The notes beneath the pieces were generated by a model. That model was not told the origin of the DNA. It did not search any database and was given only the letters and a program-made list of their open reading frames with translations. Below, piece after piece: positions 1 through 64,000 of a stretch of DNA of 64,000 bases. How positions within the stretch are numbered: the first letter of the stretch is position 1; every line of letters begins with the position of its first letter. Position numbers and translations under genes: made by a program. This stretch comes from Armatimonas rosea. Lineage in GTDB: Bacteria; Armatimonadota; Armatimonadia; Armatimonadales; Armatimonadaceae. Location of the stretch: contig NZ_JACHGW010000007.1 in NCBI RefSeq assembly GCF_014202505.1, forward strand, positions 62,001-126,000, read 5' to 3'.

Positions 1-74
1 GCGTAGGGCCGGTAGGCACTGTCTGAGCCATAGAAACGCTCGATATTCTCGCTGACAATAGGAGGCAGGGACAT
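1..74 (-). CDS. 5' end of an unknown gene (partial)
   Basis: An open frame runs off the left edge of the window. It starts at an ATG (complement of 72-74) and reads MSLPPIVSENIERFYGSDS, then continues to base 1 with no stop. It lies 32 bases downstream of the stop of the 107-769 gene on the same strand, which suggests one transcription unit. Only about 24 codons are visible, so no family can be assigned. No clear Shine-Dalgarno is seen. Confidence 0.5.
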   Translation of the reverse strand, partial: MSLPPIVSENIERFYGSDSAYRPY

Positions 75-106
75 GCCACTATTTTTGGCAGTCCCTACCA
101 ATAACC

Positions 107-769
107 TTAGGCCGCCTTGGCACTACGGCGCCGAGAACGTGGTGCGGGGGACTCCTCGGGCTCCGTCGGAGCCGTCTCGGGCTCGCTCTCGTGCAGGGGG
201 AGCGTTGGCTGAGAGAGCTCGGCCAGCGGCAAGACCACGGTCATCGCCTCTTGGCGGCGGCGGAAGTTGACGGTCTCCCAGTCGCGGATGTAGTCGAGAA
301 CCGTCTGCGCGAGCTTGCGGGCCTCAAACTCGGAGAGGAGCAGCGTGAGAGAGTCTCGCACCTCCACCATCTTGACCGCACCGCTGGCGAGGGTCTCGCC
401 GTGGCCGTTGTCGATCTTGAGAACAAAGGGCTGGCGGTACTTGGTGTCCTTGCGGAGAGAGAGCGTCCGCGCCTGGATGCCATCGTCGTAGACCGTGCCC
501 TTGTAGTCCGTCCACTCGTCGAAGCTGCCGTAGAGAATGTCCCAACAGACCAGCTTAAAGTCCGCCGCATCGGCGTAGTGCTTGACGCGTACGGTTGCTT
601 TATGGCTCTCATCGAACTCTACGAGCGTGAAGGCAATCTTACTACGCCGCGGCTCCAGAGAGAGCATCTCACTCACATCCAAGACCCGATCCCGGGTGAC
701 TTGCTTGTAGACCTGTACCCGCGTCAGTGCATTGGCAGTGGTCATATTTATATTGTTACTTACGATCAT
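107..769 (-). CDS. Hypothetical protein, 220 aa, basic C-terminal tail
   Basis: I do not recognise this protein. The ATG at 769 is preferred over an upstream TTG at 775 because a GAGG lies about 8 bases upstream of it. The product has no signal peptide or membrane segment. The body (residues 1-170) looks like a folded, mostly beta domain containing WDILYGSFDEWTDYKG. A Pro/Glu-rich linker follows, and the last residues are strongly basic (RSRRRSAKAA), as in some nucleic-acid-binding proteins. It sits between the zinc-ribbon gene at 813-1034 and the partial gene at 1-74, all on the minus strand with short gaps, so it is probably co-transcribed with them. The function is unknown. Confidence 0.7.
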   Translation of the reverse strand: MIVSNNINMTTANALTRVQVYKQVTRDRVLDVSEMLSLEPRRSKIAFTLVEFDESHKATVRVKHYADAADFKLVCWDILYGSFDEWTDYKGTVYDDGIQARTLSLRKDTKYRQPFVLKIDNGHGETLASGAVKMVEVRDSLTLLLSEFEARKLAQTVLDYIRDWETVNFRRRQEAMTVVLPLAELSQPTLPLHESEPETAPTEPEESPAPRSRRRSAKAA

Positions 770-812
770 GATCAAACCTCACTTCATCTCGCCAAATGGT
801 CAAAAAATAGGG

Positions 813-1034
813 TTAAAGCACTTTTTTATAGCCGCACGTGGGGGACTCCCCCTGACTGGCCCAGCACTCCCACTGGATCACGTAGCCCTCGTTGCGCTTG
901 TAGTACAGATGTGAGACCAGCTCATCGCCACACTCAGGGCAGCGGCCACGTACCCAGGCGGGATCGGGGCGCTCGGTGCGGCGCACACGGGTCTCGCTAG
1001 CCGGGGACTTGGTAACGGTTAGTACCTGACTCAT
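813..1034 (-). CDS. Small zinc-ribbon-like protein, 73 aa
   Basis: The start is the ATG at 1034, with a GGGAGG about 10 bases upstream. The 73-residue product has a CPEC pair, then later single cysteines in QWECW and PTCGY. This pattern of Cys-x2-Cys followed about 20 to 30 residues on by two more Cys suggests one zinc-binding ribbon. The N-terminal 30 residues are basic and probably disordered. It is the first gene of a three-gene minus-strand run. Such small zinc ribbons often bind nucleic acid, but nothing here fixes a role. Confidence 0.65.
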   Translation of the reverse strand: MSQVLTVTKSPASETRVRRTERPDPAWVRGRCPECGDELVSHLYYKRNEGYVIQWECWASQGESPTCGYKKVL

Positions 1035-1169
1035 CCTTTTCTTACCTCCCGAAGGGACTTCCTTCGCTTCCATACTCGGAATCGTAGGGGAAAGGCGGAA
1101 AGCAGGTGTCAAAAATTATCAGATAGGCGTGTGGGATCTATCAGTAAGTGCAAAACTTGCTCCGTGTGC

Positions 1170-2639
1170 CTAGCGACGCTGGGGAGAGAGCCGGGTTGTG
1201 TGGAGCACGTGCTGGTCGGTGTCTTTTAGGGTAACACTCAGCTCCCCCGTGGCTGCCGTGAGCCTCACCTCGCCAAAGAACTGGTTCCCTGCGGCGGGAC
1301 CACCCGTCCCCGCCTTCTGGAAGAGCACCTGTGGCCCAAAGGTGTTGTCGAGCTTGTTGGGGCCGAAGGTGCCGGCATGGATGGGCCCCGCCACAAACTC
1401 ATGGAAGGGAAGAAAGTCCTGAAAGACAGCCTTGTTGGGATCGTAGTAGTGGGCGGCGCAGTAGTGGACATCGGCAGTGAGCCAGATAATATTATGGACA
1501 CGCTGCTTCTTGAGCGCTGTCAGGAGCTCGGCTAGCTCGAGCTCCCGGCCCGTGGCCGCGCCATCGCCGTTGGCCACGGCCTCGATGGTTTTCTTTCCTT
1601 GGTAGGTATCGCCCACAACCAGCCCGAGAGGCATGTCTGAGGCGATTACTTTCCAGAGTGCCTTACTCGCCGTGAGCTCGCGCTTGAGCCAGGCGAGCTG
1701 GGCGGGGCCGAAGAGGGGAGTGTCGGCACCCGGAGTCGCCTCGCGGCCGTCGGTGTTGTCGCCGCGGTAGGTACGCATGTCGATCAGAAAGACATCGAGC
1801 AGGGGGCCATAGGCGATCTTTCGGTAGACACGGCCCGGCTCCTCGGGGCACTCGCGGATCGGCATCCACTCCCGGAAGGCCTGGTTGGCGCGGGCGGAGA
1901 GCAGTGCCGCGCTCTTGGTCTTGTAGCGGGGATCGTCGAGCACCCGCCCCGGAAACCAGTTATTGAGCGTCTCGTGGTCGTCCCACTGCACCAGCATCGG
2001 CACCTCCGCCGCAAAGGCTTTGTAGTGCGTGTCCAGCAAGTTGTAGGCAAACGCCCCCCGGAACTCATCGAGGGTCTCCGCCACCTTGGACTTGGCCTCG
2101 GTCACAAGATTCTTCCAGAGCGTCCCATCGGGGAGGCGCACCTCCGATGCCAGGGGGCCGTCGGCGTAGATGCAGTCCCCGGAGTTGATAAAGAAGTCCG
2201 GCTTGCTGGTACGCATCGCGCCGTAGCCCTTGAGTCCTCCAAAGGCCTCGTTGATCCCCCAGCCCTGGCCGACGGTATCCCCCGACCACACAAACGTGAT
2301 ATCGCGCTTCTTGACTGGAGCGGTCCTGAGCCGCCCGACCAAGGGAGCACTGGCGGCCTTGTCGCTCTCCAGGCCCGTGAAGTGGACACGGTAGAAGACC
2401 TCCTCGCCGGGGGGAAGGCCCGTAACCAAGAGCTTGCCCGTAAAGCCCGAGCTCTCCAATACCGTGGGGCCGGGGAGCAGGCGTGGGTTGCGGAAGGACT
2501 CTGTCGCGGCCAGCTCCACCCACATCTTGGAGGGACGGTCGGTGCGGCTCCAGAGCACGGCGCTGTCAAAAGAAATATCGCCGCTCTGCACCCCGTGGGT
2601 GAGCTCAGGGCGATCGGCGCGGAGAAAGGAGAACTTCAT
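1170..2639 (-). CDS. PhoD-like alkaline phosphatase / phosphodiesterase
   Basis: This 489-residue protein has the order typical of PhoD-family metallophosphatases. A fibronectin-like N-terminal domain (HGVQSGDISFDSAVLWSRTD, about residues 15-110) is followed by the metal-dependent catalytic domain. Metal-ligand motifs seen are WSGDTVG, NSGDCIYADGPL, QWDDHE and LTADVHYCAAHYY. The ATG at 2639 is chosen because TATAGT ends six bases upstream, which matches the leaderless pattern of this region. No Tat or Sec signal is visible, which is unusual because PhoD enzymes are normally exported. The role is probably release of phosphate from phosphodiesters or phosphomonoesters. Confidence 0.9.
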   Translation of the reverse strand: MKFSFLRADRPELTHGVQSGDISFDSAVLWSRTDRPSKMWVELAATESFRNPRLLPGPTVLESSGFTGKLLVTGLPPGEEVFYRVHFTGLESDKAASAPLVGRLRTAPVKKRDITFVWSGDTVGQGWGINEAFGGLKGYGAMRTSKPDFFINSGDCIYADGPLASEVRLPDGTLWKNLVTEAKSKVAETLDEFRGAFAYNLLDTHYKAFAAEVPMLVQWDDHETLNNWFPGRVLDDPRYKTKSAALLSARANQAFREWMPIRECPEEPGRVYRKIAYGPLLDVFLIDMRTYRGDNTDGREATPGADTPLFGPAQLAWLKRELTASKALWKVIASDMPLGLVVGDTYQGKKTIEAVANGDGAATGRELELAELLTALKKQRVHNIIWLTADVHYCAAHYYDPNKAVFQDFLPFHEFVAGPIHAGTFGPNKLDNTFGPQVLFQKAGTGGPAAGNQFFGEVRLTAATGELSVTLKDTDQHVLHTTRLSPQRR

Positions 2640-2645
2640 GGGGCC

Positions 2646-2651
2646 ACTATA
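2646..2651 (-). promoter_or_regulatory. -10 box TATAGT for the PhoD gene
   Basis: TATAGT on the minus strand ends six bases before the ATG at 2639. A transcript from this box would begin at or next to the start codon. Confidence 0.45.
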
Positions 2652-2653
2652 CA

Positions 2654-2682
2654 AACAAAAAAGGCCTGCCGGAGCAAGCCTT
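2654..2682 (-). terminator. Intrinsic terminator of tRNA-Pro
   Basis: A 9-bp stem (bases 2661-2682, one G-U pair, loop of four) is followed on the minus strand by seven T residues. It lies about 15 bases past the 3' end of the tRNA gene and is a standard Rho-independent terminator. Confidence 0.85.
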
Positions 2683-2697
2683 CTTTATCTTTTTCTA

Positions 2698-2771
2698 TCG
2701 GGGCGACAGGATTCGAACCTGCGACCTCTGCGACCCGAACGCAGCGCTCTACCAAGCTGAGCCACGCCCCG
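2698..2771 (-). tRNA. tRNA-Pro (CGG anticodon)
   Basis: The minus strand folds as a complete cloverleaf. The acceptor stem is CGGGGCG paired with CGCCCCG with discriminator A. The D arm contains GGCTCAGCTTGGTAGAGC, the anticodon stem CTGCG/CGCAG closes the loop TTCGGGT with anticodon CGG, and the T arm contains GGTTCGAATCC. CCA is not encoded. A terminator follows directly. Confidence 0.95.
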
Positions 2772-2790
2772 AAGTGGAAGGAATAGTATC

Positions 2791-3708
2791 ATGTGTGTGG
2801 TGAATCTGCAAGCGATGACAAAACTAATCGCGGGGATTGATGCGGGAGGGACGCAGGTGCGCCTGCGCTGGAGAGACCTGGAGACCGGAGCGGAGGAGCA
2901 GATTCGGGGGGTAGCCGACCCGGAGGGCGGCCCAGAGCCCGCTGTTGCCCTCTTGAGGCAGGCTCCCGGTGAGCTCGTCGCACTGGCGGCGGGGATCACG
3001 AAGGTGAGCCGAGGGGAGACCAAGGCGCGGTGGGAGCAGGCACTGGCGACAGCCTGCCCGACAGCGGAGCTCACGGTCGTACCAGATTATGTGATCGCGT
3101 TTCATGGGGCGGTCCCGAGTGGCCACGGGCTCTTGTGTGTCTCCGGGACCGGCTCGGTGGTCTACGGCGAAAATGCCCGCGGCCAGGCGGTCCGGGTCGG
3201 AGGGCGCGGCTGGGAGTTTGGCGATGAGGGGAGCGGTGCCTATGTCACGACCGAGCTGATGCGGCGCACGCTCCGGGCCTGTGACGGCCTCTGGCCCCCT
3301 ACCCCGCTCACCCAGGCGGTCTGCGCCGCGCTCGGGACCTCGGAGGCCGCGCTGGTGGGGGAGCGAGCACGCCAGCGAGCGCTCGCCGAGGGGCGTGGCT
3401 TCCTGGTGCACCTGGTCCATGCACAGGCGCTGGCGGGCGACGACGAAGCACGGGGGCTCTATACCGGGGCGGCGGGCTGGCTGGCGCGCTATGTCCGCGC
3501 CGCCTACGAGCAGCTGGGGTTCGTGGCGGACGAGTCCGTTCCTGTCGCGCTGGTCGGAGGAATGTGGGAGCTAGGGGCGCTGATGACCGAGCCCTTTGCT
3601 GTCTTGCTAGAGCGCTGGCTACCCGGAGCGGTTGCGAGCCCTGCCACGGGATCGCCCTGTGAAGGAGCGCTACGGCTCGCGGAACGCTTGGTGTCTGTAA
3701 CACGGTAG
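2791..3708 (+). CDS. BadF/BadG-type ATPase, probable N-acetylglucosamine kinase
   Basis: This 305-residue protein is an ASKHA-fold kinase. It begins with the phosphate-binding loop GIDAGGTQVRL (about residues 14-24). The middle has the second phosphate motif CVSGTGSVVYGE and the motif GRGWEFGDEGSGAYV, which is characteristic of eukaryote-like GlcNAc kinases and the BadF/BadG family. A late VALVGGMW forms the adenosine motif. GGAAGGA lies 8 bases before the ATG at 2791. It probably phosphorylates an amino sugar for recycling or catabolism, but substrate specificity is inferred from the family only. The SPOR gene follows after 35 bases. Confidence 0.8.
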   Translation: MCVVNLQAMTKLIAGIDAGGTQVRLRWRDLETGAEEQIRGVADPEGGPEPAVALLRQAPGELVALAAGITKVSRGETKARWEQALATACPTAELTVVPDYVIAFHGAVPSGHGLLCVSGTGSVVYGENARGQAVRVGGRGWEFGDEGSGAYVTTELMRRTLRACDGLWPPTPLTQAVCAALGTSEAALVGERARQRALAEGRGFLVHLVHAQALAGDDEARGLYTGAAGWLARYVRAAYEQLGFVADESVPVALVGGMWELGALMTEPFAVLLERWLPGAVASPATGSPCEGALRLAERLVSVTR

Positions 3709-3743
3709 AATAACAAGGTATCTTACAAGAGGAAGTCGAAATT

Positions 3744-4547
3744 ATGGACTCAGATAATCCCACATTGCGATGGTCGCTGGCAGCAGTTGGTGTGGTAGTG
3801 GTTTGTTTCTGCCTGGGCTACTTTGTCTTTGGACCGAAGGGCAACGCGGACCCCGCCGCTGCGGTGGCGACGCCCTCCCCGGCACCCACTCCCGCCTCCC
3901 TCCCGGTAACCATGGTCAACAACCAGCCGCTACAGGTCGAGGACATCACGGCGGAGAAAGAGGCGGAGCGCAAGCGGAAAGAGGCCGAGGAGAAGGCAAA
4001 GCTGGAGGCAAAGGCCAAGGCGGCTGAGGAAGCACTCCTTGCGGCGACACCTGAGCCTACCCCCGACGCGGAGGTCACCGACGACAAGGCAAAGCCTGCC
4101 GACGACGAGACCACGAAGCCCGCGGATGAGAAATCGGCTACTCCCGATGAAAAGTCCAAGTCCGCCGATGAGAAACCGGTGACACCAGACGAGAAAACGA
4201 AGCCCGCCGAGGAAAAAGCAAAGCCTGCCGACGAGAAGGCGAAGCCCGCGGAGGAAAAGTCCAAGCCAGCCGACGAGAAGCCCAAGCCCAAGACGGAAGC
4301 CGAGAAAGAAGTGGCTGCCAAGGGGCTCTTCCGGGTTCGAATTGGGGGGACCAAGACTACCCGCGAGGATGCGGAGAAGCTTGTCGCACAGCTACGGGGT
4401 CAGGGCTACACGCCCGCCATTATCGCCGACCAGCGTAAGGGCAAGACGGTCTTTCATGTCCAAGCGGGGGCCTTCAGCGACTCGGAGAGTGCCGAGCGCC
4501 GGAAACGAGAGCTGGAGAACAATGGCTATGATGTTCGGATTAACTAG
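3744..4547 (+). CDS. Membrane-anchored SPOR-domain protein with Lys-Pro-Glu repeat linker
   Basis: The start at 3744 has GAGGAAG upstream. Residues about 10-32 form one transmembrane helix (AVGVVVVCFCLGYFVF). A short Ala/Glu/Lys-rich helical segment follows, then a low-complexity linker (about residues 110-190) of repeated KPADEK/KPAEEK units. The C-terminal 75 residues are a SPOR fold (LFRVRIGGTKTTREDAEKLV then VFHVQAGAFSDSESAERR). SPOR domains bind denuded peptidoglycan at division sites, so this is probably a periplasmic cell-wall protein. The next gene starts inside its last codons. Confidence 0.85.
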   Translation: MDSDNPTLRWSLAAVGVVVVCFCLGYFVFGPKGNADPAAAVATPSPAPTPASLPVTMVNNQPLQVEDITAEKEAERKRKEAEEKAKLEAKAKAAEEALLAATPEPTPDAEVTDDKAKPADDETTKPADEKSATPDEKSKSADEKPVTPDEKTKPAEEKAKPADEKAKPAEEKSKPADEKPKPKTEAEKEVAAKGLFRVRIGGTKTTREDAEKLVAQLRGQGYTPAIIADQRKGKTVFHVQAGAFSDSESAERRKRELENNGYDVRIN

Positions 4548-5601
4548 TGTGCTTCTTCTGGGGCTGGTCGGGCAGCCTGCCGCCCCACAGCCACCGACCA
4601 CCGCCTTGGTTCGGCATGATTTTTCGACGAGTGACGACGGCTGGCTGGGGCTGGGGGATATCGCCAAGGTGAGCCGTACGGCCCCACCGGCTCCGACCCT
4701 GCACTTTGAGTACATGGTGGGAAAAGACTCGCTCAGTGCGCTGGTACATACGTTTGAGCCCGGCGTGCTCAAAGGCGCACAGCGTCTGCACTTCTCCGCC
4801 AAGACCGATACCGACACCGTGCTTGCGGTGCTGATCCAGGAGAAGGGCGGGGGGCGCTTCAGTGCAACCGCGACCCTGCCCAAGAATGTCTGGCAGGAGA
4901 TCGAGTTCTCGCCCTCGGAGCTCGCTCTGGCACGGGATAAGGGCGATCCCGCCGATGCCAATGGCAAGCTGGATGCGGACCAGATCGAGTCGGTGAGCCT
5001 TATCGACCTGCATGAGTTCTTCATTCGCACCGCGGACGGGCCAGCTAAGGCGCTCTTTCCCGGGATTGTCGCCGGACCGCGGGAGCTATGGCTCAAGGAG
5101 TTCTCCGTGGGCACCGCCGCCCTGCCCGCCCCAGGCCTCGATGGCCTTGCGCGACCGCAGCTCTCCTGGATCGGGGTGGGGGGCGCGGACCTGAAGCGCA
5201 CGGCCGCCGCCAAGAGCCCGCTGACCGCGACCAGTGTCGAGGCGGCCTACCAGGTGGGCAGTGGCAAGGTCGCAGGGATCTTTCACGCGCTCGTAAGCGG
5301 GGCGCTGGCGGAAAAAACAAGCCTGACTCTCTCGGTAGCGGTCCTCAAATCGGCGACTTTTCTGGTGCAGCTCGAGGACGACCAAGGGGGGAAGTTCAAT
5401 ACGACGATCGAGGTGCCCGGGGTGCGGTCCGCACGCAAGCTGACCCTGCCGCTCGCCGACTTCAAGCCCGATAATGACAGCAAGCGCGACAAACTCGACG
5501 CGAGCCGTGTCAAGCAGCTACTGATCCTGGATATCAGTGGCCTCACCGAGAGTGTCGAGCAAAACAACACACTCTGGCTGGCCAACCTGGAGGCAAAATA
5601 A
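4522..5601 (+). CDS. Secreted protein with two CIA30/galactose-binding-like domains
   Basis: The gene overlaps the end of the SPOR gene by 26 bases. The start is one of the ATGs at 4522, 4528 or 4531, with GGAG at 4514-4517. A Sec-type signal peptide (MFGLTSVLLLGLVGQPAA) precedes about 335 residues made of two similar jelly-roll-like halves. The first begins LVRHDFSTSDDGWLGLGD and the second AAYQVGSGKVAGIFHALV. Each has strands ending in regular DLHEFF- or DISGL-like edges. This resembles CIA30 or carbohydrate-binding beta-sandwich domains. There is no catalytic motif, and an extracellular or periplasmic binding role is inferred. Confidence 0.65.
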   Translation: MAMMFGLTSVLLLGLVGQPAAPQPPTTALVRHDFSTSDDGWLGLGDIAKVSRTAPPAPTLHFEYMVGKDSLSALVHTFEPGVLKGAQRLHFSAKTDTDTVLAVLIQEKGGGRFSATATLPKNVWQEIEFSPSELALARDKGDPADANGKLDADQIESVSLIDLHEFFIRTADGPAKALFPGIVAGPRELWLKEFSVGTAALPAPGLDGLARPQLSWIGVGGADLKRTAAAKSPLTATSVEAAYQVGSGKVAGIFHALVSGALAEKTSLTLSVAVLKSATFLVQLEDDQGGKFNTTIEVPGVRSARKLTLPLADFKPDNDSKRDKLDASRVKQLLILDISGLTESVEQNNTLWLANLEAK

Positions 5602-5605
5602 CAAC

Positions 5606-6736
5606 GTGACCCCTGAGGCGGAACTGCACTATACCCGTGGGCGACTTCACCTGCGCCGTGGCGAGTCGCTCCTTCCCTACGCTCCCTCTGAAAAAGAGAT
5701 GCAGACGGCACTGGAGAACTTTGAGAAGGCTCTTGCCATCGAGCCAACACACGCCGAGATTCACTACTGGATGGCCCATGCTCTCCGCCACCTCAGCCGA
5801 ACCCGTGAGGCACGTGTCGCGGCGCGTAAGGCGGTCGAGCTCGCTCCCCAGAACGACGAGTACGGGCGCCTCGTCCGGCTCCTGGAGAGCCCCGCCCCCG
5901 AGCCCACTCCCAGCCGTGCCGCGCCGCCCTTGCGCAATGGCGCCACGCCCTCCGCCAGCCCCGAGCCCATGCGCCCCACGCTCACCTGGGACGATGTCGT
6001 GCTGCCGGCCAAGACCAAGCGGGAGCTGCGCCAGATGCAGCTCTTGCTGGAGAACCCCGCCCAGGCCCGGCGGCTTGGTGTCGATCCCCCGACCGGCCTC
6101 CTGCTCTACGGCCCTCCCGGCACGGGCAAGACCACGATCGCCCGCATCCTGGCGGCTCAGGCCAAGTGTAAGTTCTTTGCCACCAGCCCCGCCGAGGTGA
6201 ACTCGATGTGGGTGGGCGAGGGCGAGAAGGCCGTGGCCAAGCTCTTCAACGAGGCACGACAGAACGCCCCCGCGATCATCTTCCTCGACGAGGTCGATGC
6301 CCTGATCCCGAGCCGTGTGGGGGGGATGCACATGCCCTCCGACAAGGTGGTCAATCAGTTCCTCCACGAGATGGATGGGCTGGTCGCCAACCAAGGGCTC
6401 TTTGTGGTGGGCGCGACCAACCGCCCAGACATGCTCGACCCCGCGCTCGTCCGCGGAGGGCGCCTCTCTCGCCAGATCGAGATCCCGCTCCCCGACGAAG
6501 AGGCACGGCGCTCTATCTTGGAGGTCTGTGTGAAGCGGGCCGTGATCGCCGACGATGTGGACCTGGACCGGCTTGCGGCGGGTGCGGAGGAGTTCTCAGG
6601 TGCCGACCTGCGCGCGCTGGTGAACGAGGCCGGGATGCAAGCCTTGATCCGACTCGCGGATGAGGGCGGAGTCGAGGCGGTCACGATGGCGGACTTTGAG
6701 ATCGCCCTCGAGAACATGGACAAGACCGAGGACTAG
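5606..6736 (+). CDS. TPR-AAA+ ATPase (Cdc48/FtsH-like core)
   Basis: The start is a GTG five bases after the preceding stop, with GGAGG further upstream. The N-terminal 90 residues form TPR-like helices (MQTALENFEKALAIEPTHAE). A single AAA+ module follows: Walker A GPPGTGKT (about residue 169), Walker B IIFLDEVDAL (about residue 224), sensor GATNRPDMLDPALVRGGR, and a C-terminal lid helix with EEFSGADLRALVNEAG. The arrangement is that of classic AAA proteins such as Cdc48, FtsH or Vps4, but no protease domain or second AAA domain is present. The likely role is ATP-driven unfolding or complex remodelling. Its stop shares CTAG with the convergent PAD gene. Confidence 0.85.
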   Translation: MTPEAELHYTRGRLHLRRGESLLPYAPSEKEMQTALENFEKALAIEPTHAEIHYWMAHALRHLSRTREARVAARKAVELAPQNDEYGRLVRLLESPAPEPTPSRAAPPLRNGATPSASPEPMRPTLTWDDVVLPAKTKRELRQMQLLLENPAQARRLGVDPPTGLLLYGPPGTGKTTIARILAAQAKCKFFATSPAEVNSMWVGEGEKAVAKLFNEARQNAPAIIFLDEVDALIPSRVGGMHMPSDKVVNQFLHEMDGLVANQGLFVVGATNRPDMLDPALVRGGRLSRQIEIPLPDEEARRSILEVCVKRAVIADDVDLDRLAAGAEEFSGADLRALVNEAGMQALIRLADEGGVEAVTMADFEIALENMDKTED

Positions 6737-7779
6737 CGCGGCGCTTTCTCCGGGGCGAGGCGCCGTCGTAGGGCGTTGGTGCCGCAGTGGACCTCGCCCG
6801 CTGCCGTATGGTAGGGCTCCCAGATATCTAAGAACTGGGGGCTCAGGCCCAGCTCGGTAAACAGCGTGGCAATTTGGTGCCGGTAGGGAGCAAAGGCGGG
6901 ATCGGGGACAAAGACTCGCTTGCCGACAACCAAGCTATTGACGGGATTGGGCAAGACCGCCAGGCCGTTCTCAAAGAGCGCGGGCAGCGCCACGATATCC
7001 GCTTCGTCGATACCAAGCTCGCGCTTGAGCTGCTCCCGTGTCGCTTTAAGCGCCGCCCGAATCCGCCCCTGCTCCGGGCTCACGGCGAGCGCCTTGAGGT
7101 GACCGACCGTGGTCTCGCCGCGCCGCCCCACAAAGACCGGCTGGTCGTCGTTCAGCCCCGTGAGGGCCACGAGTGCGGTATCGGGGCAGGGGAGCAGGGC
7201 ACGCCAGCCCTTGCGGTCGGGAGCCGGCACAAAGTTGAGCACCTCATCCACATGTCCGATTGTCAGCCAGCTCACGTCCACGAAGACCGGCGGCCACTGG
7301 GCCTTTTGTGCCTCCAGGAATGCCAGGGCATCGGGGTGAAAGCTCAGCTCTTTCTGCTTGCCCGTGAGAGCGCGCCCGTGCGGGTAGCCGGGGACCGGAG
7401 GGGAGACCTCCAGGTTGCCGTACCAGTCGATCCAGCGTCGCTGGGGTAGCGCCTCGCCCACCGGGATGCGCTCGACCTGCGGGAGCTTCTCCGCCAGAAA
7501 CTGCGCGACCCGCGCATCCAGCGGGCCACAAACCAGGCCCATGTCGTGCTTACTGCGAAGGCCCAGGAGCGCGGCGGGCTTGCCGCCACGCACCCCAAAC
7601 TCCACCGTGTCCTGCATCCAGACATCCGACGCGTGCGCGGGATCGTTGGCGATTGCGTAGACAGGCACCCCGGCGAGCCGGGTAAGCTCGGTGATCAGGG
7701 GCTTTGTCCGTGGGGTCTCCACCACAAAGAGTGCCTCAACCGGATCGAGCGACGAGCAGAGTAGGAACGGGTTTTCCAC
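6733..7779 (-). CDS. Stand-alone protein-arginine deiminase (PAD) catalytic domain
   Basis: The 348-residue product aligns along its whole length with the C-terminal catalytic domain of animal peptidylarginine deiminases. Shared motifs are VWMQDTVEFG (Asp57), GNLEVSPPV, IGHVDEVLNFVPAPDRKGW (His176, Asp178), LKRELGIDEADI and GEVHCGTNALRR (Cys332). These match the Asp, His, Asp and Cys catalytic residues of human PAD4. The PAD N-terminal and middle domains are absent, and no signal peptide is seen. The predicted reaction is Ca-dependent conversion of arginine side chains to citrulline. The GTG at 7779 is chosen because TACAAT ends six bases before it; a TTG at 7827 would add 16 residues. Its stop shares CTAG with the AAA+ gene. 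Confidence 0.88.
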   Translation of the reverse strand: MENPFLLCSSLDPVEALFVVETPRTKPLITELTRLAGVPVYAIANDPAHASDVWMQDTVEFGVRGGKPAALLGLRSKHDMGLVCGPLDARVAQFLAEKLPQVERIPVGEALPQRRWIDWYGNLEVSPPVPGYPHGRALTGKQKELSFHPDALAFLEAQKAQWPPVFVDVSWLTIGHVDEVLNFVPAPDRKGWRALLPCPDTALVALTGLNDDQPVFVGRRGETTVGHLKALAVSPEQGRIRAALKATREQLKRELGIDEADIVALPALFENGLAVLPNPVNSLVVGKRVFVPDPAFAPYRHQIATLFTELGLSPQFLDIWEPYHTAAGEVHCGTNALRRRLAPEKAPR

Positions 7780-7785
7780 AGCGCG

Positions 7786-7791
7786 ATTGTA
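7786..7791 (-). promoter_or_regulatory. -10 box TACAAT for the PAD gene
   Basis: TACAAT on the minus strand ends six bases upstream of the GTG at 7779. No Shine-Dalgarno lies between them, so the transcript is probably leaderless. Confidence 0.55.
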
Positions 7792-7830
7792 CCCGCAGGA
7801 AACCACGGTGGCTTTGGTGAAAGACAAGGC

Positions 7831-8586
7831 ATGGCAAAGATACCCATTTGTTTGCAGATGTATACGGTCCGTGACGATGCCCAGCGCGATCTGGCAGGGA
7901 CCCTCGCAACCGTTGCAAGCCTTGGCTATGCGGGAGTGGAGCTGGCCGGCTACTCAGGCAAGACAGCGCAGGAGTACAAGGCGCTCCTCGATTCCCATGG
8001 CCTGCGCGCCATTGGTGCCCACGTGGGCGTGGACCAGGTCACGGGAAAGATCGACCAGACTATTGAAGAGGCGAAGCTCTTTGGCTACAACTATGTGATC
8101 GTCCCGTGGATCGGCAAGCCCTACACCGAGTCGCTTGAGGGCTACCGCACGCTGGGAGCGGAGCTCTCCGCAGTTGCGGAGCAGTATACTGCGGCGGGGC
8201 TGACACTCTGCTACCACAACCACGCCTTTGAGTTCGACCTCTTGGAGGGGGACAAGACGGGGCTCGATGTCTTATTCGAGTCCGCCCCCCGTGTCCAGGC
8301 AGAGCTGGATACCTTCTGGATCAAGAAGGGCTGCCAAGACATCCCGGAGTACCTCACCCGGCTCTCGGGGCGGGTACCGCTGGTGCACCTGAAGGACATG
8401 GATGCCGAAGGGAACTTTGCGCCGGTGGGCACGGGGACCGTGGACTATCCGGCACTGTTTGCGGCCGCGGAGGCAGCGGGCGTCGCCTACTACATGGTCG
8501 AGCAGGACAGCTGCCAGGCCCCCTTGACCCCGCTTGAGTCGATCAAGGTTAGTATGGAGAACCTGAAGGCCTGGGGCAAGGTCTGA
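7831..8586 (+). CDS. Sugar phosphate isomerase/epimerase (xylose isomerase-like TIM barrel)
   Basis: This 251-residue TIM-barrel protein belongs to the AP-endonuclease 2 / sugar isomerase superfamily. The N-terminus PICLQMYTVRDD, the segment GYAGVELAGYSG, the metal-site strands LCYHNHAFEF and VQAELDTFWIKKG, then VPLVHLKDMD and a final YYMVEQDS are all typical. Glu, Asp and His residues in these strands would bind a divalent metal. It probably interconverts a keto or aldo sugar or an inositol derivative; the substrate is not predictable. A small membrane protein follows after seven bases. Confidence 0.85.
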   Translation: MAKIPICLQMYTVRDDAQRDLAGTLATVASLGYAGVELAGYSGKTAQEYKALLDSHGLRAIGAHVGVDQVTGKIDQTIEEAKLFGYNYVIVPWIGKPYTESLEGYRTLGAELSAVAEQYTAAGLTLCYHNHAFEFDLLEGDKTGLDVLFESAPRVQAELDTFWIKKGCQDIPEYLTRLSGRVPLVHLKDMDAEGNFAPVGTGTVDYPALFAAAEAAGVAYYMVEQDSCQAPLTPLESIKVSMENLKAWGKV

Positions 8587-8593
8587 GGCCACT

Positions 8594-8794
8594 ATGCGTC
8601 TGATCGGCTGGGTCGGGCTGGCATTTTGTAGTGTTGGGCTGCTGATTGACCTGGCGACCTACCACAATATCAGTCGTGTCGGCGGAGGGGGCGAGCTTGC
8701 AGACCCCCTCCGCACGCTTTTCTGGGGCATGGTACTGTTTCCCATTGGGGCGAATCTCTCCCTGGTACTTTTACGACGTCAGCTAGGGCGCTGA
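8594..8794 (+). CDS. Small two-helix membrane protein, 66 aa
   Basis: The ATG is seven bases after the isomerase stop. The 66 residues form two hydrophobic segments (IGWVGLAFCSVGLLIDLA and LFWGMVLFPIGANLSLVLL) separated by a polar Gly-rich loop. The C-terminus is basic (RRQLGR), which favours the cytoplasmic side. It is unrecognised. The tight spacing and good codon use support a real gene. Confidence 0.65.
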   Translation: MRLIGWVGLAFCSVGLLIDLATYHNISRVGGGGELADPLRTLFWGMVLFPIGANLSLVLLRRQLGR

Positions 8795-8841
8795 GAGTGT
8801 CTTTCCTTTTCCTTTTTTGTCGTGATATACTAAAAAAATCC

Positions 8842-8880
8842 TTGACACACCTTTGACACGGGAACTTCGTGTCTAAAAAT
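8842..8880 (+). promoter_or_regulatory. Sigma-70 promoter with two TTGACA boxes
   Basis: Two perfect TTGACA hexamers lie at 8842-8847 and 8853-8858, followed by an A-rich -10 region (TAAAAAT, 8874-8880) 15 to 16 bases after the second. Transcription would start near 8887 and lead into the double-HTH gene. The duplicated -35, with starts 11 bases apart, is unusual. Confidence 0.6.
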
Positions 8881-8914
8881 GTGTTGGGTCTAAGGAATAA
8901 ACAAGGTGTGAGCC

Positions 8915-10195
8915 TTGAAATATAGAAATATCATGACGTCAGATTCACCAATCTCTTCACGTCGCCGCCAAGATATACTCCGTCGTGTTCGTCAACGGCA
9001 GGCGATTTTACAAAATGCTACCCCCGACGATATCCTAGAAGCGGAGAGAAAGCTATTTGCGGAAGACGATGAGTACATCCCTCAGCTTTTACGTGCTCGT
9101 GCTGCCCTCTTAGGCGAGGTTGAGGAAGAGCTTCCGCCACTAGAACCCGCGTTTGAGGAGCTCCCTGACTTTCCGAGTGCAGTTTCTCCTGTTGTCCCCC
9201 TCAAGCAAGCACCGGTCGTACCGACTGCGCAAAAGGATAATGTCCTGCAGCCGCCGCCGCCCGATAAAGAGCTCTCCGAGTTTGATCGTCACCACAACGC
9301 GATTCGTCTTTATGTGATTCAGCAGTTTGAAGAGGGGAAAAAGTCGCGTGAGATCGCCGAGCTGATTGGCTTGACCCCGCATAAGCTCTCGCGCTGGTAC
9401 AACCAAGTCAAGGAGCTCCCTTTTGCGATGCGCCTCTGGATTCCGCTCTTCAAAGAGGAAGAGCTAGGAGAGTGGAAGCCGGGCGACCCCGATAGTGAGG
9501 ACGAAGAGCCCGATGCGACTCTTGTCTCAGAGCCCGAGCCACGTCCTGCGCAACGTGTGCTGGAGCCTAGTCCTGAGGCAGTGCGTGCCGCCAAGCGAGC
9601 ACTCCTTCAGGCGGAGAAAAATGCCCAGCTCGAGCAGGATCGTGCTGAAGTTTCTCAGTGGATCGCCGACAATACCGCCTCCGACGAAGATATTGTCGTG
9701 GCGCAGCGGCTCGCGGCGCTGGCCTTTCACCGGGCGGAGTGGAGCCTCTCACGGATCGCACGCGCCTTGGAGCTGGATGTCTCGACCATCAGCCGCTGGA
9801 TGACACGGGCCAAGCAGGCGGAGGAGGCGGAGCTTGCGCTACAGAAGGGCATGGACAAGCGTCGCACGGAGCAGAAGCTAAAGGCGGCGGCAAAGCCTGT
9901 CGTGCGGCAGACGCCGCGCCCCAAGATCGCGCTACCGCGGCCGATCCAGCCCCTCTCACCCATGGCCAAGCGGTCGGTCGGTATGCTGCGTGCGGTAATC
10001 GAGCAGGCGGAGACCCAAGACGATGGTGTCGTGCTCTTGCCCGTGGCCAGCGCGATTGAGCGCGAGCGCGTCATGGCATCGCTCTCCATGATGAGTGTCG
10101 CCGCGGGTCGTCCTCAGCCGCGCGGCAAGGAGTTTGTTATCCCGCTTCCGCCTGAGGAGGCGATGTACCTCAGGCGGATGCTCGTGCAGGACTAG
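8915..10195 (+). CDS. Double helix-turn-helix protein of unknown function
   Basis: This protein has 426 residues from a TTG at 8915 (AAGGTG six bases upstream) or 420 from the ATG at 8933. Two homeodomain-like helix-turn-helix units are visible. One is near residues 130-165 (KSREIAELIGLTPHKLSRWY) and the other near 270-300 (SLSRIARALELDVSTISRWM); both end in an SRW recognition helix. The N-terminus is rich in Arg and Glu and contains RRRQDILRRVRQRQ. The C-terminal 80 residues have a small alpha/beta domain. The helices resemble those of transposase or resolvase DNA-binding domains, but no nuclease motif is seen. It is probably a DNA-binding regulator or structural protein. Its stop shares CTAG with topA. 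Confidence 0.75.
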   Translation: MKYRNIMTSDSPISSRRRQDILRRVRQRQAILQNATPDDILEAERKLFAEDDEYIPQLLRARAALLGEVEEELPPLEPAFEELPDFPSAVSPVVPLKQAPVVPTAQKDNVLQPPPPDKELSEFDRHHNAIRLYVIQQFEEGKKSREIAELIGLTPHKLSRWYNQVKELPFAMRLWIPLFKEEELGEWKPGDPDSEDEEPDATLVSEPEPRPAQRVLEPSPEAVRAAKRALLQAEKNAQLEQDRAEVSQWIADNTASDEDIVVAQRLAALAFHRAEWSLSRIARALELDVSTISRWMTRAKQAEEAELALQKGMDKRRTEQKLKAAAKPVVRQTPRPKIALPRPIQPLSPMAKRSVGMLRAVIEQAETQDDGVVLLPVASAIERERVMASLSMMSVAAGRPQPRGKEFVIPLPPEEAMYLRRMLVQD

Positions 10196-12495
10196 GCCTC
10201 TGCCTCGGTGTCGGCGGTCTCTTTCGGGGCCGCCTTGATGCTCTCCGAGTAGCCACACTCTTTATTGACACAGGCGATCCCGGTGAGGCGTCCTTTGAAG
10301 ACCTTCTCGTGGAGGAGGCCTTCGCACTGGGGGCACTTACGGTCGGTGAGCGGCTTGCCGGGGAGCGCGGTCTTGCAGGCGGGGTACTGGTTGCAGGAGT
10401 AGAACACACCCGTGCGGCTGCGCTTCTCCACAAACTCGCCCTTGCCACACGCGAAGCACTTCACGCCCGTGGACGCCGCCGCGGGCTTGTCCTTGTGGAT
10501 GTACTTGCACTCGGGGTAGCCTGGACAGGCGAGGAACTTGCCAAAGCGCCCGGTCTTCTCCACGAGTAGCCGCCCACAGTTGGGGCAGGGAATCTCCGAG
10601 ACCACCGGCTCTGCCACGGCCGCAGCTTCACCGTCGGCTCCTTCCGCCGCAACCTTCTCGCTGTACTTGCACTCGGGGTAGTTGGAGCAGGAGATAAACT
10701 TGCCGTAGCGGCTGAACTTCTCCACCAGCGGCTTGCCACACTCCGGACAGGCGCGGCCGATATCCTTGGCGAACTTGCCCATGGTCTCATCGGCAGCCTT
10801 GAGTGCGATGGCAAAGGGCTCGTAGAACTCCTTGAGCAGGTTGACGCGGGTCTCCTTGCCCTCCTCGATGGCATCGAGGCGCTCCTCCATGCCCGCGGTG
10901 AAGTGGACATCGAGGATCTGCGGAAAGGCTTGGACGAGGAGGTCCGTCACCACGAAGCCAAGGTCGGTGGGCTGGAACTTCTTCTCATTGAGCGCGACAT
11001 AGCCCCGGTCCTGGATGGTGGAGATGATCGAGGCGTAGGTGCTCGGGCGCCCGATCCCTTGCTCCTCCATTGCCTTGACCAGAGTCGCCTCAGTGAAGCG
11101 GGGCGGGGGCTCGGTGAAGTGCTGCTTGGGCAGGAGCTTTAAGAGATCAAGCGGCATCCCCTCGGTGAGCGGAGGAAGCGGCGGCTTCTCGTCGTCGTCC
11201 ACCTGTGTGGGGTTGTCCTTGCCCTCGGTGTAGACCCGCAGGAAGCCGTCGAACTTGACGGTCGAGCCGGTGGCGCGGAAGGTGTACTTCGCCGCCTCGA
11301 TATCGGCCTGCACCACATCCATGACTGCGGGAGACATCTGCGACGCGATAAAACGCAGCCAGATCAGGCGGTAGAGCTTGAACTGGTCCGGGTTGAGGCG
11401 GGTCTTGACACTGTCCGGGTCGCGGGAGATATAGGTTGGGCGGATCGCCTCGTGGGCATCTTGCGCCGCGTTCTTAGACTTATAAAAGTTGTACTTCTCA
11501 GGGGCGTAGGGCTTGCCAAACGTGCTGACAATGTACTCTTTTGCTGCCGCCTGTGCCTCATCGGCGACACGGGTCGAGTCCGTACGCATGTAGGTAATCA
11601 GACCAACCGTCCCTGCATCCCCGCCCAGGTCGATTCCTTCGTAGAGCTGCTGCGCCACGGACATCGTGCGCTTGCTGGTGAAGCCGAGCTTGCGCGCCGC
11701 CTCTTGCTGGAGGGTCGAGGTAATAAAGGGAGCGTAGGGCCGGCGCTGGCGCTCGGACTTCTTGACCTTGACGACATTCCAAGGGGCTTTTTCGACCGCT
11801 CGCAGCACCGTCATGGTCTGGTCCTCGGTCTTGATCTCGAGCTTCTTGCCCTCAAAGCCCACGAGGTTGGCATCGAAGGCCTGCTTCTTGCCGGTCTGGG
11901 GGGTTAGGTTGGCGGTCAGGCTCCAGTACTCAACTGGGACAAAGGCGAGGATCTCGCGCTCTCGGTCGGCGATCAGGCGCACGGCCACGGACTGAACGCG
12001 CCCGGCGGAGAGGTCCTTGCGAACTTTCTTCCAGAGCAGCGGGCTGATCTTGTAGCCCACGAGGCGGTCCAGTGTGCGGCGGGTCTCCTGCGCCTCGACT
12101 TTATCTTGGTTGATATCGCGTGGGTTGGCCAGCGCTGCCTGCACCGCGGTCTTGGTGATCTCGTTGAAGACAATGCGCTTGATGCGGGACTTGGGGAGCT
12201 TGAGTGCGGCGGCGATGTGCCAGGAGATTGCCTCCCCCTCGCGGTCGGGGTCGGAGGCGAGGTAGACCGTGTCACAGCCCTTGGCAGCGGCGGCGAGCTT
12301 GCCCAGGACATCCTTGCGGTCGGTTAGGGGCTCGTAGGTGAGTGCAAAGTCGTTCTCGATATCCACGGCGAGCTTGGACTTGGGGAGGTCACGGACATGG
12401 CCCATGCTGGCCTCGACTTGGTAGTCTTTGCCAAGGAAGCCCTTGAGGGTCTTGGTCTTGGCGGGCGATTCGACGATAATGAGCGATCTTGCCAT
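10192..12495 (-). CDS. topA: DNA topoisomerase I
   Basis: This 767-residue type IA topoisomerase relaxes negative supercoils. It begins with the TOPRIM domain (SLIIVESPAKTKTLKGFLG, acidic triad in ASDPDREGEAISWH). The active-site tyrosine lies in TYMRTDSTRV. The C-terminus holds four zinc-ribbon modules beginning CPECGKPL, CPNCGRLL, CFACGKGE and CPQCEGLL, and each has a second Cys pair. The ATG at 12495 has an AGGA about eight bases upstream. Its end overlaps the convergent HTH gene by the shared stop CTAG. Confidence 0.97.
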   Translation of the reverse strand: MARSLIIVESPAKTKTLKGFLGKDYQVEASMGHVRDLPKSKLAVDIENDFALTYEPLTDRKDVLGKLAAAAKGCDTVYLASDPDREGEAISWHIAAALKLPKSRIKRIVFNEITKTAVQAALANPRDINQDKVEAQETRRTLDRLVGYKISPLLWKKVRKDLSAGRVQSVAVRLIADREREILAFVPVEYWSLTANLTPQTGKKQAFDANLVGFEGKKLEIKTEDQTMTVLRAVEKAPWNVVKVKKSERQRRPYAPFITSTLQQEAARKLGFTSKRTMSVAQQLYEGIDLGGDAGTVGLITYMRTDSTRVADEAQAAAKEYIVSTFGKPYAPEKYNFYKSKNAAQDAHEAIRPTYISRDPDSVKTRLNPDQFKLYRLIWLRFIASQMSPAVMDVVQADIEAAKYTFRATGSTVKFDGFLRVYTEGKDNPTQVDDDEKPPLPPLTEGMPLDLLKLLPKQHFTEPPPRFTEATLVKAMEEQGIGRPSTYASIISTIQDRGYVALNEKKFQPTDLGFVVTDLLVQAFPQILDVHFTAGMEERLDAIEEGKETRVNLLKEFYEPFAIALKAADETMGKFAKDIGRACPECGKPLVEKFSRYGKFISCSNYPECKYSEKVAAEGADGEAAAVAEPVVSEIPCPNCGRLLVEKTGRFGKFLACPGYPECKYIHKDKPAAASTGVKCFACGKGEFVEKRSRTGVFYSCNQYPACKTALPGKPLTDRKCPQCEGLLHEKVFKGRLTGIACVNKECGYSESIKAAPKETADTEAEA

Positions 12496-12578
12496 AGTTA
12501 TTTCCTGAGGAGGACGCCGCCGATTGTATCGCGGTGCATCTCTCCTTCGCAACGAGAGTGTACAATTGTTTTAAGAGA

Positions 12579-13187
12579 ATGGTTCCTGACCCGGAGTTTT
12601 ACTGGCACACGAGCCCCTTGCAGTTTGTCCCCGCGATCCTGAGCTCTGGGGCGCTCGTGGCATCGGCCTACCCAAGGCCCCGCGCCCTGGCACGCCGCCG
12701 CAAGCTTGGGCTGGAGGGGGTTGTCCATCTTTCTTTTACCGCACGGACACCGCTTCTTACCGATAAATGCCAGCGCGGCTATCCTCACGTGCTCTTTGCC
12801 TTCGACCCCGCAATCGCCGAGCTCCCTGGCGCGGGCTATCTCAAGTGGAACACGATGCGCTGGGCACACCGCGAGGAGTTTATCCCGATTGTCGATCCCG
12901 CCGAGAAGGCCACCTTTCGCGCCGCCTGGCGCGCCGGGAGCTACCCGTCGGCGGAGCTTTTGATACCAAAACAGCTCGCGCTCAACCACGCCACCGCCCT
13001 CTATCTTGCCTCGCAGGCCGAGGCGGACTGGCTGATGCGGCTATCTCTTCCCACTCCTCCGATGACAATCGACCCGGAAAGGTTCCCGCCCGGCCCCCCT
13101 CACGATCTCACCGCGTTTCACGAGTGGGCCGATTCCTGCGAGCGTGCCGGGGAGCTCCTGCCGCCGCTGGAGGCGGTGTTTGATTGA
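12579..13187 (+). CDS. DarT-like (DUF4433) ADP-ribosyltransferase-fold protein
   Basis: The 202-residue product follows the DarT layout. It has an N-terminal His strand and helix (FYWHTSPLQFVPAILSSGAL), an Arg-rich segment (RPRALARRRKL), then VVHLSFTARTPLL at the place of the DarT YFTPRSPM motif. A later AELLIPKQLAL has Glu at the place of the catalytic glutamate. DarT toxins ADP-ribosylate thymidines in single-stranded DNA and are normally paired with a DarG macrodomain antitoxin, but no such gene is adjacent. TACAAT lies at 12560-12565. The stop TGA coincides with the start of a palindromic repeat. The family call rests on motif order only. Confidence 0.55.
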   Translation: MVPDPEFYWHTSPLQFVPAILSSGALVASAYPRPRALARRRKLGLEGVVHLSFTARTPLLTDKCQRGYPHVLFAFDPAIAELPGAGYLKWNTMRWAHREEFIPIVDPAEKATFRAAWRAGSYPSAELLIPKQLALNHATALYLASQAEADWLMRLSLPTPPMTIDPERFPPGPPHDLTAFHEWADSCERAGELLPPLEAVFD

Positions 13188-13235
13188 CCTCCCCCCGCGC
13201 TTTAGCGCGCGACCCCCTCCGGCAAGCGAAGGGGG
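13185..13235. repeat. GC-rich palindromic element E1, left copy of an inverted pair
   Basis: About 50 bases beginning TGACCTCCCCCCGCGC, with internal complementarity (CGCG...CGCG and CCCCCT...AAGGGGG). The reverse complement recurs at 14033-14087 with a few differences. The first three bases are the stop codon of the upstream gene, and the last bases abut the -10 box of the downstream gene. Confidence 0.85.
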
Positions 13236-13241
13236 TAAAAT
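13236..13241 (+). promoter_or_regulatory. -10 box TAAAAT for the FGE-like gene
   Basis: TAAAAT ends six bases before the ATG at 13248 and directly abuts repeat E1, which occupies the -35 region. A leaderless transcript is expected. Confidence 0.5.
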
Positions 13242-13247
13242 GGCGGC

Positions 13248-14024
13248 ATGGCGTGGGAGAAACTTGAGCCGTCGGGCCGCCCCTTATTGGAAGCCTACAA
13301 GGCGCAGCTTGTCTCGATTCCGGCGGGGAAGCTCCTGCGTCGAACGGGCATGATGTCGGTGCTTCGGGAGCGCCCCGCCAAGGGAATTGTCGCGCGGCTG
13401 ACCGGCAAGACGGAGGTCATCACCGCCGAAGAGCCGATCCTAAGCGAAGTCGCAACCATACCCGCCTTTCAGATGGGGCGCACGCCAGTTACGGTCGGGA
13501 TGTGGCAGGAGTTCTGCGGTGCCACGCATCGTGAGATGCAAGCGCCACCCGATCATCCTGTGTGGGGGAGTGGCTGGGATGCAGTGCGCGATCATCCGAT
13601 TGTGAGGGTGACCTGGGAGGACTGCCAAGCCTACGCCGACTGGGCAGGGCTCGTGCTCCCCACGGCGGCACAGTGGGAGTACGCGGCCAGTGGTGGCGAT
13701 GGCAGAGTGTATCCGTGGGGCGATGATTGGGACGCCAGCAAGTGCCAGTGTAGTAAGAAATCCCGTGTTGACTCTGGGGGTACATCGCGCGTGGGGAGTT
13801 TCCCTGCGGGCCCGTTTGGACTGTACGATATGGCAGGAAATGTCTTTGAGTGGAGCGCGGACTGGTACGATGACACCAAGACATTTCGCTGCCTTCATGG
13901 TGGCGCGTGGGGGCATAGTGCGAGGGAGGAGTTTTGCTGCGCCTATCGGGGCCGGATGGTTCCTACAATGTGGAGCTTTTTCTGGGGATTTCGCCTGGCT
14001 AATCTCCCGCACATCTCAAGATAG
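13248..14024 (+). CDS. FGE-sulfatase (SUMF1) domain protein
   Basis: This 258-residue protein has the formylglycine-generating-enzyme fold: IPAFQMGRTPVTVGMWQEF, HPIVRVTWEDCQAYADWAG, LPTAAQWEYAASGG, YPWGDDWDASKC and GLYDMAGNVFEWSADWY. Near the C-terminus the usual cysteine pair of true FGE is incomplete. FCCAYRGRMVP is present, but the later Cys in the FRC position is replaced (FRLA). It is therefore more likely a binding or modified FGE-like domain than a sulfatase activator. There is no signal peptide. The gene lies between inverted repeats E1 and E2, between two convergent genes, which looks like a small inserted cassette. Confidence 0.85.
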   Translation: MAWEKLEPSGRPLLEAYKAQLVSIPAGKLLRRTGMMSVLRERPAKGIVARLTGKTEVITAEEPILSEVATIPAFQMGRTPVTVGMWQEFCGATHREMQAPPDHPVWGSGWDAVRDHPIVRVTWEDCQAYADWAGLVLPTAAQWEYAASGGDGRVYPWGDDWDASKCQCSKKSRVDSGGTSRVGSFPAGPFGLYDMAGNVFEWSADWYDDTKTFRCLHGGAWGHSAREEFCCAYRGRMVPTMWSFFWGFRLANLPHISR

Positions 14025-14032
14025 CCAAAGCT

Positions 14033-14087
14033 TCCCCCCCTTCGCGAAGCCGGAGGGGGTCGCGCGCTAAAGCGCGGGGGGAGGTCA
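14033..14087. repeat. GC-rich palindromic element E2, right copy of an inverted pair
   Basis: The reverse complement of E1 with minor changes. It contains CCGGAGGGGGTCGCGCGC and ends GGGGGGAGGTCA, whose last bases are the TGA stop of rlmH on the minus strand. Both elements touch the stop codon of the flanking gene and together bracket the FGE-like gene. Confidence 0.85.
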
Positions 14088-14549
14088 CCGATGGTACGCC
14101 TCACCCCGGTTGATCTTAAACGCTCGGTAGAGCTGCTCGACCAGCACAACACGAGCGAGCGGGTGGGGGAGGGTCATCGGGCCGAAAGAGAGCAGGAAGT
14201 TCGCGCGGGCCCGGACCGCATCGCTGAGGCCGTTGGCGCCGCCGATCAGAAAGATCAGGTGGCTCTCACCGTCGGTGCAGACTTGCTCGATCTTAGCGGC
14301 GAGCGCCTCGGAGGAGAGAGCCTTTCCGGTGCCGTCGCAGGCGACCACCCAGGCGCGCTCGGGGAGACGGGCGAGGAGGCGCTCGCCCTCTTTCTCGGAG
14401 TCGGCGCGGGTGTCTTCCTCCACCTCGATCAGGCTAAACGTGCTGGTCTGGCCGCCCAGGCGCTTGACATACTCCGCGACCGCGTCCTTCCAGTAGCTCT
14501 CGCGCAGCTTCCCGACACAGAGCACGGTCACTTGAGGGCGTGCGGCCAT
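14085..14549 (-). CDS. rlmH: 23S rRNA pseudouridine-1915 N3-methyltransferase
   Basis: This 154-residue SPOUT methyltransferase has the family features: WKDAVAEYVKRLGG near the N-terminus, the SAM-binding knot LIFLIGGANGLSDAV, and the C-terminal PHPLARVVLVEQLYRAF ending in AYHR. RlmH methylates N3 of pseudouridine 1915 in helix 69 of 23S rRNA. The ATG directly follows the stop of the upstream gene (TAGATG), so the two are translationally linked. The stop codon lies at the edge of repeat E2. Confidence 0.95.
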   Translation of the reverse strand: MAARPQVTVLCVGKLRESYWKDAVAEYVKRLGGQTSTFSLIEVEEDTRADSEKEGERLLARLPERAWVVACDGTGKALSSEALAAKIEQVCTDGESHLIFLIGGANGLSDAVRARANFLLSFGPMTLPHPLARVVLVEQLYRAFKINRGEAYHR

Positions 14550-15053
14550 CTACTCTGCCTCGCCGGGGAGGGGCGGCATGTTGGCGATACTGATCACCCG
14601 CCAGTGGGGCTCGGTAAAAAAGAGATTGCGGCGGCGGCTCTCCTGGCGCATCACCAGCGTGAGCTGATTGCCGCCCCAGAGGGTCTCACTGCCATCGCCG
14701 AGCACCGACGCCGACGTAAACACAACTCGCTGCTTGGGGTCTTTGTCCGCGGACTCCAGGACCTTGGGGGGCGTGATCTTAACATCGTACTTGACACCTC
14801 GGCCACTGCTCTTGGCGTTGTTGAGGAGCAGGCGCATCCGGGCCTTGTTGAGCATTCCGCTCTTGAAGTCCTCCGAGATCAGGTCCATCATCGCCGAGAC
14901 ATGCCCGGCCTGCGCGGCATCGGCGGCCTCCTGCAGCGACTCGGCGATCTGTAGCTCCGGGGTGGCGGCGGGGCGGGGCGCCAGCGACCAGATGCCCGCC
15001 GCAACCAAGAGTAGCAGGCACAGCGCTACCACTATCTTACTGACTTTGCTCAT
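14550..15053 (-). CDS. Membrane-anchored hypothetical protein, 167 aa
   Basis: The ATG at 15053 has an ideal AAGGAG seven bases upstream, so the in-frame ATG at 15071 is rejected. Residues 5-23 form a signal anchor (IVVALCLLLLVAAGIWSL). The rest is one alpha+beta domain with LQEAADAAQAGHVSAMMDLI and a C-terminal sheet ending HWRVISIANMPPLPGEAE. The pattern of short helices then strands resembles the NTF2-like or DUF4440-type cone fold, but I cannot confirm this. rlmH follows with no gap. Confidence 0.7.
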   Translation of the reverse strand: MSKVSKIVVALCLLLLVAAGIWSLAPRPAATPELQIAESLQEAADAAQAGHVSAMMDLISEDFKSGMLNKARMRLLLNNAKSSGRGVKYDVKITPPKVLESADKDPKQRVVFTSASVLGDGSETLWGGNQLTLVMRQESRRRNLFFTEPHWRVISIANMPPLPGEAE

Positions 15054-15088
15054 GGGATTACTCCTTATCATACTAAACGCGTCTAGGG

Positions 15089-15094
15089 TAGAAT
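15089..15094 (+). promoter_or_regulatory. -10 box TAGAAT for the DUF1552 gene
   Basis: TAGAAT ends seven bases before the ATG at 15102, with no Shine-Dalgarno between. The divergent gene starts 36 bases upstream at 15053. Confidence 0.5.
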
Positions 15095-15101
15095 GGTTAC
15101 G

Positions 15102-16478
15102 ATGAAGACTCTGACACGACGAACGGTTTTGCGGGGCGCGGGTGTCGCGCTGGCCCTGCCCGCCTTTGAGGCGCTCGCCCAGACCTCGGCCAAGTCGCCG
15201 AACCGTCTGGCGGTGCTCTACATGCCCAATGGCGTCAATCCTTTTGCCTGGACCCCCAAGGGCACGGGAAGCCAGTTCGAGCTCTCCGAGATCCTGGCCC
15301 CCCTAGCTCCGGTCAAGGACGATATCCTAGTTCTCACGGAGCTGATGAACCATGGCTCGATCACGGGGGATGGCCACTACTACAAGATCGCGCCGTTTCT
15401 GACCGGCACAACTATCTCTAAGACCACGGGGGCAAATCTCAACGCGGGCGGCGTCTCGCTCGATCAGCTCATCGCTCAGAAGCTGGGCAACCTCACCCCG
15501 CTGCCGTCGCTGGAGCTCTCGGTCGATCCCCCCACCACGTATGTCGATACCAATGTGGGGCTCACCGCGCTCTACGGCTCGCATATCTCCTGGAGCACGC
15601 CCACGACCCCGGTCTCGCGCGAGATCAACCCGCAGGCCGCCTTCGACCGCCTCTTCCGCCAAGGCCAGAGCGGCAAGGGCGTCTCCGCGAGCGATGCCTC
15701 GGTCTTGGACGCCGTCATGGACGATGCCTCGGGGCTGAAGAAAAAGATCAGTGCGGCGGACCGCCTCAAGCTGGAAGAGTATCTGGATGCCGTGCGCGCG
15801 GTCGAGAAGCGGATCGCCTTCGATGCCAAGCGCCGGAAGGGCTCGATCCTCGACGATCCGATCCTGCGTGCGGAGTCGGAGAAGCTCGACAAGCGCATCA
15901 AGGACTGGTACGCGGTTCCCGGCGACAAGCGCCCGCTGGACCACACCGAGCAGGTGCGGATCATGCTGGACCTGATGGTGCTGGGCTTCTGGTCGGACTC
16001 CACCCGCGTCTCGACCTTCCTCTTTGGCAACGAGGTCTCCGGGCGCAACTTCAGCTTCCTGCCCGGTGTTAACGGCGGCCACCACGAGTACAGCCACCAC
16101 GAGGGCAAGGCCGACAAGCTCGATCCCTACAAGAAGATCGGGGCGTGGCACATGGCGCAGTACGGCTACATGCTCCAGCGAATGAAGGCCATCAAAGACG
16201 GCGAGAGCACGCTTCTGGACAACTCCATGGTGCTGATCGGGAGCGGCATCAAGGACGGCAACGCGCACAGCCCGTACAACCTGCCCATCGTCCTCGGCGG
16301 GCGCGGCGGCGGCTCGATCTCCACGGGGCGGCACCTGGTCTACAGCAAGGAAACTCCGCTCTGCAACCTGCACCTAGGGCTCCTACGGCGCATGGGGGTC
16401 CAGGCCGAGCGCTTTGGCGATAGCACCGGGGAGCTCAAGGGCCTCAGCGAGAGAGACTTTGCCGGCTTGACAGGCTAG
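15102..16478 (+). CDS. DUF1552 protein with Tat signal
   Basis: The start at 15102 is favoured by the -10 spacing; an in-frame ATG at 15093 lies inside the -10 box. The 458-residue protein starts with a twin-arginine signal (LTRRTVLRGAGVALALPAF) and continues with the DUF1552 signature NRLAVLYMPNGVNPFAWTP. Later motifs are NHGSITGDGHYYKIAPFLTG, SIDQ-like SLDQLIAQKLG and FLPGVNGGHHEYSHHEGK. DUF1552 proteins are exported and usually stand next to DUF1592/DUF1588 cytochrome-type genes in planctomycetes and verrucomicrobia. No such partner is adjacent. The family's function is unknown; an alkaline-phosphatase-like or sulfatase-like fold has been suggested. Confidence 0.9.
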   Translation: MKTLTRRTVLRGAGVALALPAFEALAQTSAKSPNRLAVLYMPNGVNPFAWTPKGTGSQFELSEILAPLAPVKDDILVLTELMNHGSITGDGHYYKIAPFLTGTTISKTTGANLNAGGVSLDQLIAQKLGNLTPLPSLELSVDPPTTYVDTNVGLTALYGSHISWSTPTTPVSREINPQAAFDRLFRQGQSGKGVSASDASVLDAVMDDASGLKKKISAADRLKLEEYLDAVRAVEKRIAFDAKRRKGSILDDPILRAESEKLDKRIKDWYAVPGDKRPLDHTEQVRIMLDLMVLGFWSDSTRVSTFLFGNEVSGRNFSFLPGVNGGHHEYSHHEGKADKLDPYKKIGAWHMAQYGYMLQRMKAIKDGESTLLDNSMVLIGSGIKDGNAHSPYNLPIVLGGRGGGSISTGRHLVYSKETPLCNLHLGLLRRMGVQAERFGDSTGELKGLSERDFAGLTG

Positions 16479-16591
16479 CGGCTTAGTGCGGGAGCGGGCT
16501 GACAATCACAAGGGTTCCGCCAACGAGGACGACGAGGCTTTCGGGTTTGGGCAAGTGCATAGGCTAAGTTTATGCGCTCCGCCGGGCGGCC

Positions 16592-17230
16592 TCAAGTATG
16601 AATTGTCATATAGCGTTCTTGGAGTTCTTTCAGGAGGGCTTCGTCGCGCTCCGGGAGGAGCTCGGCGAGGTCGAGGGCTTTTTTATAGAGGCCCCGTGCG
16701 AGCTTTGGCTGGTTGGTCTCGGCTGCGACTCCTGCGGCGCGGGTGACCGCATCGACCATTCCTTGAAGATTCTTCGCCTTAAAGTGCAGCTTGCAGGCAC
16801 GCTCTAGGTTCTTCAGGGCGCTCTCTTCTTGCTCCATCGCAAGCTGTGAGAGCGTGATCTTCAGGTAGATCGCCGGGTCGAGCTGCGGGGGCTGGGCGGC
16901 CTCAAAGCAGGCAATGGCGGCCTCGTGCTCCCCGAGGGCGGCGTGTGCCTCGCCCTGGGAAAGCTGAATCTGGGGGAGAAGCTCGGCGTAGTCGATTAAG
17001 GTGGCGAGCTGGAGCGCGTTCTCCAGGAGAGGTGTGGCCGCACCGGGCTCGCCGTGCTTAAGGAGTGCTTTGGCAGCTTGGAGCTGGAGGTAGGCCAGCT
17101 CCGGGGCATCTTCAAGGCGCTTGGTCTGCATCAGGAGCGAGGCCGCCTCAACATAGTGCGCGGCGGCAAGCTCCCAGCTCTCCAAAATTGCCTGCTCCTC
17201 CGCTTCGTCGCGGTGCTCCTGCCAGGTCAT
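16592..17230 (-). CDS. TPR-like helical repeat protein
   Basis: The 212-residue protein consists almost entirely of paired amphipathic helices spaced at 35 to 40 residues. Examples are AAAHYVEAASLLMQTKR, AAKALLKHGEPGAATPLLEN, SQGEAHAALGEHEAAIACFE and ARGLYKKALDLAELLPERDE. It has no signal peptide or membrane segment. Its ATG overlaps the purA stop (ATGA), so it is translated with purA. A scaffold role is likely; there is no evidence for a direct part in purine synthesis. Confidence 0.8.
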   Translation of the reverse strand: MTWQEHRDEAEEQAILESWELAAAHYVEAASLLMQTKRLEDAPELAYLQLQAAKALLKHGEPGAATPLLENALQLATLIDYAELLPQIQLSQGEAHAALGEHEAAIACFEAAQPPQLDPAIYLKITLSQLAMEQEESALKNLERACKLHFKAKNLQGMVDAVTRAAGVAAETNQPKLARGLYKKALDLAELLPERDEALLKELQERYMTIHT

Positions 17231-18561
17231 CGTCGTGCGACGGCAGGCTCTCGGGTAAAGAGCCCGGCGGGGGCGGGCATTCCCGGTCCGACCAGGGTCT
17301 GGTCGCGGCGGGGGCCGATGGAGACAAAGCGGGCGGGGACACCAGCGAGCTTCTCGACAAAGCGGACATAGTCTTGGGCGTTCTTCGGCAGGTCCTCAAA
17401 GCGCGTCACGTTGTCGATGGAGTCCTCAGGCCAGCCGGGGAGCGCCTCGTAGACCGGCTCACAGCCATCGAGCAGGCAGACATCGCCGGCGGGGAAGTGC
17501 TTGAGCAGGACCCCATTCTTGGTGTAGCCCACGCAGACATTGACCGTCTCAAAGCCCGCGAGCACATCGAGGTGCCCCACGCAGATTCCCGTGAGGCCAT
17601 TGACCCGTGCGGCGTACTGGAGCGCAAAGCCATCGAGCCAGCCAATCCGACGGGGGCGTCCGGTCGTGGTTCCGTACTCATGGCCGCGCTCGCGGATCCG
17701 GTCCCCGCGCTCGTCGAGGAGCTCCGTGGGCACCGTTCCCGCACCCACGCGGCTGGTGTAGGCCTTGACCACGCCGATAATCTCCGTGATCGCCGTGGGC
17801 GGGACTCCGGTGCCGATAGTCGCGCCGCCGGAGAGGGGGTGGGAGCTCGTCACAAACGGGTACGTGCCGCCGTCGATATCCAGCATGGTCGCCTGAGCGC
17901 CCTCAAAGAGAATCCGCTTGCCATCGGCGATGGCATCGCCCGCGAGGGCTTGGGTGTCGCAGACATACGGCGCAAGCTTCTCCCCCAGCGGGGTCAGCTC
18001 TGCGAGGAGCGCTTCTAGATCAACAGCCTCCGCCTCAAAGACCTTGGTGAGGATTGCGTTCTTCAGGGGCAGGGCGGCGCTGAGGCGCTCGCGCAGACGG
18101 GTGGGGCTGACCAGATCGCCCATGCGGATACCGACCCGGCTGGCCTTGTCGGCGTAGCACGGCCCGACCCCGCGCCCGGTGGTGCCGATCGCGCTGGCCC
18201 CCTTGAGCTTCTCTTCCAGCTGGTCCAGCAGCCGGTGGTAGGGCAAGATGACATGGGCGTTGTGGGAGATGCGCAGGTTGCGCGTGTCGATCCCCACGGC
18301 ACCCAGAATCTCCAGCTCGCGCACGAGGGTTGCGGGGTCGATCACCATGCCATCGGCCATGATGCAGTGGATCTTGGGGTTGAGGATCCCCGAGGGAATC
18401 AGATGGAACTTGTAGGTATTCTCGCCCACATGGACCGTATGGCCCGCGTTCGGCCCGCCGCCGTAGCGGATCACCATGTCCGCATCCTGCGCGAGGAGAT
18501 CGACCAGCTTACCCTTCGCCTCGTCCCCCCAGTGCGTCCCCACGACCACGACCGCGCCCAT
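17227..18561 (-). CDS. purA: Adenylosuccinate synthetase
   Basis: This 444-residue enzyme makes adenylosuccinate from IMP, aspartate and GTP, the first committed step to AMP. The N-terminus VVVGTHWGDEAKGKLVD carries the GTP P-loop with Ala where most homologues have Gly (WGDEGKGK). Further motifs are GGPNAGHTVHV, GTTGRGVGPCYADKASR, LFEGAQATMLDIDGGTYPF and TTGRPRRIGW. The ATG at 18561 lies downstream of GGGAG. The leader upstream holds a terminator-like hairpin (18581-18610) after a TATAAT promoter, which suggests attenuation. Confidence 0.97.
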   Translation of the reverse strand: MGAVVVVGTHWGDEAKGKLVDLLAQDADMVIRYGGGPNAGHTVHVGENTYKFHLIPSGILNPKIHCIMADGMVIDPATLVRELEILGAVGIDTRNLRISHNAHVILPYHRLLDQLEEKLKGASAIGTTGRGVGPCYADKASRVGIRMGDLVSPTRLRERLSAALPLKNAILTKVFEAEAVDLEALLAELTPLGEKLAPYVCDTQALAGDAIADGKRILFEGAQATMLDIDGGTYPFVTSSHPLSGGATIGTGVPPTAITEIIGVVKAYTSRVGAGTVPTELLDERGDRIRERGHEYGTTTGRPRRIGWLDGFALQYAARVNGLTGICVGHLDVLAGFETVNVCVGYTKNGVLLKHFPAGDVCLLDGCEPVYEALPGWPEDSIDNVTRFEDLPKNAQDYVRFVEKLAGVPARFVSIGPRRDQTLVGPGMPAPAGLFTREPAVARR

Positions 18562-18580
18562 AGACACCTGCTCCCCCAAC

Positions 18581-18610
18581 AAAAAAATAGGATAGCGAGC
18601 CGCTACCCTA
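18581..18610 (-). terminator. Terminator-like hairpin in the purA leader
   Basis: On the minus strand TAGGGTAGCG pairs with CGCTATCCTA (9 of 10 pairs, loop GCT) and is followed by seven T residues. It lies between the TATAAT box at 18645-18650 and the purA Shine-Dalgarno, so it would sit inside the purA leader. It may end read-through from corA, regulate purA by attenuation, or do both. Confidence 0.7.
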
Positions 18611-18644
18611 CATAAGGATTCCGTTTGCGCTGTTGCGCGCCTTG

Positions 18645-18650
18645 ATTATA
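18645..18650 (-). promoter_or_regulatory. -10 box TATAAT upstream of purA
   Basis: TATAAT on the minus strand predicts a start near 18638 and a leader of about 77 bases that contains the hairpin at 18581-18610. The -35 region is weak. Confidence 0.5.
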
Positions 18651-18690
18651 TCACGACCCGTACCCAGCACGTCCCTCGCCTTCCTGCAAG

Positions 18691-19653
18691 CTACCCACCG
18701 ATCCAGCCGCGGCGGTGGGCTAGGAGCCCACCCGAGCTCATCAAGGTCAGCATGACCCCGACCGTTATCCAGAACCCACGGTCTTGCGTGGTAAAGAGTC
18801 TCGCCTGGAAGTTCATCCCCAGCACCCCGGCCAGTGTCCCAATGGGCAAGAGAAGTACCGTCACGACCGTCAGGAGGCGCATGACATCGTTGGTTTTTTG
18901 GGCGACCTGTGCGGTGTACATTTCAAATGAGCCTAGAACCAGCTCGCGCGCGTTGTCGATACTGTCGATCGCGCGCTCTAGCTGGCTCCAGAGGGTAGGG
19001 AAGACCGTCTCTTGCTCGCGGTTGCCAAACACGGAGACGATATCCGGCCGTAGGAGAGCACTGTAGACCTCACGATGGGGGACTAGTGCTCGTCGGAGGG
19101 CGGCGATCTTCTGACGGAGCCGGCGGAGCTGGGGGAGGATCGGAGTGGCGGGGGCGGCGGCCATGGCGAGATCGTCCCAGGAATCTACCTCGGCCTCAAG
19201 GCGCTCGATCGTGCGAAAGAAGCTGGTCAGGTGCCAGTCGAGCATCGCGGCTAAGAAACTACTGGCACAGAGCTGGCCCAGCTGGGAGTCGTCGCGGATC
19301 TGCCGCTCGAAGTTCTCCAAGGGCTCTACGACGCCATCGTGGACCGTGACAATCCAGTTGCTCCCAACCAAAAAGTAAAGTGCCTGCAGAGAGATATCGT
19401 GGCTTGGGATCAGAACCCGCACCTTGAGCCAGGAGCCGTAGTTGTCCACGCGCGGACGGCTCCGGCCCTCGGTCTCGACGGGCAGGCCCAGCGAAGGAAT
19501 ACCGAGCCAGGTTGCTAGCTCGGTAAGGTCCCTCTGCTGGTTGCGGTCCACGTCGATCCAGAGCACCTGGTTCGCGGTGAGCTCCGTGAGCGGCAGCTCA
19601 CGGAGCGCCACCGTGCGGTCGAGGCCCCTGGTGTCAAAGAGGGTCGCTTGCAT
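18691..19653 (-). CDS. corA: CorA-family divalent metal transporter
   Basis: This 320-residue protein has the CorA plan. A large N-terminal cytoplasmic alpha/beta funnel domain (LTANQVLWIDVDRNQQRDLTE) is followed by long helices (FFRTIERLEAEVDSWDDL, VFPTLWSQLERAIDSIDNAR). Two C-terminal transmembrane helices flank the signature GVLGMNF, where GMN is the selectivity motif. It imports Mg2+ or another divalent ion as a pentamer. The gene begins five bases after the stop of the GlsB-like gene at 19659-19916, so the two are probably one unit. Confidence 0.9.
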   Translation of the reverse strand: MQATLFDTRGLDRTVALRELPLTELTANQVLWIDVDRNQQRDLTELATWLGIPSLGLPVETEGRSRPRVDNYGSWLKVRVLIPSHDISLQALYFLVGSNWIVTVHDGVVEPLENFERQIRDDSQLGQLCASSFLAAMLDWHLTSFFRTIERLEAEVDSWDDLAMAAAPATPILPQLRRLRQKIAALRRALVPHREVYSALLRPDIVSVFGNREQETVFPTLWSQLERAIDSIDNARELVLGSFEMYTAQVAQKTNDVMRLLTVVTVLLLPIGTLAGVLGMNFQARLFTTQDRGFWITVGVMLTLMSSGGLLAHRRGWIGG

Positions 19654-19658
19654 CCTGG

Positions 19659-19916
19659 CTAGCGTCGGATCATGCGCAGGATGCCAATCAGGACACAGGC
19701 CCCGACAACTGAGACAAGGATACTGCCCAGGTTGAGCCCATTGGCCCCACCGCCCCCAAGAACGAGGCTACTAAGAAAGCCGCCGATCACGGCTCCCACA
19801 ATCCCCAGGGCAATGGTTCCCAGCCAGCCACCGGGCTCGTCCCGGCTGCCTGGCATGATGGCCTTGGCGAGGACGCCAGCGATCAACCCTACGACGATCC
19901 AAATGAGGATACTCAT
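19659..19916 (-). CDS. GlsB/YeaQ/YmgE family membrane protein
   Basis: The 85-residue protein has three hydrophobic helices with many Gly residues. The family signature is split into LIAGVLAKAIMPG, GWLGTIALGIVGAVIGGFL and a C-terminal VVGACVLIGILRMIRR. Its ATG has GGAGAG upstream. The family (formerly transglycosylase-associated) is usually stress-induced; the biochemical role is unsettled. It stands in a stress cluster with CsbD and a Gly-zipper protein, and a second family member is at 22320-22577. Confidence 0.88.
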   Translation of the reverse strand: MSILIWIVVGLIAGVLAKAIMPGSRDEPGGWLGTIALGIVGAVIGGFLSSLVLGGGGANGLNLGSILVSVVGACVLIGILRMIRR

Positions 19917-19943
19917 CTTATTCTCTCCTATCTTTTACTCTCT

Positions 19944-20363
19944 TTAGCGGTCTTGTTTCTCACGGATCAGGTCTTGGACTGGCTCGGGGGGGAACTGGTC
20001 TGCATCGACCGACACCTCGGCACCAAGGCCCGTGATATTGTCATCGTTGTCGACAGAGTCCACGGCTGCCACGGCAAGGCCGCTGGCAATCGCGCCCGCT
20101 GCGGCTCCTGCCAGTGCGCCCAGTGCGGCTCCCACGGGCCCGAGTACCGCGCCGGCAACCGCCCCGACAACCGCTCCGCCGGTCGCTCCCAGAACACTGC
20201 CCTTGGCAGGATCGTTGTTCGGGTCATCGTCCAGGCCGTGCTGGATGCCGTCGAGGTGCTCGTGGACCAAGCGCTGGCGGGGAGCCATGGTAAGCTCCTC
20301 CTCCGTCACCGAGATCGTCACGGGCTCCCCCTCGCCCGGCGAGAGCTTCGGATCGACGCTCAC
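19944..20363 (-). CDS. Glycine-zipper-type hypothetical protein
   Basis: The 139-residue protein has an acidic soluble N-terminus (about residues 1-55), then a Gly/Ala-rich hydrophobic hairpin of GAVVGAVAGAVLGPVGAALG type with small-xxx-small spacing, and a charged acidic tail. Such glycine zippers insert into membranes or oligomerise. The first codons overlap the csbD-like gene's stop (ATGA), so both are co-expressed. It has no signal peptide. A stress or envelope function is inferred from its neighbours. Confidence 0.75.
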   Translation of the reverse strand: MSVDPKLSPGEGEPVTISVTEEELTMAPRQRLVHEHLDGIQHGLDDDPNNDPAKGSVLGATGGAVVGAVAGAVLGPVGAALGALAGAAAGAIASGLAVAAVDSVDNDDNITGLGAEVSVDADQFPPEPVQDLIREKQDR

Positions 20364-20704
20364 TGTCCGGCGTCTTTCGTGTGGTGGACCTTGGCCTTGA
20401 TCGCCTCGGCAGCATCGTGGGCCTTTTCCTTGATGACCTCTGCGGTATCGCCCAGGAGCTCCTTGGCACGCTCCTTTAGGTCTTCGAGATCACTCTTGAG
20501 CTCGCCTACCTCTTGCTTGACCTGGCCATCGGCTTGGTTGACCACGCCGCGTGCGGTCAGCTCCGGGTCCTCAAGCGTCGTCCCTAGCTTGTGCTGTGCC
20601 TTGCCAAGCAGCTCTTGGGCCTTTCCTTCGGCCTTGTCGCTCGCGCCGGCTCCGGCGATCGTATCGACTGTTTTCTCAATCTTGTCGGTGGTTTTCTCTG
20701 ACAT
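20360..20704 (-). CDS. CsbD-like stress protein
   Basis: The 114-residue protein is highly charged and helical. The core KAEGKAQELLGKAQHKLG...TARGVVNQADGQVKQEVGELK matches the CsbD pattern of G-x-K/Q-x-K repeats. A longer C-terminal helix (DTAEVIKEKAHDAAEAIKAK) resembles LEA-like or apolipophorin-like segments. CsbD proteins accumulate in general stress. AAAGGAATC precedes the ATG, and a GGAAC-N15-GTATAC promoter lies upstream, so alternative sigma control is probable. Confidence 0.82.
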   Translation of the reverse strand: MSEKTTDKIEKTVDTIAGAGASDKAEGKAQELLGKAQHKLGTTLEDPELTARGVVNQADGQVKQEVGELKSDLEDLKERAKELLGDTAEVIKEKAHDAAEAIKAKVHHTKDAGQ

Positions 20705-20753
20705 GGTCTTGATTCCTTTTCTAGGTAGCCAGTAGTGGCTGGCTGTGGAACCT

Positions 20754-20779
20754 GTATACGCAATGGGCGAGCTGGTTCC
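20754..20779 (-). promoter_or_regulatory. ECF-like promoter GGAAC-N15-GTATAC (csbD)
   Basis: On the minus strand GGAAC (20775-20779) is followed after exactly 15 bases by GTATAC (20754-20759). The same arrangement with GAAAC precedes the GlsB-like gene at 22577. The start would be near 20747, giving a leader of about 42 bases. Confidence 0.5.
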
Positions 20780-20794
20780 CTCGAAATTTAAAAA

Positions 20795-20820
20795 GGAACT
20801 TGCTGTCTTTACGGGGCATA
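20795..20820 (+). promoter_or_regulatory. ECF-like promoter GGAAC-N15-GGCATA (ANTAR regulator)
   Basis: GGAAC (20795-20799) and GGCATA (20815-20820) are separated by 15 bases and lie just before the response regulator ATG at 20837. It is divergent from the csbD promoter. The -10 match is weaker than in the other copies. Confidence 0.35.
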
Positions 20821-20836
20821 TGTAACTGCGAACGCT

Positions 20837-21436
20837 ATGCCTGAAGAACCGAAAAAAATACGTGCTATTCTTGCCGAGGACGAAGGGATGACCATCCTCT
20901 TGCTTCGTCGGGCGCTGACTCTCGCCGGCTATGAGGTTGTCAAGGCAGTCCCCGATGGCGAGCAGGCGGTACTGGCCGCCCGTGAGCTCGCCCCGGACTT
21001 CCTGGTGATGGACATCAACATGCCCCGGATGAGCGGTATCGAGGCCGCACGACAGATCACCCTAGAGCGCCCCCTCCCGATTATCATGCTCACTGCCTAC
21101 AGCGACCAAGCCCTCGTGGAGGAGGCGATCGCTGCGGGGGCCTGTGCCTATCTGGTCAAGCCTGTGGTGGCTGAGCAAGTCGCGCCTGCGGTTCGGACGG
21201 CGCTGGCGCGCTTTGACGTGCTGCAGGAGACCCGGCGCGAGAACACCGACCTGCGCGATGCTCTGGAGACCCGAAAGCTGGTCGAGCGTGCCAAGGGAAT
21301 CCTAGCGTCGCGTCTCCAGCTCAACGAGGCCGATGCCTTCCGGCGACTACAGAAATCTGCACGGGATAAATCGCTTCCTCTCAAGCAGGTCGCTCTGGAG
21401 ATTGTCCGCGCCGATGAGCTACTGACATCGTTGTGA
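20837..21436 (+). CDS. Response regulator with ANTAR RNA-binding output domain
   Basis: The 199-residue protein has a receiver domain (RAILAEDEGMTILLL, phospho-acceptor Asp in DFLVMDINMP, Thr in MLTAYS, Lys in AYLVKP). A short coiled linker (ETRRENTDLRDALETRK) then leads to an ANTAR domain (LVERAKGILASRLQLNEADA to about residue 195). ANTAR domains bind dual-hairpin RNAs and prevent intrinsic termination when the receiver is phosphorylated. A sigma-factor gene with a terminator-like leader follows 220 bases downstream, a plausible target. Confidence 0.92.
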   Translation: MPEEPKKIRAILAEDEGMTILLLRRALTLAGYEVVKAVPDGEQAVLAARELAPDFLVMDINMPRMSGIEAARQITLERPLPIIMLTAYSDQALVEEAIAAGACAYLVKPVVAEQVAPAVRTALARFDVLQETRRENTDLRDALETRKLVERAKGILASRLQLNEADAFRRLQKSARDKSLPLKQVALEIVRADELLTSL

Positions 21437-21452
21437 GTATTTCCATTACTGC

Positions 21453-21481
21453 TTGACAGAGGGGGAAATCTGGGGGATATT
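21453..21481 (+). promoter_or_regulatory. Candidate sigma-70 promoter for the sigma-factor gene
   Basis: TTGACA at 21453-21458 is followed after 17 bases by GATATT (21476-21481). A start near 21488 gives a leader of about 170 bases for the gene at 21657. Confidence 0.45.
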
Positions 21482-21571
21482 GCCTCTGTGCGCACCATGA
21501 TTGGGTAGACCTGATCGGGGGCAGACGCTTCTTAAATACTTTGTGTGGCCATGACCGTCACGCAAACATTT

Positions 21572-21634
21572 GAGGCCAGGATTGCCTCGCTTGGAGAAGA
21601 CCTCTCTTCTCAGCGAAGCTTTTCTGGCCTTTTT
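21572..21634 (+). promoter_or_regulatory. Attenuator-like structure in the sigma-factor leader
   Basis: AGGCCAG (21573-21579) can pair with CTGGCCT (21624-21630), directly followed by a T-rich tract, and encloses an inner GAGAAGA/TCTTCTC hairpin. The 5' arm can instead form GAGGC/GCCTC (21572-21588). The two folds exclude each other. This is the layout of a terminator/antiterminator switch. Confidence 0.45.
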
Positions 21635-21656
21635 GTTTGCGCCGCGGAGAAAAACC

Positions 21657-22304
21657 ATGCAAGCAACTCTTACCTTATCGGCAACTCGGACAGTTCCTTC
21701 TTCGGTGTCTCGTCCCTTGGATCGCTGCTCTGTCGATGAGCTGCTTCGGCGGAGCCGGGCAGGTGATCTCGGCGCCCGCCACGCCCTGGTGGGCAGATAC
21801 CAGTCTATTATCCACGCGACTGCCAGTCGCATGGCCAGCAATCGCCCGGATGCAGAGGATCTGGCGATGGATATCTACCTGCATGTCTTTAGCGTCATCA
21901 ACTCCTGCAATAACACCTTGACCCTCCCTGGCTGGATCAAGCGGGTCGCCATCAACGAGGTCTACCAGGTCTGGCGTCGCAAGGGACGAATGCCCGCTCA
22001 GGCATCCCTGGAGGCGGTGGTGGAGGCGAGCGGTGACAATATCTTGCGTGCGGATGAGAGTGAGAATCCTGCCACGATCTTGATGAGTCGGGTGGTTCAG
22101 GAGGAGCGAAGTGCTCGTCTGCGCGCCGCTCTTGCCTCGCTGCCGGCCCACCAGCGGGCTCTCTGCGAGCTTCACTACATCCACCGGCGCTCGTTCGAGG
22201 AGATCGCCCAGGAGACGGGAGTTGCTTTGGGAACCATTAAGTCCCGGCTCTTTCGTGCCCGTGAGAACATGCAGCGAAAGCTCGGCGACCTTGCCGTTGC
22301 CTAG
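21657..22304 (+). CDS. Sigma-70 family (ECF-type) RNA polymerase sigma factor
   Basis: The 215-residue protein starts at 21657 with GGAG upstream. Region 2 runs through RPDAEDLAMDIYLHVFSVIN and GWIKRVAINEVYQVWRRKG. Region 4 is RRSFEEIAQETGVALGTIKSR, with a helix-turn-helix. There is no region 1 or 3, so it is ECF-like. No anti-sigma factor gene is adjacent. Because several neighbours share a GGAAC-N15-G-ATA motif, it is a candidate reader of those promoters, but this is inference. Confidence 0.9.
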   Translation: MQATLTLSATRTVPSSVSRPLDRCSVDELLRRSRAGDLGARHALVGRYQSIIHATASRMASNRPDAEDLAMDIYLHVFSVINSCNNTLTLPGWIKRVAINEVYQVWRRKGRMPAQASLEAVVEASGDNILRADESENPATILMSRVVQEERSARLRAALASLPAHQRALCELHYIHRRSFEEIAQETGVALGTIKSRLFRARENMQRKLGDLAVA

Positions 22305-22319
22305 GCGTTGCGCTCTGCT

Positions 22320-22577
22320 TCAGTGGCGGATCACGTGTAGGATACTCAGGGTAAGGAGCGCTCCCAGGGTCGCGGCGAGCAGGCTACCCAGCTCTAGTCC
22401 CATGGGACCTTCATTGCCAAGGAGCAGGTTCCAGGACCAGCCTCCGGTTACGGCACCGACCACGCTCAGCACGCTCGTCCCCAAAAGCCCTTGCGAGTTG
22501 CCTGGGTGGGCACCCAAGCTCTTTTTGAGTAGAGTCCCCACCAGTAAACCGATGAGAGTATAGGTTGCTATCCCCAT
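22320..22577 (-). CDS. GlsB-like small membrane protein (second copy)
   Basis: The 85-residue protein has three hydrophobic segments: YTLIGLLVGTLLKKSLG, LLGTSVLSVVGAVTGGWSW and LLAATLGALLTLSILHVIRH. Length, Gly spacing and the basic C-terminal IRH/IRR end match the gene at 19659-19916, although sequence identity is low. It is convergent with the sigma-factor gene. The upstream region carries GAAAC-N15-GTATAC, like the csbD promoter. Confidence 0.75.
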   Translation of the reverse strand: MGIATYTLIGLLVGTLLKKSLGAHPGNSQGLLGTSVLSVVGAVTGGWSWNLLLGNEGPMGLELGSLLAATLGALLTLSILHVIRH

Positions 22578-22617
22578 TGCACACGACCTTCTTTCCTAAC
22601 TTTTGAATCTAAGGATC

Positions 22618-22643
22618 GTATACAAAACAGGGGCCTGGGTTTC
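22618..22643 (-). promoter_or_regulatory. ECF-like promoter GAAAC-N15-GTATAC (GlsB-like gene)
   Basis: GAAAC (22639-22643, minus strand) and GTATAC (22618-22623) are 15 bases apart, the same geometry as at 20754-20779. Confidence 0.45.
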
Positions 22644-22652
22644 ATCGGAATC

Positions 22653-23696
22653 TCAGGGAGCTTCTGAGGAAGGGAACCGAAGCCCCACTCGGGCTCCTGT
22701 GGGGGTGTTCACGAAGGTCAAGGTGCCCGCGAGGTCCCAGGTCCCGATACTCTCGATCAGGCTCAGCCCGATACTGGCGCTACGGATTGGGTCAAAGCTG
22801 GGGGGAAACCCTGGGCCTTCGTTGTAGACATCCAGCTGGATTTCGGCAGCTTCTTGCTTCAGCGAGATATGGATCGTGCCATCTCCGTGCTTGATAGCGT
22901 TGGAGACCAGCTCATTGACGAGGAGAGACAGGGAGCTCACTTGCTTGAGGCTGAGCTCCACCTCATCGGCATCGAGCGTGATGACCCGTGGTGTCAGGAC
23001 ATTGGCCATCGCAGGAATCAGGCGCTCAAGTGCGAAGCGTGCGGAGACACTATCGAGCGGTACCCCCGGGGTGCTGGTCTGGTGGGTGAGCAGGTCATGG
23101 AGGGTGGCGAGGCCACGGATGTGGCGGGCGAGCCGGGCGAGTGCCTGTGTCCCCGAGTCATCGTCGAAGCGCATCGCATCCACGAGAGCGATCAGGACCT
23201 GGAGGTTGTTCTTGATCCGGTGGTGGCTCTCCATGATCGCACGCTGGAGCCGCTGGTTGAGGTCCTCGATCTCCTTCTGGCGCTCACGCAGCGTCTCTTC
23301 GGCAGCCAGTCGCTCACGGCGCTCGTGGGCCTCACGCAGGGCACGCTCTACCGCAGGAGGGAGGCGCTCTAGCTGATCTTTGAGGATGTAGTCGGTCATT
23401 CCCAGCTTGAGGCACTCGACTGCACGGCTCTCCCCTAGGGCACCCGAGAGCAAGATAAAGGGGATGGTCGAGTCGGTATCCTGGAGGAGCTGGAACGCCT
23501 GAATGCCATTGAAGGCCGTTAGGTTGAAGTCAGAGATCACCAGATCGGGCGGGTTTGCCTGAAGCGCAGCGACGTAGCTCTCTTGGCGGCTGACCGTGGT
23601 GACCGTAAAGTTGGGGGCAGCGTCTTCGAGGCAGGCCCGCACAAGCTCGGCATCTAGGGGATCGTCTTCGACATGCAGGAGCTGGTAGGCTCTCAT
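22653..23696 (-). CDS. Receiver-histidine kinase hybrid (HisKA_2 type)
   Basis: The 347-residue protein has an N-terminal receiver (LLHVEDDPLDAELV, Asp in LVISDFNLTAFNG, Lys in DYILKD). A coiled coil follows, then a HisKA_2 dimerisation domain with the phospho-acceptor motif ESHHRIKNNLQVL and a HATPase domain (VNELVSNAIKHGDG, NEGPGFPP, SIGLSLIES). Soluble receiver-kinase fusions of this kind relay signals from a membrane kinase. It is the third gene of an operon whose genes overlap by ATGA, after the CHASE3 kinase and the single-domain regulator. Confidence 0.92.
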   Translation of the reverse strand: MRAYQLLHVEDDPLDAELVRACLEDAAPNFTVTTVSRQESYVAALQANPPDLVISDFNLTAFNGIQAFQLLQDTDSTIPFILLSGALGESRAVECLKLGMTDYILKDQLERLPPAVERALREAHERRERLAAEETLRERQKEIEDLNQRLQRAIMESHHRIKNNLQVLIALVDAMRFDDDSGTQALARLARHIRGLATLHDLLTHQTSTPGVPLDSVSARFALERLIPAMANVLTPRVITLDADEVELSLKQVSSLSLLVNELVSNAIKHGDGTIHISLKQEAAEIQLDVYNEGPGFPPSFDPIRSASIGLSLIESIGTWDLAGTLTFVNTPTGARVGLRFPSSEAP

Positions 23697-24136
23697 ACGA
23701 AGAGCACCGGCTCGGGTGGCGGTTGGTTGGTGTTGGTCCAGAAGGTCCCAATCGCCTTGAGCGTCTCGGAGTAGTGGTCGAAGTCGACGGGCTTTACCAC
23801 ATAGGCATTGGCCCCGAGTCCATAGCTGCTCTGGAGGTCCGCGGGCTCACGGGAGCTGGTCAGCATGACAATGGGAATGCTCATCAGGCTGGGGTCGGAC
23901 TTTACCCGCCGCAGGACCTCAAGGCCATCGATTCGGGGGAGCTTGAGGTCGAGCATCATCAAGATCGGGTTTCCGGGCTCCCGATCCGCATGCAAACCGG
24001 AGCGCTTCAGAAAATCCAGAGCCTGCTGGCCATCCTTAACCACGATAATATCTTGCGCAAAGTCTTCGTCGGCGAGTACCTCCAAGGCAAGCTCGATATC
24101 GTTGCTATTGTCCTCTACCAATAAGATTGTCTTCAT
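23693..24136 (-). CDS. Single-domain response regulator (Rcp1-like)
   Basis: The 147-residue protein is one receiver domain with the Rcp1-like insertion. Visible are ILLVEDNSNDIELALE, the phospho-acceptor in MMLDLKLPRIDG, PIVMLTSS and YVVKPVDFDHY. There is no output domain. Its start and stop overlap both neighbours by ATGA, so it is translated between the membrane kinase and the hybrid kinase and probably shuttles phosphate between them. Confidence 0.93.
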   Translation of the reverse strand: MKTILLVEDNSNDIELALEVLADEDFAQDIIVVKDGQQALDFLKRSGLHADREPGNPILMMLDLKLPRIDGLEVLRRVKSDPSLMSIPIVMLTSSREPADLQSSYGLGANAYVVKPVDFDHYSETLKAIGTFWTNTNQPPPEPVLFV

Positions 24137-25587
24137 GTAATCTCTCTATTTTCTTCGTCACGGAGCCGCTCCAGGGGCAGGGAGAAGTAGAAGGTCGCTC
24201 CCGCTCCCAGGGTGCTCTCTGCCCAGGTTCGCCCCTCGTGCCGGGCGATGATGCGCCGGACGCTCGCTAGCCCGATTCCCGTTCCCTCGAATTCCTCGGG
24301 TTCGTGCAGGCGCTGAAAGACCCCAAAGAGGTTCTCCGTGTGCGCCATGTCAAATCCGACACCATTGTCCTTCACGGAGAACTCCAGCTCGGTTGCTGTT
24401 TGACGGCACTGGATCTCGATATGGGTGGTGGGGCTCTTACTGGAGTACTTTACCGCATTCTCCATCAAGTTCCGCCAGACGAGGCGGAGCATGGGCATGT
24501 CGCCCCAGACTGCGGGGAGGCTTCCCACCTCCCAGGTGATCGTCCGCTCGGGGTTCTCGAGGGCGAGCTCTGCCTGAATCTTCTCCACCTTGGCCTGCAT
24601 CGAGACCACGGTCTGGTTGAGCTCCGTCCGGCTCATCCGGGAGAAGGCCAAGAGATCGTCGATCAAGAGCCCCGCACGCCGTCCGGCGTCTTTGATGAGG
24701 CTGACATAGCGCCTGCCGGGCTCGTCAAGCAGCTCCCCTGATTTTTTCTCCAGCAGGTCTGCAAAGCCAACCACATGGCGCAGGGGGGCTCGGAGATCGT
24801 GGGAGACGGTGTAGGAGAAGGCCTCCAGCTCACGGTTGGCGGCGTGGAGGCCCTCGTTGGCGGCTTTCAAGCTCTCCGTACGTTCCTCGACCCGTCGCTC
24901 CAGTACCGCATTGAGCTGGCGCACAGCGGCCTCACTGGCCTCTCGGTCGTGGAGGGTTTGGCGGATTAGAGCAAAGGTTGCGATAAGGGCGAGGACGGCG
25001 GCGGCTGTGGCACCGAAGAAGGTCAGGCGGGTCTGGCGCTCGTTTTGGAAGGCTTGTCGCTCGAGCCGCCGTGCGAGGGAGAGCTCTTCCCCGTCCATGT
25101 ACTGCGTGAGCCCTTGGATCGCCTTGATGCGCTTCTGGGACTGCGCCATCACCTCGGGAGTGATGTGCCGGGAGTTGCCGTTGCGCCGAATCTTCTCGAC
25201 GTTCATCCGAGCATATTCCATTTGATCGTCCATGAGCGCACGCAATGTTGTGGTGCTTTTTGCCTGAAGGGGATCGTCCAGGGTGAGACTCGTGACAAGA
25301 TCAAGGTCTTTTCGGATATTGCTCTGTGCTTGCTTAAACCCCGTGGCAAACTGAGGATCACCCATCATGGCATACCCTCGCCCCTGCGCGATCGATGCCT
25401 CAAACTGCATCATCAGGTCGTGGAGAGCCGTTCGCACCTGCCAGGTGTGGGTCACCGAGCGCTGTGACTCTACCAATCCATACACGGAGCGGTTTGCCAG
25501 GAAGACATTTCCCAACAGCAGGGCGAGAAGGACAAAGAAACACAGCCCGAGTGTCCAGTCGTAGCGGCGCATTGTGGAATCCATCAT
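24133..25587 (-). CDS. CHASE3-domain sensor histidine kinase
   Basis: The 484-residue kinase has a transmembrane helix (LGLCFFVLLALLLGNVFLA) and a periplasmic four-helix CHASE3 sensor (RGYAMMGDPQFATGFKQAQ). A second membrane helix (FFGATAAAVLALIATFALI) and a coiled coil follow, then HisKA with FSYTVSHDLRAPLRHV and HATPase_c with NLMENAVKYSSK, VKDNGVGFD and GTGIGLASV. It is first in a three-gene ATGA-overlapped operon. CHASE3 ligands are unknown. Two ATGs (25587, 25584) are adjacent. Confidence 0.93.
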   Translation of the reverse strand: MMDSTMRRYDWTLGLCFFVLLALLLGNVFLANRSVYGLVESQRSVTHTWQVRTALHDLMMQFEASIAQGRGYAMMGDPQFATGFKQAQSNIRKDLDLVTSLTLDDPLQAKSTTTLRALMDDQMEYARMNVEKIRRNGNSRHITPEVMAQSQKRIKAIQGLTQYMDGEELSLARRLERQAFQNERQTRLTFFGATAAAVLALIATFALIRQTLHDREASEAAVRQLNAVLERRVEERTESLKAANEGLHAANRELEAFSYTVSHDLRAPLRHVVGFADLLEKKSGELLDEPGRRYVSLIKDAGRRAGLLIDDLLAFSRMSRTELNQTVVSMQAKVEKIQAELALENPERTITWEVGSLPAVWGDMPMLRLVWRNLMENAVKYSSKSPTTHIEIQCRQTATELEFSVKDNGVGFDMAHTENLFGVFQRLHEPEEFEGTGIGLASVRRIIARHEGRTWAESTLGAGATFYFSLPLERLRDEENREIT

Positions 25588-25610
25588 ACCGCGCTCATAG
25601 CAATTTCTAG

Positions 25611-25636
25611 GGAACCTGGTTCCGAGTTTGGGATAG
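25611..25636 (+). promoter_or_regulatory. ECF-like promoter GGAAC-N15-GGATAG
   Basis: GGAAC (25611-25615) and GGATAG (25631-25636) are separated by 15 bases, upstream of the small secreted protein gene at 25671. GGAACCTGGTTCC here is also a palindrome. Confidence 0.4.
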
Positions 25637-25670
25637 GAGTAGTACTTCTGTTCAAGAAAGGAACACCTAA

Positions 25671-26012
25671 ATGAAGTTTACCCATCTCTCGGCGATTGCG
25701 GGGGCGCTGTGTATCGTTTTGTTGGGGAGCTCGTCGGCGGCCCTTGCCCAGACCAAGCGCCAGAAAGACAAGAACGACATGCGGAACCTGGGCATTGGCC
25801 TGGGAGCACTCGCGGTTCATAAGTCGATCAAGGGAGACCCCAAGACAGCACTGCTCCTCGGAGCGGGCGCGGTCTATGCGGGCAAGAAGTACGAAGATCA
25901 GCGCAAGGCGCAGGCCAAGACCCACCGCAGCTACCGCTACCGAAATGGCCGCAAGGTCGGCTACTGGCTGATGCGCGGGACACAGAAAGTCCGCTACGTC
26001 AAGTACTCGTAG
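25671..26012 (+). CDS. Small secreted basic protein, 113 aa
   Basis: AAAGGA lies nine bases upstream of the ATG. A Sec signal peptide (AIAGALCIVLLGSSSAALAQ) is followed by about 85 mature residues rich in Lys, Arg and Tyr. A Gly/Ala hydrophobic stretch (LGIGLGALAVHKSIKGD, ALLLGAGAVYAGKKY) may be a short glycine zipper. The tail has RSYRYRNGRKVGYW. It is unrecognised. It may be envelope-associated and starts a run of three small exported proteins. Confidence 0.7.
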   Translation: MKFTHLSAIAGALCIVLLGSSSAALAQTKRQKDKNDMRNLGIGLGALAVHKSIKGDPKTALLLGAGAVYAGKKYEDQRKAQAKTHRSYRYRNGRKVGYWLMRGTQKVRYVKYS

Positions 26013-26029
26013 AAGAGAGAAGAGAGACG

Positions 26030-26464
26030 ATGAAACCTACTGCACTTCTGGGGCTCGTTGCCCTGGCACTACTTCCCCAGGCCGTTCGTGCGGAGACGGT
26101 GGTTGGTCTGGGAGGGGAGACGCTCTTTGTCTTTAAAGCGGACAAGGACCTCGACAAGACCGCCCAAGAGCGCTCCAACGATGTCTACGACCGCATTCGC
26201 ACGATCCTCAACAACCCGCGGTTCAAGGCCAGCGATATTCAAGTCAAGCCCCTTGGGGACTACGGCGCGAAGATTGTCGCCAACGGCCAGCTGATCGTCC
26301 CCATTGGCAATGCCGAGGCGGAGGCGCATGGCTCGACCCACATGGCCCTCGCCGAGGAGTGGGCCAAGCACCTACGGGAGGTCATGCCCAAGCTTCGCGC
26401 CCGCCCGGATATCTTCGTGCAGAACAACAAGTACACCAAGAGCATGCGAAGGCGGTCTCGATGA
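26030..26464 (+). CDS. Secreted protein with MscS-N-terminal-like domain, 144 aa
   Basis: A signal peptide (ALLGLVALALLPQAVRA) precedes one alpha/beta domain. The core ETLFVFKADKDLDKTAQERS, RIRTILNNPRFKASDIQV and AHGSTHMALAEEWAKHLREV resembles the soluble domain often placed in front of bacterial mechanosensitive channels. The typical features are an ADP-like regular strand, a helix that begins QERS/ER, and an ALAEEWA helix. Here the domain stands alone. The stop overlaps the next start by ATGA. Confidence 0.6.
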   Translation: MKPTALLGLVALALLPQAVRAETVVGLGGETLFVFKADKDLDKTAQERSNDVYDRIRTILNNPRFKASDIQVKPLGDYGAKIVANGQLIVPIGNAEAEAHGSTHMALAEEWAKHLREVMPKLRARPDIFVQNNKYTKSMRRRSR

Positions 26465-27057
26465 GCCTTGTTGTTGCCGTCTGTGCCATGGCACTCGTGG
26501 CACAGGCACCTGAGATCAGCCTGAAAGAGAGTGCTGCCCCAGACTCGGTCATGAAGCTAACCCCGACCGGTGCCAAGAGCCTGCGCTTTGCTCAGGTGAA
26601 CTACGGGGTCTCGGGCGGGAAGCTCCTGCTCCATGAGTATCGTGTGGGGGACCCCGGAAGCGCGGTTCGCTACCTGGATATCCTCACGCCTAGTGGCAAG
26701 CGCCTCCAGAAGTTTCAGCTCGGGTATGCGCCAGAGACCGTGAGCCGGGACTACAAGATCCGCCCGCTCTGGGTGATTCCCGCCCGCAAGAAGCTCCCCG
26801 CGCTGCACTTTGAGGGCCTTGGGGCGCACCTCTTTGTGGTCTTTCCCAAGGGCTTTGCCCAGCCGGGGAGCCAGCAGTTTCTCTCGGAGCTCGACGGCGA
26901 TAAAAAGCGCTTGATCTCGTTTGACGAGCTGGACCGTCGTGGGTATCGCATGATTCGGATCGATGTCGATGAGCCCGCGGTGGAGGGAAAGCCTGCTTAC
27001 AAGGGCACGACGTACTATTTCTGGAGCGGCACCAAGTTCGAGGAAAAGAAGCGCTAG
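26461..27057 (+). CDS. Secreted hypothetical protein, 198 aa
   Basis: The ATG overlaps the previous stop. A short signal peptide (SLVVAVCAMALVAQAPE) precedes about 180 residues that are mainly beta strands: LLLHEYRVGDPGSAVRYLD, KFQLGYAPETVSRDYKI, HLFVVFPKGF and a C-terminal [17 protein letters not shown]. No domain is recognised. Translational coupling with the 26030 gene suggests a shared envelope role. The stop shares CTAG with the convergent membrane gene. Confidence 0.7.
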   Translation: MSLVVAVCAMALVAQAPEISLKESAAPDSVMKLTPTGAKSLRFAQVNYGVSGGKLLLHEYRVGDPGSAVRYLDILTPSGKRLQKFQLGYAPETVSRDYKIRPLWVIPARKKLPALHFEGLGAHLFVVFPKGFAQPGSQQFLSELDGDKKRLISFDELDRRGYRMIRIDVDEPAVEGKPAYKGTTYYFWSGTKFEEKKR

Positions 27058-27746
27058 CTGGCGGGCTCGGAGTCGGGGAGGCGCTGGAGCCAGGCACGCA
27101 GGCTGGCCTCGAGCGCCTCGCCGTCGCGCTGGGTATCCGATAGGGAGCGCGCGCTATCGCGGCAGAGCAGCGCCATGCTGGTGCCCTTGTCGCGGACCGG
27201 CAGGTTGAGCCAGAGAGGGAGCAGGCCACCTGCCGTCCCCTCACGCTCCGGCATCCCGCCCACCTCGGGGCGTGGGATGGTCAGCTGCTGACGCTCTCCG
27301 GCAAACTCCAGGCGGTCGGGGAAGATCAAGAGCCAGCCCCAGTCGGGCTGAAACGCCCCGCGCCGTGCCACCGGGCGCACCTCCACAAAGTGGCGTGCCA
27401 GGGTGGGCTCTTTCCCCGCGAGCGAGCGAGCACGGGGCAGGAGCGCCTCCCGCGCCGTCGCGGAGCCCAGGATACCGAGCTTGTCGTGCAGGAGATACAT
27501 GATGCTCCAGCTTCCCAGGGTTGCCAGGATCAGTGGCAGGAGCGGCCCGAGCCCTTGCTTGTGGCCCAGCGCCATCGCGATCCCTTCCGTGATTCCCCAG
27601 AAGGCAAACGCCAAGAAGACAAGCGCGCCTACTCCAATTATCAGCGCCACGAGGTGGAGCCACTGAACTTTTGTCCGCAGGTTACCCAGCCGCACCCCAT
27701 CATCGGTGGGCGCAGGGGAGACACGAAAGCCTTTGGCGTGAGACAT
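27054..27746 (-). CDS. Two-TM membrane protein of unknown function, 230 aa
   Basis: Two membrane helices ([20 protein letters not shown] and [19 protein letters not shown]) lie near the N-terminus. The 140-residue cytoplasmic part has a PH-like or bacterial-PH-like mix of strands ([20 protein letters not shown]), then a helical tail. TATAAT ends eight bases before the ATG and no Shine-Dalgarno is seen. It is divergent from purE, only 43 bases away. The function is not known. Confidence 0.7.
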
Positions 27747-27754
27747 GTGGCCTC

Positions 27755-27760
27755 ATTATA
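27755..27760 (-). promoter_or_regulatory. -10 box TATAAT of the two-TM membrane gene
   Basis: TATAAT on the minus strand ends eight bases before the ATG at 27746. It is back to back with the purE -10 box at 27778. Confidence 0.5.
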
Positions 27761-27777
27761 GCGGGATTATCGCGGGG

Positions 27778-27783
27778 TACAAT
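27778..27783 (+). promoter_or_regulatory. -10 box TACAAT of purE
   Basis: TACAAT ends six bases before the GTG at 27790, which supports a leaderless purEK transcript. Confidence 0.55.
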
Positions 27784-27789
27784 GGCTTC

Positions 27790-28284
27790 GTGAACGAAGA
27801 GAAGATTCTGGTTGGCATTATTATGGGCAGTGTCAGCGACTGGGACACGATGCGCCATGCCCACGAGACCCTGGAGCAGTTTGGAGTGGTCCACGAGTGT
27901 CAGATTGTCAGTGCGCACCGCACCCCGGAGCTCCTGCGGGACTACTCCCAGAGCGCGGAGGGACGTGGGCTTGAGGTGATTATCGCGGGGGCGGGTGGCG
28001 CGGCGCACCTTCCGGGCATGGCGGCGGCCTTCACGGTCCTTCCGGTGCTCGGGGTTCCGGTCGAGAGCCACGCCCTCAAGGGACAAGACTCCCTCTTATC
28101 TATCGTACAGATGCCCGGCGGAATCCCCGTGGGGACACTGGCGATTGGGAAGGCGGGGGCGATCAACGCGGCGCTGCTCGCGGTCGCCATTCTTGCCAAC
28201 TCCCGCCCGGAGCTACGCCAGAAGCTTCACGCGTTCCGGACGAGCCAGACCGAGAAGGTCCTTGCGATGGAGCTACCGCTATGA
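27790..28284 (+). CDS. purE: N5-carboxyaminoimidazole ribonucleotide mutase
   Basis: The 164-residue class I PurE converts N5-CAIR to CAIR in purine synthesis. Motifs are [12 protein letters not shown] (nucleotide and CO2 site), [28 protein letters not shown] and [17 protein letters not shown]. The GTG at 27790 fits both the -10 spacing and homologue length. The stop overlaps the purK ATG (ATGA). Together with purK this converts AIR to CAIR with ATP and bicarbonate. Confidence 0.96.
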
Positions 28285-29399
28285 CACACTTGAATCCGGG
28301 GGCGACCATTGGAGTGCTGGGCAGTGGCCAGCTCGGGCGGATGATGGCGATGGCGGCGAGCCGGTTGGGCTACAGAGTCGCCTGCTTCTCCCCCGACTCC
28401 ACCCCGACTCCCTGTGCCCAGGTTGGGGCGCGCGAGGTGACCGGGAGCTACGACGATCTGGAGGCGGTCGCGGCCTTTGCGCAGTCGGTCGATGTGGTGA
28501 CGTTTGAGTTTGAGAATGTTAGCGCGGCGGCGGCGGAGACTGCGGCACGCTACGCCCCCGTTCGGCCGGGGGGGCATGTCCTGCACACAACCCAGAACCG
28601 CCTGCGGGAGAAGAGCTTTCTCCAGAAGATTGGGGTGCCGACCACCGCCTTCAAGGCCGTCCTAAGCCCCAGCGACTGCGACGATTTTTCCTACCCTGCG
28701 ATTCTTAAGACGGCTGGCTTTGGCTACGATGGCAAGGGGCAGCGGAAGGTCGCCGGTGCCGAAGACGCAAAGGCGGCGTTCTTGGCGCTGGGGGAGCAGC
28801 CGTGCATTCTGGAGGCACTCGTTGACTTTGCCTACGAGGCGAGTGTGGTCGCGGCACGGGGGCTCGATGGCAGCTTTGTGGCCTACCCCGCGGTGCGCAA
28901 CGACCATGTCAACCATATCCTAGACCTGACAACCGCCCCCGGAACCACGACCACCGGTGCGGAGGAACTTGCCCGCCAGATCTTAGAGGCGCTGGACGTG
29001 GTGGGGGTGCTGTGTGTGGAGCTCTTTGTGACCCACGAGGGGGCTCTGCTGGTCAATGAGCTTGCCCCACGCCCTCATAACTCGGGGCATTGGAGTATCG
29101 AGGGCGCGGATACCAGCCAGTTTGAGCAACAAGTCCGTGCGGTCTGCGGGCTTCCCCTCGGCTCGACCGTACTTCGTGCTCCGGGAGTGGCAATGGCCAA
29201 CCTCCTGGGGGATATCTGGCCCGAAAATGGGGTGTCTGAGCCAAACTGGAGCGCCGCACTCGCCCTTCCTGGTGTCCATCTGCACCTCTATGGCAAGGCA
29301 CAGGCCCGCATTGGCCGTAAGATGGGGCATCTGACCGCACTTGGCCAGACCCCGGACGAGGCTGTCGCGCGGGTTTTGCAGGCTCGCTCTGTACTCTAG
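28281..29399 (+). CDS. purK: N5-carboxyaminoimidazole ribonucleotide synthase
   Basis: The 372-residue ATP-grasp enzyme carboxylates AIR to N5-CAIR. The N-terminus [21 protein letters not shown], the ATP-grasp lysine strand [16 protein letters not shown], the segment [15 protein letters not shown] and the metal-site [17 protein letters not shown] are diagnostic. It starts within the purE stop. The gene is complete. Confidence 0.96.
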
Positions 29400-29446
29400 C
29401 TGCCTTTTATAGCGTTTTCTTGCTACGCATTTCCTTTTTTCAGCGA

Positions 29447-29452
29447 TACAAT
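29447..29452 (+). promoter_or_regulatory. -10 box TACAAT upstream of murA
   Basis: TACAAT lies 41 bases before the ATG at 29493 and 110 bases before the ATG at 29562. The -35 region is poor (TTGCTA, 21 bases upstream). Confidence 0.4.
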
Positions 29453-29561
29453 GCGGGTGCAATTTTTAGGCAATTATTCTGGGAAGTTTAACATGATCGT
29501 AGAGGTAGAGAAAAAACCGGTGAGTACAGGAGCAAAGCTAGGACTGGAGGTGGGGCGCCGT

Positions 29562-30875
29562 ATGCAGCCTACGCCAAGTGAGTCACGTATCGTGATTGAG
29601 GGCGGAAAGCCGCTGGTGGGAACCATTCCTGTAGGAGGTTCAAAGAACGCAACCCTGGCGCTGATGGCAGGGGTTGTCTTGGCATCGGAGGGGACGACAC
29701 ACCTGCATCGCGTTCCTCGGATCAGTGATATCGCGACGATGGCGACTATCCTGCGAGGGCTAGGGATCGTGGTGGAGTTCTCGGAGAGCCGTCAGGATGT
29801 CAGTATCGATGCGACCCGGCTGACGTCGTTTGAGCCCGAGGACCAGCTTGTCACCCGTATGCGCGGCTCGCTCCAGCTCTTGGGACCGATCCTGGCGCGC
29901 CAGGGGCGGGTTCGGCTGGCTCCTCCGGGAGGCTGCAATATCGGAGCGCGTGCCTACGACCTGCACCTAAAAGGGCTGAGTGCGCTGGGAGCCACGATCG
30001 ACGAGAGCGCGGGGTATATCTTTGCGGAGGCACCCGCCGCGGGCCTTCGTGGGGCGCAGATCTACCTCGATAAGCCGTCGGTGGGGGCGACCATGAATAT
30101 CCTCATGGCTGCATCGCTGGCACACGGACGGACCATTATCGAGAACGCCGCCCAGGAGCCCGATGTCGAGGACCTGGGGAGCCTGATCAATGCCATGGGG
30201 GGCAAGGTCCAGGGCCAGGGCACCGGGATGATCACCATCGACGGAGTCGCGGCGCTCAAAGGGGTGGATTTCATGGTCTCCCCGGACCGCATTGAGGCGG
30301 GGACTCTCGCCATGGCTGCAGCGATCACGGGCGGGAGCTTGTTTCTGGAGGGAGCCAATCCCAGCCACATGCGCCCGATCCTCATGAAGCTTGCGGAGAT
30401 GGGTGTGGTTATCGAGGAGGCACCGGATGGGGTTCGGGTCTCCCACCCCGGCCACAAGCTTCGTGCCGTGGATGTCACCGCCATGCCACACCCTGGCTTC
30501 CCCACCGATCTCCAGCAGCCAGTCGCGACCCTGCTGAGCCTAGCCGAGGGGACCGCCATGGTCACCGACACGGTCTACGAAGGCCGTTTTCGCTACCTGA
30601 GTGAGCTCCTGAAGATGGGGGCAAAGGCCCGCTGGGAGGGGCGCACTGCGGTGATCACGGGTGTGAACGCACTCTCGGGGGCGGATGTTGAGGCCTCGGA
30701 CCTACGTGCGGGAGCTGCAATGGTGCTCGCGGGGCTTGTGGCCCAGGGGACGACTAGGGTATTCTCTATACATCATATTGATCGTGGTTATGAGCACCTG
30801 ACCGCAAAGCTGGCAGGCGTGGGCGCAAACATCTGGCGTGAAGATGAGCACGGTATGAGAGTGGAGGCGGCGTGA
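29562..30875 (+). CDS. murA: UDP-N-acetylglucosamine 1-carboxyvinyltransferase
   Basis: This enzyme starts peptidoglycan synthesis by adding enolpyruvate to UDP-GlcNAc. Signatures are IPVGGSKNATLALM (Lys28, Asn29), PPGGCNIGARAYDLHLKG with the reactive Cys125 that fosfomycin targets, and GFPTDLQQPVATLL. The ATG at 29562 has GGAGG 11 bases upstream and gives the usual 437-residue length. An upstream in-frame ATG at 29493 would add 23 residues with atypical codon use. Its stop overlaps the mreB start (GTGA). Confidence 0.95.
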   Translation: MQPTPSESRIVIEGGKPLVGTIPVGGSKNATLALMAGVVLASEGTTHLHRVPRISDIATMATILRGLGIVVEFSESRQDVSIDATRLTSFEPEDQLVTRMRGSLQLLGPILARQGRVRLAPPGGCNIGARAYDLHLKGLSALGATIDESAGYIFAEAPAAGLRGAQIYLDKPSVGATMNILMAASLAHGRTIIENAAQEPDVEDLGSLINAMGGKVQGQGTGMITIDGVAALKGVDFMVSPDRIEAGTLAMAAAITGGSLFLEGANPSHMRPILMKLAEMGVVIEEAPDGVRVSHPGHKLRAVDVTAMPHPGFPTDLQQPVATLLSLAEGTAMVTDTVYEGRFRYLSELLKMGAKARWEGRTAVITGVNALSGADVEASDLRAGAAMVLAGLVAQGTTRVFSIHHIDRGYEHLTAKLAGVGANIWREDEHGMRVEAA

Positions 30876-31897
30876 AGATTCGACTAGCCCCGGAGATAGG
30901 GATCGACCTGGGCACGGCAAATATTCTGGTCTATCAGCGGGGTAAGGGGATTGTCCTACGGGAGCCTTCCGTCGTGGCAATCGATAAGGCTAGTCGGAAA
31001 GTCAAGGCGGTGGGCGAGGAGGCGCGTCTCATGCTGGGAAGAACCCCCGGCAATATTATCGCCATCCGTCCCATGCAAGACGGGGTGATCGCGGACTACT
31101 CCACCACCCGAGAGATGCTTCGGGCCCTGATTGGCAAGGTCTGTGGGCGTCGTGGTCCCTTCAAGCCGCGCGTCCTGGTCTGTGTTCCTGCAGGGGTGAC
31201 CAGTGTGGAGAAGCGTGCTGTGCTCCAAGCCGCCGAGGAGGCAGGAGCAGGGGTTGCGGCGACCATTGAGGAGACCATGGCGGCGGCGATCGGGGCGGGG
31301 CTGCCCATTGCGCTGCCGGGTGGCAACATGGTGGTCGATATCGGCGGGGGAACCACCGATATCGCCGTGATCTCGCTGGGTGGGATCGTGGTTAGCAAGA
31401 GCCTGCGGGTAGGGGGCAATAAGATCGACGAAGTGATTATTCGTCACATCAAGAACGCCTACAACCTAATGATCGGAGACCGGACCGCAGAAGAGATCAA
31501 GATCCGCGTGGGCTCCGCGTTTCCGCTGGAGCAGGAGCTGCACATGGAGGTCAAGGGCCGCGACCTCGTGGCGGGCCTTCCTAAGACGGTCGATGTGAGC
31601 AGTGACGAGATTCGGGAGGCGCTCGCCGAGCCGATCTCTCAGATCGTCGATCGGGTCAAGGCGGTCCTCGAGCAGACTCCCCCCGAGCTTTCGTCGGATA
31701 TCATCGAGCGTGGGATCATGCTGACGGGCGGTGGGGCACTGCTCCGGGGCCTGGATCGCCTGCTCTCCCTGGCGACAGGAATCCCGGTGCATGTCGCGGA
31801 CGACCCGCTCTCCTGTGTCGCCATCGGTACGGGGCGGGCACTGGAGGAGTTTGATGCCATCCGAGACAGCCACAACCTGAGCGGTAGCTACGAATAG
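30872..31897 (+). CDS. mreB: Rod-shape actin homologue MreB
   Basis: The 341-residue actin-fold ATPase has GIDLGTANILVYQRGKGI (phosphate 1), PMQDGVIADYSTTREML, CVPAGVTSVEKRAVLQAA, MVVDIGGGTTDIAVISLGG (phosphate 2), and the adenosine motif GIMLTGGGALLRGLD. MreB polymers guide lateral wall synthesis. It starts with GTG overlapping the murA stop, so wall-precursor synthesis and shape are co-expressed. mreC, mreD and rodA are not in the window. The murA-mreB adjacency recalls the murA-mbl region of Firmicutes. Confidence 0.95.
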   Translation: MKIRLAPEIGIDLGTANILVYQRGKGIVLREPSVVAIDKASRKVKAVGEEARLMLGRTPGNIIAIRPMQDGVIADYSTTREMLRALIGKVCGRRGPFKPRVLVCVPAGVTSVEKRAVLQAAEEAGAGVAATIEETMAAAIGAGLPIALPGGNMVVDIGGGTTDIAVISLGGIVVSKSLRVGGNKIDEVIIRHIKNAYNLMIGDRTAEEIKIRVGSAFPLEQELHMEVKGRDLVAGLPKTVDVSSDEIREALAEPISQIVDRVKAVLEQTPPELSSDIIERGIMLTGGGALLRGLDRLLSLATGIPVHVADDPLSCVAIGTGRALEEFDAIRDSHNLSGSYE

Positions 31898-31910
31898 AAG
31901 GGCAGAGACG

Positions 31911-32486
31911 ATGCAGAAAGATGACCACGACCACGATCACGCCGATGTCCGCGAGACAAAGGCGATGCCGGGCTTTGAGCCGATGAAGGCGATCACCCGC
32001 TACGAGCTTGCCGCAACCCTCTTTGCCTTGGTCACGCATATCGAGGCGGCCGCCTCACAGCCTCGGCGAAGCCCGCGCGAGGTAAAGCCGGGGCGAAAGA
32101 GCAATACGGCCCCCGATCCGACGAAGGCAAAGCGCTTCTCCGATGTTCCCGCGAGCCACTGGGCTGCCAAGAGTATCGCGGGTCTAAACGCCCGTAATGT
32201 GGCCCGCGTGAGCACTTCCGCCTTTGAGGGAGAGAAGAGTGTCACGGGCAACGAAGCGGCTGTCTGGCTGGAGGGACTCGCCGCTTGGGTGGAGGGGCGT
32301 CCCAGTAAGGCCCGCTCGGCACGGGAGTTTGCCGCTGCAGGCTACGTCCCTCAGACCGATCCGCTGGTGAAGAAAGCCACGCAGCCCATCGCGGCGACGG
32401 AGGTATCCCAGGCCTTGGTGCGCGTGATCGCTCGTACGCAGGAAAAAGTGACGACGATCTCACCGGACTCACGCTTCGCAAAGTAG
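31911..32486 (+). CDS. SLH-like domain protein, 191 aa
   Basis: This gene lies 13 bases after mreB. The protein begins with a His/Asp-rich segment (DDHDHDHADV), which might bind metal. It then has two S-layer-homology-like pieces: ITRYELAATLFALVTHIE and FSDVPASHWAAKSIAGLNAR. A third weaker unit (IAATEVSQALVRVIARTQEK) is near the C-terminus. There is no signal peptide, which is odd for an SLH protein. A wall-related role is inferred from the domain and from murA-mreB. Confidence 0.65.
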   Translation: MQKDDHDHDHADVRETKAMPGFEPMKAITRYELAATLFALVTHIEAAASQPRRSPREVKPGRKSNTAPDPTKAKRFSDVPASHWAAKSIAGLNARNVARVSTSAFEGEKSVTGNEAAVWLEGLAAWVEGRPSKARSAREFAAAGYVPQTDPLVKKATQPIAATEVSQALVRVIARTQEKVTTISPDSRFAK

Positions 32487-32489
32487 GCG

Positions 32490-33428
32490 CTACTGGCCGA
32501 GGCGCTGAACCTGCACCAGGGGCTCCTCGGTGATCGTGCGGACCCGCCACTCCGGGGCGAGGGTCTGGGCGAGCTCTTCCTGTGCTGCGACCACGGATGC
32601 CGCATCTTGCGCCACCTGGTTGACAGAGAGTGCGAGCTCCTGAATCCGGCCCGTGGCGATACTCTGCGAGGCTTGGGTGTAGGCGGGCAGCGATGCACGC
32701 AGGGCACCGATCTGGCGGTAGACCTCTTCTCGTAGGGTTCGGGTGCGCCGCGCGAGCTGGGCAGCGTTCTTCAGCGCCCGTGCCCTGCGGACAGCCGCCT
32801 CGGCTTGTCGGTGCAAAGACGCCGCGATAATCGGGTCTTTCTCCCGCTGCGACTTAAACAGAAGCCCCTCCGCATCCACCACCAAGTCCGTGATCTCTGA
32901 CTCATCTACCGGTGCGCTCGGGGGCAGGGAGGCGACCGCCTCGCTGAGGGAGCGCAGGGTGCTCCGAAGCTCCGCCTCGGTCTCCACCTGGGCTACCTTC
33001 AGCTCCTGTACCTCGGAGAGTAGCTCGAAATAGGCATCCTCCAGAGTGTGTTTCTGAGGTAGCTGTGGGAGTGGCTGTCCCAGGAGTGTCGTGAAAATCG
33101 TGTCAAGCAGGGTCGGCACCACCACGGTAGGTTGGTTTTTCTGTGGTCGGAGTCGCTGGAGCTCAAAGGCGCTGATGGGGGTCTCGTGGATACGCTTGCG
33201 GCGTAGCCGAGGCATGAGGAGCACAGTCGCTCCCCCGTAGGCTACGCCCATGATTGCTCCCATGAGTAGGTTCTGATTGATGACCCCAATGCCCAAGCCT
33301 AAGGCCGCCGCGACACCCCCTGTTTGTAGCGTCTGCTGGCGCTCTGCCTTGGGATCGGTCTGCCCTCCACGATTGCGGATGACGGCCTCTCCGAAGGTCT
33401 TGCCAAGATCGTCTGGCCTCAAATCCAC
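32490..33428 (-). CDS. Membrane-associated coiled-coil protein (paralogue B), 312 aa
   Basis: The N-terminus is soluble, then two Gly-rich hydrophobic segments (GGVAAALGLGIGVINQNLL and MGAIMGVAYGGATVLLM) are followed by about 200 residues of helical coiled coil (VAQVETEAELRSTLRSLSEA, SLHRQAEAAVRRARALKNAA). It has the same plan as the gene upstream at 33428-34387. Its GTG start overlaps the upstream stop by one base (TAGTG). It is the last gene of a four-gene operon headed by a VWA protein. No family is recognised. Confidence 0.7.
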   Translation of the reverse strand: MDLRPDDLGKTFGEAVIRNRGGQTDPKAERQQTLQTGGVAAALGLGIGVINQNLLMGAIMGVAYGGATVLLMPRLRRKRIHETPISAFELQRLRPQKNQPTVVVPTLLDTIFTTLLGQPLPQLPQKHTLEDAYFELLSEVQELKVAQVETEAELRSTLRSLSEAVASLPPSAPVDESEITDLVVDAEGLLFKSQREKDPIIAASLHRQAEAAVRRARALKNAAQLARRTRTLREEVYRQIGALRASLPAYTQASQSIATGRIQELALSVNQVAQDAASVVAAQEELAQTLAPEWRVRTITEEPLVQVQRLGQ

Positions 33429-34387
33429 TAGCCCACTCCTACTCTCTGTTGCTGAGGTGTATCAAGCTCGGCGCGTGCTGTCGCCAGAGCATCGGCCTCC
33501 CGGGCCACTCCCCGCGCAACACTCGCGACCTGGGCGAGGCTGGTCGTATCTGTCCCCGTGACCACGGTCGAGCCCAGCTCCAGCCGAAGCGCCTCGATCT
33601 GCGCCTGGAGCTCCTGGCGCAGGAGGCTATTGCGCCGCAGGAGAGTCGCAGATTTCTCCATCGCACTGGCACTGCGCTCCAAGGCATCGGCCCGTCGCTC
33701 CAGGGAGTCCGCGGCCACCCGGTCCGTCTCGGTTAGAGCTTGCTGGCGCAGGCTCCCCGACTCTGCACGGAGGCTCTCTGTATCGCGGAGGGCGGTCTCG
33801 GCGGGGGCGGAAGGGAGGCGCTCCAGCGCGAGCCCGAGAACCCGAATCGCTTCCTTGAGCTCGTTCTGGGCGGCATCGGGCAGGTTGGTTTGTGACTGCG
33901 CCTCCCGTACCAGGAGTAAAAACGAGCGCGCCAGGGGATCGTCTTCTTGGGTCACAAGGAGGTCAAGCTCTTGAGGGCTAAGGGGAGTGGTCCCCCAGCG
34001 TCGCACGTAGTTTCGAGGGACAAGCCCACCCGCTGCAAACCCGCCCACCGAGGCAGCTCCCATCGCCGCAGCAAGCGCGGGCATGTTGGCGAGCGAGCCC
34101 AAGATCGCAGACTGCATCGCAAAACTACAGCCCAGCCCGCCGCCCATTCCGACCAGGATTCCCAGGAGCTGCCCTCGGACTTCCTGAATCGCTTTCTCCG
34201 CAACCTCCGGAGCAAGCCCCGACTCCTTTGCCCAGAACCGTGTGAGGGCATTCGAGCCTGTTTTTGTGGCAAAGGCGCTACGAAGCCTACCTCCGGGAGC
34301 GTTTCCCTGGGAGAACTGGGCCACTGCACGCATCCGAAAGATCTCCACGGAGCGGTTAGGGCCAAGGTCTGCGGGCTGAAGTTCCAT
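33428..34387 (-). CDS. Membrane-associated coiled-coil protein (paralogue A), 319 aa
   Basis: Residues about 70-125 contain Gly/Ala-rich membrane segments (GILVGMGGGLGCSFAMQSAI, ALAAAMGAASVGGFAAGGLV). The remaining part is a long charged helix with a heptad-like pattern (RQQALTETDRVAADSLERRA, DALERSASAMEKSATLLRR). Both this and the next protein start M-[ED]-L-x-P-x-D-L-G and share the order linker, membrane pair, coiled coil, so they are paralogues. They may form a hetero-oligomer with the VWA protein. The function is unknown. Confidence 0.7.
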   Translation of the reverse strand: MELQPADLGPNRSVEIFRMRAVAQFSQGNAPGGRLRSAFATKTGSNALTRFWAKESGLAPEVAEKAIQEVRGQLLGILVGMGGGLGCSFAMQSAILGSLANMPALAAAMGAASVGGFAAGGLVPRNYVRRWGTTPLSPQELDLLVTQEDDPLARSFLLLVREAQSQTNLPDAAQNELKEAIRVLGLALERLPSAPAETALRDTESLRAESGSLRQQALTETDRVAADSLERRADALERSASAMEKSATLLRRNSLLRQELQAQIEALRLELGSTVVTGTDTTSLAQVASVARGVAREADALATARAELDTPQQQRVGVG

Positions 34388-34399
34388 CGTGTAGGGTAC

Positions 34400-35086
34400 C
34401 TAGCGCCGTGTGAGCACGACAACCAGCAGGAAGAGTGCGGCAATTCCCCCCAGAACCAGAACCAAGGGGCTGTACCAGCTTAGGAACTGGAAGATAAAGA
34501 GCGCGAGCGCGGCAAAGATCCCGATGATCAGGCCGATTCGCGCCGCACTGGAGGGGTTGCCCTGCTTGTTGGTCGAGCGGGCGATCAGATAGACCAAGAA
34601 CGGGAGCATGAAGAGGCAGATCAGCAGGCCGATCCCCATCACGACCCACTTGTCTACGAGGCTCTCGACCGCAAAGGAGTAGTACTCATTGGCACCAGAC
34701 GGGTACCGAGTCACCATCCCTTTTTCATTCTCTACCTCGAAGTAGCCGGCGTGGTCGCCCTTGGCAAAGCCGTTGATCTCCCAGGTCAGGTTGAGGCCAT
34801 TCTCCGTGTTGCCGCTGAGCTGCTTGGCATCGAAGCTGGGCTCGCCGTCTTTGGACTTGTCGTGGAACTTGGCGCTCTTGACCGTGAACCCATCGGGGTC
34901 TTTGTACTCCAGGTGAAGCGTGTACTTCTCATTGGTCCGGTAGAGGCTCTTCAGATCATCGGGAGCCGCGAGCGCTTTGAGCTCTGGCTTCCCCGCCAGG
35001 CTGGGGAGAGCAAGGGCAAGTAGCGCGACGAGAAGGGTGACAAGGCGGGTCAATCTCACAGTTTTCCTCAAGGTTTTTCGTTTCAA
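34400..35086 (-). CDS. Membrane protein with beta-rich exported domain, 228 aa
   Basis: A signal-type segment (LTRLVTLLVALLALALPSLAG) leads into about 110 exported residues with Ig-like or cadherin-like strands (YTLHLEYKDPDGFTVKSAKF, NLTWEINGFAKGDHAGYFEV). Three C-terminal membrane helices follow (VVMGIGLLICLFMLPFLVYL, IGLIIGIFAALALFIFQFL, YSPLVLVLGGIAALFLLVVV). The start overlaps the VWA gene's stop by four bases. The exported domain may present a ligand to the neighbouring VWA domain; this is inference. Confidence 0.7.
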   Translation of the reverse strand: MKRKTLRKTVRLTRLVTLLVALLALALPSLAGKPELKALAAPDDLKSLYRTNEKYTLHLEYKDPDGFTVKSAKFHDKSKDGEPSFDAKQLSGNTENGLNLTWEINGFAKGDHAGYFEVENEKGMVTRYPSGANEYYSFAVESLVDKWVVMGIGLLICLFMLPFLVYLIARSTNKQGNPSSAARIGLIIGIFAALALFIFQFLSWYSPLVLVLGGIAALFLLVVVLTRR

Positions 35087-36228
35087 ATCGTTTTGTTCGG
35101 GTCGCTGAACTTCAGTCGGGTCTCTTTGACAAGAGCTCCGTTGCTGTCCAGGATACTCACGCGAACCTCATCGCCATAGCGGAGCGGCGATGGAGCCTCC
35201 AGCGGGACTCCGTTATGGTAGACACGGGCTTTGGTCCCTGGTTGCGGAACGAGCGTAAACTGCCCCCGACCTCCCTTGACCGTCGCGACCACCTCACGGG
35301 TTCCTGCGAGGGGATAGGCATCGAGAGCGGCAGAGCCCCCTTCACCGCCCAATCGGAGCGTGGTATTTCCCCGGACATCGAAGTCGCGTGGGGGGCCGGA
35401 GCCCGCGATCCGCAGGGGGAGGGGCTTGGGGCGGAGAACCGCAAAGAGAACAGCGGCGAGGGCGGCCCCTCCGACTCCCAACAGAAGCGCCCAGGGAAAC
35501 TCTTCAGTCTTGGGGGGCGGCGCAGGAGCGCTGGTGGTCTGCTGCGAGGGCTCCGGTGTCGCAGGAGCCGCTTCCTTGGGGGCGACCTTAAAGCGCTCCT
35601 TGGGCCGCCCCGATGGCAGAATCTCCACCCCGATCCCAAAGGTCTTGCCCGGACTGGCGTTCATCCACGCAAGCTGCGACTCGTAGTCCTGGTTCTCGGG
35701 GGTGCTGGGGTAGACATCCAGCTTGCCTGGGGTGTAGTACTTTTGGTACTCGGTGTAGGCATCGGGGGTGTTCTTAGGCGGGTCGTTGAACGAGTCCGTC
35801 ATGATGACGATAAACGGGGTCTTCCCCGACGCATGGGCGAGCTTGAGGGCTTCGTGGTGCGGCTGGCGGATATTGGTGCCCTCACCCGGCTCCGGCTTGA
35901 GAGGGAGCTGCTCGATAAGCTTGCGCCGCGCTGCCGGTGTCTGCGGGGTCTCGTCGAAGACCTTCTTAAAGCCCGAACCAAAGGTGTAGAGAACCAGCTG
36001 GTCGCCATCACTCAGGCCGTCTTTGACAATCGCCTCCGCCGCGCTGCGCATCTTCCGGTTGTAGTCATCGACCTTCATCGACTCCGAGACATCCATGATC
36101 AGCACAACGCACTTGGGGGTCTTGTCTTTGAGCTCACTCACAATCTCTCTGGTATCGCTCTGGGCGAGGGCGGGGAGGAGAGCCGTCAGGAGGGCAAAAA
36201 AGGTAAGTGAAAATCGCAGCATCCGCAC
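35083..36228 (-). CDS. VWA-domain membrane protein, 381 aa
   Basis: A signal peptide (FSLTFFALLTALLPALAQ) precedes a von Willebrand A domain with an intact MIDAS (CVVLIMDVSESMKVDDYN, then GEGTNIRQPHHEAL and IVIMTDSFND). A Pro/Gln/Ser-rich linker and one membrane helix (FPWALLLGVGGAALAAVLFA) follow. The C-terminal domain is beta-rich and FHA-like or Ig-like (LRYGDEVRVSILDSNGALV). GTG 36228 has TACAAT nine bases upstream; an ATG lies at 36222. It is the first gene of a four-gene operon. VWA proteins with MIDAS usually bind protein partners through a metal. Confidence 0.82.
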   Translation of the reverse strand: MRMLRFSLTFFALLTALLPALAQSDTREIVSELKDKTPKCVVLIMDVSESMKVDDYNRKMRSAAEAIVKDGLSDGDQLVLYTFGSGFKKVFDETPQTPAARRKLIEQLPLKPEPGEGTNIRQPHHEALKLAHASGKTPFIVIMTDSFNDPPKNTPDAYTEYQKYYTPGKLDVYPSTPENQDYESQLAWMNASPGKTFGIGVEILPSGRPKERFKVAPKEAAPATPEPSQQTTSAPAPPPKTEEFPWALLLGVGGAALAAVLFAVLRPKPLPLRIAGSGPPRDFDVRGNTTLRLGGEGGSAALDAYPLAGTREVVATVKGGRGQFTLVPQPGTKARVYHNGVPLEAPSPLRYGDEVRVSILDSNGALVKETRLKFSDPNKTI

Positions 36229-36286
36229 AATGTTCCTATTGTACCGGATAGGACGCTTCCGCGGCGGCTTTAGTTACGCAGGCCAC

Positions 36287-36315
36287 TTGCCGATAGAGAA
36301 AGAAAGCGATACAAT
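36287..36315 (+). promoter_or_regulatory. Sigma-70 promoter of the mgtE leader
   Basis: TTGCCG (36287-36292), 17 bases, then TACAAT (36310-36315). The start would be near 36322, about 225 bases before the mgtE ATG. Confidence 0.55.
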
Positions 36316-36321
36316 CGCGCG

Positions 36322-36546
36322 GTTCCCTTAGCACAAAACACGTGCGGGAGACCAGGAGAACCCGAAATGTCGGACGGTTCCAGTTACCACCACCAAGAAA
36401 CACCCATGAAAGAAAATGCGACGGACGAAGGCTTAAAGCCGTCGCGGCGGACGACACGCCCCTAAGCACTTGATGCGATAGGGCACCGTTGCCCGTCGCG
36501 ACTTCCACAATCCTTCATTCCCGGCTGCATGATGAGGACCACTCAC
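36322..36546 (+). promoter_or_regulatory. Long structured 5' leader of mgtE (candidate riboswitch)
   Basis: This non-coding stretch of about 225 bases holds several hairpins: GCAC...GTGC (36331-36345), a 7-bp GCGACGG/CCGTCGC stem (36418-36445), a GGCG/CGCC hairpin, and CCCTA...TAGGG near 36459-36483. Leaders of mgtE genes are commonly Mg2+ (M-box) or c-di-AMP (ydaO) riboswitches. The M-box consensus is not recognisable. The 5' part, CTTAG-hairpin-CGGGAGACC, recalls the beginning of the ydaO aptamer, but the later conserved blocks are not clear. No protein gene is seen here. Confidence 0.45.
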
Positions 36547-37944
36547 ATGATCCGGATGGAAACACTCGAAAAGAACACCGAGCGTCTTGAGGTCGGCCTT
36601 AAAGACGTTCTTCGTTCGCCCGATGACGCACCGCTGATCGCGGTGCTCGATGGCTACCACCCTGCAGACATTGCGGAGGTGATGGAGCGCCTCGACGACA
36701 CCGACTCGATCCGTGTCTTCCGCATCCTCGACCTCGTCCGTGCTGCGGAAGTACTCGACGAGCTCGACTCGGACACCGCACGCTATCTTCTCGATAACGA
36801 GGTTCCGGAGCGCATCGCGAGCCTGCTCGATATCCTGCCCGCCGACGATGTGGCGGAGATTGTCTCTGAGGTCACGAGCGGCGAGAAACAGGAAGAGATC
36901 CTCCAGGGGCTCGCCGACCGTGCGCCTGAAGATGCACAGGATGTGCGTGAGCTTCTCGCCTTCAAGCCGGGCACAGCCGGGCGCTTGATGACCGATCGGT
37001 TTGTCAGCCTGGCCCCGAACCAGAGCGCGGAGTCCGCGTTTGCCACCCTGCGGAGCTTTGCGGACGACGCTGAGACCTTCAACGCACTCTATGTTCTGGA
37101 GGGAGAGCGCCTTGTCGGGGTGCTCTCGCTACGGGACCTGCTACGGGCTCGCCCCAACCAGCGCCTGAGCGAGCTGATGATCCGGGATATCGTCTCGATC
37201 CCCGCCGATCTCGACCAGGAAGAGGTCGCCCGCCTTGTTGCCAAGTACGACTTCACCGCCCTGCCCGTGGTGCTCTCCGATGGCACGATGGCGGGTATCG
37301 TCACGGTGGATGACGTGGTCGATATCCTGGAGCAGGAGCAGACCGAGGATATCTTCAAGCAGAGCGCGATCCACGCCGAGCCGGGGGTCCTCAATGCGCC
37401 CTACTTCTCCGCTCCCATCTGGCGCGTCGTCAAGAGCCGTGTCGGCTGGCTGATCCTGCTCTTTGTCGCCGAGACCGCCACGAGCTCTGTTCTCCAGCAC
37501 TTCGAGGACGAGCTAAAGCGGGTGGTGGCCCTGAGTTTCTTTATTCCCTTGCTGATCGGCACGGGAGGAAACGCTGGCTCCCAGACCGTCTCGACGATCA
37601 TCCGTGCGATGGCGCTGAAGGAGATTCGGGGCCGCGATGCGTGGCGGGTGTTGCTCCGTGAGGCGGGGACAGGGCTCCTGCTGGGGCTCTTGCTGGGAGT
37701 GATTGCCTTTGTGCGCTCGATGATCATGGGGCGTGGGCTACCCCTCTCGCTGGTGGTCTCCCTGACGATTGTCGCGGTCTGTGCGTGGGCTAACACAATC
37801 GGCTCGCTCGTGCCCTTGCTGGCGACCAAGCTGAAGATCGACCCCGCGCTGGTCTCGGCGCCTCTGATTGCGACCCTCGTGGATGCGACCGGGCTGATTA
37901 TCTACCTGAATATCGCCCACATGATCCTGAAAGAGCTCCACTAA
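36547..37944 (+). CDS. mgtE: Magnesium transporter MgtE
   Basis: The ATG at 36547 has GAGG nine bases upstream. The 465-residue protein has the MgtE N domain with superhelical repeats (HPADIAEVMERLDDTDSIRV, PADDVAEIVSEVTSGEKQEE), two CBS domains (LMTDRFVSLAPNQSAESAFA and MIRDIVSIPADLDQEEVARL), a plug helix, and five C-terminal membrane helices with the pore signature PLLIGTGGNAGSQTVSTIIR. It is a Mg2+-gated Mg2+ channel. The long structured leader suggests RNA-level control. Confidence 0.96.
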   Translation: MIRMETLEKNTERLEVGLKDVLRSPDDAPLIAVLDGYHPADIAEVMERLDDTDSIRVFRILDLVRAAEVLDELDSDTARYLLDNEVPERIASLLDILPADDVAEIVSEVTSGEKQEEILQGLADRAPEDAQDVRELLAFKPGTAGRLMTDRFVSLAPNQSAESAFATLRSFADDAETFNALYVLEGERLVGVLSLRDLLRARPNQRLSELMIRDIVSIPADLDQEEVARLVAKYDFTALPVVLSDGTMAGIVTVDDVVDILEQEQTEDIFKQSAIHAEPGVLNAPYFSAPIWRVVKSRVGWLILLFVAETATSSVLQHFEDELKRVVALSFFIPLLIGTGGNAGSQTVSTIIRAMALKEIRGRDAWRVLLREAGTGLLLGLLLGVIAFVRSMIMGRGLPLSLVVSLTIVAVCAWANTIGSLVPLLATKLKIDPALVSAPLIATLVDATGLIIYLNIAHMILKELH

Positions 37945-37955
37945 AGAACAAGGCC

Positions 37956-37985
37956 CCCTGCACGGCAACCCGTGCAGGGAGCTTT
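37956..37985 (+). terminator. Terminator of mgtE
   Basis: A perfect 10-bp stem CCCTGCACGG/CCGTGCAGGG with a four-base loop, followed by a short pyrimidine-rich tract (GCTTTCTCTCT). It lies between the convergent mgtE and DUF937 genes and may serve both. Confidence 0.7.
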
Positions 37986-37989
37986 CTCT

Positions 37990-38574
37990 CTAGCGCTTCA
38001 GGAAACGCCCCGCCAGCCCGATGATGTCATCGACCGGGGAGCCATCGTGGTTCTGGTCTAGGAGCTGGCCCACCATACCCATGAGCCCGCTGGCGGCAGG
38101 CTGCGCTTGCTGCTGGCCGCCACCGCCTAGGAGCATCCCGGCCAGCCCAGCGACATCGAGGCCCTGCTGCTGCTTTTGCTGACCCAGGTAGCCCAGGACG
38201 AGCGGAGCGAGCATCTGCAAGAGTGCTCCGCCATTTGCCCCCCCGAGCTGCTGGCTGACAAGGCCGCTGATGGCATCGCTCTGGCCGCCTAGGACATGGC
38301 CCAGGATCGCGGCACCGGGGCCGTCTTGGTAGCCCGCGATGGATCCCTCGACATTCTCAAGCACGCTGCCATCATGGTCGTTGGAGATCGCGCTGTGGAG
38401 TGCCTCGGCGCCCCCTTCGGTCTGTGCATTGCGGGCAAGCGCCCCTAGAAGGATCGGGAGGGCGGCCTGGATTCCGTTCTGCGCCGTGCCCTCATCCACC
38501 CCGAGCTTCTCCGCGATCTGCCCGACCGCACCGCCACCGAGCTGCCCCATTAAACCCTGAAGGAGATTGTCCAT
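37990..38574 (-). CDS. DUF937 (YidB-like) protein
   Basis: The 194-residue protein begins MDNLLQGLMGQLGGGAVGQI and has the DUF937 pattern of helix, Gly-rich turn, VDEGTAQNGIQAALPILLGA, ILGHVLGGQSDAISGLVSQQ and MLAPLVLGYLGQQKQQQ. A Gln/Gly-rich linker leads to a C-terminal DLLDQNHDGSPVDDI-type EF-hand-like loop (LLDQNHDGSPVDD), which may bind calcium. No signal peptide is present. The family function is unknown. Confidence 0.85.
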   Translation of the reverse strand: MDNLLQGLMGQLGGGAVGQIAEKLGVDEGTAQNGIQAALPILLGALARNAQTEGGAEALHSAISNDHDGSVLENVEGSIAGYQDGPGAAILGHVLGGQSDAISGLVSQQLGGANGGALLQMLAPLVLGYLGQQKQQQGLDVAGLAGMLLGGGGQQQAQPAASGLMGMVGQLLDQNHDGSPVDDIIGLAGRFLKR

Positions 38575-38659
38575 TCGTCTTGTGTCCTACGTGTAAAATC
38601 TGGCGTATCTCTCGCCAGAGATGGGACGTAGACAGATAGGGAGAAGTTCCACACGAAGC

Positions 38660-38694
38660 AAAAAACAAGGCCCCTCTGTTGCCAGAGAGGCCTT
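38660..38694 (-). terminator. Terminator after the two-gene module
   Basis: A 12-bp stem AAGGCCTCTCTG/CAGAGGGGCCTT (one G-U pair, four-base loop) followed on the minus strand by G then six T. It begins four bases after the stop at 38699. Confidence 0.9.
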
Positions 38695-38698
38695 GCGC

Positions 38699-39094
38699 TT
38701 ACAGACCGGCGACCATTGCACGGAGCTCTTCCGTGCTCTTGCCCTTGAGAGACTCGGTGTCTTTCTCATCGAGGATCTCCAGGATCTTCTTCTTCTGCTC
38801 GGCGTTGGCACGGGCCTTCGCCGCTGCCTCGTTCTCGGCCAGCCGGACACCGATGACGTGCTTGACGATATCCAGGGCTAGCTGGTCCTTCTCCGCCGCC
38901 GCACTCTTGGCGGTCGGGTTCACAAACGAAACCTCGGTCTGTGTAGTCACTTTGTGGTGCAGCCCCCGCGCGATCTCGTCGAGGTTGACCTTGCTCGTTG
39001 GCGAGGTCAGCGGGAGCTCCCAGAGGTCTTCGACCGAGAGGAGCCCCTTGGTTGTCTCGAAGCGTAGCTTAAGACGTGTTGCCTTTTCAAACAT
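38699..39094 (-). CDS. Conserved hypothetical protein, 131 aa (partner of the 682-aa protein)
   Basis: The start has AAGGA upstream. The 131-residue protein begins MFEKATRLKLRFETTKGLLS and continues VEDLWELPLTSPTSKVNLDE, with a later DIVKHVIGVRLAENEAA helix and a C-terminal KSTEELRAMVAGL. I recall the same plan in small proteins of phages and bacteria, but no function is known to me. It is mainly helical and has no membrane segment. It sits 15 bases after the 682-residue gene in one transcription unit that ends in a strong terminator. Confidence 0.75.
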   Translation of the reverse strand: MFEKATRLKLRFETTKGLLSVEDLWELPLTSPTSKVNLDEIARGLHHKVTTQTEVSFVNPTAKSAAAEKDQLALDIVKHVIGVRLAENEAAAKARANAEQKKKILEILDEKDTESLKGKSTEELRAMVAGL

Positions 39095-39109
39095 AGTTGT
39101 TTCTTTCCT

Positions 39110-41158
39110 TTAGATACTGACTTTCAGAACGCGCTGGGTTCGCCCTGTGACGCGCACAATGACCTGCTGACGACCGTTGTTGCTAAAGCCGACTCCGGAG
39201 AGCTGGTTTACTGTCTCTGCGGTCCGGCTCTTGCTCCCGACAAGCTCCAGAACCTTGCGGTGCGGGTTGAGCTCGTCGCGCAGGAACTCGTTATAGAACC
39301 CCCGCGCGTTGCCGTCGTTGATGCAGCCGTCCAGTAGGAAGAAGTAGTGCAGGTTGCCGATCCCTGCCTCTCCCTCCCAGTGGTTGGGCGACTTCAGCAG
39401 CGCGGCGACCCGCTGCCAGTTCTGCGTCTCCAGGCCCCAGAGCTTCCGCGACTGGGCTGTGGACTGCATCAGGGGAGTGATGCTGATCTTCCCCGCCCGA
39501 ACCTTGAGCCGCGCGATATCCACGAGCTGGCCTTGCGGCGGGTTCGTCGCGCTCTGGAAGCGGTGCACCTCGCCGAGGAGGTCGATCTCGACCGTGAACC
39601 CGGTATCGACCTTCTCCATCAGCCGGTACTGGTGCACCTGCAAGAGGTACTCGCCGTCCCGCATCGTCCCCACCGACCCATAGAAAATATTCTCAACCGG
39701 GTCACGGGGCATCGGGGCGCGACCACCACTTGCCATCGCATCGACATCCAGCCGCCCACGGCTTGGCGAGAGGCTCCGGCGGTTCTGGTAGAAGATCTTG
39801 TAGGACCCGCCCCGCCCCGTGCTCTCCGTCATGTGGAAGTCCAGGTCGTCGTAGTTGTTCCACGCTAGCCGGCAGCAGACATCTCCTGTCACGTTGCCTC
39901 CCTTCGCGGCGACCCGCTCCTTGATGTAGGAGTCGGCGAGGTCCCCGTTGTAGGACCACGAGAAGGGATTGCTCCACTTGAACAGCGGGGCAGCGTCCGG
40001 GTTGGCCGCCGTGACGACCGAGACCAGGTTCTTCTCGTGCTTGTTCTCCAGAAACACCTCAACCGTGCTGGCAAGGGGCAGGACCTCCGCCAGGAACGCC
40101 TCCAGGCCGATGGTATCCACACGATCGAAGGTCTTTGGCGAGACCGTGGTCGCCTTGCTCTTGAGCAGATCGAAGAGATCGCCGTCTTTGAGCTGTGGCT
40201 GTACCCCGCGGTCGGCGTAGAGCACGTCGTTGATCGAGACATCGCTCAGGTTGGCGTAGCGGCGCGCGATCGAGTCGTAGAGGCCCAGCTCGATGAGCTT
40301 GGCCCGTGCCTCCTCGATCATTCGCGGCGTTACCAGTGCCGTTGGCCGCTTGTAGTTGGTGGGCGCGACCTTGACCTCAAACCGCTTCACCGCCTCCTCA
40401 AGCGCACTGCCAGATGCAAGATCTACCAGAAGCGTTCCGATCACCGAGTTCTTGATGCTACAGACAGCTGGCCCTGCCTTTCGGAAGTGCATCCAGGCAA
40501 ACGTGCTCGCATCCAGCCCCGACTCTAGCTGCTCGCGCTGGAGCTTCTGGAACGAGACAACCAGTGCCTGGTGCTCGCTTCCGCGGTAGAGCGCGTTGGA
40601 GGCGATCAGCTCCAGAACCTCGGTGAGGGCATCGGGGCTGATCTGTGTCAGGCTCCTCTCTAGCAGCTCCGCCTGGGTGTTGAGCGCCGAGCGCTCGGTG
40701 GCCAGGGTGTCTTTACGGAAGACATACTCGCGCTTGTGCTTGGCGTGGAAGTGTGAGAAGTTGTAGAGCTGGTCGTCGATCAGTGCCCGTGACTGCTTCG
40801 CCCCCGATGTCTCTGTGAGCGTGGTGAAGACACTGGTGATAGGCGCGCTCCAGATCAGCTCCGCCATGGTGTCGGCGGTCTTCTGGTACTGCGGCTCATC
40901 GTCTATCACAACGTCCCAGAGCGTCTGCTTCTTCCCGTCAACCAGCGCGACGACACGGCCGACATCGTAGATAAAGTGCCGGCAGCAGGAGCAGTCGTGC
41001 TCGTTGCGTGTCTTGAAGATCGGGTCGTTCTCAAACGAGTAGAGGTAGGTCAACCAGAGAGTATCCTTGGGGACATCGACCACCAAGAGGCTGGTTGGCA
41101 AGGAAGCCAGCTTCTCGTAGCGTGTCTTTATGGCGTCTGCGAACTTTCCAAAATCCAT
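39110..41158 (-). CDS. Large conserved hypothetical protein, 682 aa, Cys-rich N-terminus
   Basis: AGGA lies about eight bases upstream of the ATG. The protein has an N-terminal region with EHDCSCCRHFIYDVGRVVAL (three Cys plus His, a possible metal site). A helical middle follows, then a C-terminal beta-rich domain (CCRLAWNNYDDLDFHMTEST, GEYLLQVHQYRLMEKVDTGF) that looks like a jelly roll or PPC-type fold. No enzyme motif, signal or membrane helix is seen. It is encoded just downstream of two tRNA genes and upstream of the 131-residue gene. Phage or plasmid origin is possible but unproven. Confidence 0.75.
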   Translation of the reverse strand: MDFGKFADAIKTRYEKLASLPTSLLVVDVPKDTLWLTYLYSFENDPIFKTRNEHDCSCCRHFIYDVGRVVALVDGKKQTLWDVVIDDEPQYQKTADTMAELIWSAPITSVFTTLTETSGAKQSRALIDDQLYNFSHFHAKHKREYVFRKDTLATERSALNTQAELLERSLTQISPDALTEVLELIASNALYRGSEHQALVVSFQKLQREQLESGLDASTFAWMHFRKAGPAVCSIKNSVIGTLLVDLASGSALEEAVKRFEVKVAPTNYKRPTALVTPRMIEEARAKLIELGLYDSIARRYANLSDVSINDVLYADRGVQPQLKDGDLFDLLKSKATTVSPKTFDRVDTIGLEAFLAEVLPLASTVEVFLENKHEKNLVSVVTAANPDAAPLFKWSNPFSWSYNGDLADSYIKERVAAKGGNVTGDVCCRLAWNNYDDLDFHMTESTGRGGSYKIFYQNRRSLSPSRGRLDVDAMASGGRAPMPRDPVENIFYGSVGTMRDGEYLLQVHQYRLMEKVDTGFTVEIDLLGEVHRFQSATNPPQGQLVDIARLKVRAGKISITPLMQSTAQSRKLWGLETQNWQRVAALLKSPNHWEGEAGIGNLHYFFLLDGCINDGNARGFYNEFLRDELNPHRKVLELVGSKSRTAETVNQLSGVGFSNNGRQQVIVRVTGRTQRVLKVSI

Positions 41159-41201
41159 GGTTTTTCCTATCTTTAAAACCTTTCAAACGGAGGTGGGATA
41201 A

Positions 41202-41276
41202 TCGGGATGACAGGACTCGAACCTGCGACTTCTCGCTCCCAAGGCGAGCGCTCTGACCAAACTGAGCTACATCCCG
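41202..41276 (-). tRNA. tRNA-Pro (TGG anticodon)
   Basis: The minus strand shows acceptor CGGGATG/CATCCCG with discriminator A, D arm AGCTCAGTTTGGTCAGAGC, anticodon stem CTCGC/GCGAG around loop CTTGGGA (anticodon TGG), and T arm GGTTCGAGTCC. CCA is not encoded. It lies 12 bases after tRNA-Tyr. Confidence 0.95.
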
Positions 41277-41288
41277 TGAACAAACAAG

Positions 41289-41371
41289 TGGGTAGGGAGG
41301 GACTTGAACCCCCATAGCGCAAAGGCGACAGCTTTACAGGCTGCTGGTCTCTCCGGCGACCGAGCCTACCC
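41289..41371 (-). tRNA. tRNA-Tyr (GTA anticodon)
   Basis: A class II tRNA with a long variable arm. The acceptor is GGGTAGG/CCTACCC with discriminator A, the anticodon loop CTGTAAA carries GTA, the variable arm contains CGCCTTTGCGC, and the T arm is GGGGTTCAAGTCCC. It is the first gene of the tRNA-Tyr, tRNA-Pro, 682-aa protein run. Confidence 0.95.
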
Positions 41372-41395
41372 AGGGGCTGGGCATTGAAATACCCT

Positions 41396-41440
41396 AAAAA
41401 TAAAAACGGCCCCGGTGCGACACGATGCGCAGCGGGACCG
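41396..41440 (-). terminator. Terminator of the ADP-ribosylglycohydrolase gene
   Basis: On the minus strand CGGTCCCGCTGCG pairs with CGCACCGGGGCCG (one mismatch, one G-U) and is followed by TTTTTATTTTT. A second hairpin (CCGGCTCTG/CAGAGCCGG) precedes it. It separates the glycohydrolase gene from the tRNAs. Confidence 0.8.
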
Positions 41441-41510
41441 GCTCTGGAGAGGGTCTCTCAGGACAGAGCCGGTGGTGGCGGTGGATTCGAGGGCTGATAG
41501 AAGAACGTAT

Positions 41511-42473
41511 TCATGCCTGCTTTATCGTTGCGAGGCCGTGGTGTGCTAAAAGGCGCGTCAAAAGATTCTCGACAAGCGCTTTTCCGTGGAGTGCGTCCCG
41601 CCAGCGCCTGGGGATCTGCGAGAGCCCGAAGCGTAGCCCCGCGATGCCCCCGGCGACACAGGCCGTGGTGTCGGTGTCGTTGCCCAGCGCGACAGCGGCT
41701 TTGACAATCGCCTCGTAGCTAAGCTCGCTCTGCACTTGCCTTGCGGAGTGCAGGCAGTCTACGACATAGCCGCTACCAGTGCCGCCGGGGAAGCTGGCGG
41801 GAGTGTCGGGTTGGACATGAAGCTCTAGCTCAAGCCGGTAGGGGCCGCTCTCGGCGTAGTAACCGCGGAGTGTGGCGGTGGCCTCGGCCCAGGGATCGGG
41901 CGTACCGGCCAGCAGGTAGCGCGCCCAGAGGCAGTAGAGGGCGCAGCAGACGTGGGCGCGTGGGTGGCCGTGGGTGACACAGGACTGGAGGTGCGCGTCC
42001 CGGATCAGGTCATCGTCGCTTCCCTGGTGCCAGAGAGCCAGGGGAAGAACACGCATCAGCGAGCCATTGCCGTTTGCTCGCTCGTCGGTGCGGCCCGCGG
42101 CATAGGCGGGTGTCCCACGGAGCAGCTCCCGGATCGCATCGCCGGTCTGGATGCCGCAGTCAAAGACCCGGCCATCGGGGGTGTAGGCGGCATCGTTGTA
42201 CCAAGCCACGAGCCGCCTGCCGAAGTCGTCGAGATCGAGCCCGCCACAGGTAAGGAGCGAGTCGAGCAGGGCCAAGGCCTGCGCGCCGTCGTCGCTCCAC
42301 GTCCCGGTCGGCGTCCGGACATGCGCTCGTGCGAAGCCCGCCGGGGGCTCCATCTCCAGGTCCGCGAGTGGGGGGAGGCTCTCGGGGCGGTGAAACTCGT
42401 AGGGGACACCTAGTGCATCCCCGATCAGCAGGCCGTAGAGACCGCCCGCGAGGGGCTCGTAGGAGACGTTCAT
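41511..42473 (-). CDS. ADP-ribosylglycohydrolase (DraG-like)
   Basis: The 320-residue all-helical protein has the family's metal-site motifs: GLLIGDALGVPYEF, GTWSDDGAQALALLDSLL, RANGNGSLMRVLPLALW, SCVTHGHPRAHVCC and ALGNDTDTTACVAGGIAGL. These bind two Mg2+ ions and ADP-ribose. It should remove ADP-ribose from arginine or other acceptors. It is the only obvious ADP-ribose hydrolase in the window, where a DarT-like gene also occurs 28 kb away; no direct link is shown. The start region has no Shine-Dalgarno, and TACATT lies seven bases upstream. Confidence 0.92.
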   Translation of the reverse strand: MNVSYEPLAGGLYGLLIGDALGVPYEFHRPESLPPLADLEMEPPAGFARAHVRTPTGTWSDDGAQALALLDSLLTCGGLDLDDFGRRLVAWYNDAAYTPDGRVFDCGIQTGDAIRELLRGTPAYAAGRTDERANGNGSLMRVLPLALWHQGSDDDLIRDAHLQSCVTHGHPRAHVCCALYCLWARYLLAGTPDPWAEATATLRGYYAESGPYRLELELHVQPDTPASFPGGTGSGYVVDCLHSARQVQSELSYEAIVKAAVALGNDTDTTACVAGGIAGLRFGLSQIPRRWRDALHGKALVENLLTRLLAHHGLATIKQA

Positions 42474-42531
42474 GGTAATTAATGTATCATAGACAATTAT
42501 TCAGCGCAAGCCTACGGTTGAGTAGATAGGC

Positions 42532-42537
42532 TATAAT
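42532..42537 (+). promoter_or_regulatory. -10 box TATAAT, leaderless start
   Basis: A perfect TATAAT ends five bases before the ATG at 42543, with no room for a Shine-Dalgarno. Confidence 0.6.
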
Positions 42538-42542
42538 CGCCT

Positions 42543-43565
42543 ATGCAAGAGACAACGCTCGCTCCCGAGGTCAAGGCCGCCCTGACCCGCTGTTTTGCGG
42601 CACACAAGGCACTGCGCTCCTACTCCGCCGAGGTCGCCATCACGGTTCGGGGAGCTCCCAACCAGCGCGAGGGACGGGTCCGGGTCTCCCTCCAGCGGCC
42701 CGATCACCTGCGCTTGGAGTGCGATGGCCCCCGAGCGCTGAGCGGGACGCGGCTCGTGGTGGCTACCGATGGCTTTGTCTACAGCGCCGATTCCAAGACA
42801 CGGAGCTACAAGGCGGAGGCTGTCCCCCACGACGGGAACCCGCTTGCCGTGGCGCTCGATGAGACCGGGCTGATTCCGCTACCCATCTTTAGCAAGCTCT
42901 TCTCCGAGCCCGACGGCCTGGAGACCTGCCTGGCAATGTTTAAGACCCTCACCCTAGACCCTGGGACACTGACCTTTCACGGCGACTCCGGTGGGAGCTG
43001 GTTGCTGCGCTTTGACCCGAAGGACAAGATTCTTCGTGAGGTGAGCTATACCCAGGGAACTGCGCTGACCTTTCGTGAGGTCTATCAGACAGTGCGTGTC
43101 AATCCTGCTCTCCCCACAACTCTCTGGTGGTTCGAGCCGCCGGCGGGCTACCGCGACCAAGACGGGCCGCCGGAGGTGTTTCCGCCCGCTCCCTCGCTTG
43201 GGAAGGGGGCTGTCAAGACTGCCGCCGGGCTGGTCTATCTGGACCTAAAGGTGGGGAAGGGGCCGGCCGCTGTCAAGGGATCGCAGGTGGCGTTTCACTA
43301 CAAGAGTACCCTCACCAATGGGCGGCCCTGTGGCTCGTCGCGGGAGGAAGGGAGTGGCCAGCCCATGCGCTTCACCGTGCCTGGCCAGGTGCTCCCCGCC
43401 CTGAACGATGCCGTACTGGGGATGCGGCCCGGGGGACGGCGCAAGCTTATCGTCCCGCCCGCACTTGCCTTTGGGGAGCGTGGCTCGGGGAAGGTGATCC
43501 CAGGCAACGCCACCATTATCATGGAGATTGAGATGCTAGACGTCAAGGAGCCGCACGGCCAATGA
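42543..43565 (+). CDS. LolA-like domain fused to an FKBP peptidyl-prolyl isomerase
   Basis: This 340-residue protein has two parts. Residues 1-215 match the LolA/LppX or DUF2092-like half-barrel: AALTRCFAAHKALRSYSAEV, RLECDGPRALSGTRLVVATD and REVYQTVRVNPALPTTLWWF. Residues 230-340 are an FKBP domain (GLVYLDLKVGKGPAAVKGSQ, AFHYKSTLTNGRP, LPALNDAVLGMRPGGRRKLI, IIMEIEMLDVK). No signal peptide is present, although LolA folds normally act in the periplasm. The gene is leaderless and overlaps the next one by ATGA. The fusion suggests a chaperone-like role for lipoprotein or hydrophobic peptide handling. Confidence 0.82.
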   Translation: MQETTLAPEVKAALTRCFAAHKALRSYSAEVAITVRGAPNQREGRVRVSLQRPDHLRLECDGPRALSGTRLVVATDGFVYSADSKTRSYKAEAVPHDGNPLAVALDETGLIPLPIFSKLFSEPDGLETCLAMFKTLTLDPGTLTFHGDSGGSWLLRFDPKDKILREVSYTQGTALTFREVYQTVRVNPALPTTLWWFEPPAGYRDQDGPPEVFPPAPSLGKGAVKTAAGLVYLDLKVGKGPAAVKGSQVAFHYKSTLTNGRPCGSSREEGSGQPMRFTVPGQVLPALNDAVLGMRPGGRRKLIVPPALAFGERGSGKVIPGNATIIMEIEMLDVKEPHGQ

Positions 43566-44191
43566 GACAGATCGACCGAGGAGCACAGCAGGCAATCGAC
43601 CAGCTGGTCGCGGCGCACCAGGCGCTCTTTTCCTACTCCGCCCAGGTCCGCGCAGAGGCCGTTGGAGATACCAAGCGCGAGACCGCCATGGCGACTGTCT
43701 CCTACCAGAAACCCAACCGCGCCCGGGTCGAGGTCAAGCGTGTGGGCGGACCGAGCCAGCTCTCGGTCAGCGATGGCACCAACCGCCTGGTCGAGGGCGG
43801 CGGCTCCCGGCGCAAGGGGAAGGCGGAGGCAGGGGAGAAGGCCGTCATCACGACACTGAGCCAGGCGAACTTCTTTATCTCCCCGGTCTTTCTCTACCTG
43901 ACCTCGCGGGCCGCGCCCATTCCGAGCCTGCTCCCCGGACCGCCCAAGGTGCTGGGCTACGGCAACCCGATCAACCTCGATGGGGTCGCGGTCGAGGTCG
44001 TGATCGCGGATGTGCAGACCAAGGATGGGATCGTGCGCCTGACCTTCTCCATCGGCAAGGACGATCACCTGCTCCGGCGGCTGATGATCCAGACAGACTT
44101 TCAGAGCGAGAACCTCACCCTCGCGGAGACCTACACCCAGGTGAAGGCCAACCCGTCGCTGGAGAAGAAGCTCTTCACGCTCCCCGCATGA
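43562..44191 (+). CDS. LolA-like/DUF2092 protein, 209 aa
   Basis: A second LolA-like half-barrel without FKBP. Segments AIDQLVAAHQALFSYSAQVR, TVSYQKPNRARVEVKRVGG, DGIVRLTFSIGKDDHLLRRL and LAETYTQVKANPSLEKKLFT parallel the N-terminal domain of the upstream gene, so the two are paralogues. It also lacks a signal peptide. Start and stop overlap both neighbours by four bases, giving a tight three-gene unit with the AAA ATPase. Confidence 0.78.
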   Translation: MRQIDRGAQQAIDQLVAAHQALFSYSAQVRAEAVGDTKRETAMATVSYQKPNRARVEVKRVGGPSQLSVSDGTNRLVEGGGSRRKGKAEAGEKAVITTLSQANFFISPVFLYLTSRAAPIPSLLPGPPKVLGYGNPINLDGVAVEVVIADVQTKDGIVRLTFSIGKDDHLLRRLMIQTDFQSENLTLAETYTQVKANPSLEKKLFTLPA

Positions 44192-45273
44192 TCACCGCGC
44201 TCTCGGTCCAGGGCTACCGCTCGGTCCACGATCTCTGGCTGGAGCTCGGGGCGCTCAACGTGCTGACCGGCCCCAATGGCTGCGGCAAGTCCAACCTCTA
44301 CCGCGCGGTCTATCTCCTCCACGCGGCGGCGGCAGGGAGCCTCGCGCGCGCCCTCGCCGACGAGGGCGGGATGCCGTCGGTGCTCTGGGCCGGCCCCCGC
44401 AAGCGCCACGAGACCCGGCGGCTGACCCTGGGAGTCCACCTGACCGGCGGGCTCGCCTACACGTTGGCCGCCGGCCTCCCCGAGCCCAACGACCTGCCGC
44501 TAGAGCACGGCTACTTCCAGCTCGACCCACTGATCAAGGAGGAGACCGTCCGCTTCGAGGGCTCGACTCTGGTAGACCGTGGCAAGAGTGGAGTCACCCT
44601 GCGCGATGAGAGCGGCAAGCGCGTCTCATTGCCCATGAGCCTGACCCGGAGCGAGTCCGTGCTGACCCAGATCGCCGAGCCGCACCGCTACCCGTATCTC
44701 GTCAGCCTTCGGGACACGCTCCAGCGCTGGCGCTTCTACCACCAGTTCCGCACCGACGAAGCCGCGCCCTTGCGCCAGCCGCAGGTGGGAACCTTCACCC
44801 CCGCGCTCGCCCACGATGGCCGCGACCTCGCCGCCGCGCTGGCGACGATTCTGACACTTGGGGATGCGCCGCGCTTGCTGCTGACGGTCGCGCGGGCACT
44901 GGGTGGCGCGGAGCTGCGGATCGCCCACGATCCCGAGCAGGCGCGCTTTCGGGTGCAGCTCCAGACTCCAGGGCTGCTGCGCCCGCTGGAGGCCACGGAG
45001 CTCAGCGACGGCACCCTGCGCTTTCTCTGCCTGGTCGCCGCGCTGCTCTCCCCACGCCTGCCGCCGCTGCTCGCCCTCAACGAGCCGGAGACCAGCCTCC
45101 ACCCCGACCTGATCGAGCCCCTCGCCGAGCTGATTGTCGAGGCGTCGCAGCGCGCCCAGCTCTGGATCGTCACGCACAGCACCAAGCTCGCCGACGCCAT
45201 CGCACGCCAGTCCGGGACCGCCCCTGTCCGTCTCGCCCTCCGCGACGGCGAGACGGTCTTGGACGAACGCTAG
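44188..45273 (+). CDS. RecF/OLD-like AAA ATPase, 361 aa
   Basis: The protein is an SMC-type AAA15/21 ATPase. It has ITALSVQGYRSVHDLWLELG, Walker A GPNGCGKSNLYRAVYLL, a Q-loop-like central region, the signature region EATELSDGTLRFLCLVAALL, Walker B LLALNEPETSLHPDLI and LWIVTHSTKLADAI. There is no TOPRIM nuclease domain, so it is not a full OLD protein. Such ATPases occur in DNA repair, defence and toxin systems. It ends at CTAG shared with the convergent selenoprotein candidate. Confidence 0.88.
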   Translation: MITALSVQGYRSVHDLWLELGALNVLTGPNGCGKSNLYRAVYLLHAAAAGSLARALADEGGMPSVLWAGPRKRHETRRLTLGVHLTGGLAYTLAAGLPEPNDLPLEHGYFQLDPLIKEETVRFEGSTLVDRGKSGVTLRDESGKRVSLPMSLTRSESVLTQIAEPHRYPYLVSLRDTLQRWRFYHQFRTDEAAPLRQPQVGTFTPALAHDGRDLAAALATILTLGDAPRLLLTVARALGGAELRIAHDPEQARFRVQLQTPGLLRPLEATELSDGTLRFLCLVAALLSPRLPPLLALNEPETSLHPDLIEPLAELIVEASQRAQLWIVTHSTKLADAIARQSGTAPVRLALRDGETVLDER

Positions 45274-46217
45274 CGGCGGGGTGGGGGGCCGTTGGGGTCG
45301 GTGTTGGGGAGGAGGCTCTTCCAAAGAACCCCGAGCTGGACTCCCTGGTTGATGTGCTCCCGCGCCACTTTACCGTCGCCGTTGTGCTTCTTCTGCGCCT
45401 CTTGCAGGCCCTTGCTCACCATCGCAGGGTCCGCATTCAGGGGCCACTGGGCTAAGACGGCACCCTTCTGCCCGAACCGATCCGGCTCGATGGCGTAGAT
45501 TCCCGGCTCCAGGCTCAGGCCCGCTGCCTTAACCTCGGCAGGAGTCGCAACCGGTGCGTAGGCCCACTTCCCGAGGAGCTCCGGTGCCCAGGCCAGCTTT
45601 GCAACCGTCGCCTCGCCCCCACCCACCGCCACGACCAGCGGCATGGAGTCGCAGGCCGCGGTGTTGAGGGAGAGCCGGAAGTCGTGCATGGCGGGGATCG
45701 CCGTGGGAGCGGCCTTGGCGGGGAACTTGGCCGCGAGCTGCTTCATCGCGGCGGCCATCTCGGCTGGGGTTCGGTAGAGCATCTGCGGCGAGCGCCCGGG
45801 GCGCACCAAGTGCTCGGTGCCCTCGGGGTTGAGGATCGCAAAGACGGTATTCTCAAGAGTCCCGGCGCGGCCCTTGAAGATCGCCTCCAGGTACTTGGCC
45901 TCGGCGGCGTTCTCGTAGGTGGCGGGACGGATACAGATAAACGCACGGGAGGCGTCGATCACGGGTTTCTGAGACAGGAGACTCCTGTCTGTATTTTGCT
46001 TGCCCGGTCACCAGATGCCGGAGACGCCGTGGCACTCCGGGACTGCGGACATGATAAAGACGGGACGGTTGGTGCGCTTGGCCTCCGCGAGCCCCGCCTT
46101 GAGTGTCCCAAACCACACGATGCCCCCCTCGGGGTTATAGCCGACAGTCTTGCCTACACTGCCAGGAGGTTGATGTTTCATAGCCTTGATTTTGCCAGCA
46201 ATTTGTGAAGGAGTCAT
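45270..46217 (-). CDS. Candidate selenoprotein: thioredoxin-like protein with in-frame UGA at codon 70
   Basis: One reading frame of 316 codons runs from the ATG at 46217 to the TAG at 45270, broken only by TGA at 46008-46010 (codon 70). The first part has AGLAEAKRTNRPVFIMSAVP and ends ECHGVSGIW before the TGA. The second continues PGKQNTDRSLLSQKPVIDAS and RAFICIRPATYENAAEAKYL. This reads as one thioredoxin-like domain: helix, strand FIMSA, redox loop, helix, strand RAFICIRPAT. A perfect hairpin with a GUC loop begins 17 bases after TGA, as in bacterial SECIS elements. If Sec is not inserted, this is a gene split by a nonsense codon, and 45270-45962 could start at a GTG. No SD is seen; repeat E3 lies just upstream. 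Confidence 0.7.
45972..46010 (-). promoter_or_regulatory. Candidate bacterial SECIS element after UGA
   Basis: UGA (46008-46010) is followed by 17 unpaired bases, then AGACAGGA-GUC-UCCUGUCU (45990 down to 45972). This is a perfect 8-bp stem with a three-base loop starting GU. Bacterial SECIS hairpins lie just 3' of the Sec codon with a loop G some 16 to 37 bases away; here the loop G is base 26. Confidence 0.6.
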
Positions 46218-46220
46218 GAA

Positions 46221-46259
46221 GGTGGCCCCCAGCCCCCCACGGGTGGGGGAACTATAAGG
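46221..46259. repeat. GC-rich palindromic element E3, left copy of an inverted pair
   Basis: GGTGGCCCCCAGCCCCCCAC, then GGGTGGGGGAACTATAAGGT. The reverse complement recurs, with changes, at 46478-46513. It contains a CCCCCCAC/GTGGGGG stem and lies directly upstream of the selenoprotein candidate's ATG. Confidence 0.75.
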
Positions 46260-46263
46260 TTGC

Positions 46264-46422
46264 CTAGGCATGCTGGCATCGAAAGCGCAGCCCAGAGAGC
46301 TGTCGGTTTCGAAGGGCTTCCCAGAGCCGCTCCTCAGCAGCTGTCGGGGTATTCCGATTCTCCTGAGCCCATTGATGGAGAGTCTCTGTAGCGCCTCCCC
46401 GAAGCTTTGGTTTTGGTTTCAT
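46264..46422 (-). pseudogene. Truncated DUF559 (endonuclease-like) gene
   Basis: The reading ENRNTPTAAEERLWEALRNR, then QLSGLRFRCQHA and TAG, matches the N-terminal third of DUF559 proteins, which normally continue into an Asp/Glu nuclease core of about 115 to 130 residues. Translation stops where palindromic element E3 begins, so the rest has been lost. It starts at ATG 46422, with an in-frame GTG at 46446. It lies between inverted repeats E3 and E4. It is probably a decayed remnant of a mobile-type gene. Confidence 0.7.
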
Positions 46423-46477
46423 CGCCCCTATAACGGGCGATGGCACCGAAATCTGATAAAAAAATCAGAAAAAAATT

Positions 46478-46513
46478 CCTTATACTTCCCCCACCTGTGG
46501 GGGCCAGGGGGCA
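46478..46513. repeat. GC-rich palindromic element E4, right copy of an inverted pair
   Basis: CCTTATACTTCCCCCACCTG, then TGGGGGCCAGGGGGCA. It is the imperfect reverse complement of E3. It ends two bases before the TACAAT box of the DUF1080 gene. Confidence 0.75.
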
Positions 46514-46514
46514 G

Positions 46515-46520
46515 TACAAT
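46515..46520 (+). promoter_or_regulatory. -10 box TACAAT of the DUF1080 gene
   Basis: TACAAT ends five bases before the ATG at 46526. Repeat E4 occupies the -35 region. Confidence 0.55.
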
Positions 46521-46525
46521 ACGCT

Positions 46526-47260
46526 ATGGCAACACGTAAATCCATTTTCTTTTTTAGCGCAACGGCGCTTCTTGGGGCGGCGACGCTCCTCACGACGGCG
46601 ACACCCGCGGCATCGCAAGCCCAGCGTGGCCAGCAGCAGCCCCCTGCCTTCCCTAGCTCCATCCGGCTCGGAGGGCGCGCTCCGATGGCCGCCAAGGTGC
46701 TGATCGGCCCCAAGGGCGAGGGGTTTGCGGAGAACTGGGTCACGCGGGGAACCAAAGACCCAGCCGCATGGACCCTACAGGAAGATGGCGGGATGCTTCC
46801 CAACAAGAAAGACATCACCAGCACGTCTGAGTTTGGCGACTGCTTTGTGCACGTGGAGTTTAAGGTTCCCACCGAGCATGGCAATGCCGGGATCGCGTTC
46901 CATGGCCGCTACGAGGTGCAGATGTACAACTCCTTTGGGGGTGAGCTGACCAAGGAGACCGGCGCCGCGTTCTACAGCCAGAAGGCCGCCAAGTTCAACG
47001 CCGCCAAGCCCGCGGGCGAGTGGCAGAGCTACGATATCCTCTTCCGTGCCCCGCGCTTCGACGAGACCGGGAAGGTGACCGAGAAGGCCCGCGCCAGTGT
47101 TTTCTGGAACGGCGTGCTCGTGCAGAACAACGAGGAGTTCAATGGCCCCACCGGAATCCAGTACGGCGATTTCAAGGGTGAGGTCAAGGTTGGGCCGCTC
47201 GTGCTTCAGGGCAACCACGACCTAGTTCAGTACAAGAACCTCTGGGTTGTTTCGCAGTGA
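46526..47260 (+). CDS. Secreted DUF1080 protein (3-keto-disaccharide hydrolase family)
   Basis: A signal peptide (FFFSATALLGAATLLTTATP) precedes a concanavalin-like jelly roll. Typical DUF1080 segments are WTLQEDGGMLPNKKDITSTS, FGDCFVHVEFKVPTEHGNAG, IAFHGRYEVQMYNSFG and AGEWQSYDILFRAPRFDETG. The end, LQGNHDLVQYKNLWVV, matches the family's QDHGNPVRFRNIW. Family members hydrolyse 3-keto-glycosides or bind glycans. The gene overlaps the next by GTGA. Confidence 0.9.
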   Translation: MATRKSIFFFSATALLGAATLLTTATPAASQAQRGQQQPPAFPSSIRLGGRAPMAAKVLIGPKGEGFAENWVTRGTKDPAAWTLQEDGGMLPNKKDITSTSEFGDCFVHVEFKVPTEHGNAGIAFHGRYEVQMYNSFGGELTKETGAAFYSQKAAKFNAAKPAGEWQSYDILFRAPRFDETGKVTEKARASVFWNGVLVQNNEEFNGPTGIQYGDFKGEVKVGPLVLQGNHDLVQYKNLWVVSQ

Positions 47261-47898
47261 GCTTCCGCGCGCTTGAGCTCGGCACGGCCGACCTGAAGCG
47301 TGCACGGCAGTTCTGGGTCGAGACCATGGGGCTGGAGGAGCTTTCCTCCGGCCCCGATTTTGTCACTCTGGCTGCGGGGGAGACGCGCTGGACCCTCTGG
47401 CAGTCACCGACACCCCTGGCCTGTGCGCACTTCGCTTTCAATGTCCCTGAGAACCAGTTCGATGCCGCGGTTGAGTGGCTCCGGGAGCGCGTGCCGCTGC
47501 TCGCCAGCGCCGACGGTAGCGAGACGGTCTTTGACTTCACCCACTGGAACGCGCACGCGGTCTACTTCAAGGACCCCGATGGCAATATCGCCGAGCTGAT
47601 CGCACGCCACACGCTACCCTCTAGCCGCCGCGAGCAGTTTGAGCTCCTCGGCATCAGCGAGATCGGCAGGGTGACGTCTGTGGTGGAGCAGCAAAGACGC
47701 TACTTGAACTCCCCGCCCTACAGCCTCCCCGACTACTGCGAGGGGAGCGAGACTTTCCGGCCGGTGGGGGACGAAGAAGGGCTGGTGATTCTGGTCCAAG
47801 TGGGGCGTCCGTGGTACCCCGATAACACCCAGCTCGCCGCCCCGGTGCCCTTTCGCGTGACCTTCCAGAGCGGCGCGGTCTACGAGGGGCTGGCATGA
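47257..47898 (+). CDS. VOC (glyoxalase/bleomycin-resistance) family protein
   Basis: The 213-residue protein starts with GTG inside the DUF1080 stop. The N-terminal 120 residues are a VOC module: FRALELGTADLKRARQFWVE, TMGLEELSSGPDFVTLAAGE, FAFNVPENQFDAAVEWLRER and HAVYFKDPDGNIAELIAR, with His and Glu metal ligands. The C-terminal 90 residues (RRYLNSPPYSLPDYCEGSET to the end) are typical of VOC relatives with an added small domain. The reaction is unknown. Confidence 0.88.
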   Translation: MSFRALELGTADLKRARQFWVETMGLEELSSGPDFVTLAAGETRWTLWQSPTPLACAHFAFNVPENQFDAAVEWLRERVPLLASADGSETVFDFTHWNAHAVYFKDPDGNIAELIARHTLPSSRREQFELLGISEIGRVTSVVEQQRRYLNSPPYSLPDYCEGSETFRPVGDEEGLVILVQVGRPWYPDNTQLAAPVPFRVTFQSGAVYEGLA

Positions 47899-47925
47899 GA
47901 GGGCGATGCGGCCTTCGGGGGACCC

Positions 47926-48783
47926 TCACCACTGGCTCGCGGACTCGGGAGTTGGTGGACGTCGGCGAGCCGTTGTCGTGAAGTCGGCGATCTCTGAGGG
48001 CTGAAGCTTGCCAGGGAAGTCGAGCTCCGCGGTGAAGAGTTTCCCGTCGAGAGAGTAGACCAGGCGCCCCCGCTGATCCCAGTCCGCCCAGACAGCGCCC
48101 ACGAGCTTGGTCTTGGCGTTGCCCGCTTCGTGGTGGACAGTGTACGTATGGCTGTTCCCACTACCCATCCCCAGTACGAGCGACAGTGGCTTGGTGGGGT
48201 GCGCCTTCACAAACGCAATATCGACGGTCTCAGATTGTTGTCGTGTGGGAACCTGCGACCAGCCGCTACGCATCAGGCGGGTAAAGAGCTGGTTGCTTGG
48301 GGTCCAGGGCAGGTTCTCGTACTCGAATACGAGCCCTTCGGGTGGCGCACCGGCAGGAAAGCTGGGCTTGTGTTCCCGCCAGTCTTCGAGCGCATAGGGG
48401 GCGAGGTTGATCTCAATAGACCCACGAGCGGCGAAGAGCCCCCCGAGATAGTACGGCTCGTCGTTGGGCCAGAGCGCCAGGGGAGTGAGGTAGGGAGGCT
48501 TACTGAGGGCGGTCCAGCGCGGCGGCAAGCCTTTGTTGTGGTGCCCCATCGTGTAGTTGGCTGCCACGTAGATCAGCAGCTTCCCATCGGGGGAGAGATC
48601 GCCGCGTTCGGGGGAGAGGTTGCCCACGAAGCGATCCCCGGGCTCGAATGTATCGGTGTTGGTGTGCCAGAGGAAAAGCTGGGTGAGCTGCCTCGGACCC
48701 TGTCGGAAGACCACGCCAAGGGGGGCGTCGCGTGCAAGGAGCACAAAGAGTCGACAGACAGGGCCCGAGTGGATTGTCGGCAT
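47926..48783 (-). CDS. Conserved hypothetical protein, 285 aa
   Basis: The protein has no signal peptide. It begins MPTIHSGPVCRLFVLLARDA and has the characteristic segments RQLTQLFLWHTNTDTFEPGD, RGDLSPDGKLLIYVAANYTM and WPNDEPYYLGGLFAARG. The strand-turn pattern suggests a beta-propeller-like fold (LSPDGKLLIY resembles TolB or WD-type blades). I recognise the layout from uncharacterised bacterial proteins but no function. It lies three bases after the esterase stop on the same strand, so they are probably co-transcribed. Confidence 0.75.
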   Translation of the reverse strand: MPTIHSGPVCRLFVLLARDAPLGVVFRQGPRQLTQLFLWHTNTDTFEPGDRFVGNLSPERGDLSPDGKLLIYVAANYTMGHHNKGLPPRWTALSKPPYLTPLALWPNDEPYYLGGLFAARGSIEINLAPYALEDWREHKPSFPAGAPPEGLVFEYENLPWTPSNQLFTRLMRSGWSQVPTRQQSETVDIAFVKAHPTKPLSLVLGMGSGNSHTYTVHHEAGNAKTKLVGAVWADWDQRGRLVYSLDGKLFTAELDFPGKLQPSEIADFTTTARRRPPTPESASQW

Positions 48784-48786
48784 GGG

Positions 48787-49671
48787 CTACTTCTTGAGCA
48801 GGTACTTGTCGAACCAGTCCATCAAGAGCGCCGCGTCTTTCTCAATACCCGGCCAGCCGTGGCCCTTGCCGGGGCGCCGCACAAGGTCGCAGGGAACCCC
48901 TTCTTCCTTGAGCTTGGCGATTAGTCTCTCCGACTGTTGGATGGGGACGAGAATATCGGCCTCGCCGTGGATGAGGAAGAGGGGGCAGGTGCTCTTGTTG
49001 ATGCCGTAGATCGGGGAGAGGGTCTTGCTGAGCGTCTCGATCTCGTCGGGCGAGGTCTTGTCCGTGATCCCAAAGGCGGGCCAGTAACCCTTCAAGAACG
49101 GGTTGAGCATCGCCTTGGCACCGTCCTTGCCGTAGTTCAGGAAGTCCGTGGGGGGGTAGAAGCAGGCGGCGCACTGGACCGCGCTGGACGCCCGGTCCAC
49201 GGGGTCTTTTGCCTTGGGATCGCCGGGGCCACCGTAGGCCGCCATCATGCAGGTCAGGTGCCCGCCCGCGCTCCCGCCGCTGATCCCTAGCCTATTCGGG
49301 TCGATCCCCCAGCGGCTGGCGTTGGTGCGGACAAAGCGCACGGAGCGGTGGATGTCCTGCATGATCTCGGGGAGGATGAACCGGGGGGCGGTGCCATGGA
49401 CCACCTGGAAGAAGGTGTAGCCACGGTCGGCGAAGGCCTTGCCGAGCTCGGGGCTAACGCTACCATGGTCGGACTTCCAGCCGCCGCTGACCATCCAGAG
49501 AATCCCAATGCCGTTGGACTTCGACTTCTCGGGGAGGGTGACGTCCATCGAGAGCGCCACACCTAGCTTATGGCCGTAGACCACCTCCTCGTGGCGCTGC
49601 TGGGCAAACGCGGGCGTGAGCGAGGAGACCGCAAGGGCGGCAACGGTGCCAAGAAACATTCGTCGTGTCAT
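48787..49671 (-). CDS. Exported alpha/beta-hydrolase (esterase/lipase)
   Basis: A twin-arginine-like signal (MTRRMFLGTVAALAVSSLTP) leads into an alpha/beta hydrolase. The oxyanion region is GILWMVSGGWKSDHG, the nucleophile is in LGISGGSAGGHLTCMMA, the acid is in LIHGEADILVPIQQSE and the His in RRPGKGHGWPG. It resembles BD-FAE or carboxylesterase-type enzymes that release acyl groups from polysaccharides. It is divergent from the GH127 gene and shares a 16-base promoter region with it, which suggests joint plant-polymer degradation. Confidence 0.9.
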   Translation of the reverse strand: MTRRMFLGTVAALAVSSLTPAFAQQRHEEVVYGHKLGVALSMDVTLPEKSKSNGIGILWMVSGGWKSDHGSVSPELGKAFADRGYTFFQVVHGTAPRFILPEIMQDIHRSVRFVRTNASRWGIDPNRLGISGGSAGGHLTCMMAAYGGPGDPKAKDPVDRASSAVQCAACFYPPTDFLNYGKDGAKAMLNPFLKGYWPAFGITDKTSPDEIETLSKTLSPIYGINKSTCPLFLIHGEADILVPIQQSERLIAKLKEEGVPCDLVRRPGKGHGWPGIEKDAALLMDWFDKYLLKK

Positions 49672-49677
49672 GCGCCG

Positions 49678-49693
49678 ATTTTACCCGTAAAAT
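49678..49693. promoter_or_regulatory. Back-to-back divergent -10 boxes
   Basis: ATTTTACCCGTAAAAT contains TAAAAT on each strand separated by only four bases. The minus-strand box ends six bases before the esterase ATG (49671) and the plus-strand box ends eight bases before the GH127 ATG (49702). Both transcripts would be leaderless, and the two polymerase sites overlap. Confidence 0.6.
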
Positions 49694-49701
49694 GCCTCGT
49701 T

Positions 49702-51906
49702 ATGCTGACCGCCCTCGATCCCCGACACGTCCGTCTTGCTCCTAGCCCCTTTGCCGCCGCCCGTGACCGCAATGCCGACTGGCTTCTCGCCCTCGATCCC
49801 AAGCGACTCCTGCACGGCTTCTACAAAAACGCCGGACTTCCTACCGAGGGAGATATCTACGGAGGCTGGGAGCAGCAGAGCCTCGCGGGGCACTCGCTGG
49901 GGCACTACCTCTCGGCCTGTGTGCGCCTTGCTGCGGAGGGCGACGTGCGCTTTACCGAGATTGTGGCGCTGATTCTCAGCGAGCTCAAGCGCTGCCAGGA
50001 TGCACGCCAGGATTACTTTATAGGCGGTATGCCCGAGGCAGATCGGGTCTTTGGTGAGCTACGTGAGGGGATCGTCCGTGCCCGGAACTTCGATCTGAAT
50101 GACTGCTGGGTACCCTGGTACAACCTCCATAAGCTCTTTGCTGGACTGCTTGATGCAGCCAAGCTACTGGAGAGCCCGCTAGCCTTCGACCTTGTCTACA
50201 AACTGGGACACTGGACGGCGGAGGTGACGGCGAACCTCGACGACGCAAGCTGGCAGGCGATGCTGAGCTGTGAGTTTGGGGGGATGAGCGAGTCGTTTGC
50301 CGAGCTGTATGCACGCACGGACGAAGAGCCGTTTTTGGAGCTGGCGGAGAAATTCTACCACCGCGTTGTTCTAGACCCCCTCGCAGCGGGCATCGACTGC
50401 CTGCCAGGACTCCATGGCAACACGCAGATCCCCAAGATCATCGGCTGTGCGCGGCTCTACGAGGTGACCGGCGACGAAAAATACAAAAAAATTGCGGAGA
50501 ACTTCTGGCGCTTTGTGGTCGAGAGCCATAGCTACGTGATCGGTGGGCACGGGAGCAACGAGCACTTTGGCCCCGCGGGCGAGCTGGCGCAGCGCCTGAC
50601 ACACTCGACCTGCGAGACCTGCAATAGCTACAACATGCACAAGCTCACCGAGCACCTCTTCTGCTGGGAGCCCAAGGCCGAGTACGCCGACTTTGCCGAG
50701 CGCGTCCGCATCAACCATATCCTCGCCAGCCAGAACCCCGAGACGGGCATGGTCTGCTACTTTGTCTCGCTGCTCTCGGGGCACTTCAAGCACTACTCCA
50801 CCCCCGAGGACTCGTTCTGGTGCTGTGTTGGGACGGGCTGGGAGAACCACACGCGCTACGGCGACGGGGTTTTCTTTGAGGACGCGGCAAACACGACACT
50901 CTATGTCACTCAGTTCCTGTCCTGCTCCTGTGTCGCCCCGGAGCAGATGGTTGGGCTGACTCTCGCGACCGCGTTTCCCCAGGGGAGCGCCGTCACGCTT
51001 CAGATTGCTACCCACGAGCTCTCTGTTCCCTTTACGCTGAAGCTTCGTCAGCCCGGCTGGCTCTCCACGCCGCTGGCACTCTCGCTCAATGGGAGCCCGG
51101 TTTCGGCGGAGCAGACGCCTGATGGCTTCTTGACACTCACCCGGACTTGGCGAGAAGACGATCGGATTACGTTTGAGATTCCGCTACCCGCGCGCCACGA
51201 GGCTCTCCTGGGGGCACCCGACAAGCTCGCGCTGCTCCATGGCCCGGTCGTGCTGGCCGCTGATCTGGGGGCTGCACCGCCACCCGGAGATGCCGACGGT
51301 GGGGAGCCGTTCAACGCCCAAATCCCTCCCGCCCCCGTGCTCCTCGATCCTGAGACCTGCAAGTTCGAGCGCGAGGTGGCCCTGGTCCCGTTCTACCAGC
51401 TCCATGGGCGGCGGCAGGCGGTCTACTTCGATCGCTTTTCGGAGAGCGCTTGGGCCGAGCAAGAGGCTACCTACCGCGCTACCGAGGCTGGGGAACACGC
51501 CCAGCGCACGAAGCTCCTCGATACCTTCTGGCCCAACCAGATGCAGCCCGAGCGCGACCATAACTTCACCGGCGAGGGCTATCTTGGCGGCGAACGCAGT
51601 GCCTGGAAGTTCCGGCAGGCAGGCCGCGGTGGCTGGTTTGTCTTCACTCTACGCACCCTCCCGGACAGCCCGATGGAGCTTGTCTGCACGTGGGGACCGC
51701 CTCAAGAAAGCGACGTTGCCTTCACGGTTGAGGTGGAGGGAGTGCCGGTCGCTCGTCCACAGCTCACGGTCGAGCGGCACCGGCACCTCCACGAGACCTA
51801 CCCGCTCCCCGAGGCACTGACACAGGGCAAGGAGTCGATTACGGTACGGGTCTTGGGGGAGAGTGCGCCGCTGTTCTTGGCGAAGCTCCAGAAGCATCTG
51901 CAATAA
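49702..51906 (+). CDS. GH127-type (DUF1680) beta-L-arabinofuranosidase
   Basis: The 734-residue protein has the GH127 (alpha/alpha)6 barrel. Diagnostic segments are YGGWEQQSLAGHSLGHYLSA, NDCWVPWYNLHKLFAGLLDA, ESHSYVIGGHGSNEHFGP, THSTCETCNSYNMHKLTEHL and EDSFWCCVGTGWENHTRYGD. The Glu/Cys and Cys-Cys residues match the zinc-coordinated cysteine catalytic site of this family. A C-terminal beta-sandwich follows. No signal peptide is seen, so it probably cleaves imported arabino-oligosaccharides. The ATG at 49702 is supported by the -10 spacing. Confidence 0.92.
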   Translation: MLTALDPRHVRLAPSPFAAARDRNADWLLALDPKRLLHGFYKNAGLPTEGDIYGGWEQQSLAGHSLGHYLSACVRLAAEGDVRFTEIVALILSELKRCQDARQDYFIGGMPEADRVFGELREGIVRARNFDLNDCWVPWYNLHKLFAGLLDAAKLLESPLAFDLVYKLGHWTAEVTANLDDASWQAMLSCEFGGMSESFAELYARTDEEPFLELAEKFYHRVVLDPLAAGIDCLPGLHGNTQIPKIIGCARLYEVTGDEKYKKIAENFWRFVVESHSYVIGGHGSNEHFGPAGELAQRLTHSTCETCNSYNMHKLTEHLFCWEPKAEYADFAERVRINHILASQNPETGMVCYFVSLLSGHFKHYSTPEDSFWCCVGTGWENHTRYGDGVFFEDAANTTLYVTQFLSCSCVAPEQMVGLTLATAFPQGSAVTLQIATHELSVPFTLKLRQPGWLSTPLALSLNGSPVSAEQTPDGFLTLTRTWREDDRITFEIPLPARHEALLGAPDKLALLHGPVVLAADLGAAPPPGDADGGEPFNAQIPPAPVLLDPETCKFEREVALVPFYQLHGRRQAVYFDRFSESAWAEQEATYRATEAGEHAQRTKLLDTFWPNQMQPERDHNFTGEGYLGGERSAWKFRQAGRGGWFVFTLRTLPDSPMELVCTWGPPQESDVAFTVEVEGVPVARPQLTVERHRHLHETYPLPEALTQGKESITVRVLGESAPLFLAKLQKHLQ

Positions 51907-51936
51907 AAAACTGCCCCAGAGCAAGCTCTGAGGCAG
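51904..51936 (-). terminator. Terminator of the ABC-exporter operon
   Basis: On the minus strand CTGCCTCAGAGC pairs with GCTCTGGGGCAG and is followed by six T. It lies 22 bases past the stop at 51958 and overlaps the end of the convergent GH127 gene. Confidence 0.85.
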
Positions 51937-51957
51937 TGGGTTGGTTGGTGCGCGGGG

Positions 51958-53694
51958 CTACTTCTGGAGCTTGTCCAGCCCGATCCCAGCGCTATCATCG
52001 AAGAGAACCTTCTTGTCGGTTCCCAGGATGTCGTCCTTGGTCAGCTTGAGCTTGAGATAGAGCTGGCGAAGACCCTTCGTGACATCGTCGCGCAGGTAGC
52101 GCTTGTCGGTCATTCCCTCACCGCTCCAGCCCATCCGGTCCTGGACAAAGTCCGGGGACTTGCGGGGGTCGAAGGAGATAATCAAGTCGTACTCGTCGGC
52201 CTTAAAGGAGTACATCTTGGGGTCCTTGCTCATGTCGATCTGGCGGCTTGCCCCAAACTCGCTGGGCAGGATCTTGTCCTCCAGTGCGACCATGACCTGG
52301 CGCTTTCCGAGCTCATCGAGCTTGGCCGAGTTGCCACGGATCTCGCTCAGGAGCGCGGGAACATCGGCCTGGGTGTAGAACTTGCGCTTGCGGGTGTTGG
52401 GCGGGAAGACATAGGTCACGAGCTGGAGCTGACCCAGCGGCGAGAGCTGGCCCGACGCTAGCGCTTGGGCGGCAGGGATGCCCTTGGGCCCCTTGCTCGC
52501 GTCCTTGTAGGCGTAGATTCCGGCGCGCTCCATGTTCGGGTCTGCGGTCAGGTTTGCCGAGATCGTGTAGACACTTCCCTTGAGCGTGCGGCGTCCCCCG
52601 CGGCTACTGAGCGCGTCCTGCATGATCGTCAGATCTTCCGGAACCTCGAAGCTAAACTCCTTGGAGTCGGGCATCTTGTAGCCCGCGTTCTGGAGGCGGA
52701 CATCGATACGGGCACCGTCCACCGGGCCATCGAGGACGATCCCACTGGAGATGTTGGTGCCCTTGGGGATGCCGTTCTCATCGAAGTTGAGATCGTCGTA
52801 CTGGTCCTTCAGACAGCCAATCAGGTTCCACGTGCCCTGGATCTGGATCACACGCGGGCTGATGCGGGTGACCTTGACCCCGAGGTTGGTATCGACCTGA
52901 CCGAGCCGGGCGATATCACGGGTGCGGCAGTACTCGCGGACCTGCATGATGCGGCAGTTCTTCTGAGCATTCTTGTAGCCCTGCTCATTGCGGCTGACCA
53001 CATCCTCTTGACCCGCCTTCCCCTTGGCTTCGTCGATGAGCTTCTTGTGCTTTGCCATCGCGTCCTGCCAGGCTGCAATCGCTGCCTTGGGGTCGCCGCT
53101 GCGCTCCACACAGTGGGCATACATGTGCTCCACCTGGTTGATATCGTGCTTGGGATCGACATCGCGGCCCTGACGGTACGCCTCCGCGGCGGCGTCGTAG
53201 TCGCGGACCTTGTCGTAGAGGTTCCAGCCCTTCTCTTTGTAGAGGTCGTAGATCTCCGAGTTGTTGGCGATACCCTCGTTGAGGAGCGCAAGCCCCACCG
53301 GAAGGTAGCGTCGGTCCGAGCGCTGGTCGGTATCGGTGAAGTTGTACATCAGGTGCCAGGCACCCGTGGAGTAGACATCGAGCCAGTTGGGGTCGAGCCA
53401 GGTAATCAGGCGCAGCAGGGGCAGGATGGCATCGTAGTTCCCCGAGTGGAAGAACGAGTCCGCACGCACCCACAGCAGGCCTGCGATCACCTGCCGGAAG
53501 CCCGAGACCGCGGCGAGGGCATACTCAAAGGGCAGGCCTCCCGTGGTCTTGAACATCGACGGTGGCTCGACCGCGGGCTGCCGGCGCAGGGGGTCGATCT
53601 GGCTCTGGAGCAGCCCCTGGATCACCAGGAGCGCTGCCGCCCCGGCTGCCAGCTTGGGATTGCCCCGAACCGCATCTAGGAAGTTTTTCATCAT
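51958..53694 (-). CDS. Membrane-anchored TPR protein, 578 aa
   Basis: The ATG at 53694 overlaps the permease stop (TGATG), with GAGG six bases upstream; GTG 53697 is possible. An N-terminal signal anchor (PKLAAGAAALLVIQGLLQ) and a second hydrophobic segment (EYALAAVSGFRQVIAGLLWV) are followed by TPR-like helices with the pattern RLITWLDPNWLDVYSTGAWH and AAEAYRQGRDVDPKHDINQV. The C-terminal half is a series of beta-rich domains without recognised motifs. It is the third gene of the ABC-2 exporter operon and may hand substrate to it. Confidence 0.8.
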   Translation of the reverse strand: MMKNFLDAVRGNPKLAAGAAALLVIQGLLQSQIDPLRRQPAVEPPSMFKTTGGLPFEYALAAVSGFRQVIAGLLWVRADSFFHSGNYDAILPLLRLITWLDPNWLDVYSTGAWHLMYNFTDTDQRSDRRYLPVGLALLNEGIANNSEIYDLYKEKGWNLYDKVRDYDAAAEAYRQGRDVDPKHDINQVEHMYAHCVERSGDPKAAIAAWQDAMAKHKKLIDEAKGKAGQEDVVSRNEQGYKNAQKNCRIMQVREYCRTRDIARLGQVDTNLGVKVTRISPRVIQIQGTWNLIGCLKDQYDDLNFDENGIPKGTNISSGIVLDGPVDGARIDVRLQNAGYKMPDSKEFSFEVPEDLTIMQDALSSRGGRRTLKGSVYTISANLTADPNMERAGIYAYKDASKGPKGIPAAQALASGQLSPLGQLQLVTYVFPPNTRKRKFYTQADVPALLSEIRGNSAKLDELGKRQVMVALEDKILPSEFGASRQIDMSKDPKMYSFKADEYDLIISFDPRKSPDFVQDRMGWSGEGMTDKRYLRDDVTKGLRQLYLKLKLTKDDILGTDKKVLFDDSAGIGLDKLQK

Positions 53695-54476
53695 CACACC
53701 TCGCGTCGATCAAAGACCAGGATAGAGAGAATCAGCAGCACGGTGGCATAGACCACGGCGTAGATCGTGTTTTGGGTCAGCAGCGCCGCCTCGGACTTTA
53801 CCTGCACATTGACCTGCACGAGCGGGTTGGTGTAGTTAAAGTTACCGAAGTTGGGAACGACGTAGTGGACAATGGTGAAGAACCCCTTGGCGAGGACGTT
53901 CTGGGTGTTCTTGGCAAGGTCCATCGTGAAGCTGGAGAGGTTGCCGATGATAAACAGCGAGAAGGTCAGGAAGAAGTTCACCAGGGGCGAGAGGAAGGTC
54001 GAGAAGAAGATCGCGACCGCACTCAGGAGCGCCATCTGGCAGTAGATCATCCAGACGCCCTTGAGCATGTTTAGCGCCCCGACATCTAGCCCACGCTGCT
54101 TGAGGATGATCGCAAAGACAAACGCGATCCCCATCAGCCCGACATTCACAAAGATCGTGCTGGCGGCTCCGAAGTACTTGCCGAGCAGGAACTCGTGCCG
54201 GCGCACGGGCTTGGAGAGGATCGTGTAGATCGTGCGGCGCTCGATCTCGGTGGGGATCAGGTTGATCGAGAGGATCACCGTGATGAGCAGGGCGGCCATC
54301 GAGATAATCCCAAGTCCCATTCCCTTGACAAGGGTGAGCTCTTGGCGGGGGGCGAACTGCTGGAAGGCGAAGGTGAGCACGAGCATCGCGAAGCCCACCA
54401 TAAGAAACGCATTTAGAATTTTTTTGCGCATCGCTTCACTAATCGTGTTGCGCGCTATAACAATGGCGGTATTCAT
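53694..54476 (-). CDS. ABC-2 type transporter permease
   Basis: The 260-residue protein has six membrane helices of ABC-2 type, including FLMVGFAMLVLTFAFQQFAP, LGIISMAALLITVILSINLI, ALLSAVAIFFSTFLSPLVNF and TVLLILSILVFDRREV. A cytoplasmic helix with IPTEIERRTIYTILSKPVRR is the coupling segment typical of this family. It starts directly after the ATPase stop (TAAATG). Substrate is unknown. Confidence 0.92.
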   Translation of the reverse strand: MNTAIVIARNTISEAMRKKILNAFLMVGFAMLVLTFAFQQFAPRQELTLVKGMGLGIISMAALLITVILSINLIPTEIERRTIYTILSKPVRRHEFLLGKYFGAASTIFVNVGLMGIAFVFAIILKQRGLDVGALNMLKGVWMIYCQMALLSAVAIFFSTFLSPLVNFFLTFSLFIIGNLSSFTMDLAKNTQNVLAKGFFTIVHYVVPNFGNFNYTNPLVQVNVQVKSEAALLTQNTIYAVVYATVLLILSILVFDRREV

Positions 54477-55496
54477 TTATTTGTCCATCAAGTCCTTGTA
54501 CTTGTTCGCCGTCGGCTTTGCATCGGCGGAGTCCAGCGGGCGGTCGCCGGTGGAGGCCAGGCTACCCGTGGCGGCATCGATACGCTCACCAACAATCTCG
54601 ACAAAGAGATCTTCCAGGCGGCGCTTCTTGGGCACGACGGAGAAGACATCGCCCTTGGCACCGCGGACGGCATCCAGGAGCTCACCGACATTGGAGTTGG
54701 CGACGGTCACCGTGAGCTTGTCCCCAACAAGGCTACCTTCGAGCTCGGCGAGCTTGCCCGAGAGCTCAGCGGAGGGCTTGGAGATGGTCACCTCCACGCG
54801 CTCCCCACCCAGGAGCTCGTCCATGGTACCGATCACCTGGAGCTTGCCCTTGTGGATAATCGAGGCGCGGCCACAGACCATCTCGACATCCTCCAGCTGG
54901 TGGCTGGAGAGGAACATGGTCTTGCCCTGGCGCTTGAGCTCGAACATTAGGTCGCGGATATCGCGGCGCGCGATGGCGTCCAGACCCGATGTGGGCTCGT
55001 CGTAGAACAGCAGGCTGGGGTCGTTGATGAGGCTCTGGGCGATCCCGACGCGCTGGCGCATTCCCTTGGAGAACTCCGCAACACGCTTGTTGACATCGCT
55101 CTTGCCGCCAAGCCCCACAAAGTCCACGAGCTCATCGGCCTTCTTGCGGGCATCCTCGAGTTTCATGCCAAAGAGCTGGGCATAGAACGTGACGATCTCG
55201 CGGGCGGTCATGTGCTCGTAGAAGTAAGGAGACTCCGGGAGGTAGGCGATCTTGTGCTTGGCCTCGATATCCCCGGCGGGCTTGCCCAGAACCTGAGCGT
55301 CTCCCTGGGTGGCATAGATGAGCCCGAGCAGGATCTTAATGGTCGTGGTCTTTCCGGCGCCGTTGGCGCCCAGAAAGCCGAATACTTCGCCTTCACCGAC
55401 TGTAACCGAGAGATTGTCCACTGCATTGACGACCTCGCGCTTCATCGGGACAGGGTACTGTTTAGTCAGGTTTTTGATTTCTATGGCTGCCGCCAT
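54477..55496 (-). CDS. ABC transporter ATP-binding protein
   Basis: The 339-residue ATPase has Walker A GANGAGKTTTIKIL, Q-loop YLPESPYFYEH, signature FSKGMRQRVGIAQ, Walker B LLFYDEPTSGLD and H-loop MFLSSHQLEDVE. A C-terminal regulatory extension of about 100 residues follows. With the permease and the TPR protein it forms an export operon. The promoter lies at 55664-55692 with a leader of about 160 bases that holds a GGGGGC/GCCCCC hairpin at 55590-55615. Confidence 0.95.
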   Translation of the reverse strand: MAAAIEIKNLTKQYPVPMKREVVNAVDNLSVTVGEGEVFGFLGANGAGKTTTIKILLGLIYATQGDAQVLGKPAGDIEAKHKIAYLPESPYFYEHMTAREIVTFYAQLFGMKLEDARKKADELVDFVGLGGKSDVNKRVAEFSKGMRQRVGIAQSLINDPSLLFYDEPTSGLDAIARRDIRDLMFELKRQGKTMFLSSHQLEDVEMVCGRASIIHKGKLQVIGTMDELLGGERVEVTISKPSAELSGKLAELEGSLVGDKLTVTVANSNVGELLDAVRGAKGDVFSVVPKKRRLEDLFVEIVGERIDAATGSLASTGDRPLDSADAKPTANKYKDLMDK

Positions 55497-55663
55497 ACGA
55501 AAGCTCCTTGTGCAAAGCGGGTCGTCCGAACGTCGGGGCCGCGCCGCTCCGCGAGTGCGTTAGGGATTAGTTTTGTAAAAACGATACCAGGGGGCTACGC
55601 AAGATTCGTGCCCCCGAATTAGTACGGTTAAGTCCTTCCCTTTGTTCCCGGGGAGGACGCAAA

Positions 55664-55692
55664 AGTTTAGCCCTAATTTAGTATATTGTCAA
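55664..55692 (-). promoter_or_regulatory. Sigma-70 promoter of the ABC-exporter operon
   Basis: Perfect TTGACA (55687-55692, minus strand), 17 bases, then TAAACT (55664-55669). The -35 lies two bases past the stop of the upstream glycosylase gene. Confidence 0.75.
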
Positions 55693-55693
55693 G

Positions 55694-56932
55694 CTATAAT
55701 GCAATTGACTTGCAAATATCGGCGGGGCAGAACCCTGTCACCTCTACCCGGCTCACGCCTAGAAACTCTGCGAGCTCTCTCAGGCGCATGGCAATAGGCT
55801 CGGCGACTGCCTCAAGTACCACATTCTCCTCTACCATGAGCGAGAGAACCTGAAGCGAACCCGCTTTGGTATCGCGCTTGAGATCGACCCGCCCGACCAG
55901 CTTGCTGTCGTGGAGGATGGGTAGGACGTAGTAGCCCCACTTGCGCTTCTCTGCCGGCACGTAGACCTCCCAGGTGTAGTCAAAGTCAAAGAGCTCCCGG
56001 TTGCGCTGACGGTCGTAGACCAGCGGGTCGAGCGGGGCGAGGAGGATGGCATCGGCATCCCTCCCGTTATCCCTCCAGACATCCCTCCCCCCGGCCCCCT
56101 CCCTTCCCCTGAAACCCACGTTCCGTGGGGGGAAGGGAGGGGGAGTAGGGGGTGGGTTGAACGGGTTTAGCGTGTACCAGGGCTTGACGAGACCCTCGAT
56201 CTCCACTTTGCAGAACGCTGCCTCCCCCAGTGTCGCGAGCTCGTCGCGCTTGGGCCGGAAGAGTGCCTTTGCCTTGAGGCGCTTTCGCACCAGATAGCGC
56301 CGTGCTTCGTCGGGATCAGGGAGCGCTACGCTCGGGGCGTGCCAGGCGGCGAGCTCCGGGGCGACCCGCTCCAGCCGGTCGAAGTAGCGCTCGAAGTTCT
56401 TGCGGTGGGCGATCCCCAGCTTGCCGTGGAGCCAGAGCTTCTCCGCCACTTGCGAGATCACGGTCGAGCGCGTCCCCCAGCCCGAGAGCATGTGGCCAAA
56501 CTCGTTGCCATGCCGGCGGGTTGAGAGCGGCCCAAGGCTGTCGAGCGCCTCCAGAAACGCCGCTGCGACCGGCTCTTCCTCGGGAAACAAGCCCTGCCAG
56601 CGCCCCGGCTCCGCCTGGCGCGCCTGCATTCGCCGCACAAAGTAGGGGTAGTCTTCCCGAGGGAGCGCCGCGAGGTTGGGAAAGTGGATCTCAAAAGCAG
56701 TCGCTGTCGGGCCATAGAGCGTGTCGGCGAGGCTCTGGGGCGTGTAGCCCGCCACCCGAGGCCATAAGATCAGGTCGTGCATGCGTCCGCAGATGGGGAT
56801 CGAGTCCTCCTGCACAAACTCTAGCGCACGAATCGCGCTCTCGGAATCGGGGAGGCTCTGCCAGCTCTCCAGGGCAAAGGCACGGATCAGAAACGCCCGC
56901 GCGTCGGCTTTGGTGATGCGAATGGTCTGCAC
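55694..56932 (-). CDS. YcaQ/AlkX-type DNA glycosylase (HTH_42 family) with a repeat insertion
   Basis: The 412-residue protein matches winged-helix crosslink-repair glycosylases. The N-terminal segment LEFVQEDSIPICGRMHDLIL holds the Q-x-D catalytic motif (QED). It continues WPRVAGYTPQSLADTLYGPT and LPREDYPYFVRRMQ. The C-terminal part is LLAPLDPLVYDRQRNRELFD, EVYVPAEKRKWGYYVLPILH and LVGRVDLKRDT. Between about residues 258 and 293 is a Pro/Gly/Arg-rich insert (NPPPTPPPFPPRNVGFRGRE) encoded by palindromic element E5. The frame stays open. The start is GTG 56932. The enzyme probably unhooks bulky or crosslinked bases. Confidence 0.85.
   Translation of the reverse strand: MQTIRITKADARAFLIRAFALESWQSLPDSESAIRALEFVQEDSIPICGRMHDLILWPRVAGYTPQSLADTLYGPTATAFEIHFPNLAALPREDYPYFVRRMQARQAEPGRWQGLFPEEEPVAAAFLEALDSLGPLSTRRHGNEFGHMLSGWGTRSTVISQVAEKLWLHGKLGIAHRKNFERYFDRLERVAPELAAWHAPSVALPDPDEARRYLVRKRLKAKALFRPKRDELATLGEAAFCKVEIEGLVKPWYTLNPFNPPPTPPPFPPRNVGFRGREGAGGRDVWRDNGRDADAILLAPLDPLVYDRQRNRELFDFDYTWEVYVPAEKRKWGYYVLPILHDSKLVGRVDLKRDTKAGSLQVLSLMVEENVVLEAVAEPIAMRLRELAEFLGVSRVEVTGFCPADICKSIAL
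56083..56155. repeat. GC-rich palindromic element E5 inside the glycosylase gene
   Basis: A 13-bp stem CCCTCCCTTCCCC (56097-56109) / GGGGAAGGGAGGG (56129-56141) with an inner CCCAC/GTGGG. Base composition and Pro/Gly coding differ sharply from the surrounding gene. It resembles elements E1 to E4 in its C-run and G-run palindromic form. Confidence 0.7.
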
Positions 56933-56974
56933 GCCGCACTATTCCACAGCGAACGTGCGTTTTCCTTTTTCTAT

Positions 56975-57106
56975 CGCTCCCATGAACGGGAGCGTCTTGC
57001 TGTCCTCGTGCCTCGGACACAAAGGGCTCCGCCCATCCCGAATATGGCCGAAGGCCTTCGTGTCGGAGCCTGCGACGACAGCAAGACGCCCCGGTCCATC
57101 GGGGCG
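56975..57106. repeat. Nested palindromic intergenic element
   Basis: This element fills most of the 200-base gap between the glycosylase and response regulator genes. A CGCTCCC/GGGAGCG hairpin (56975-56994) is followed by a 13-bp perfect stem GCGTCTTGCTGTC (56992-57004) / GACAGCAAGACGC (57077-57089). Inside lies an imperfect CGGACACAAAGG/CCTTCGTGTCGG arm, and GCCCC/GGGGC (57088-57105) comes last. No coding sequence or tRNA is recognised. The adjacent hairpins share bases, so alternative folds are possible. Confidence 0.75.
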
Positions 57107-57129
57107 ACCTCGTTTGGGAGCGATCCTAA

Positions 57130-57780
57130 CTAGACAAGCCCCTGCCGGGCAGCCAGTAGCGCGGCCTCGGCGCGGGAGTTTACTTCGAGCTTCTCGAAGA
57201 TCTTGGAGATGTGGTTCTTGACAGTCTTCTCCGAGATAAACAGGGAGTCGGCGATCTCTTTGTTGCGCATGCCCTTGCCGATAAAGCTCAGAACTTCGCG
57301 CTCCCGGTCGGTGAGCTGGGCGAAGACAGCGTTATCGGCGGCTTTCTGCACCGTGAGACGGCCAAACTCGGCGAGGATGCGGGTGATGAGAACGGGGTTA
57401 AGCAGAGACTCCCCCCGGGCGACCGCGCGAATGGCGGCGAGCGCGTCCTCGGGCGGGGAGTCTTTGAGGACATAGCCCCGGGCACCCGCCTTGATCGCCG
57501 CAAAGACCTTGTCGTCGTCGCCGTAGATCGTCAGGATCACGACTTGGGTCTCGGGGAGCTCCTTGCGGATGGTCTCCGTCACCTCAATTCCCGTCAGCTT
57601 GGGCATCCCGATATCGGTGAGGAGCACATCGGGCTTCTGGGCGCGGCAGACCGAGAGGGCACGCTCCCCATCGGAGGCGGTCCCGACCACCTGGATGTCC
57701 TCTTCCAGCCCGAGGATCTGCGCGAGGGTCTCGCGGGTCATGGTCTGGTCTTCTGCGATCACAAGGCGAATCTTTTCCAT
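57130..57780 (-). CDS. NarL/LuxR-family response regulator
   Basis: The 216-residue protein has a receiver (IRLVIAEDQTMTRETLAQIL, Asp in VLLTDIGMPKLTG, Lys in GYVLKD). A GerE/LuxR helix-turn-helix follows (QLTDREREVLSFIGKGMRNK, EIADSLFISEKTVKNHISKI). Its usual partner is a HisKA_3 kinase, none of which is next to it. It follows the membrane gene at 57784 by three bases, so it is in an operon with that gene and the NurA-like gene. Confidence 0.95.
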   Translation of the reverse strand: MEKIRLVIAEDQTMTRETLAQILGLEEDIQVVGTASDGERALSVCRAQKPDVLLTDIGMPKLTGIEVTETIRKELPETQVVILTIYGDDDKVFAAIKAGARGYVLKDSPPEDALAAIRAVARGESLLNPVLITRILAEFGRLTVQKAADNAVFAQLTDREREVLSFIGKGMRNKEIADSLFISEKTVKNHISKIFEKLEVNSRAEAALLAARQGLV

Positions 57781-57783
57781 GGT

Positions 57784-58347
57784 TCACTTTCTCAGGGAGC
57801 GCCCGGGAGCGGGCTTGGGAGTGGCGTGATTGGCCGTGGGTTCGGGGGGGCTGACCAAAAACAACAGCGCCGGAACCGCGAGCCAGAGGGGCAGGAGCAG
57901 GAGCAAGAGCGAGCGCAGCAGCCCGAGGGTCTTGAGGTAGAACTCGACCGGCATGACCTCATTGTTGAGCGTGTAGCCCGAGCTGCTGGTGATGCGCTGG
58001 ATCTCTTCCTCCAGGGCGTTGATGTTGCGGTCGGAGCGCTTGATGCTCTCCGAGGCGACCTTGAGCGCTTGCGTCCCGATCAGCGCAGAACAAACAAAGA
58101 GAGACGCCACGACACAGGCAAAGTAGTGCACGCGGGTGTCGGTGCTTGCCAGCGCTCCCGCCGCCCAGAGCGCCGCGACCAGGTTGGCGACCAGAAAGAC
58201 AGTGGCCCCGGCGACGATCAAGCCCACATTGTGGCGCCAGTGGACATGGATCTCAAAGATACGGCGCTCGACACGCTCGACATTGGTATGGTGCGGGAGC
58301 GGGGGATCGTCCTGCGGCGGATCGAACTCGGGTAGGTCAAGGCTCAT
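57784..58347 (-). CDS. Multi-pass membrane protein, 187 aa
   Basis: Four hydrophobic segments are seen: VGLIVAGATVFLVANLVAAL, YFACVVASLFVCSALIGTQA, LLRSLLLLLLPLWLAVPALL and LFLV to the end. The second loop includes a helix SESIKRSDRNINALEEEIQR. It is unrecognised. It stands between the NurA-like gene (6-base gap) and the response regulator (3-base gap). It might be an accessory sensor for the regulator, which has no adjacent kinase; this is inference only. Confidence 0.7.
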   Translation of the reverse strand: MSLDLPEFDPPQDDPPLPHHTNVERVERRIFEIHVHWRHNVGLIVAGATVFLVANLVAALWAAGALASTDTRVHYFACVVASLFVCSALIGTQALKVASESIKRSDRNINALEEEIQRITSSSGYTLNNEVMPVEFYLKTLGLLRSLLLLLLPLWLAVPALLFLVSPPEPTANHATPKPAPGRSLRK

Positions 58348-58353
58348 GGTGTT

Positions 58354-59490
58354 TTACAGCGCCTCCGTCCGGTAGGAGTGGGCCACTAGTGCAACATACT
58401 CCGAAAGTCCTGCATCGGCAAGGTCGTAGTTGACCGCGGTGCGGAGCGCGACTAGTGCATCCCCAACCGACTTGGCCATCCGGTCCGCGACCCACTGCGG
58501 GTAGGGCTCGCGAATCTCGGGGCTGACCACCTGCGCCTTGACCGTGGCAAAGACCTCGGCGAGGCGCTCGGGGCTCTGGGTGATTTCTTTTTTGATCTCC
58601 AGGCGGAAGGCATGGCTCCAGGGCTGCGGCTTGTAGTAGGTGGCAAAGAGGCCATCGGTGCGGACCTGGGAGACCGCCTCGTTGACCGCCTCGCGCACCT
58701 GCTCCCGGACCGCATCGGAGGGGGTGAGCTTCTGAATCTCCTTGGCGATCCAGTTGCGCTTGCTCTTTTGGGTCAGCCCCAGCGGAACGGGCTCGGTGAA
58801 CTCGTCCTCTTTGAGCAGCAGGGTCATGGCCGTGCGGTCGTCGAGCTTGAGCTGCCCCCCGAGCCAGGTCTCGCCGAGGTCGCGCGTGCCATCGTACTTG
58901 ACCACGGCGACAATCTCCGGCTTGAACATCGCGGTGTGGAGCGCATCGGCGGTGGCGTAGTGCTCGAAGTTGTGCGCGAGCTCCTGGCGCAGGCCGTCGT
59001 TGCCGATACTCAGCGCGGCGTTGAGGGAGATCACGGGGGTGAGGTGCGAGCCATCCAGCAGGACAATCCGGTGGGGCGCGGTGTGGAGCAGGGAGAGCTC
59101 TAGGGTTGTCATTACCGCGCGGCAGGTGCTCCCGGTCGCCTCGCCCTCGTGCTGGAGGGTTTTCTGCCAGGCGGCAAAGGGAATATCGGCCCAGATGCCC
59201 TGGCCCCCCAGCCCCTCGACCCCCACCGCAACGGCGAGCGCGGTGTCCATGCCCAGGCCTTTTTCCACAGCGGCTCCGCCGTCGATGGCGCAGCAAGGCT
59301 GGGGCTCGACACAGGGAAGATCGTCGGTGTGGCGGATACGGCCCGCGAGCTGGAGCTGCATGCGGAGCGCCTCACGGCGGGAGTCAACGCTCTCAAAGAG
59401 CTCCCGGACGCCGCCGGCGACCTCGGCGGCTTTTCCTAGAATCTGGCGAACAATCTGGTCGGGGAGGTCGGCACCAATATCGGATGACAT
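58354..59490 (-). CDS. NurA-domain nuclease-like protein, 378 aa
   Basis: The protein fits the NurA 5'-3' nuclease plan. The first acidic site is in PCCAIDGGAAVEKGLGMDTA, then LAVAVGVEGLGGQGIW, then HRIVLLDGSHLTPVISLNAA, with conserved Asp at the same positions as the NurA Mn2+ ligands. Later LKLDDRTAMTLLLKEDEF and a C-terminal helix complete the fold. NurA usually works with the HerA translocase in end resection, but no herA is adjacent. The ATG at 59490 has TACAAT seven bases upstream. The family assignment is from motif order. Confidence 0.65.
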   Translation of the reverse strand: MSSDIGADLPDQIVRQILGKAAEVAGGVRELFESVDSRREALRMQLQLAGRIRHTDDLPCVEPQPCCAIDGGAAVEKGLGMDTALAVAVGVEGLGGQGIWADIPFAAWQKTLQHEGEATGSTCRAVMTTLELSLLHTAPHRIVLLDGSHLTPVISLNAALSIGNDGLRQELAHNFEHYATADALHTAMFKPEIVAVVKYDGTRDLGETWLGGQLKLDDRTAMTLLLKEDEFTEPVPLGLTQKSKRNWIAKEIQKLTPSDAVREQVREAVNEAVSQVRTDGLFATYYKPQPWSHAFRLEIKKEITQSPERLAEVFATVKAQVVSPEIREPYPQWVADRMAKSVGDALVALRTAVNYDLADAGLSEYVALVAHSYRTEAL

Positions 59491-59497
59491 TACGAGG

Positions 59498-59503
59498 ATT
59501 GTA
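59498..59503 (-). promoter_or_regulatory. -10 box TACAAT of the NurA-like gene
   Basis: TACAAT on the minus strand ends seven bases before the ATG at 59490, with no Shine-Dalgarno. Confidence 0.55.
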
Positions 59504-59530
59504 CCTGGTTTGAAAACCATTGCCCGGACA

Positions 59531-59563
59531 ACGAAAGAAGCCCGGACACTCGTTGTCCGGGCT
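59531..59563 (-). terminator. Terminator of cimA
   Basis: A perfect 10-bp stem AGCCCGGACA/TGTCCGGGCT with a five-base loop, followed by TCTTTCGTT on the minus strand. It lies 18 bases after the cimA stop. Confidence 0.75.
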
Positions 59564-59580
59564 GATCCTCGGGCTCTTCG

Positions 59581-61146
59581 CTACGCCTTGAGCAGGCCGT
59601 ACTCAATCGAGTCGACAATCGCTTGCCAGCTAGCCTCGATCAAGTTGGGGCTTACCCCGACGGTCGCCCACATGTGGCCGTGGTGGTCGGTGGACTCGAC
59701 AATCGTGCGGACCTTGGCGGCGGTGCCCTCGCCGGTGGTCACGACGCGCACCTTGTAGTCGGTGAGGGCGATGTCCTTGAGCTGTGGGTAGGCGGGCTCT
59801 AGGGCCTTGCGGAGCGCCAGATCAAGCGCGTTGACCGGGCCATCGCCCTCCGCGACCGCGTTGACCTCCTCGCCATTGACCAGGATCTTGATGGTCGCCT
59901 CGGTGACCGGGACCGTGTCGCAGGCGCGCTTGCCGATAAAGACCCGGAAGGTGACCAGCTCGAAGAAGCGGCGGTAGGTGCCGGTGGCCTTCTTCAGGAG
60001 CAGCTCGAAGCTCGCCTCCGCGGCCTCAAAGGAGTAGCCCTCGTGCTCCATGCTCGTGACTGTTAGCAGGAGCTCCTTGGCGACTGGCGACTTCTTATCC
60101 AGCGCGTAGCCCAGCTCGTTGGCCTTCTGCGCGATACTGGCGCTCCCGGCCTGCTCGCTCACCAGGATGCGGCGCTGGTTGCCCACGGCACTCGGCTCGA
60201 TATGGTCGTAGGCGCGCGGCCACTTGGAGATCGCATCGGCGTGGAGGCCCGCCTTGTGGGTGAAGGCATTGCGCCCGACAAAGGCCGCCTTGGGGTTGGG
60301 CGAGAAGTTGGCGACCTCGTCCACAAAGTGCGAGAGTGCGGTCAGCTCCTCCAGCGCGCCCTCGGGGAGGCAGTCGTAGCCGAGCTTGAGGCGCAGGTTG
60401 GCGATCACGGGTACCAGATTGGCGTTGCCCGTGCGCTCCCCAAAGCCATTGACCGTCCCCTGAACCTGGGTCGCGCCAGCACGCACGGCCGCCAGCGCAT
60501 TGGCCGTCCCACAGTCGCCGTCGTTGTGGGGGTGCATCGCGATCCGGGTCTGGGGGTAGGCCGCGACCAGGGCCGCGATCGTCTCCCCAATCTCATGGGG
60601 AAGGGCACCGCCGTTGGTGTCACAGGGGCAGAGCCAGTCCGCGCCCCCCTCGACCGCGGCGCTCAGACAGGCCCTTGCGTAGGTCTCGTCGTCTTTGAAG
60701 CCATCGAAGAAGTGCTCCCCATCGAAGACCACCTCCTTGCCATGTGCCTTGAGGTAGGCCACGGACTCACGGATCATCGCGAGGTTCTCGTCGAGCGGGA
60801 TGCGCAGGGTCTCGGAGACATGGCGGCTGTGGGTCTTGCCAACAATGGTCACCACGGGGGTCTCGGCCTCCAGTAGGTAGCGCAGGAGAGCGCTCTCCTC
60901 GACCGTCTCACCAGCCTTGCGGGTCATGCCAAACGCGGCGAGCCGGGCGTGCTGGAGCGGCTCGGCCTTGAGGCGGGCAAAGAACTCGGTGTCCTTGGGG
61001 ACCGCGCCGGGCCAGCCGCCCTCGATATAGTCGATCCCAAAGGCATCCAGCCGCCGTGCGATTCGCAGCTTGTCCTCAACGGAAAACGAGACCCCCTCCA
61101 TCTGGGAGCCGTCGCGCAGGGTCGTGTCGTAGATCAGTACTTTCAT
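59581..61146 (-). CDS. cimA: (R)-citramalate synthase
   Basis: The 521-residue enzyme condenses pyruvate and acetyl-CoA to citramalate, the first step of the threonine-independent isoleucine route. The N-terminus VLIYDTTLRDGSQMEGVSFS and DYIEGGWPGAVPKDTEFF are typical of this type. HPHNDGDCGTANALAA and NGFGERTGNANLVPVI hold metal and active-site residues. The C-terminal regulatory domain starts near GTYRRFFELVTFRVFIGKR and carries the LeuA-like dimer fold. The ATG at 61146 has GGAG upstream. Expression is probably controlled by the leader peptide and attenuator just upstream. Confidence 0.93.
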   Translation of the reverse strand: MKVLIYDTTLRDGSQMEGVSFSVEDKLRIARRLDAFGIDYIEGGWPGAVPKDTEFFARLKAEPLQHARLAAFGMTRKAGETVEESALLRYLLEAETPVVTIVGKTHSRHVSETLRIPLDENLAMIRESVAYLKAHGKEVVFDGEHFFDGFKDDETYARACLSAAVEGGADWLCPCDTNGGALPHEIGETIAALVAAYPQTRIAMHPHNDGDCGTANALAAVRAGATQVQGTVNGFGERTGNANLVPVIANLRLKLGYDCLPEGALEELTALSHFVDEVANFSPNPKAAFVGRNAFTHKAGLHADAISKWPRAYDHIEPSAVGNQRRILVSEQAGSASIAQKANELGYALDKKSPVAKELLLTVTSMEHEGYSFEAAEASFELLLKKATGTYRRFFELVTFRVFIGKRACDTVPVTEATIKILVNGEEVNAVAEGDGPVNALDLALRKALEPAYPQLKDIALTDYKVRVVTTGEGTAAKVRTIVESTDHHGHMWATVGVSPNLIEASWQAIVDSIEYGLLKA

Positions 61147-61164
61147 GGTTCTCCAATGTGTTAT

Positions 61165-61243
61165 CGGGCTTAGGCACCAAAACAAAAGCGCCCCCACGCA
61201 AGGAAGGGACGCCTGCTAAGCCCGCTGCGGACGCGACCTTGCG
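61165..61243 (-). promoter_or_regulatory. Attenuator in the cimA leader
   Basis: On the minus strand a terminator stem GCGTCCC/GGGGCGC (61188-61212) is followed by TTTTGTTTT. CGCAAGG (61237-61243) can instead pair with CCTTGCG (61197-61203), which covers the terminator loop and excludes it. A further perfect 9-bp stem CGGGCTTAG/CTAAGCCCG (61216-61224 with 61165-61173) encloses the terminator. The mutually exclusive stems after a leader peptide are those of an attenuator. Confidence 0.65.
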
Positions 61244-61257
61244 CCCGCCCAGCATCC

Positions 61258-61317
61258 CTATCGGTGGGGACGCGGGGTAATCTGTGCGATGCCGCCGCTG
61301 CGGTGGAAGAAGTTCAT
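61258..61317 (-). CDS. Leader peptide of cimA, 19 aa
   Basis: The reading MNFFHRSGGIAQITPRPHR ends at TAG (61258-61260). It starts at the 5' end of the cimA transcript: TATAAC ends eight bases before the ATG. It contains two Ile codons (ATC, ATT). The terminator and antiterminator follow within 15 to 70 bases. Ribosome position on the Ile codons could set the fold of the attenuator, giving isoleucine control of cimA; the control amino acid is inferred. Confidence 0.55.
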   Translation of the reverse strand: MNFFHRSGGIAQITPRPHR

Positions 61318-61325
61318 CTGTGCTT

Positions 61326-61331
61326 GTTATA
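61326..61331 (-). promoter_or_regulatory. -10 box TATAAC of the cimA leader
   Basis: TATAAC ends eight bases before the leader-peptide ATG at 61317, the same spacing as other leaderless genes in the window. Confidence 0.5.
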
Positions 61332-62108
61332 TCACGGCCGGATCGCGCCTGGCGCGTTGTCGGCGCGCCAGCGCTGGATAATGTCCTCCAGCACCAGCCT
61401 GCGAAGAATATCCTCGACCACCTCCGGGTGCTCTTTCCAGAGCTGGTAGACATCGAGGTCTTGCTTCTGGCGCTGGAACTCGGGCGGCAGGGAGTCTTGG
61501 ATCGCGCGCCAGTCAAAGACCAGGTCGATCCCACTGCGCTTGGCTTCGTCGGTGCGGGTGGTCTGTGGGGCGAAGAGGTGGGCCCTGATGTCACGGGAGA
61601 TCAAGATCGAGTACTCGGGAAAGCCCGTAAACGCATACCTACTCTGGGCAGGGTTCCAGTACCAGTGGGCGCTGGGGGCACTGTAGAGCACCCGAACCCG
61701 CACGGGAGTCTTCCCAGGGATGGGCTTCATCGCAATGGCGGCCTGGTGGAGCGCCGCCTCGGGCGTGATGCCGGGCGTGAAGGGGAGGTGCTTGAGAGGG
61801 AGGGGGATGGGGCCATGTCCGCCGGTGCGCCGGCCGACAAAGGGAGTGGGCTCCGGGGTGGGAGGGGGAGTTGGTGCACCCGAGGGCGGCGATTCGGGGG
61901 GGGCGGGGAGTGCGAAGCCGGCCTTGGGGACCAGTACCACCTCGGCGATAGTCGTGTTTGCCAGCGGAACCGCCGCGATAGGGTCATCGGGGGTGACCGG
62001 TGCGCTGTAGTACCCCCAAGCGAGGCACACCACGAGCGCCACCAGACCCACCCCCGTCGCCAGGAGCTGCTTGCGTGTCAGAGGGGCGCTAGCGCCGGAA
62101 CGGGACAT
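61332..62108 (-). CDS. Membrane-anchored protein of a tandem paralogue family (copy 1), 258 aa
   Basis: One N-terminal membrane helix (LLATGVGLVALVVCLAWGYY) is followed by VTPDDPIAAVPLANTTIAEV and a Pro-rich linker (ESPPSGAPTPPPTPEPTPF). A soluble domain ends near LVLEDIIQRWRADNAPGAIR. The same order (helix, ANTTIAEV-type strand, Pro linker, domain, final W-R/K-x-x-N) recurs in the three genes upstream. It has no recognised family. It overlaps the next copy by 20 bases. The central segment YSILISRDIRAHLFAP suggests an alpha/beta domain. Confidence 0.7.
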   Translation of the reverse strand: MSRSGASAPLTRKQLLATGVGLVALVVCLAWGYYSAPVTPDDPIAAVPLANTTIAEVVLVPKAGFALPAPPESPPSGAPTPPPTPEPTPFVGRRTGGHGPIPLPLKHLPFTPGITPEAALHQAAIAMKPIPGKTPVRVRVLYSAPSAHWYWNPAQSRYAFTGFPEYSILISRDIRAHLFAPQTTRTDEAKRSGIDLVFDWRAIQDSLPPEFQRQKQDLDVYQLWKEHPEVVEDILRRLVLEDIIQRWRADNAPGAIRP

Positions 62109-62748
62109 TCCCGGCTTTCCACGTCCGAATCACCTCCGCGAGCATCTGGCGGACGGCGAGGGTCTCCAGGGTCTTGTCCCCGGGCTTGAGGTGCTCGGTG
62201 AGGTCGAAGTCGGGCTCCAGCGGAGCGGCCCCGCCGTTGAGGGAGAGTGTCCGCTGCTTCGCGCCATCGTCGGGGGTGAGCTTGAGCTCAAAGCGCACCA
62301 TCGCCTTGAGGCGGTAGACCTTGGCCTTGTCGTCCCAGTCCCATCGAACCGAGCGCGGGGGAACACTCCAGCTCCCCGCCACCTTCACCGGGTAGGGCTT
62401 GCCCTTGGTCGCCACCCCCGCCGACTCCAGCGTCGCGACCAGATCGTCGGTGACCTTGATCGTGGAGTCGAGCGGCGGGGCCATCACGGCGGGACCACGT
62501 GCACTCACCGGCAGCCCGGGCACGGGAGTGGGCGGCGGCGCGGTCGGTTTCTCCGGCGCCGTTGGGAGAGTGTCCGGGCCGGTGACCTTGAACTCCGTGA
62601 TCGCGGTCTCGTAGAGGGGCTCCTTGCTGAGGTCGGCTTCTGGGAAGGCAGGAGCGCTAAAGAAGCGCCATGCGGCGATTCCGCCTCCCCCGAGCACGAC
62701 GAGGAGAATAATAAGTGCTTGCGCGGTTGTCAGTTTCTTGTTCTTCAT
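62089..62748 (-). CDS. Membrane-anchored paralogue (copy 2), 219 aa
   Basis: The membrane helix is ALIILLVVLGGGGIAAWRFF, then ADLSKEPLYETAITEFKVTG, a Pro-rich linker and a domain with GVATKGKPYPVKVAGSWSVP, VYRLKAMVRFELKLTPDD and a final MLAEVIRTWKAGNVPFRR. This matches the order of copies 1, 3 and 4. The soluble domain pairs an N-terminal helix with a beta strand that carries aromatic and basic residues. The function is unknown; an exported complex of related subunits is possible. Confidence 0.7.
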   Translation of the reverse strand: MKNKKLTTAQALIILLVVLGGGGIAAWRFFSAPAFPEADLSKEPLYETAITEFKVTGPDTLPTAPEKPTAPPPTPVPGLPVSARGPAVMAPPLDSTIKVTDDLVATLESAGVATKGKPYPVKVAGSWSVPPRSVRWDWDDKAKVYRLKAMVRFELKLTPDDGAKQRTLSLNGGAAPLEPDFDLTEHLKPGDKTLETLAVRQMLAEVIRTWKAGNVPFRR

Positions 62749-62778
62749 GATTGTGGTCAGGGTACCTGAAAACGATGC

Positions 62779-63468
62779 CTAACGTGGCGTCTTTGGCGCG
62801 GGATTGTCTCGCTTCCACGCCTCGGTCAGCGCCTCCAGTGCCTTCCCCAGAGCCTCGTCTTGTTTTTGCGCGAGTGTCTCGGGCGTGGCGATCCCGAGCT
62901 CTCCGGAGGCAACCTCAAGGGTGACATGGGTGCTATCGTCGGAGTTTCGGGACAGATAGACCGTGCGCTGCGCCTCAACCTTGTACCCAAACGTGCCCCA
63001 GCTTGGCCGGCCCCCGATAGCCGTTCCCGTTCCCTTGAGCCAGATAAAGACCTCGATGGGGTTCTCGTCGGGCTTGGACAGGTGCAGGGGCTCATCGGCG
63101 GTAAGGGAAACACCTGCCTGCTTGAGGTAGGTGAGAGCATCGGCGTGTTGTTTCGAGGCATGGTCTCGCTTCTTCTGTTCCTCGGGAGTTACCATTCTGT
63201 CACCAACCCCGCCAACCATCTCTCCCGCTCGTTGCGGGGACGGCGTCGCGAGGAGGTCATTTGGGTTCTTGGCGACAAGCCGTGGCGGTGCGAGTGCGCC
63301 CCGGATGATGTTCAGCGACGCGACGGTGGTGCCTTGTAGTGGGCGTTCGGTAAGATCCGGTGAGCTCGGGACGGGCTCTTTAAAGTAGCGGTAGAGGGTA
63401 AGAGAGGCCAAGGCCAAGAGGACCAGAATGACGGCGATAACTTGCTTTTTGTTGAGTGACTGATTCAT
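62779..63468 (-). CDS. Membrane-anchored paralogue (copy 3), 229 aa
   Basis: The helix QVIAVILVLLALASLTLYRY is followed by DLTERPLQGTTVASLNIIRG. The soluble part contains HADALTYLKQAGVSLTADEP, NPIEVFIWLKGTGTAIGGRP and SWGTFGYKVEAQRTVYLSRN, and ends KALEALTEAWKRDNPAPKTP. These segments are close to those of copy 4 (ADKDAYVPEESENPVHL, GRPSWGKLGYQVELERLAYL), so copies 3 and 4 are the most similar pair. No function is assigned. Confidence 0.75.
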   Translation of the reverse strand: MNQSLNKKQVIAVILVLLALASLTLYRYFKEPVPSSPDLTERPLQGTTVASLNIIRGALAPPRLVAKNPNDLLATPSPQRAGEMVGGVGDRMVTPEEQKKRDHASKQHADALTYLKQAGVSLTADEPLHLSKPDENPIEVFIWLKGTGTAIGGRPSWGTFGYKVEAQRTVYLSRNSDDSTHVTLEVASGELGIATPETLAQKQDEALGKALEALTEAWKRDNPAPKTPR

Positions 63469-63496
63469 AGAGGAGGGAACCTACTTCGTATGGGAG

Positions 63497-64000
63497 CTAG
63501 TGGGGAGAAGCAGGATTATCCTGTTTCCATGCCTGTGCAAAGGCCTCAAGCGCCTTCCCGATTGCCTCTTCCTGGCGCCGTGGGAGAAGCTCTTGGCTGA
63601 CAACCCCGACACTTCCGGGGGAAATTCCTGTCTGGAGCTGGACTGTTGTGGGCGTGGTCGCTCGACGGGAGAGATAGGCAAGACGCTCTAGCTCGACCTG
63701 GTAGCCAAGCTTTCCCCAGGATGGCCTGCCGTCGATAACCGTCCCATTACCCTGGATGAGTAGCGTGAGGTGTACCGGGTTCTCACTCTCCTCAGGCACA
63801 TAGGCGTCCTTGTCCGCGGTGACCGTGATTCCGGCTCGACGCAGGTAGGCAATGGCGTCTGTGAAGAGCTTGTGCTTCCGTTGCGCGGCTCGCTTTTCTC
63901 GTGCCGTTTGCTCCTCCTGGCGCTTGCGTTGCTCGTCGGTCAGTGGGCTGGGAGCCATGCCGCCGCCACCAATCGCACCGCCAGATTGCTCTGGACCAGG
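63497..64000 (-). CDS. Paralogue copy 4, 5' end beyond the window (partial)
   Basis: The frame is open to the right edge, so the ATG at 63958 is probably internal. A Gly-rich and Ala/Gly linker is at the edge (SGGAIGGGGMAPSPLT). Then come a charged helix (RQEEQTAREKRAAQRKHKLF), DAIAYLRRAGITVTADKDAY, GNGTVIDGRPSWGKLGYQVE and a final LEAFAQAWKQDNPASPH. The membrane helix expected from copies 1 to 3 would lie upstream of base 64000. Confidence 0.75.
   Translation of the reverse strand, partial: PGPEQSGGAIGGGGMAPSPLTDEQRKRQEEQTAREKRAAQRKHKLFTDAIAYLRRAGITVTADKDAYVPEESENPVHLTLLIQGNGTVIDGRPSWGKLGYQVELERLAYLSRRATTPTTVQLQTGISPGSVGVVSQELLPRRQEEAIGKALEAFAQAWKQDNPASPH

Follow-up and report, generated by a model that had tools for sequence, protein, structure and literature searches.

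The window, by which we mean the whole 64,000-nucleotide stretch of DNA analysed here, encodes a peptidylarginine deiminase (PAD) that consists of the catalytic domain alone. The gene is under purifying selection, with a dN/dS of about 0.14 against the same-genus homologue L017 at a pS of 0.61, which is partly saturated. Judged from its residues, the product would be active in the cytoplasm as a peptidyl-arginine deiminase and would lack the calcium switch of the animal enzymes, a reading that we favour by a modest margin over its being wrong. The published scheme knows only three-domain PADs in animals and cyanobacteria and two-domain PADs in fungi and other bacteria (PMC8826395). Since the window PAD starts at the catalytic domain, its single-domain form departs from this scheme. 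PADs as such are already known from bacteria: they were recorded in 295 bacterial species, which is 0.76% of the species whose proteomes are available (PMC8826395). A review describes the enzymes of bacteria and fungi as active but their roles there as entirely unknown (PMC9174705). The main text of PMC8826395 does not mention the Armatimonadetes, and in the open literature, judged by titles and abstracts, no paper on Armatimonadetes PADs was found. If a PAD occurs in nature as the catalytic domain alone, it would reveal the purpose of the additional domains. It would also be a small enzyme suited to structural studies and inhibitor development, and bacterial citrullination of endogenous origin could be tested directly with it. 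The gene is as follows.

6733..7779, minus strand: single-domain PAD catalytic-domain gene, 348 amino acids, GTG start (Pfam and PDB matches, start kept in the genus, dN/dS).

The 348-residue product was scanned against Pfam and matched the PAD family PF03068 with an E-value of 5.5e-44 and 151 bits, the curated cut-off being 25. The match spans positions 13-389 of the 395 in the profile and begins a few residues into the protein. No second Pfam family was found in the product, and neither PAD_N nor PAD_M was detected, which bears out the description as a catalytic domain alone in the initial annotation. NCBIfam has no model for the protein. When the single sequence was compared with the PDB, human PAD3 and PAD4 were the best solved structures (E about 1e-34), and with the family profile as query PAD4 was matched at E=2e-72. 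Only PADs gave significant matches among the solved structures. The identity is about 33% to human PAD4, 33-35% across PAD4 and PAD3 and 28% to the Streptomyces plasmid protein L026. Profile searches with PF04371, the family of Porphyromonas PPAD and agmatine deiminase, and with PF02274, that of arginine deiminase, matched neither the protein nor anything else in its genome, where PF03068 has a single match. According to the literature, PPAD has a pentein fold and a Cys-His mechanism too but belongs to a different sequence family, and the separation from PPAD made earlier thus stands. The AlphaFold models were weak, with a mean pLDDT of 53 from 5 alignment rows and of 44 from 8 rows. With the model of pLDDT 53, Foldseek ranked human PAD chains first (E 1e-14), and VIA-align gave a Z of about 15 over about 140-170 residues, mostly in the C-terminal half. 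The comparison of structures with PAD4 that had been proposed thus supports a predicted pentein/PAD fold, whereas the active-site geometry is beyond the reach of models this weak.

The open reading frame extends from 6733 to 7827 on the minus strand, and its longest start would be a TTG at 7827. The GTG at 7779 is better supported, because the 17 bases found upstream of it and the position of the start are both kept in the same-genus homologue (L002/L017), which has an ATG at about the same place. The start chosen in the initial annotation was therefore retained. Two elements lie in front of it.

7785-7801, minus strand: 17-nucleotide stretch TTCCTGCGGGTACAATC, directly upstream of the GTG, identical at 17/17 positions in the same-genus L002.
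7786..7791, minus strand: TACAAT, a -10-like element within TTCCTGCGGGTACAATC, 6 nucleotides before the GTG (L002 alignment, position).

Farther upstream, the conservation against L002/L017 is weaker. Since TACAAT is only 6 nucleotides away from the GTG, the PAD transcript may be leaderless. This is only suggestive, because a scan for a sigma-70 consensus pair or full promoter upstream of the gene found none. By eye, no signal sequence or other sign of secretion was seen in the protein, which agrees with the intracellular location assigned before and points to the cytoplasm.

The residues of the active site were then assigned by a MAFFT alignment to human PAD4. All codons are on the minus strand.

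7618..7620, minus strand: Trp54, PAD4 Trp347, which lines the substrate arginine side chain (alignment).
7609..7611, minus strand: Asp57, catalytic PAD4 Asp350 (alignment; invariant in 11 homologues).
7555..7557, minus strand: Arg75, which probably corresponds to PAD4 Arg372, a contact of the substrate backbone (profile alignment, MAFFT).
7252..7254, minus strand: His176, catalytic PAD4 His471 (alignment).
7246..7248, minus strand: Asp178, catalytic PAD4 Asp473 (alignment).
6937..6939, minus strand: Asn281, PAD4 Asn588 (alignment).
6784..6786, minus strand: Cys332, the nucleophile, PAD4 Cys645 (alignment).

The catalytic positions are all kept in the window protein and are invariant among 11 Armatimonadota homologues; the Asp, His-x-Asp and Cys recognised earlier are D57, H176, D178 and C332. 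Because the catalytic set is complete, deiminase chemistry is very likely. As a free-standing PAD_C guanidino hydrolase of the pentein type, the protein would work in the cytoplasm and deiminate arginine, with citrulline and ammonia as the products. In its active site, Asp57 and Asp178 would hold the guanidinium, Cys332 would attack it to give a thiouronium intermediate, His176 would serve as acid/base, and Trp54 and Ile174 would wall the arginine side chain. That the protein is instead a PAD relative that has lost catalysis or is no enzyme at all, as with PADI6, and serves for instance in binding, is very improbable. PADs do decay in the phylum, as the homologue L018 (G042) has no His-x-Asp and the copy in G018 is frameshifted, but each catalytic residue is kept in the window protein and 10 homologues, and a dN/dS of 0.14 also speaks against a dead protein.

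In PAD4, Arg372, Arg374 and Arg639 touch the substrate backbone and only Arg372 is essential: R372A has about 1% of the kcat, whereas R374A and R639A retain about 40-70% (PMC5314407). Arg75 is invariant in 11/11 Armatimonadota homologues and pairs with Arg372 in the profile and MAFFT alignments. A single-sequence alignment pairs His78 with Arg372 instead, and the loop aligns ambiguously; Arg75 is the probable, not the certain, equivalent. Arg374 is replaced by Lys77 and Arg639 by an alanine; human PAD3 has Gly and Leu at these positions. The two losses weigh less because Arg372 alone is essential in PAD4 and human PAD3 is also without Arg374 and Arg639. Mutants of PAD4 Val469 to Ala, Leu or Thr are nearly dead (PMC5314407). 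Throughout the Armatimonadota clade this position is an isoleucine, and the pocket therefore differs from that of PAD4.

With regard to the substrate, Tyr233 restricts PPAD to C-terminal arginines, and the same position is Ser468 in PAD4 and Thr468 in PAD2 (PMC4487231). In the window protein it is aligned with Thr173, the open-pocket form as in human PAD2. For this reason we propose that arginine inside peptides or proteins is the most likely substrate, rather than free arginine. Alternatively, the enzyme could deiminate free arginine or another small guanidino compound, replace the missing arginine deiminase and feed citrulline and ammonia into metabolism. Besides the two deiminase families mentioned above, the genome has no arginase match, and its argininosuccinate synthase would allow citrulline to be recycled; argG is universal in the controls, however, and so says little here. 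The residues His78, Arg115, Trp116 and Trp119, which are specific to the clade and invariant in the 11 homologues, could build a different substrate clamp. Against free arginine, the active-site pattern is PAD-like with Thr173 in the open form, no arcB- or arcC-like genes are adjacent, the neighbours are not metabolic partners, and the PAD gene is patchy, with PF03068 in 16/291 genomes of the phylum and in 9/194 among those of good quality. We regard the use of free arginine as rather unlikely.

Calcium is required by animal PADs and by the one cyanobacterial PAD that was tested (PMC8826395), and in the human enzymes the active site is ordered by the calcium bound in the catalytic domain (PMC11142921). 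In PAD4, Ca site 1 is formed by residues 349, 353 and 411 and site 2 by Glu351, Asp369 and Asn373; sites 3-5 sit in the middle domain, except for Asp388 at site 4 (PMC13023937). According to Cummings et al., site 1 is a conserved feature, but only the PADs of animals and late cyanobacteria have sites 2 and 4 (PMC8826395). In our alignment, the site-1 ligands are kept as Gln56 (Q349), Glu60 (E353) and Glu124 (E411), and they are conserved across nearly the whole Armatimonadota clade. At site 2, Thr58, a leucine and a serine, respectively, stand in place of the ligands, and the protein has no middle domain, in which sites 3-5 would lie. From these two losses we infer that it lacks the calcium switch of the animal enzymes. 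Calcium would most likely be bound at the site-1 position only, and the enzyme should work without the cooperative activation of the animal type. The calcium dependence that the initial annotation expected is accordingly doubtful. Of the losses that it had regarded as telling against a deiminase, those of site 2, Arg374 and Arg639 were found; site 1 is kept and Arg372 probably so. Conserved site-1 ligands are also what would be expected if calcium still controlled this PAD-type deiminase, acting at site 1 together with ligands that escape recognition. With site 2 replaced and the domain for sites 3-5 absent, such control seems improbable to us.

The peptidyl-arginine deiminase without the animal switch, which we prefer, has to face the fact that the animal PADs and the examined Streptomyces PADs all carry extra domains. 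The isoleucine in place of Val469 and the ambiguous loop around Arg372 count against it as well. Since calcium orders the human active site, an enzyme that has lost site 2 and gained nothing in its stead might also be poorly active. Going further, one may picture a minimal PAD free of the calcium switch that modifies the cell's own proteins. In that case PAD_C would need no regulatory domains in order to work, and the citrullination of proteins would be native to bacteria in the Armatimonadota. We put this forward only tentatively, as a rather doubtful extension.

Two genes flank the PAD gene, as had been noted before.

5537-6736, plus strand: TPR-AAA+ gene, convergent with the PAD gene, the stops overlapping by a few bases.
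7831-8586, plus strand: xylose-isomerase-like TIM-barrel gene, divergent from the PAD gene.

The same-genus L002 keeps the order PAD, isomerase, HTH protein and topA, and the PAD start and locus are conserved within the genus. Downstream of PAD, however, L002 has a gene for an MgtE transporter, and the AAA+ gene is hence not a conserved partner of PAD. In other genera the neighbours of PAD differ, although one downstream gene is common to two related genomes. A functional link through the neighbours was considered and rejected, since the AAA+ gene is not kept in the same-genus locus and the surroundings change between genera. PADLOC has no defence model that matches the PAD protein. The AAA+ protein is a small ATPase closest to CDC48/FtsH/PAN-type cassettes with an N-terminal TPR fused to it. 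In two related genomes (L034:1319-3292 and L003:4905-6848), a PAS-domain gene lies directly 3' of PAD on the same strand, which is PAS-SpoIIE in L034. Elsewhere in the window, at 12534-13187 on the plus strand, a 217-residue open reading frame has no Pfam and no PADLOC match; it is conserved in L002 (606-1304), adjoining topA, and recalls the DarT-type ADP-ribosyltransferases by eye.

The complete homologues of the window protein in the phylum have two architectures. Short forms starting at the catalytic domain are the window protein, L017, L010, L013 and L016. The long forms L008, L011, L012, L014 and L015 have 479-547 residues and carry an N-terminal extension of roughly 110-160 residues with an unrecognised fold. 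The extension was not accepted as a PAD_M domain, for it has no Pfam match and no significant PDB match, and hhalign gave a probability under 1% for a relation to the N-terminal region of the Streptomyces protein. A profile search for the extension elsewhere in the window genome, run without a positive control, gave no match. In a tree with long branches that took in the Armatimonadota, human PAD3/4 and Streptomyces plasmid PADs, the Armatimonadota catalytic domains formed one clade (support 100/99 and 99/96) apart from the others. The proposed phylogeny was thus obtained for its animal part, with 99-100% support for the separation from the human PADs; cyanobacterial PADs, like fungal ones and those of other phyla, lie outside this tree. 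The window protein pairs with the same-genus L017 (100/100), and the other genera of the family have long forms. By parsimony the architecture changed at least twice on the tree, and a single short clade was not rejected (AU p 0.42). The designation as "eukaryote-like" does not hold: the protein is inside a clade of Armatimonadota only, has no closer tie to human PAD4 than the identity given above, and the stretches it shares with animal PADs belong to the active site and recur as motifs among the bacterial PADs, for example as SWLSVGHVDEFVQFLP in Streptomyces. Phages and viral contigs gave no PAD match, the only matches on mobile elements being on Streptomyces and Embleya plasmids.

Compared with the three-domain PADI (human PAD1-4 and the Cyanothece PADI), the window protein has the same PF03068 domain, catalytic residues and site-1 ligands, but it is without PAD_N and PAD_M, the site-2 ligands and sites 3-5, has Ile for Val469, Lys for Arg374 and Ala for Arg639, and falls into a clade separate from human. 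The two-domain type of PADI, known from actinobacteria and fungi and represented by the Streptomyces plasmid proteins L026/L028, likewise has PF03068 in bacteria, no PAD_N and a site 2 that is not conserved. Unlike these enzymes, of which the Streptomyces proteins have 635-661 residues, the window protein has no middle domain; it shares 26-28% identity with them and belongs to another clade. The longer Armatimonadota PADs are in the same clade with 45-53% identity and the invariant motifs LRxxH and RWxDWxGN in common, and differ by the extension.

Several relatives deserve mention on their own. In L018:1504-2121 (G042, same phylum), the His-x-Asp stretch SWLTIGHVDEVINFVP of the relatives reads SWLADANIREALALLP; because the His-x-Asp is lost, this homologue looks catalytically dead, comparable to PADI6. 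In L035:6352-7422 on the minus strand (G018, same family), frame changes split the PAD gene into three pieces; the gene may be in decay, or the assembly may be faulty at this place. A different, more distant PAD fragment with a GGEVHCGTN end lies downstream of large open reading frames in L036:4595-5464 (G007, same phylum). At L014:1108-1170 (G014), the long-form PAD starts with an EF-hand-like GDFDHDGKRD; among the long forms, L014 alone seems to have retained residues resembling calcium ligands in the N-terminal extension.
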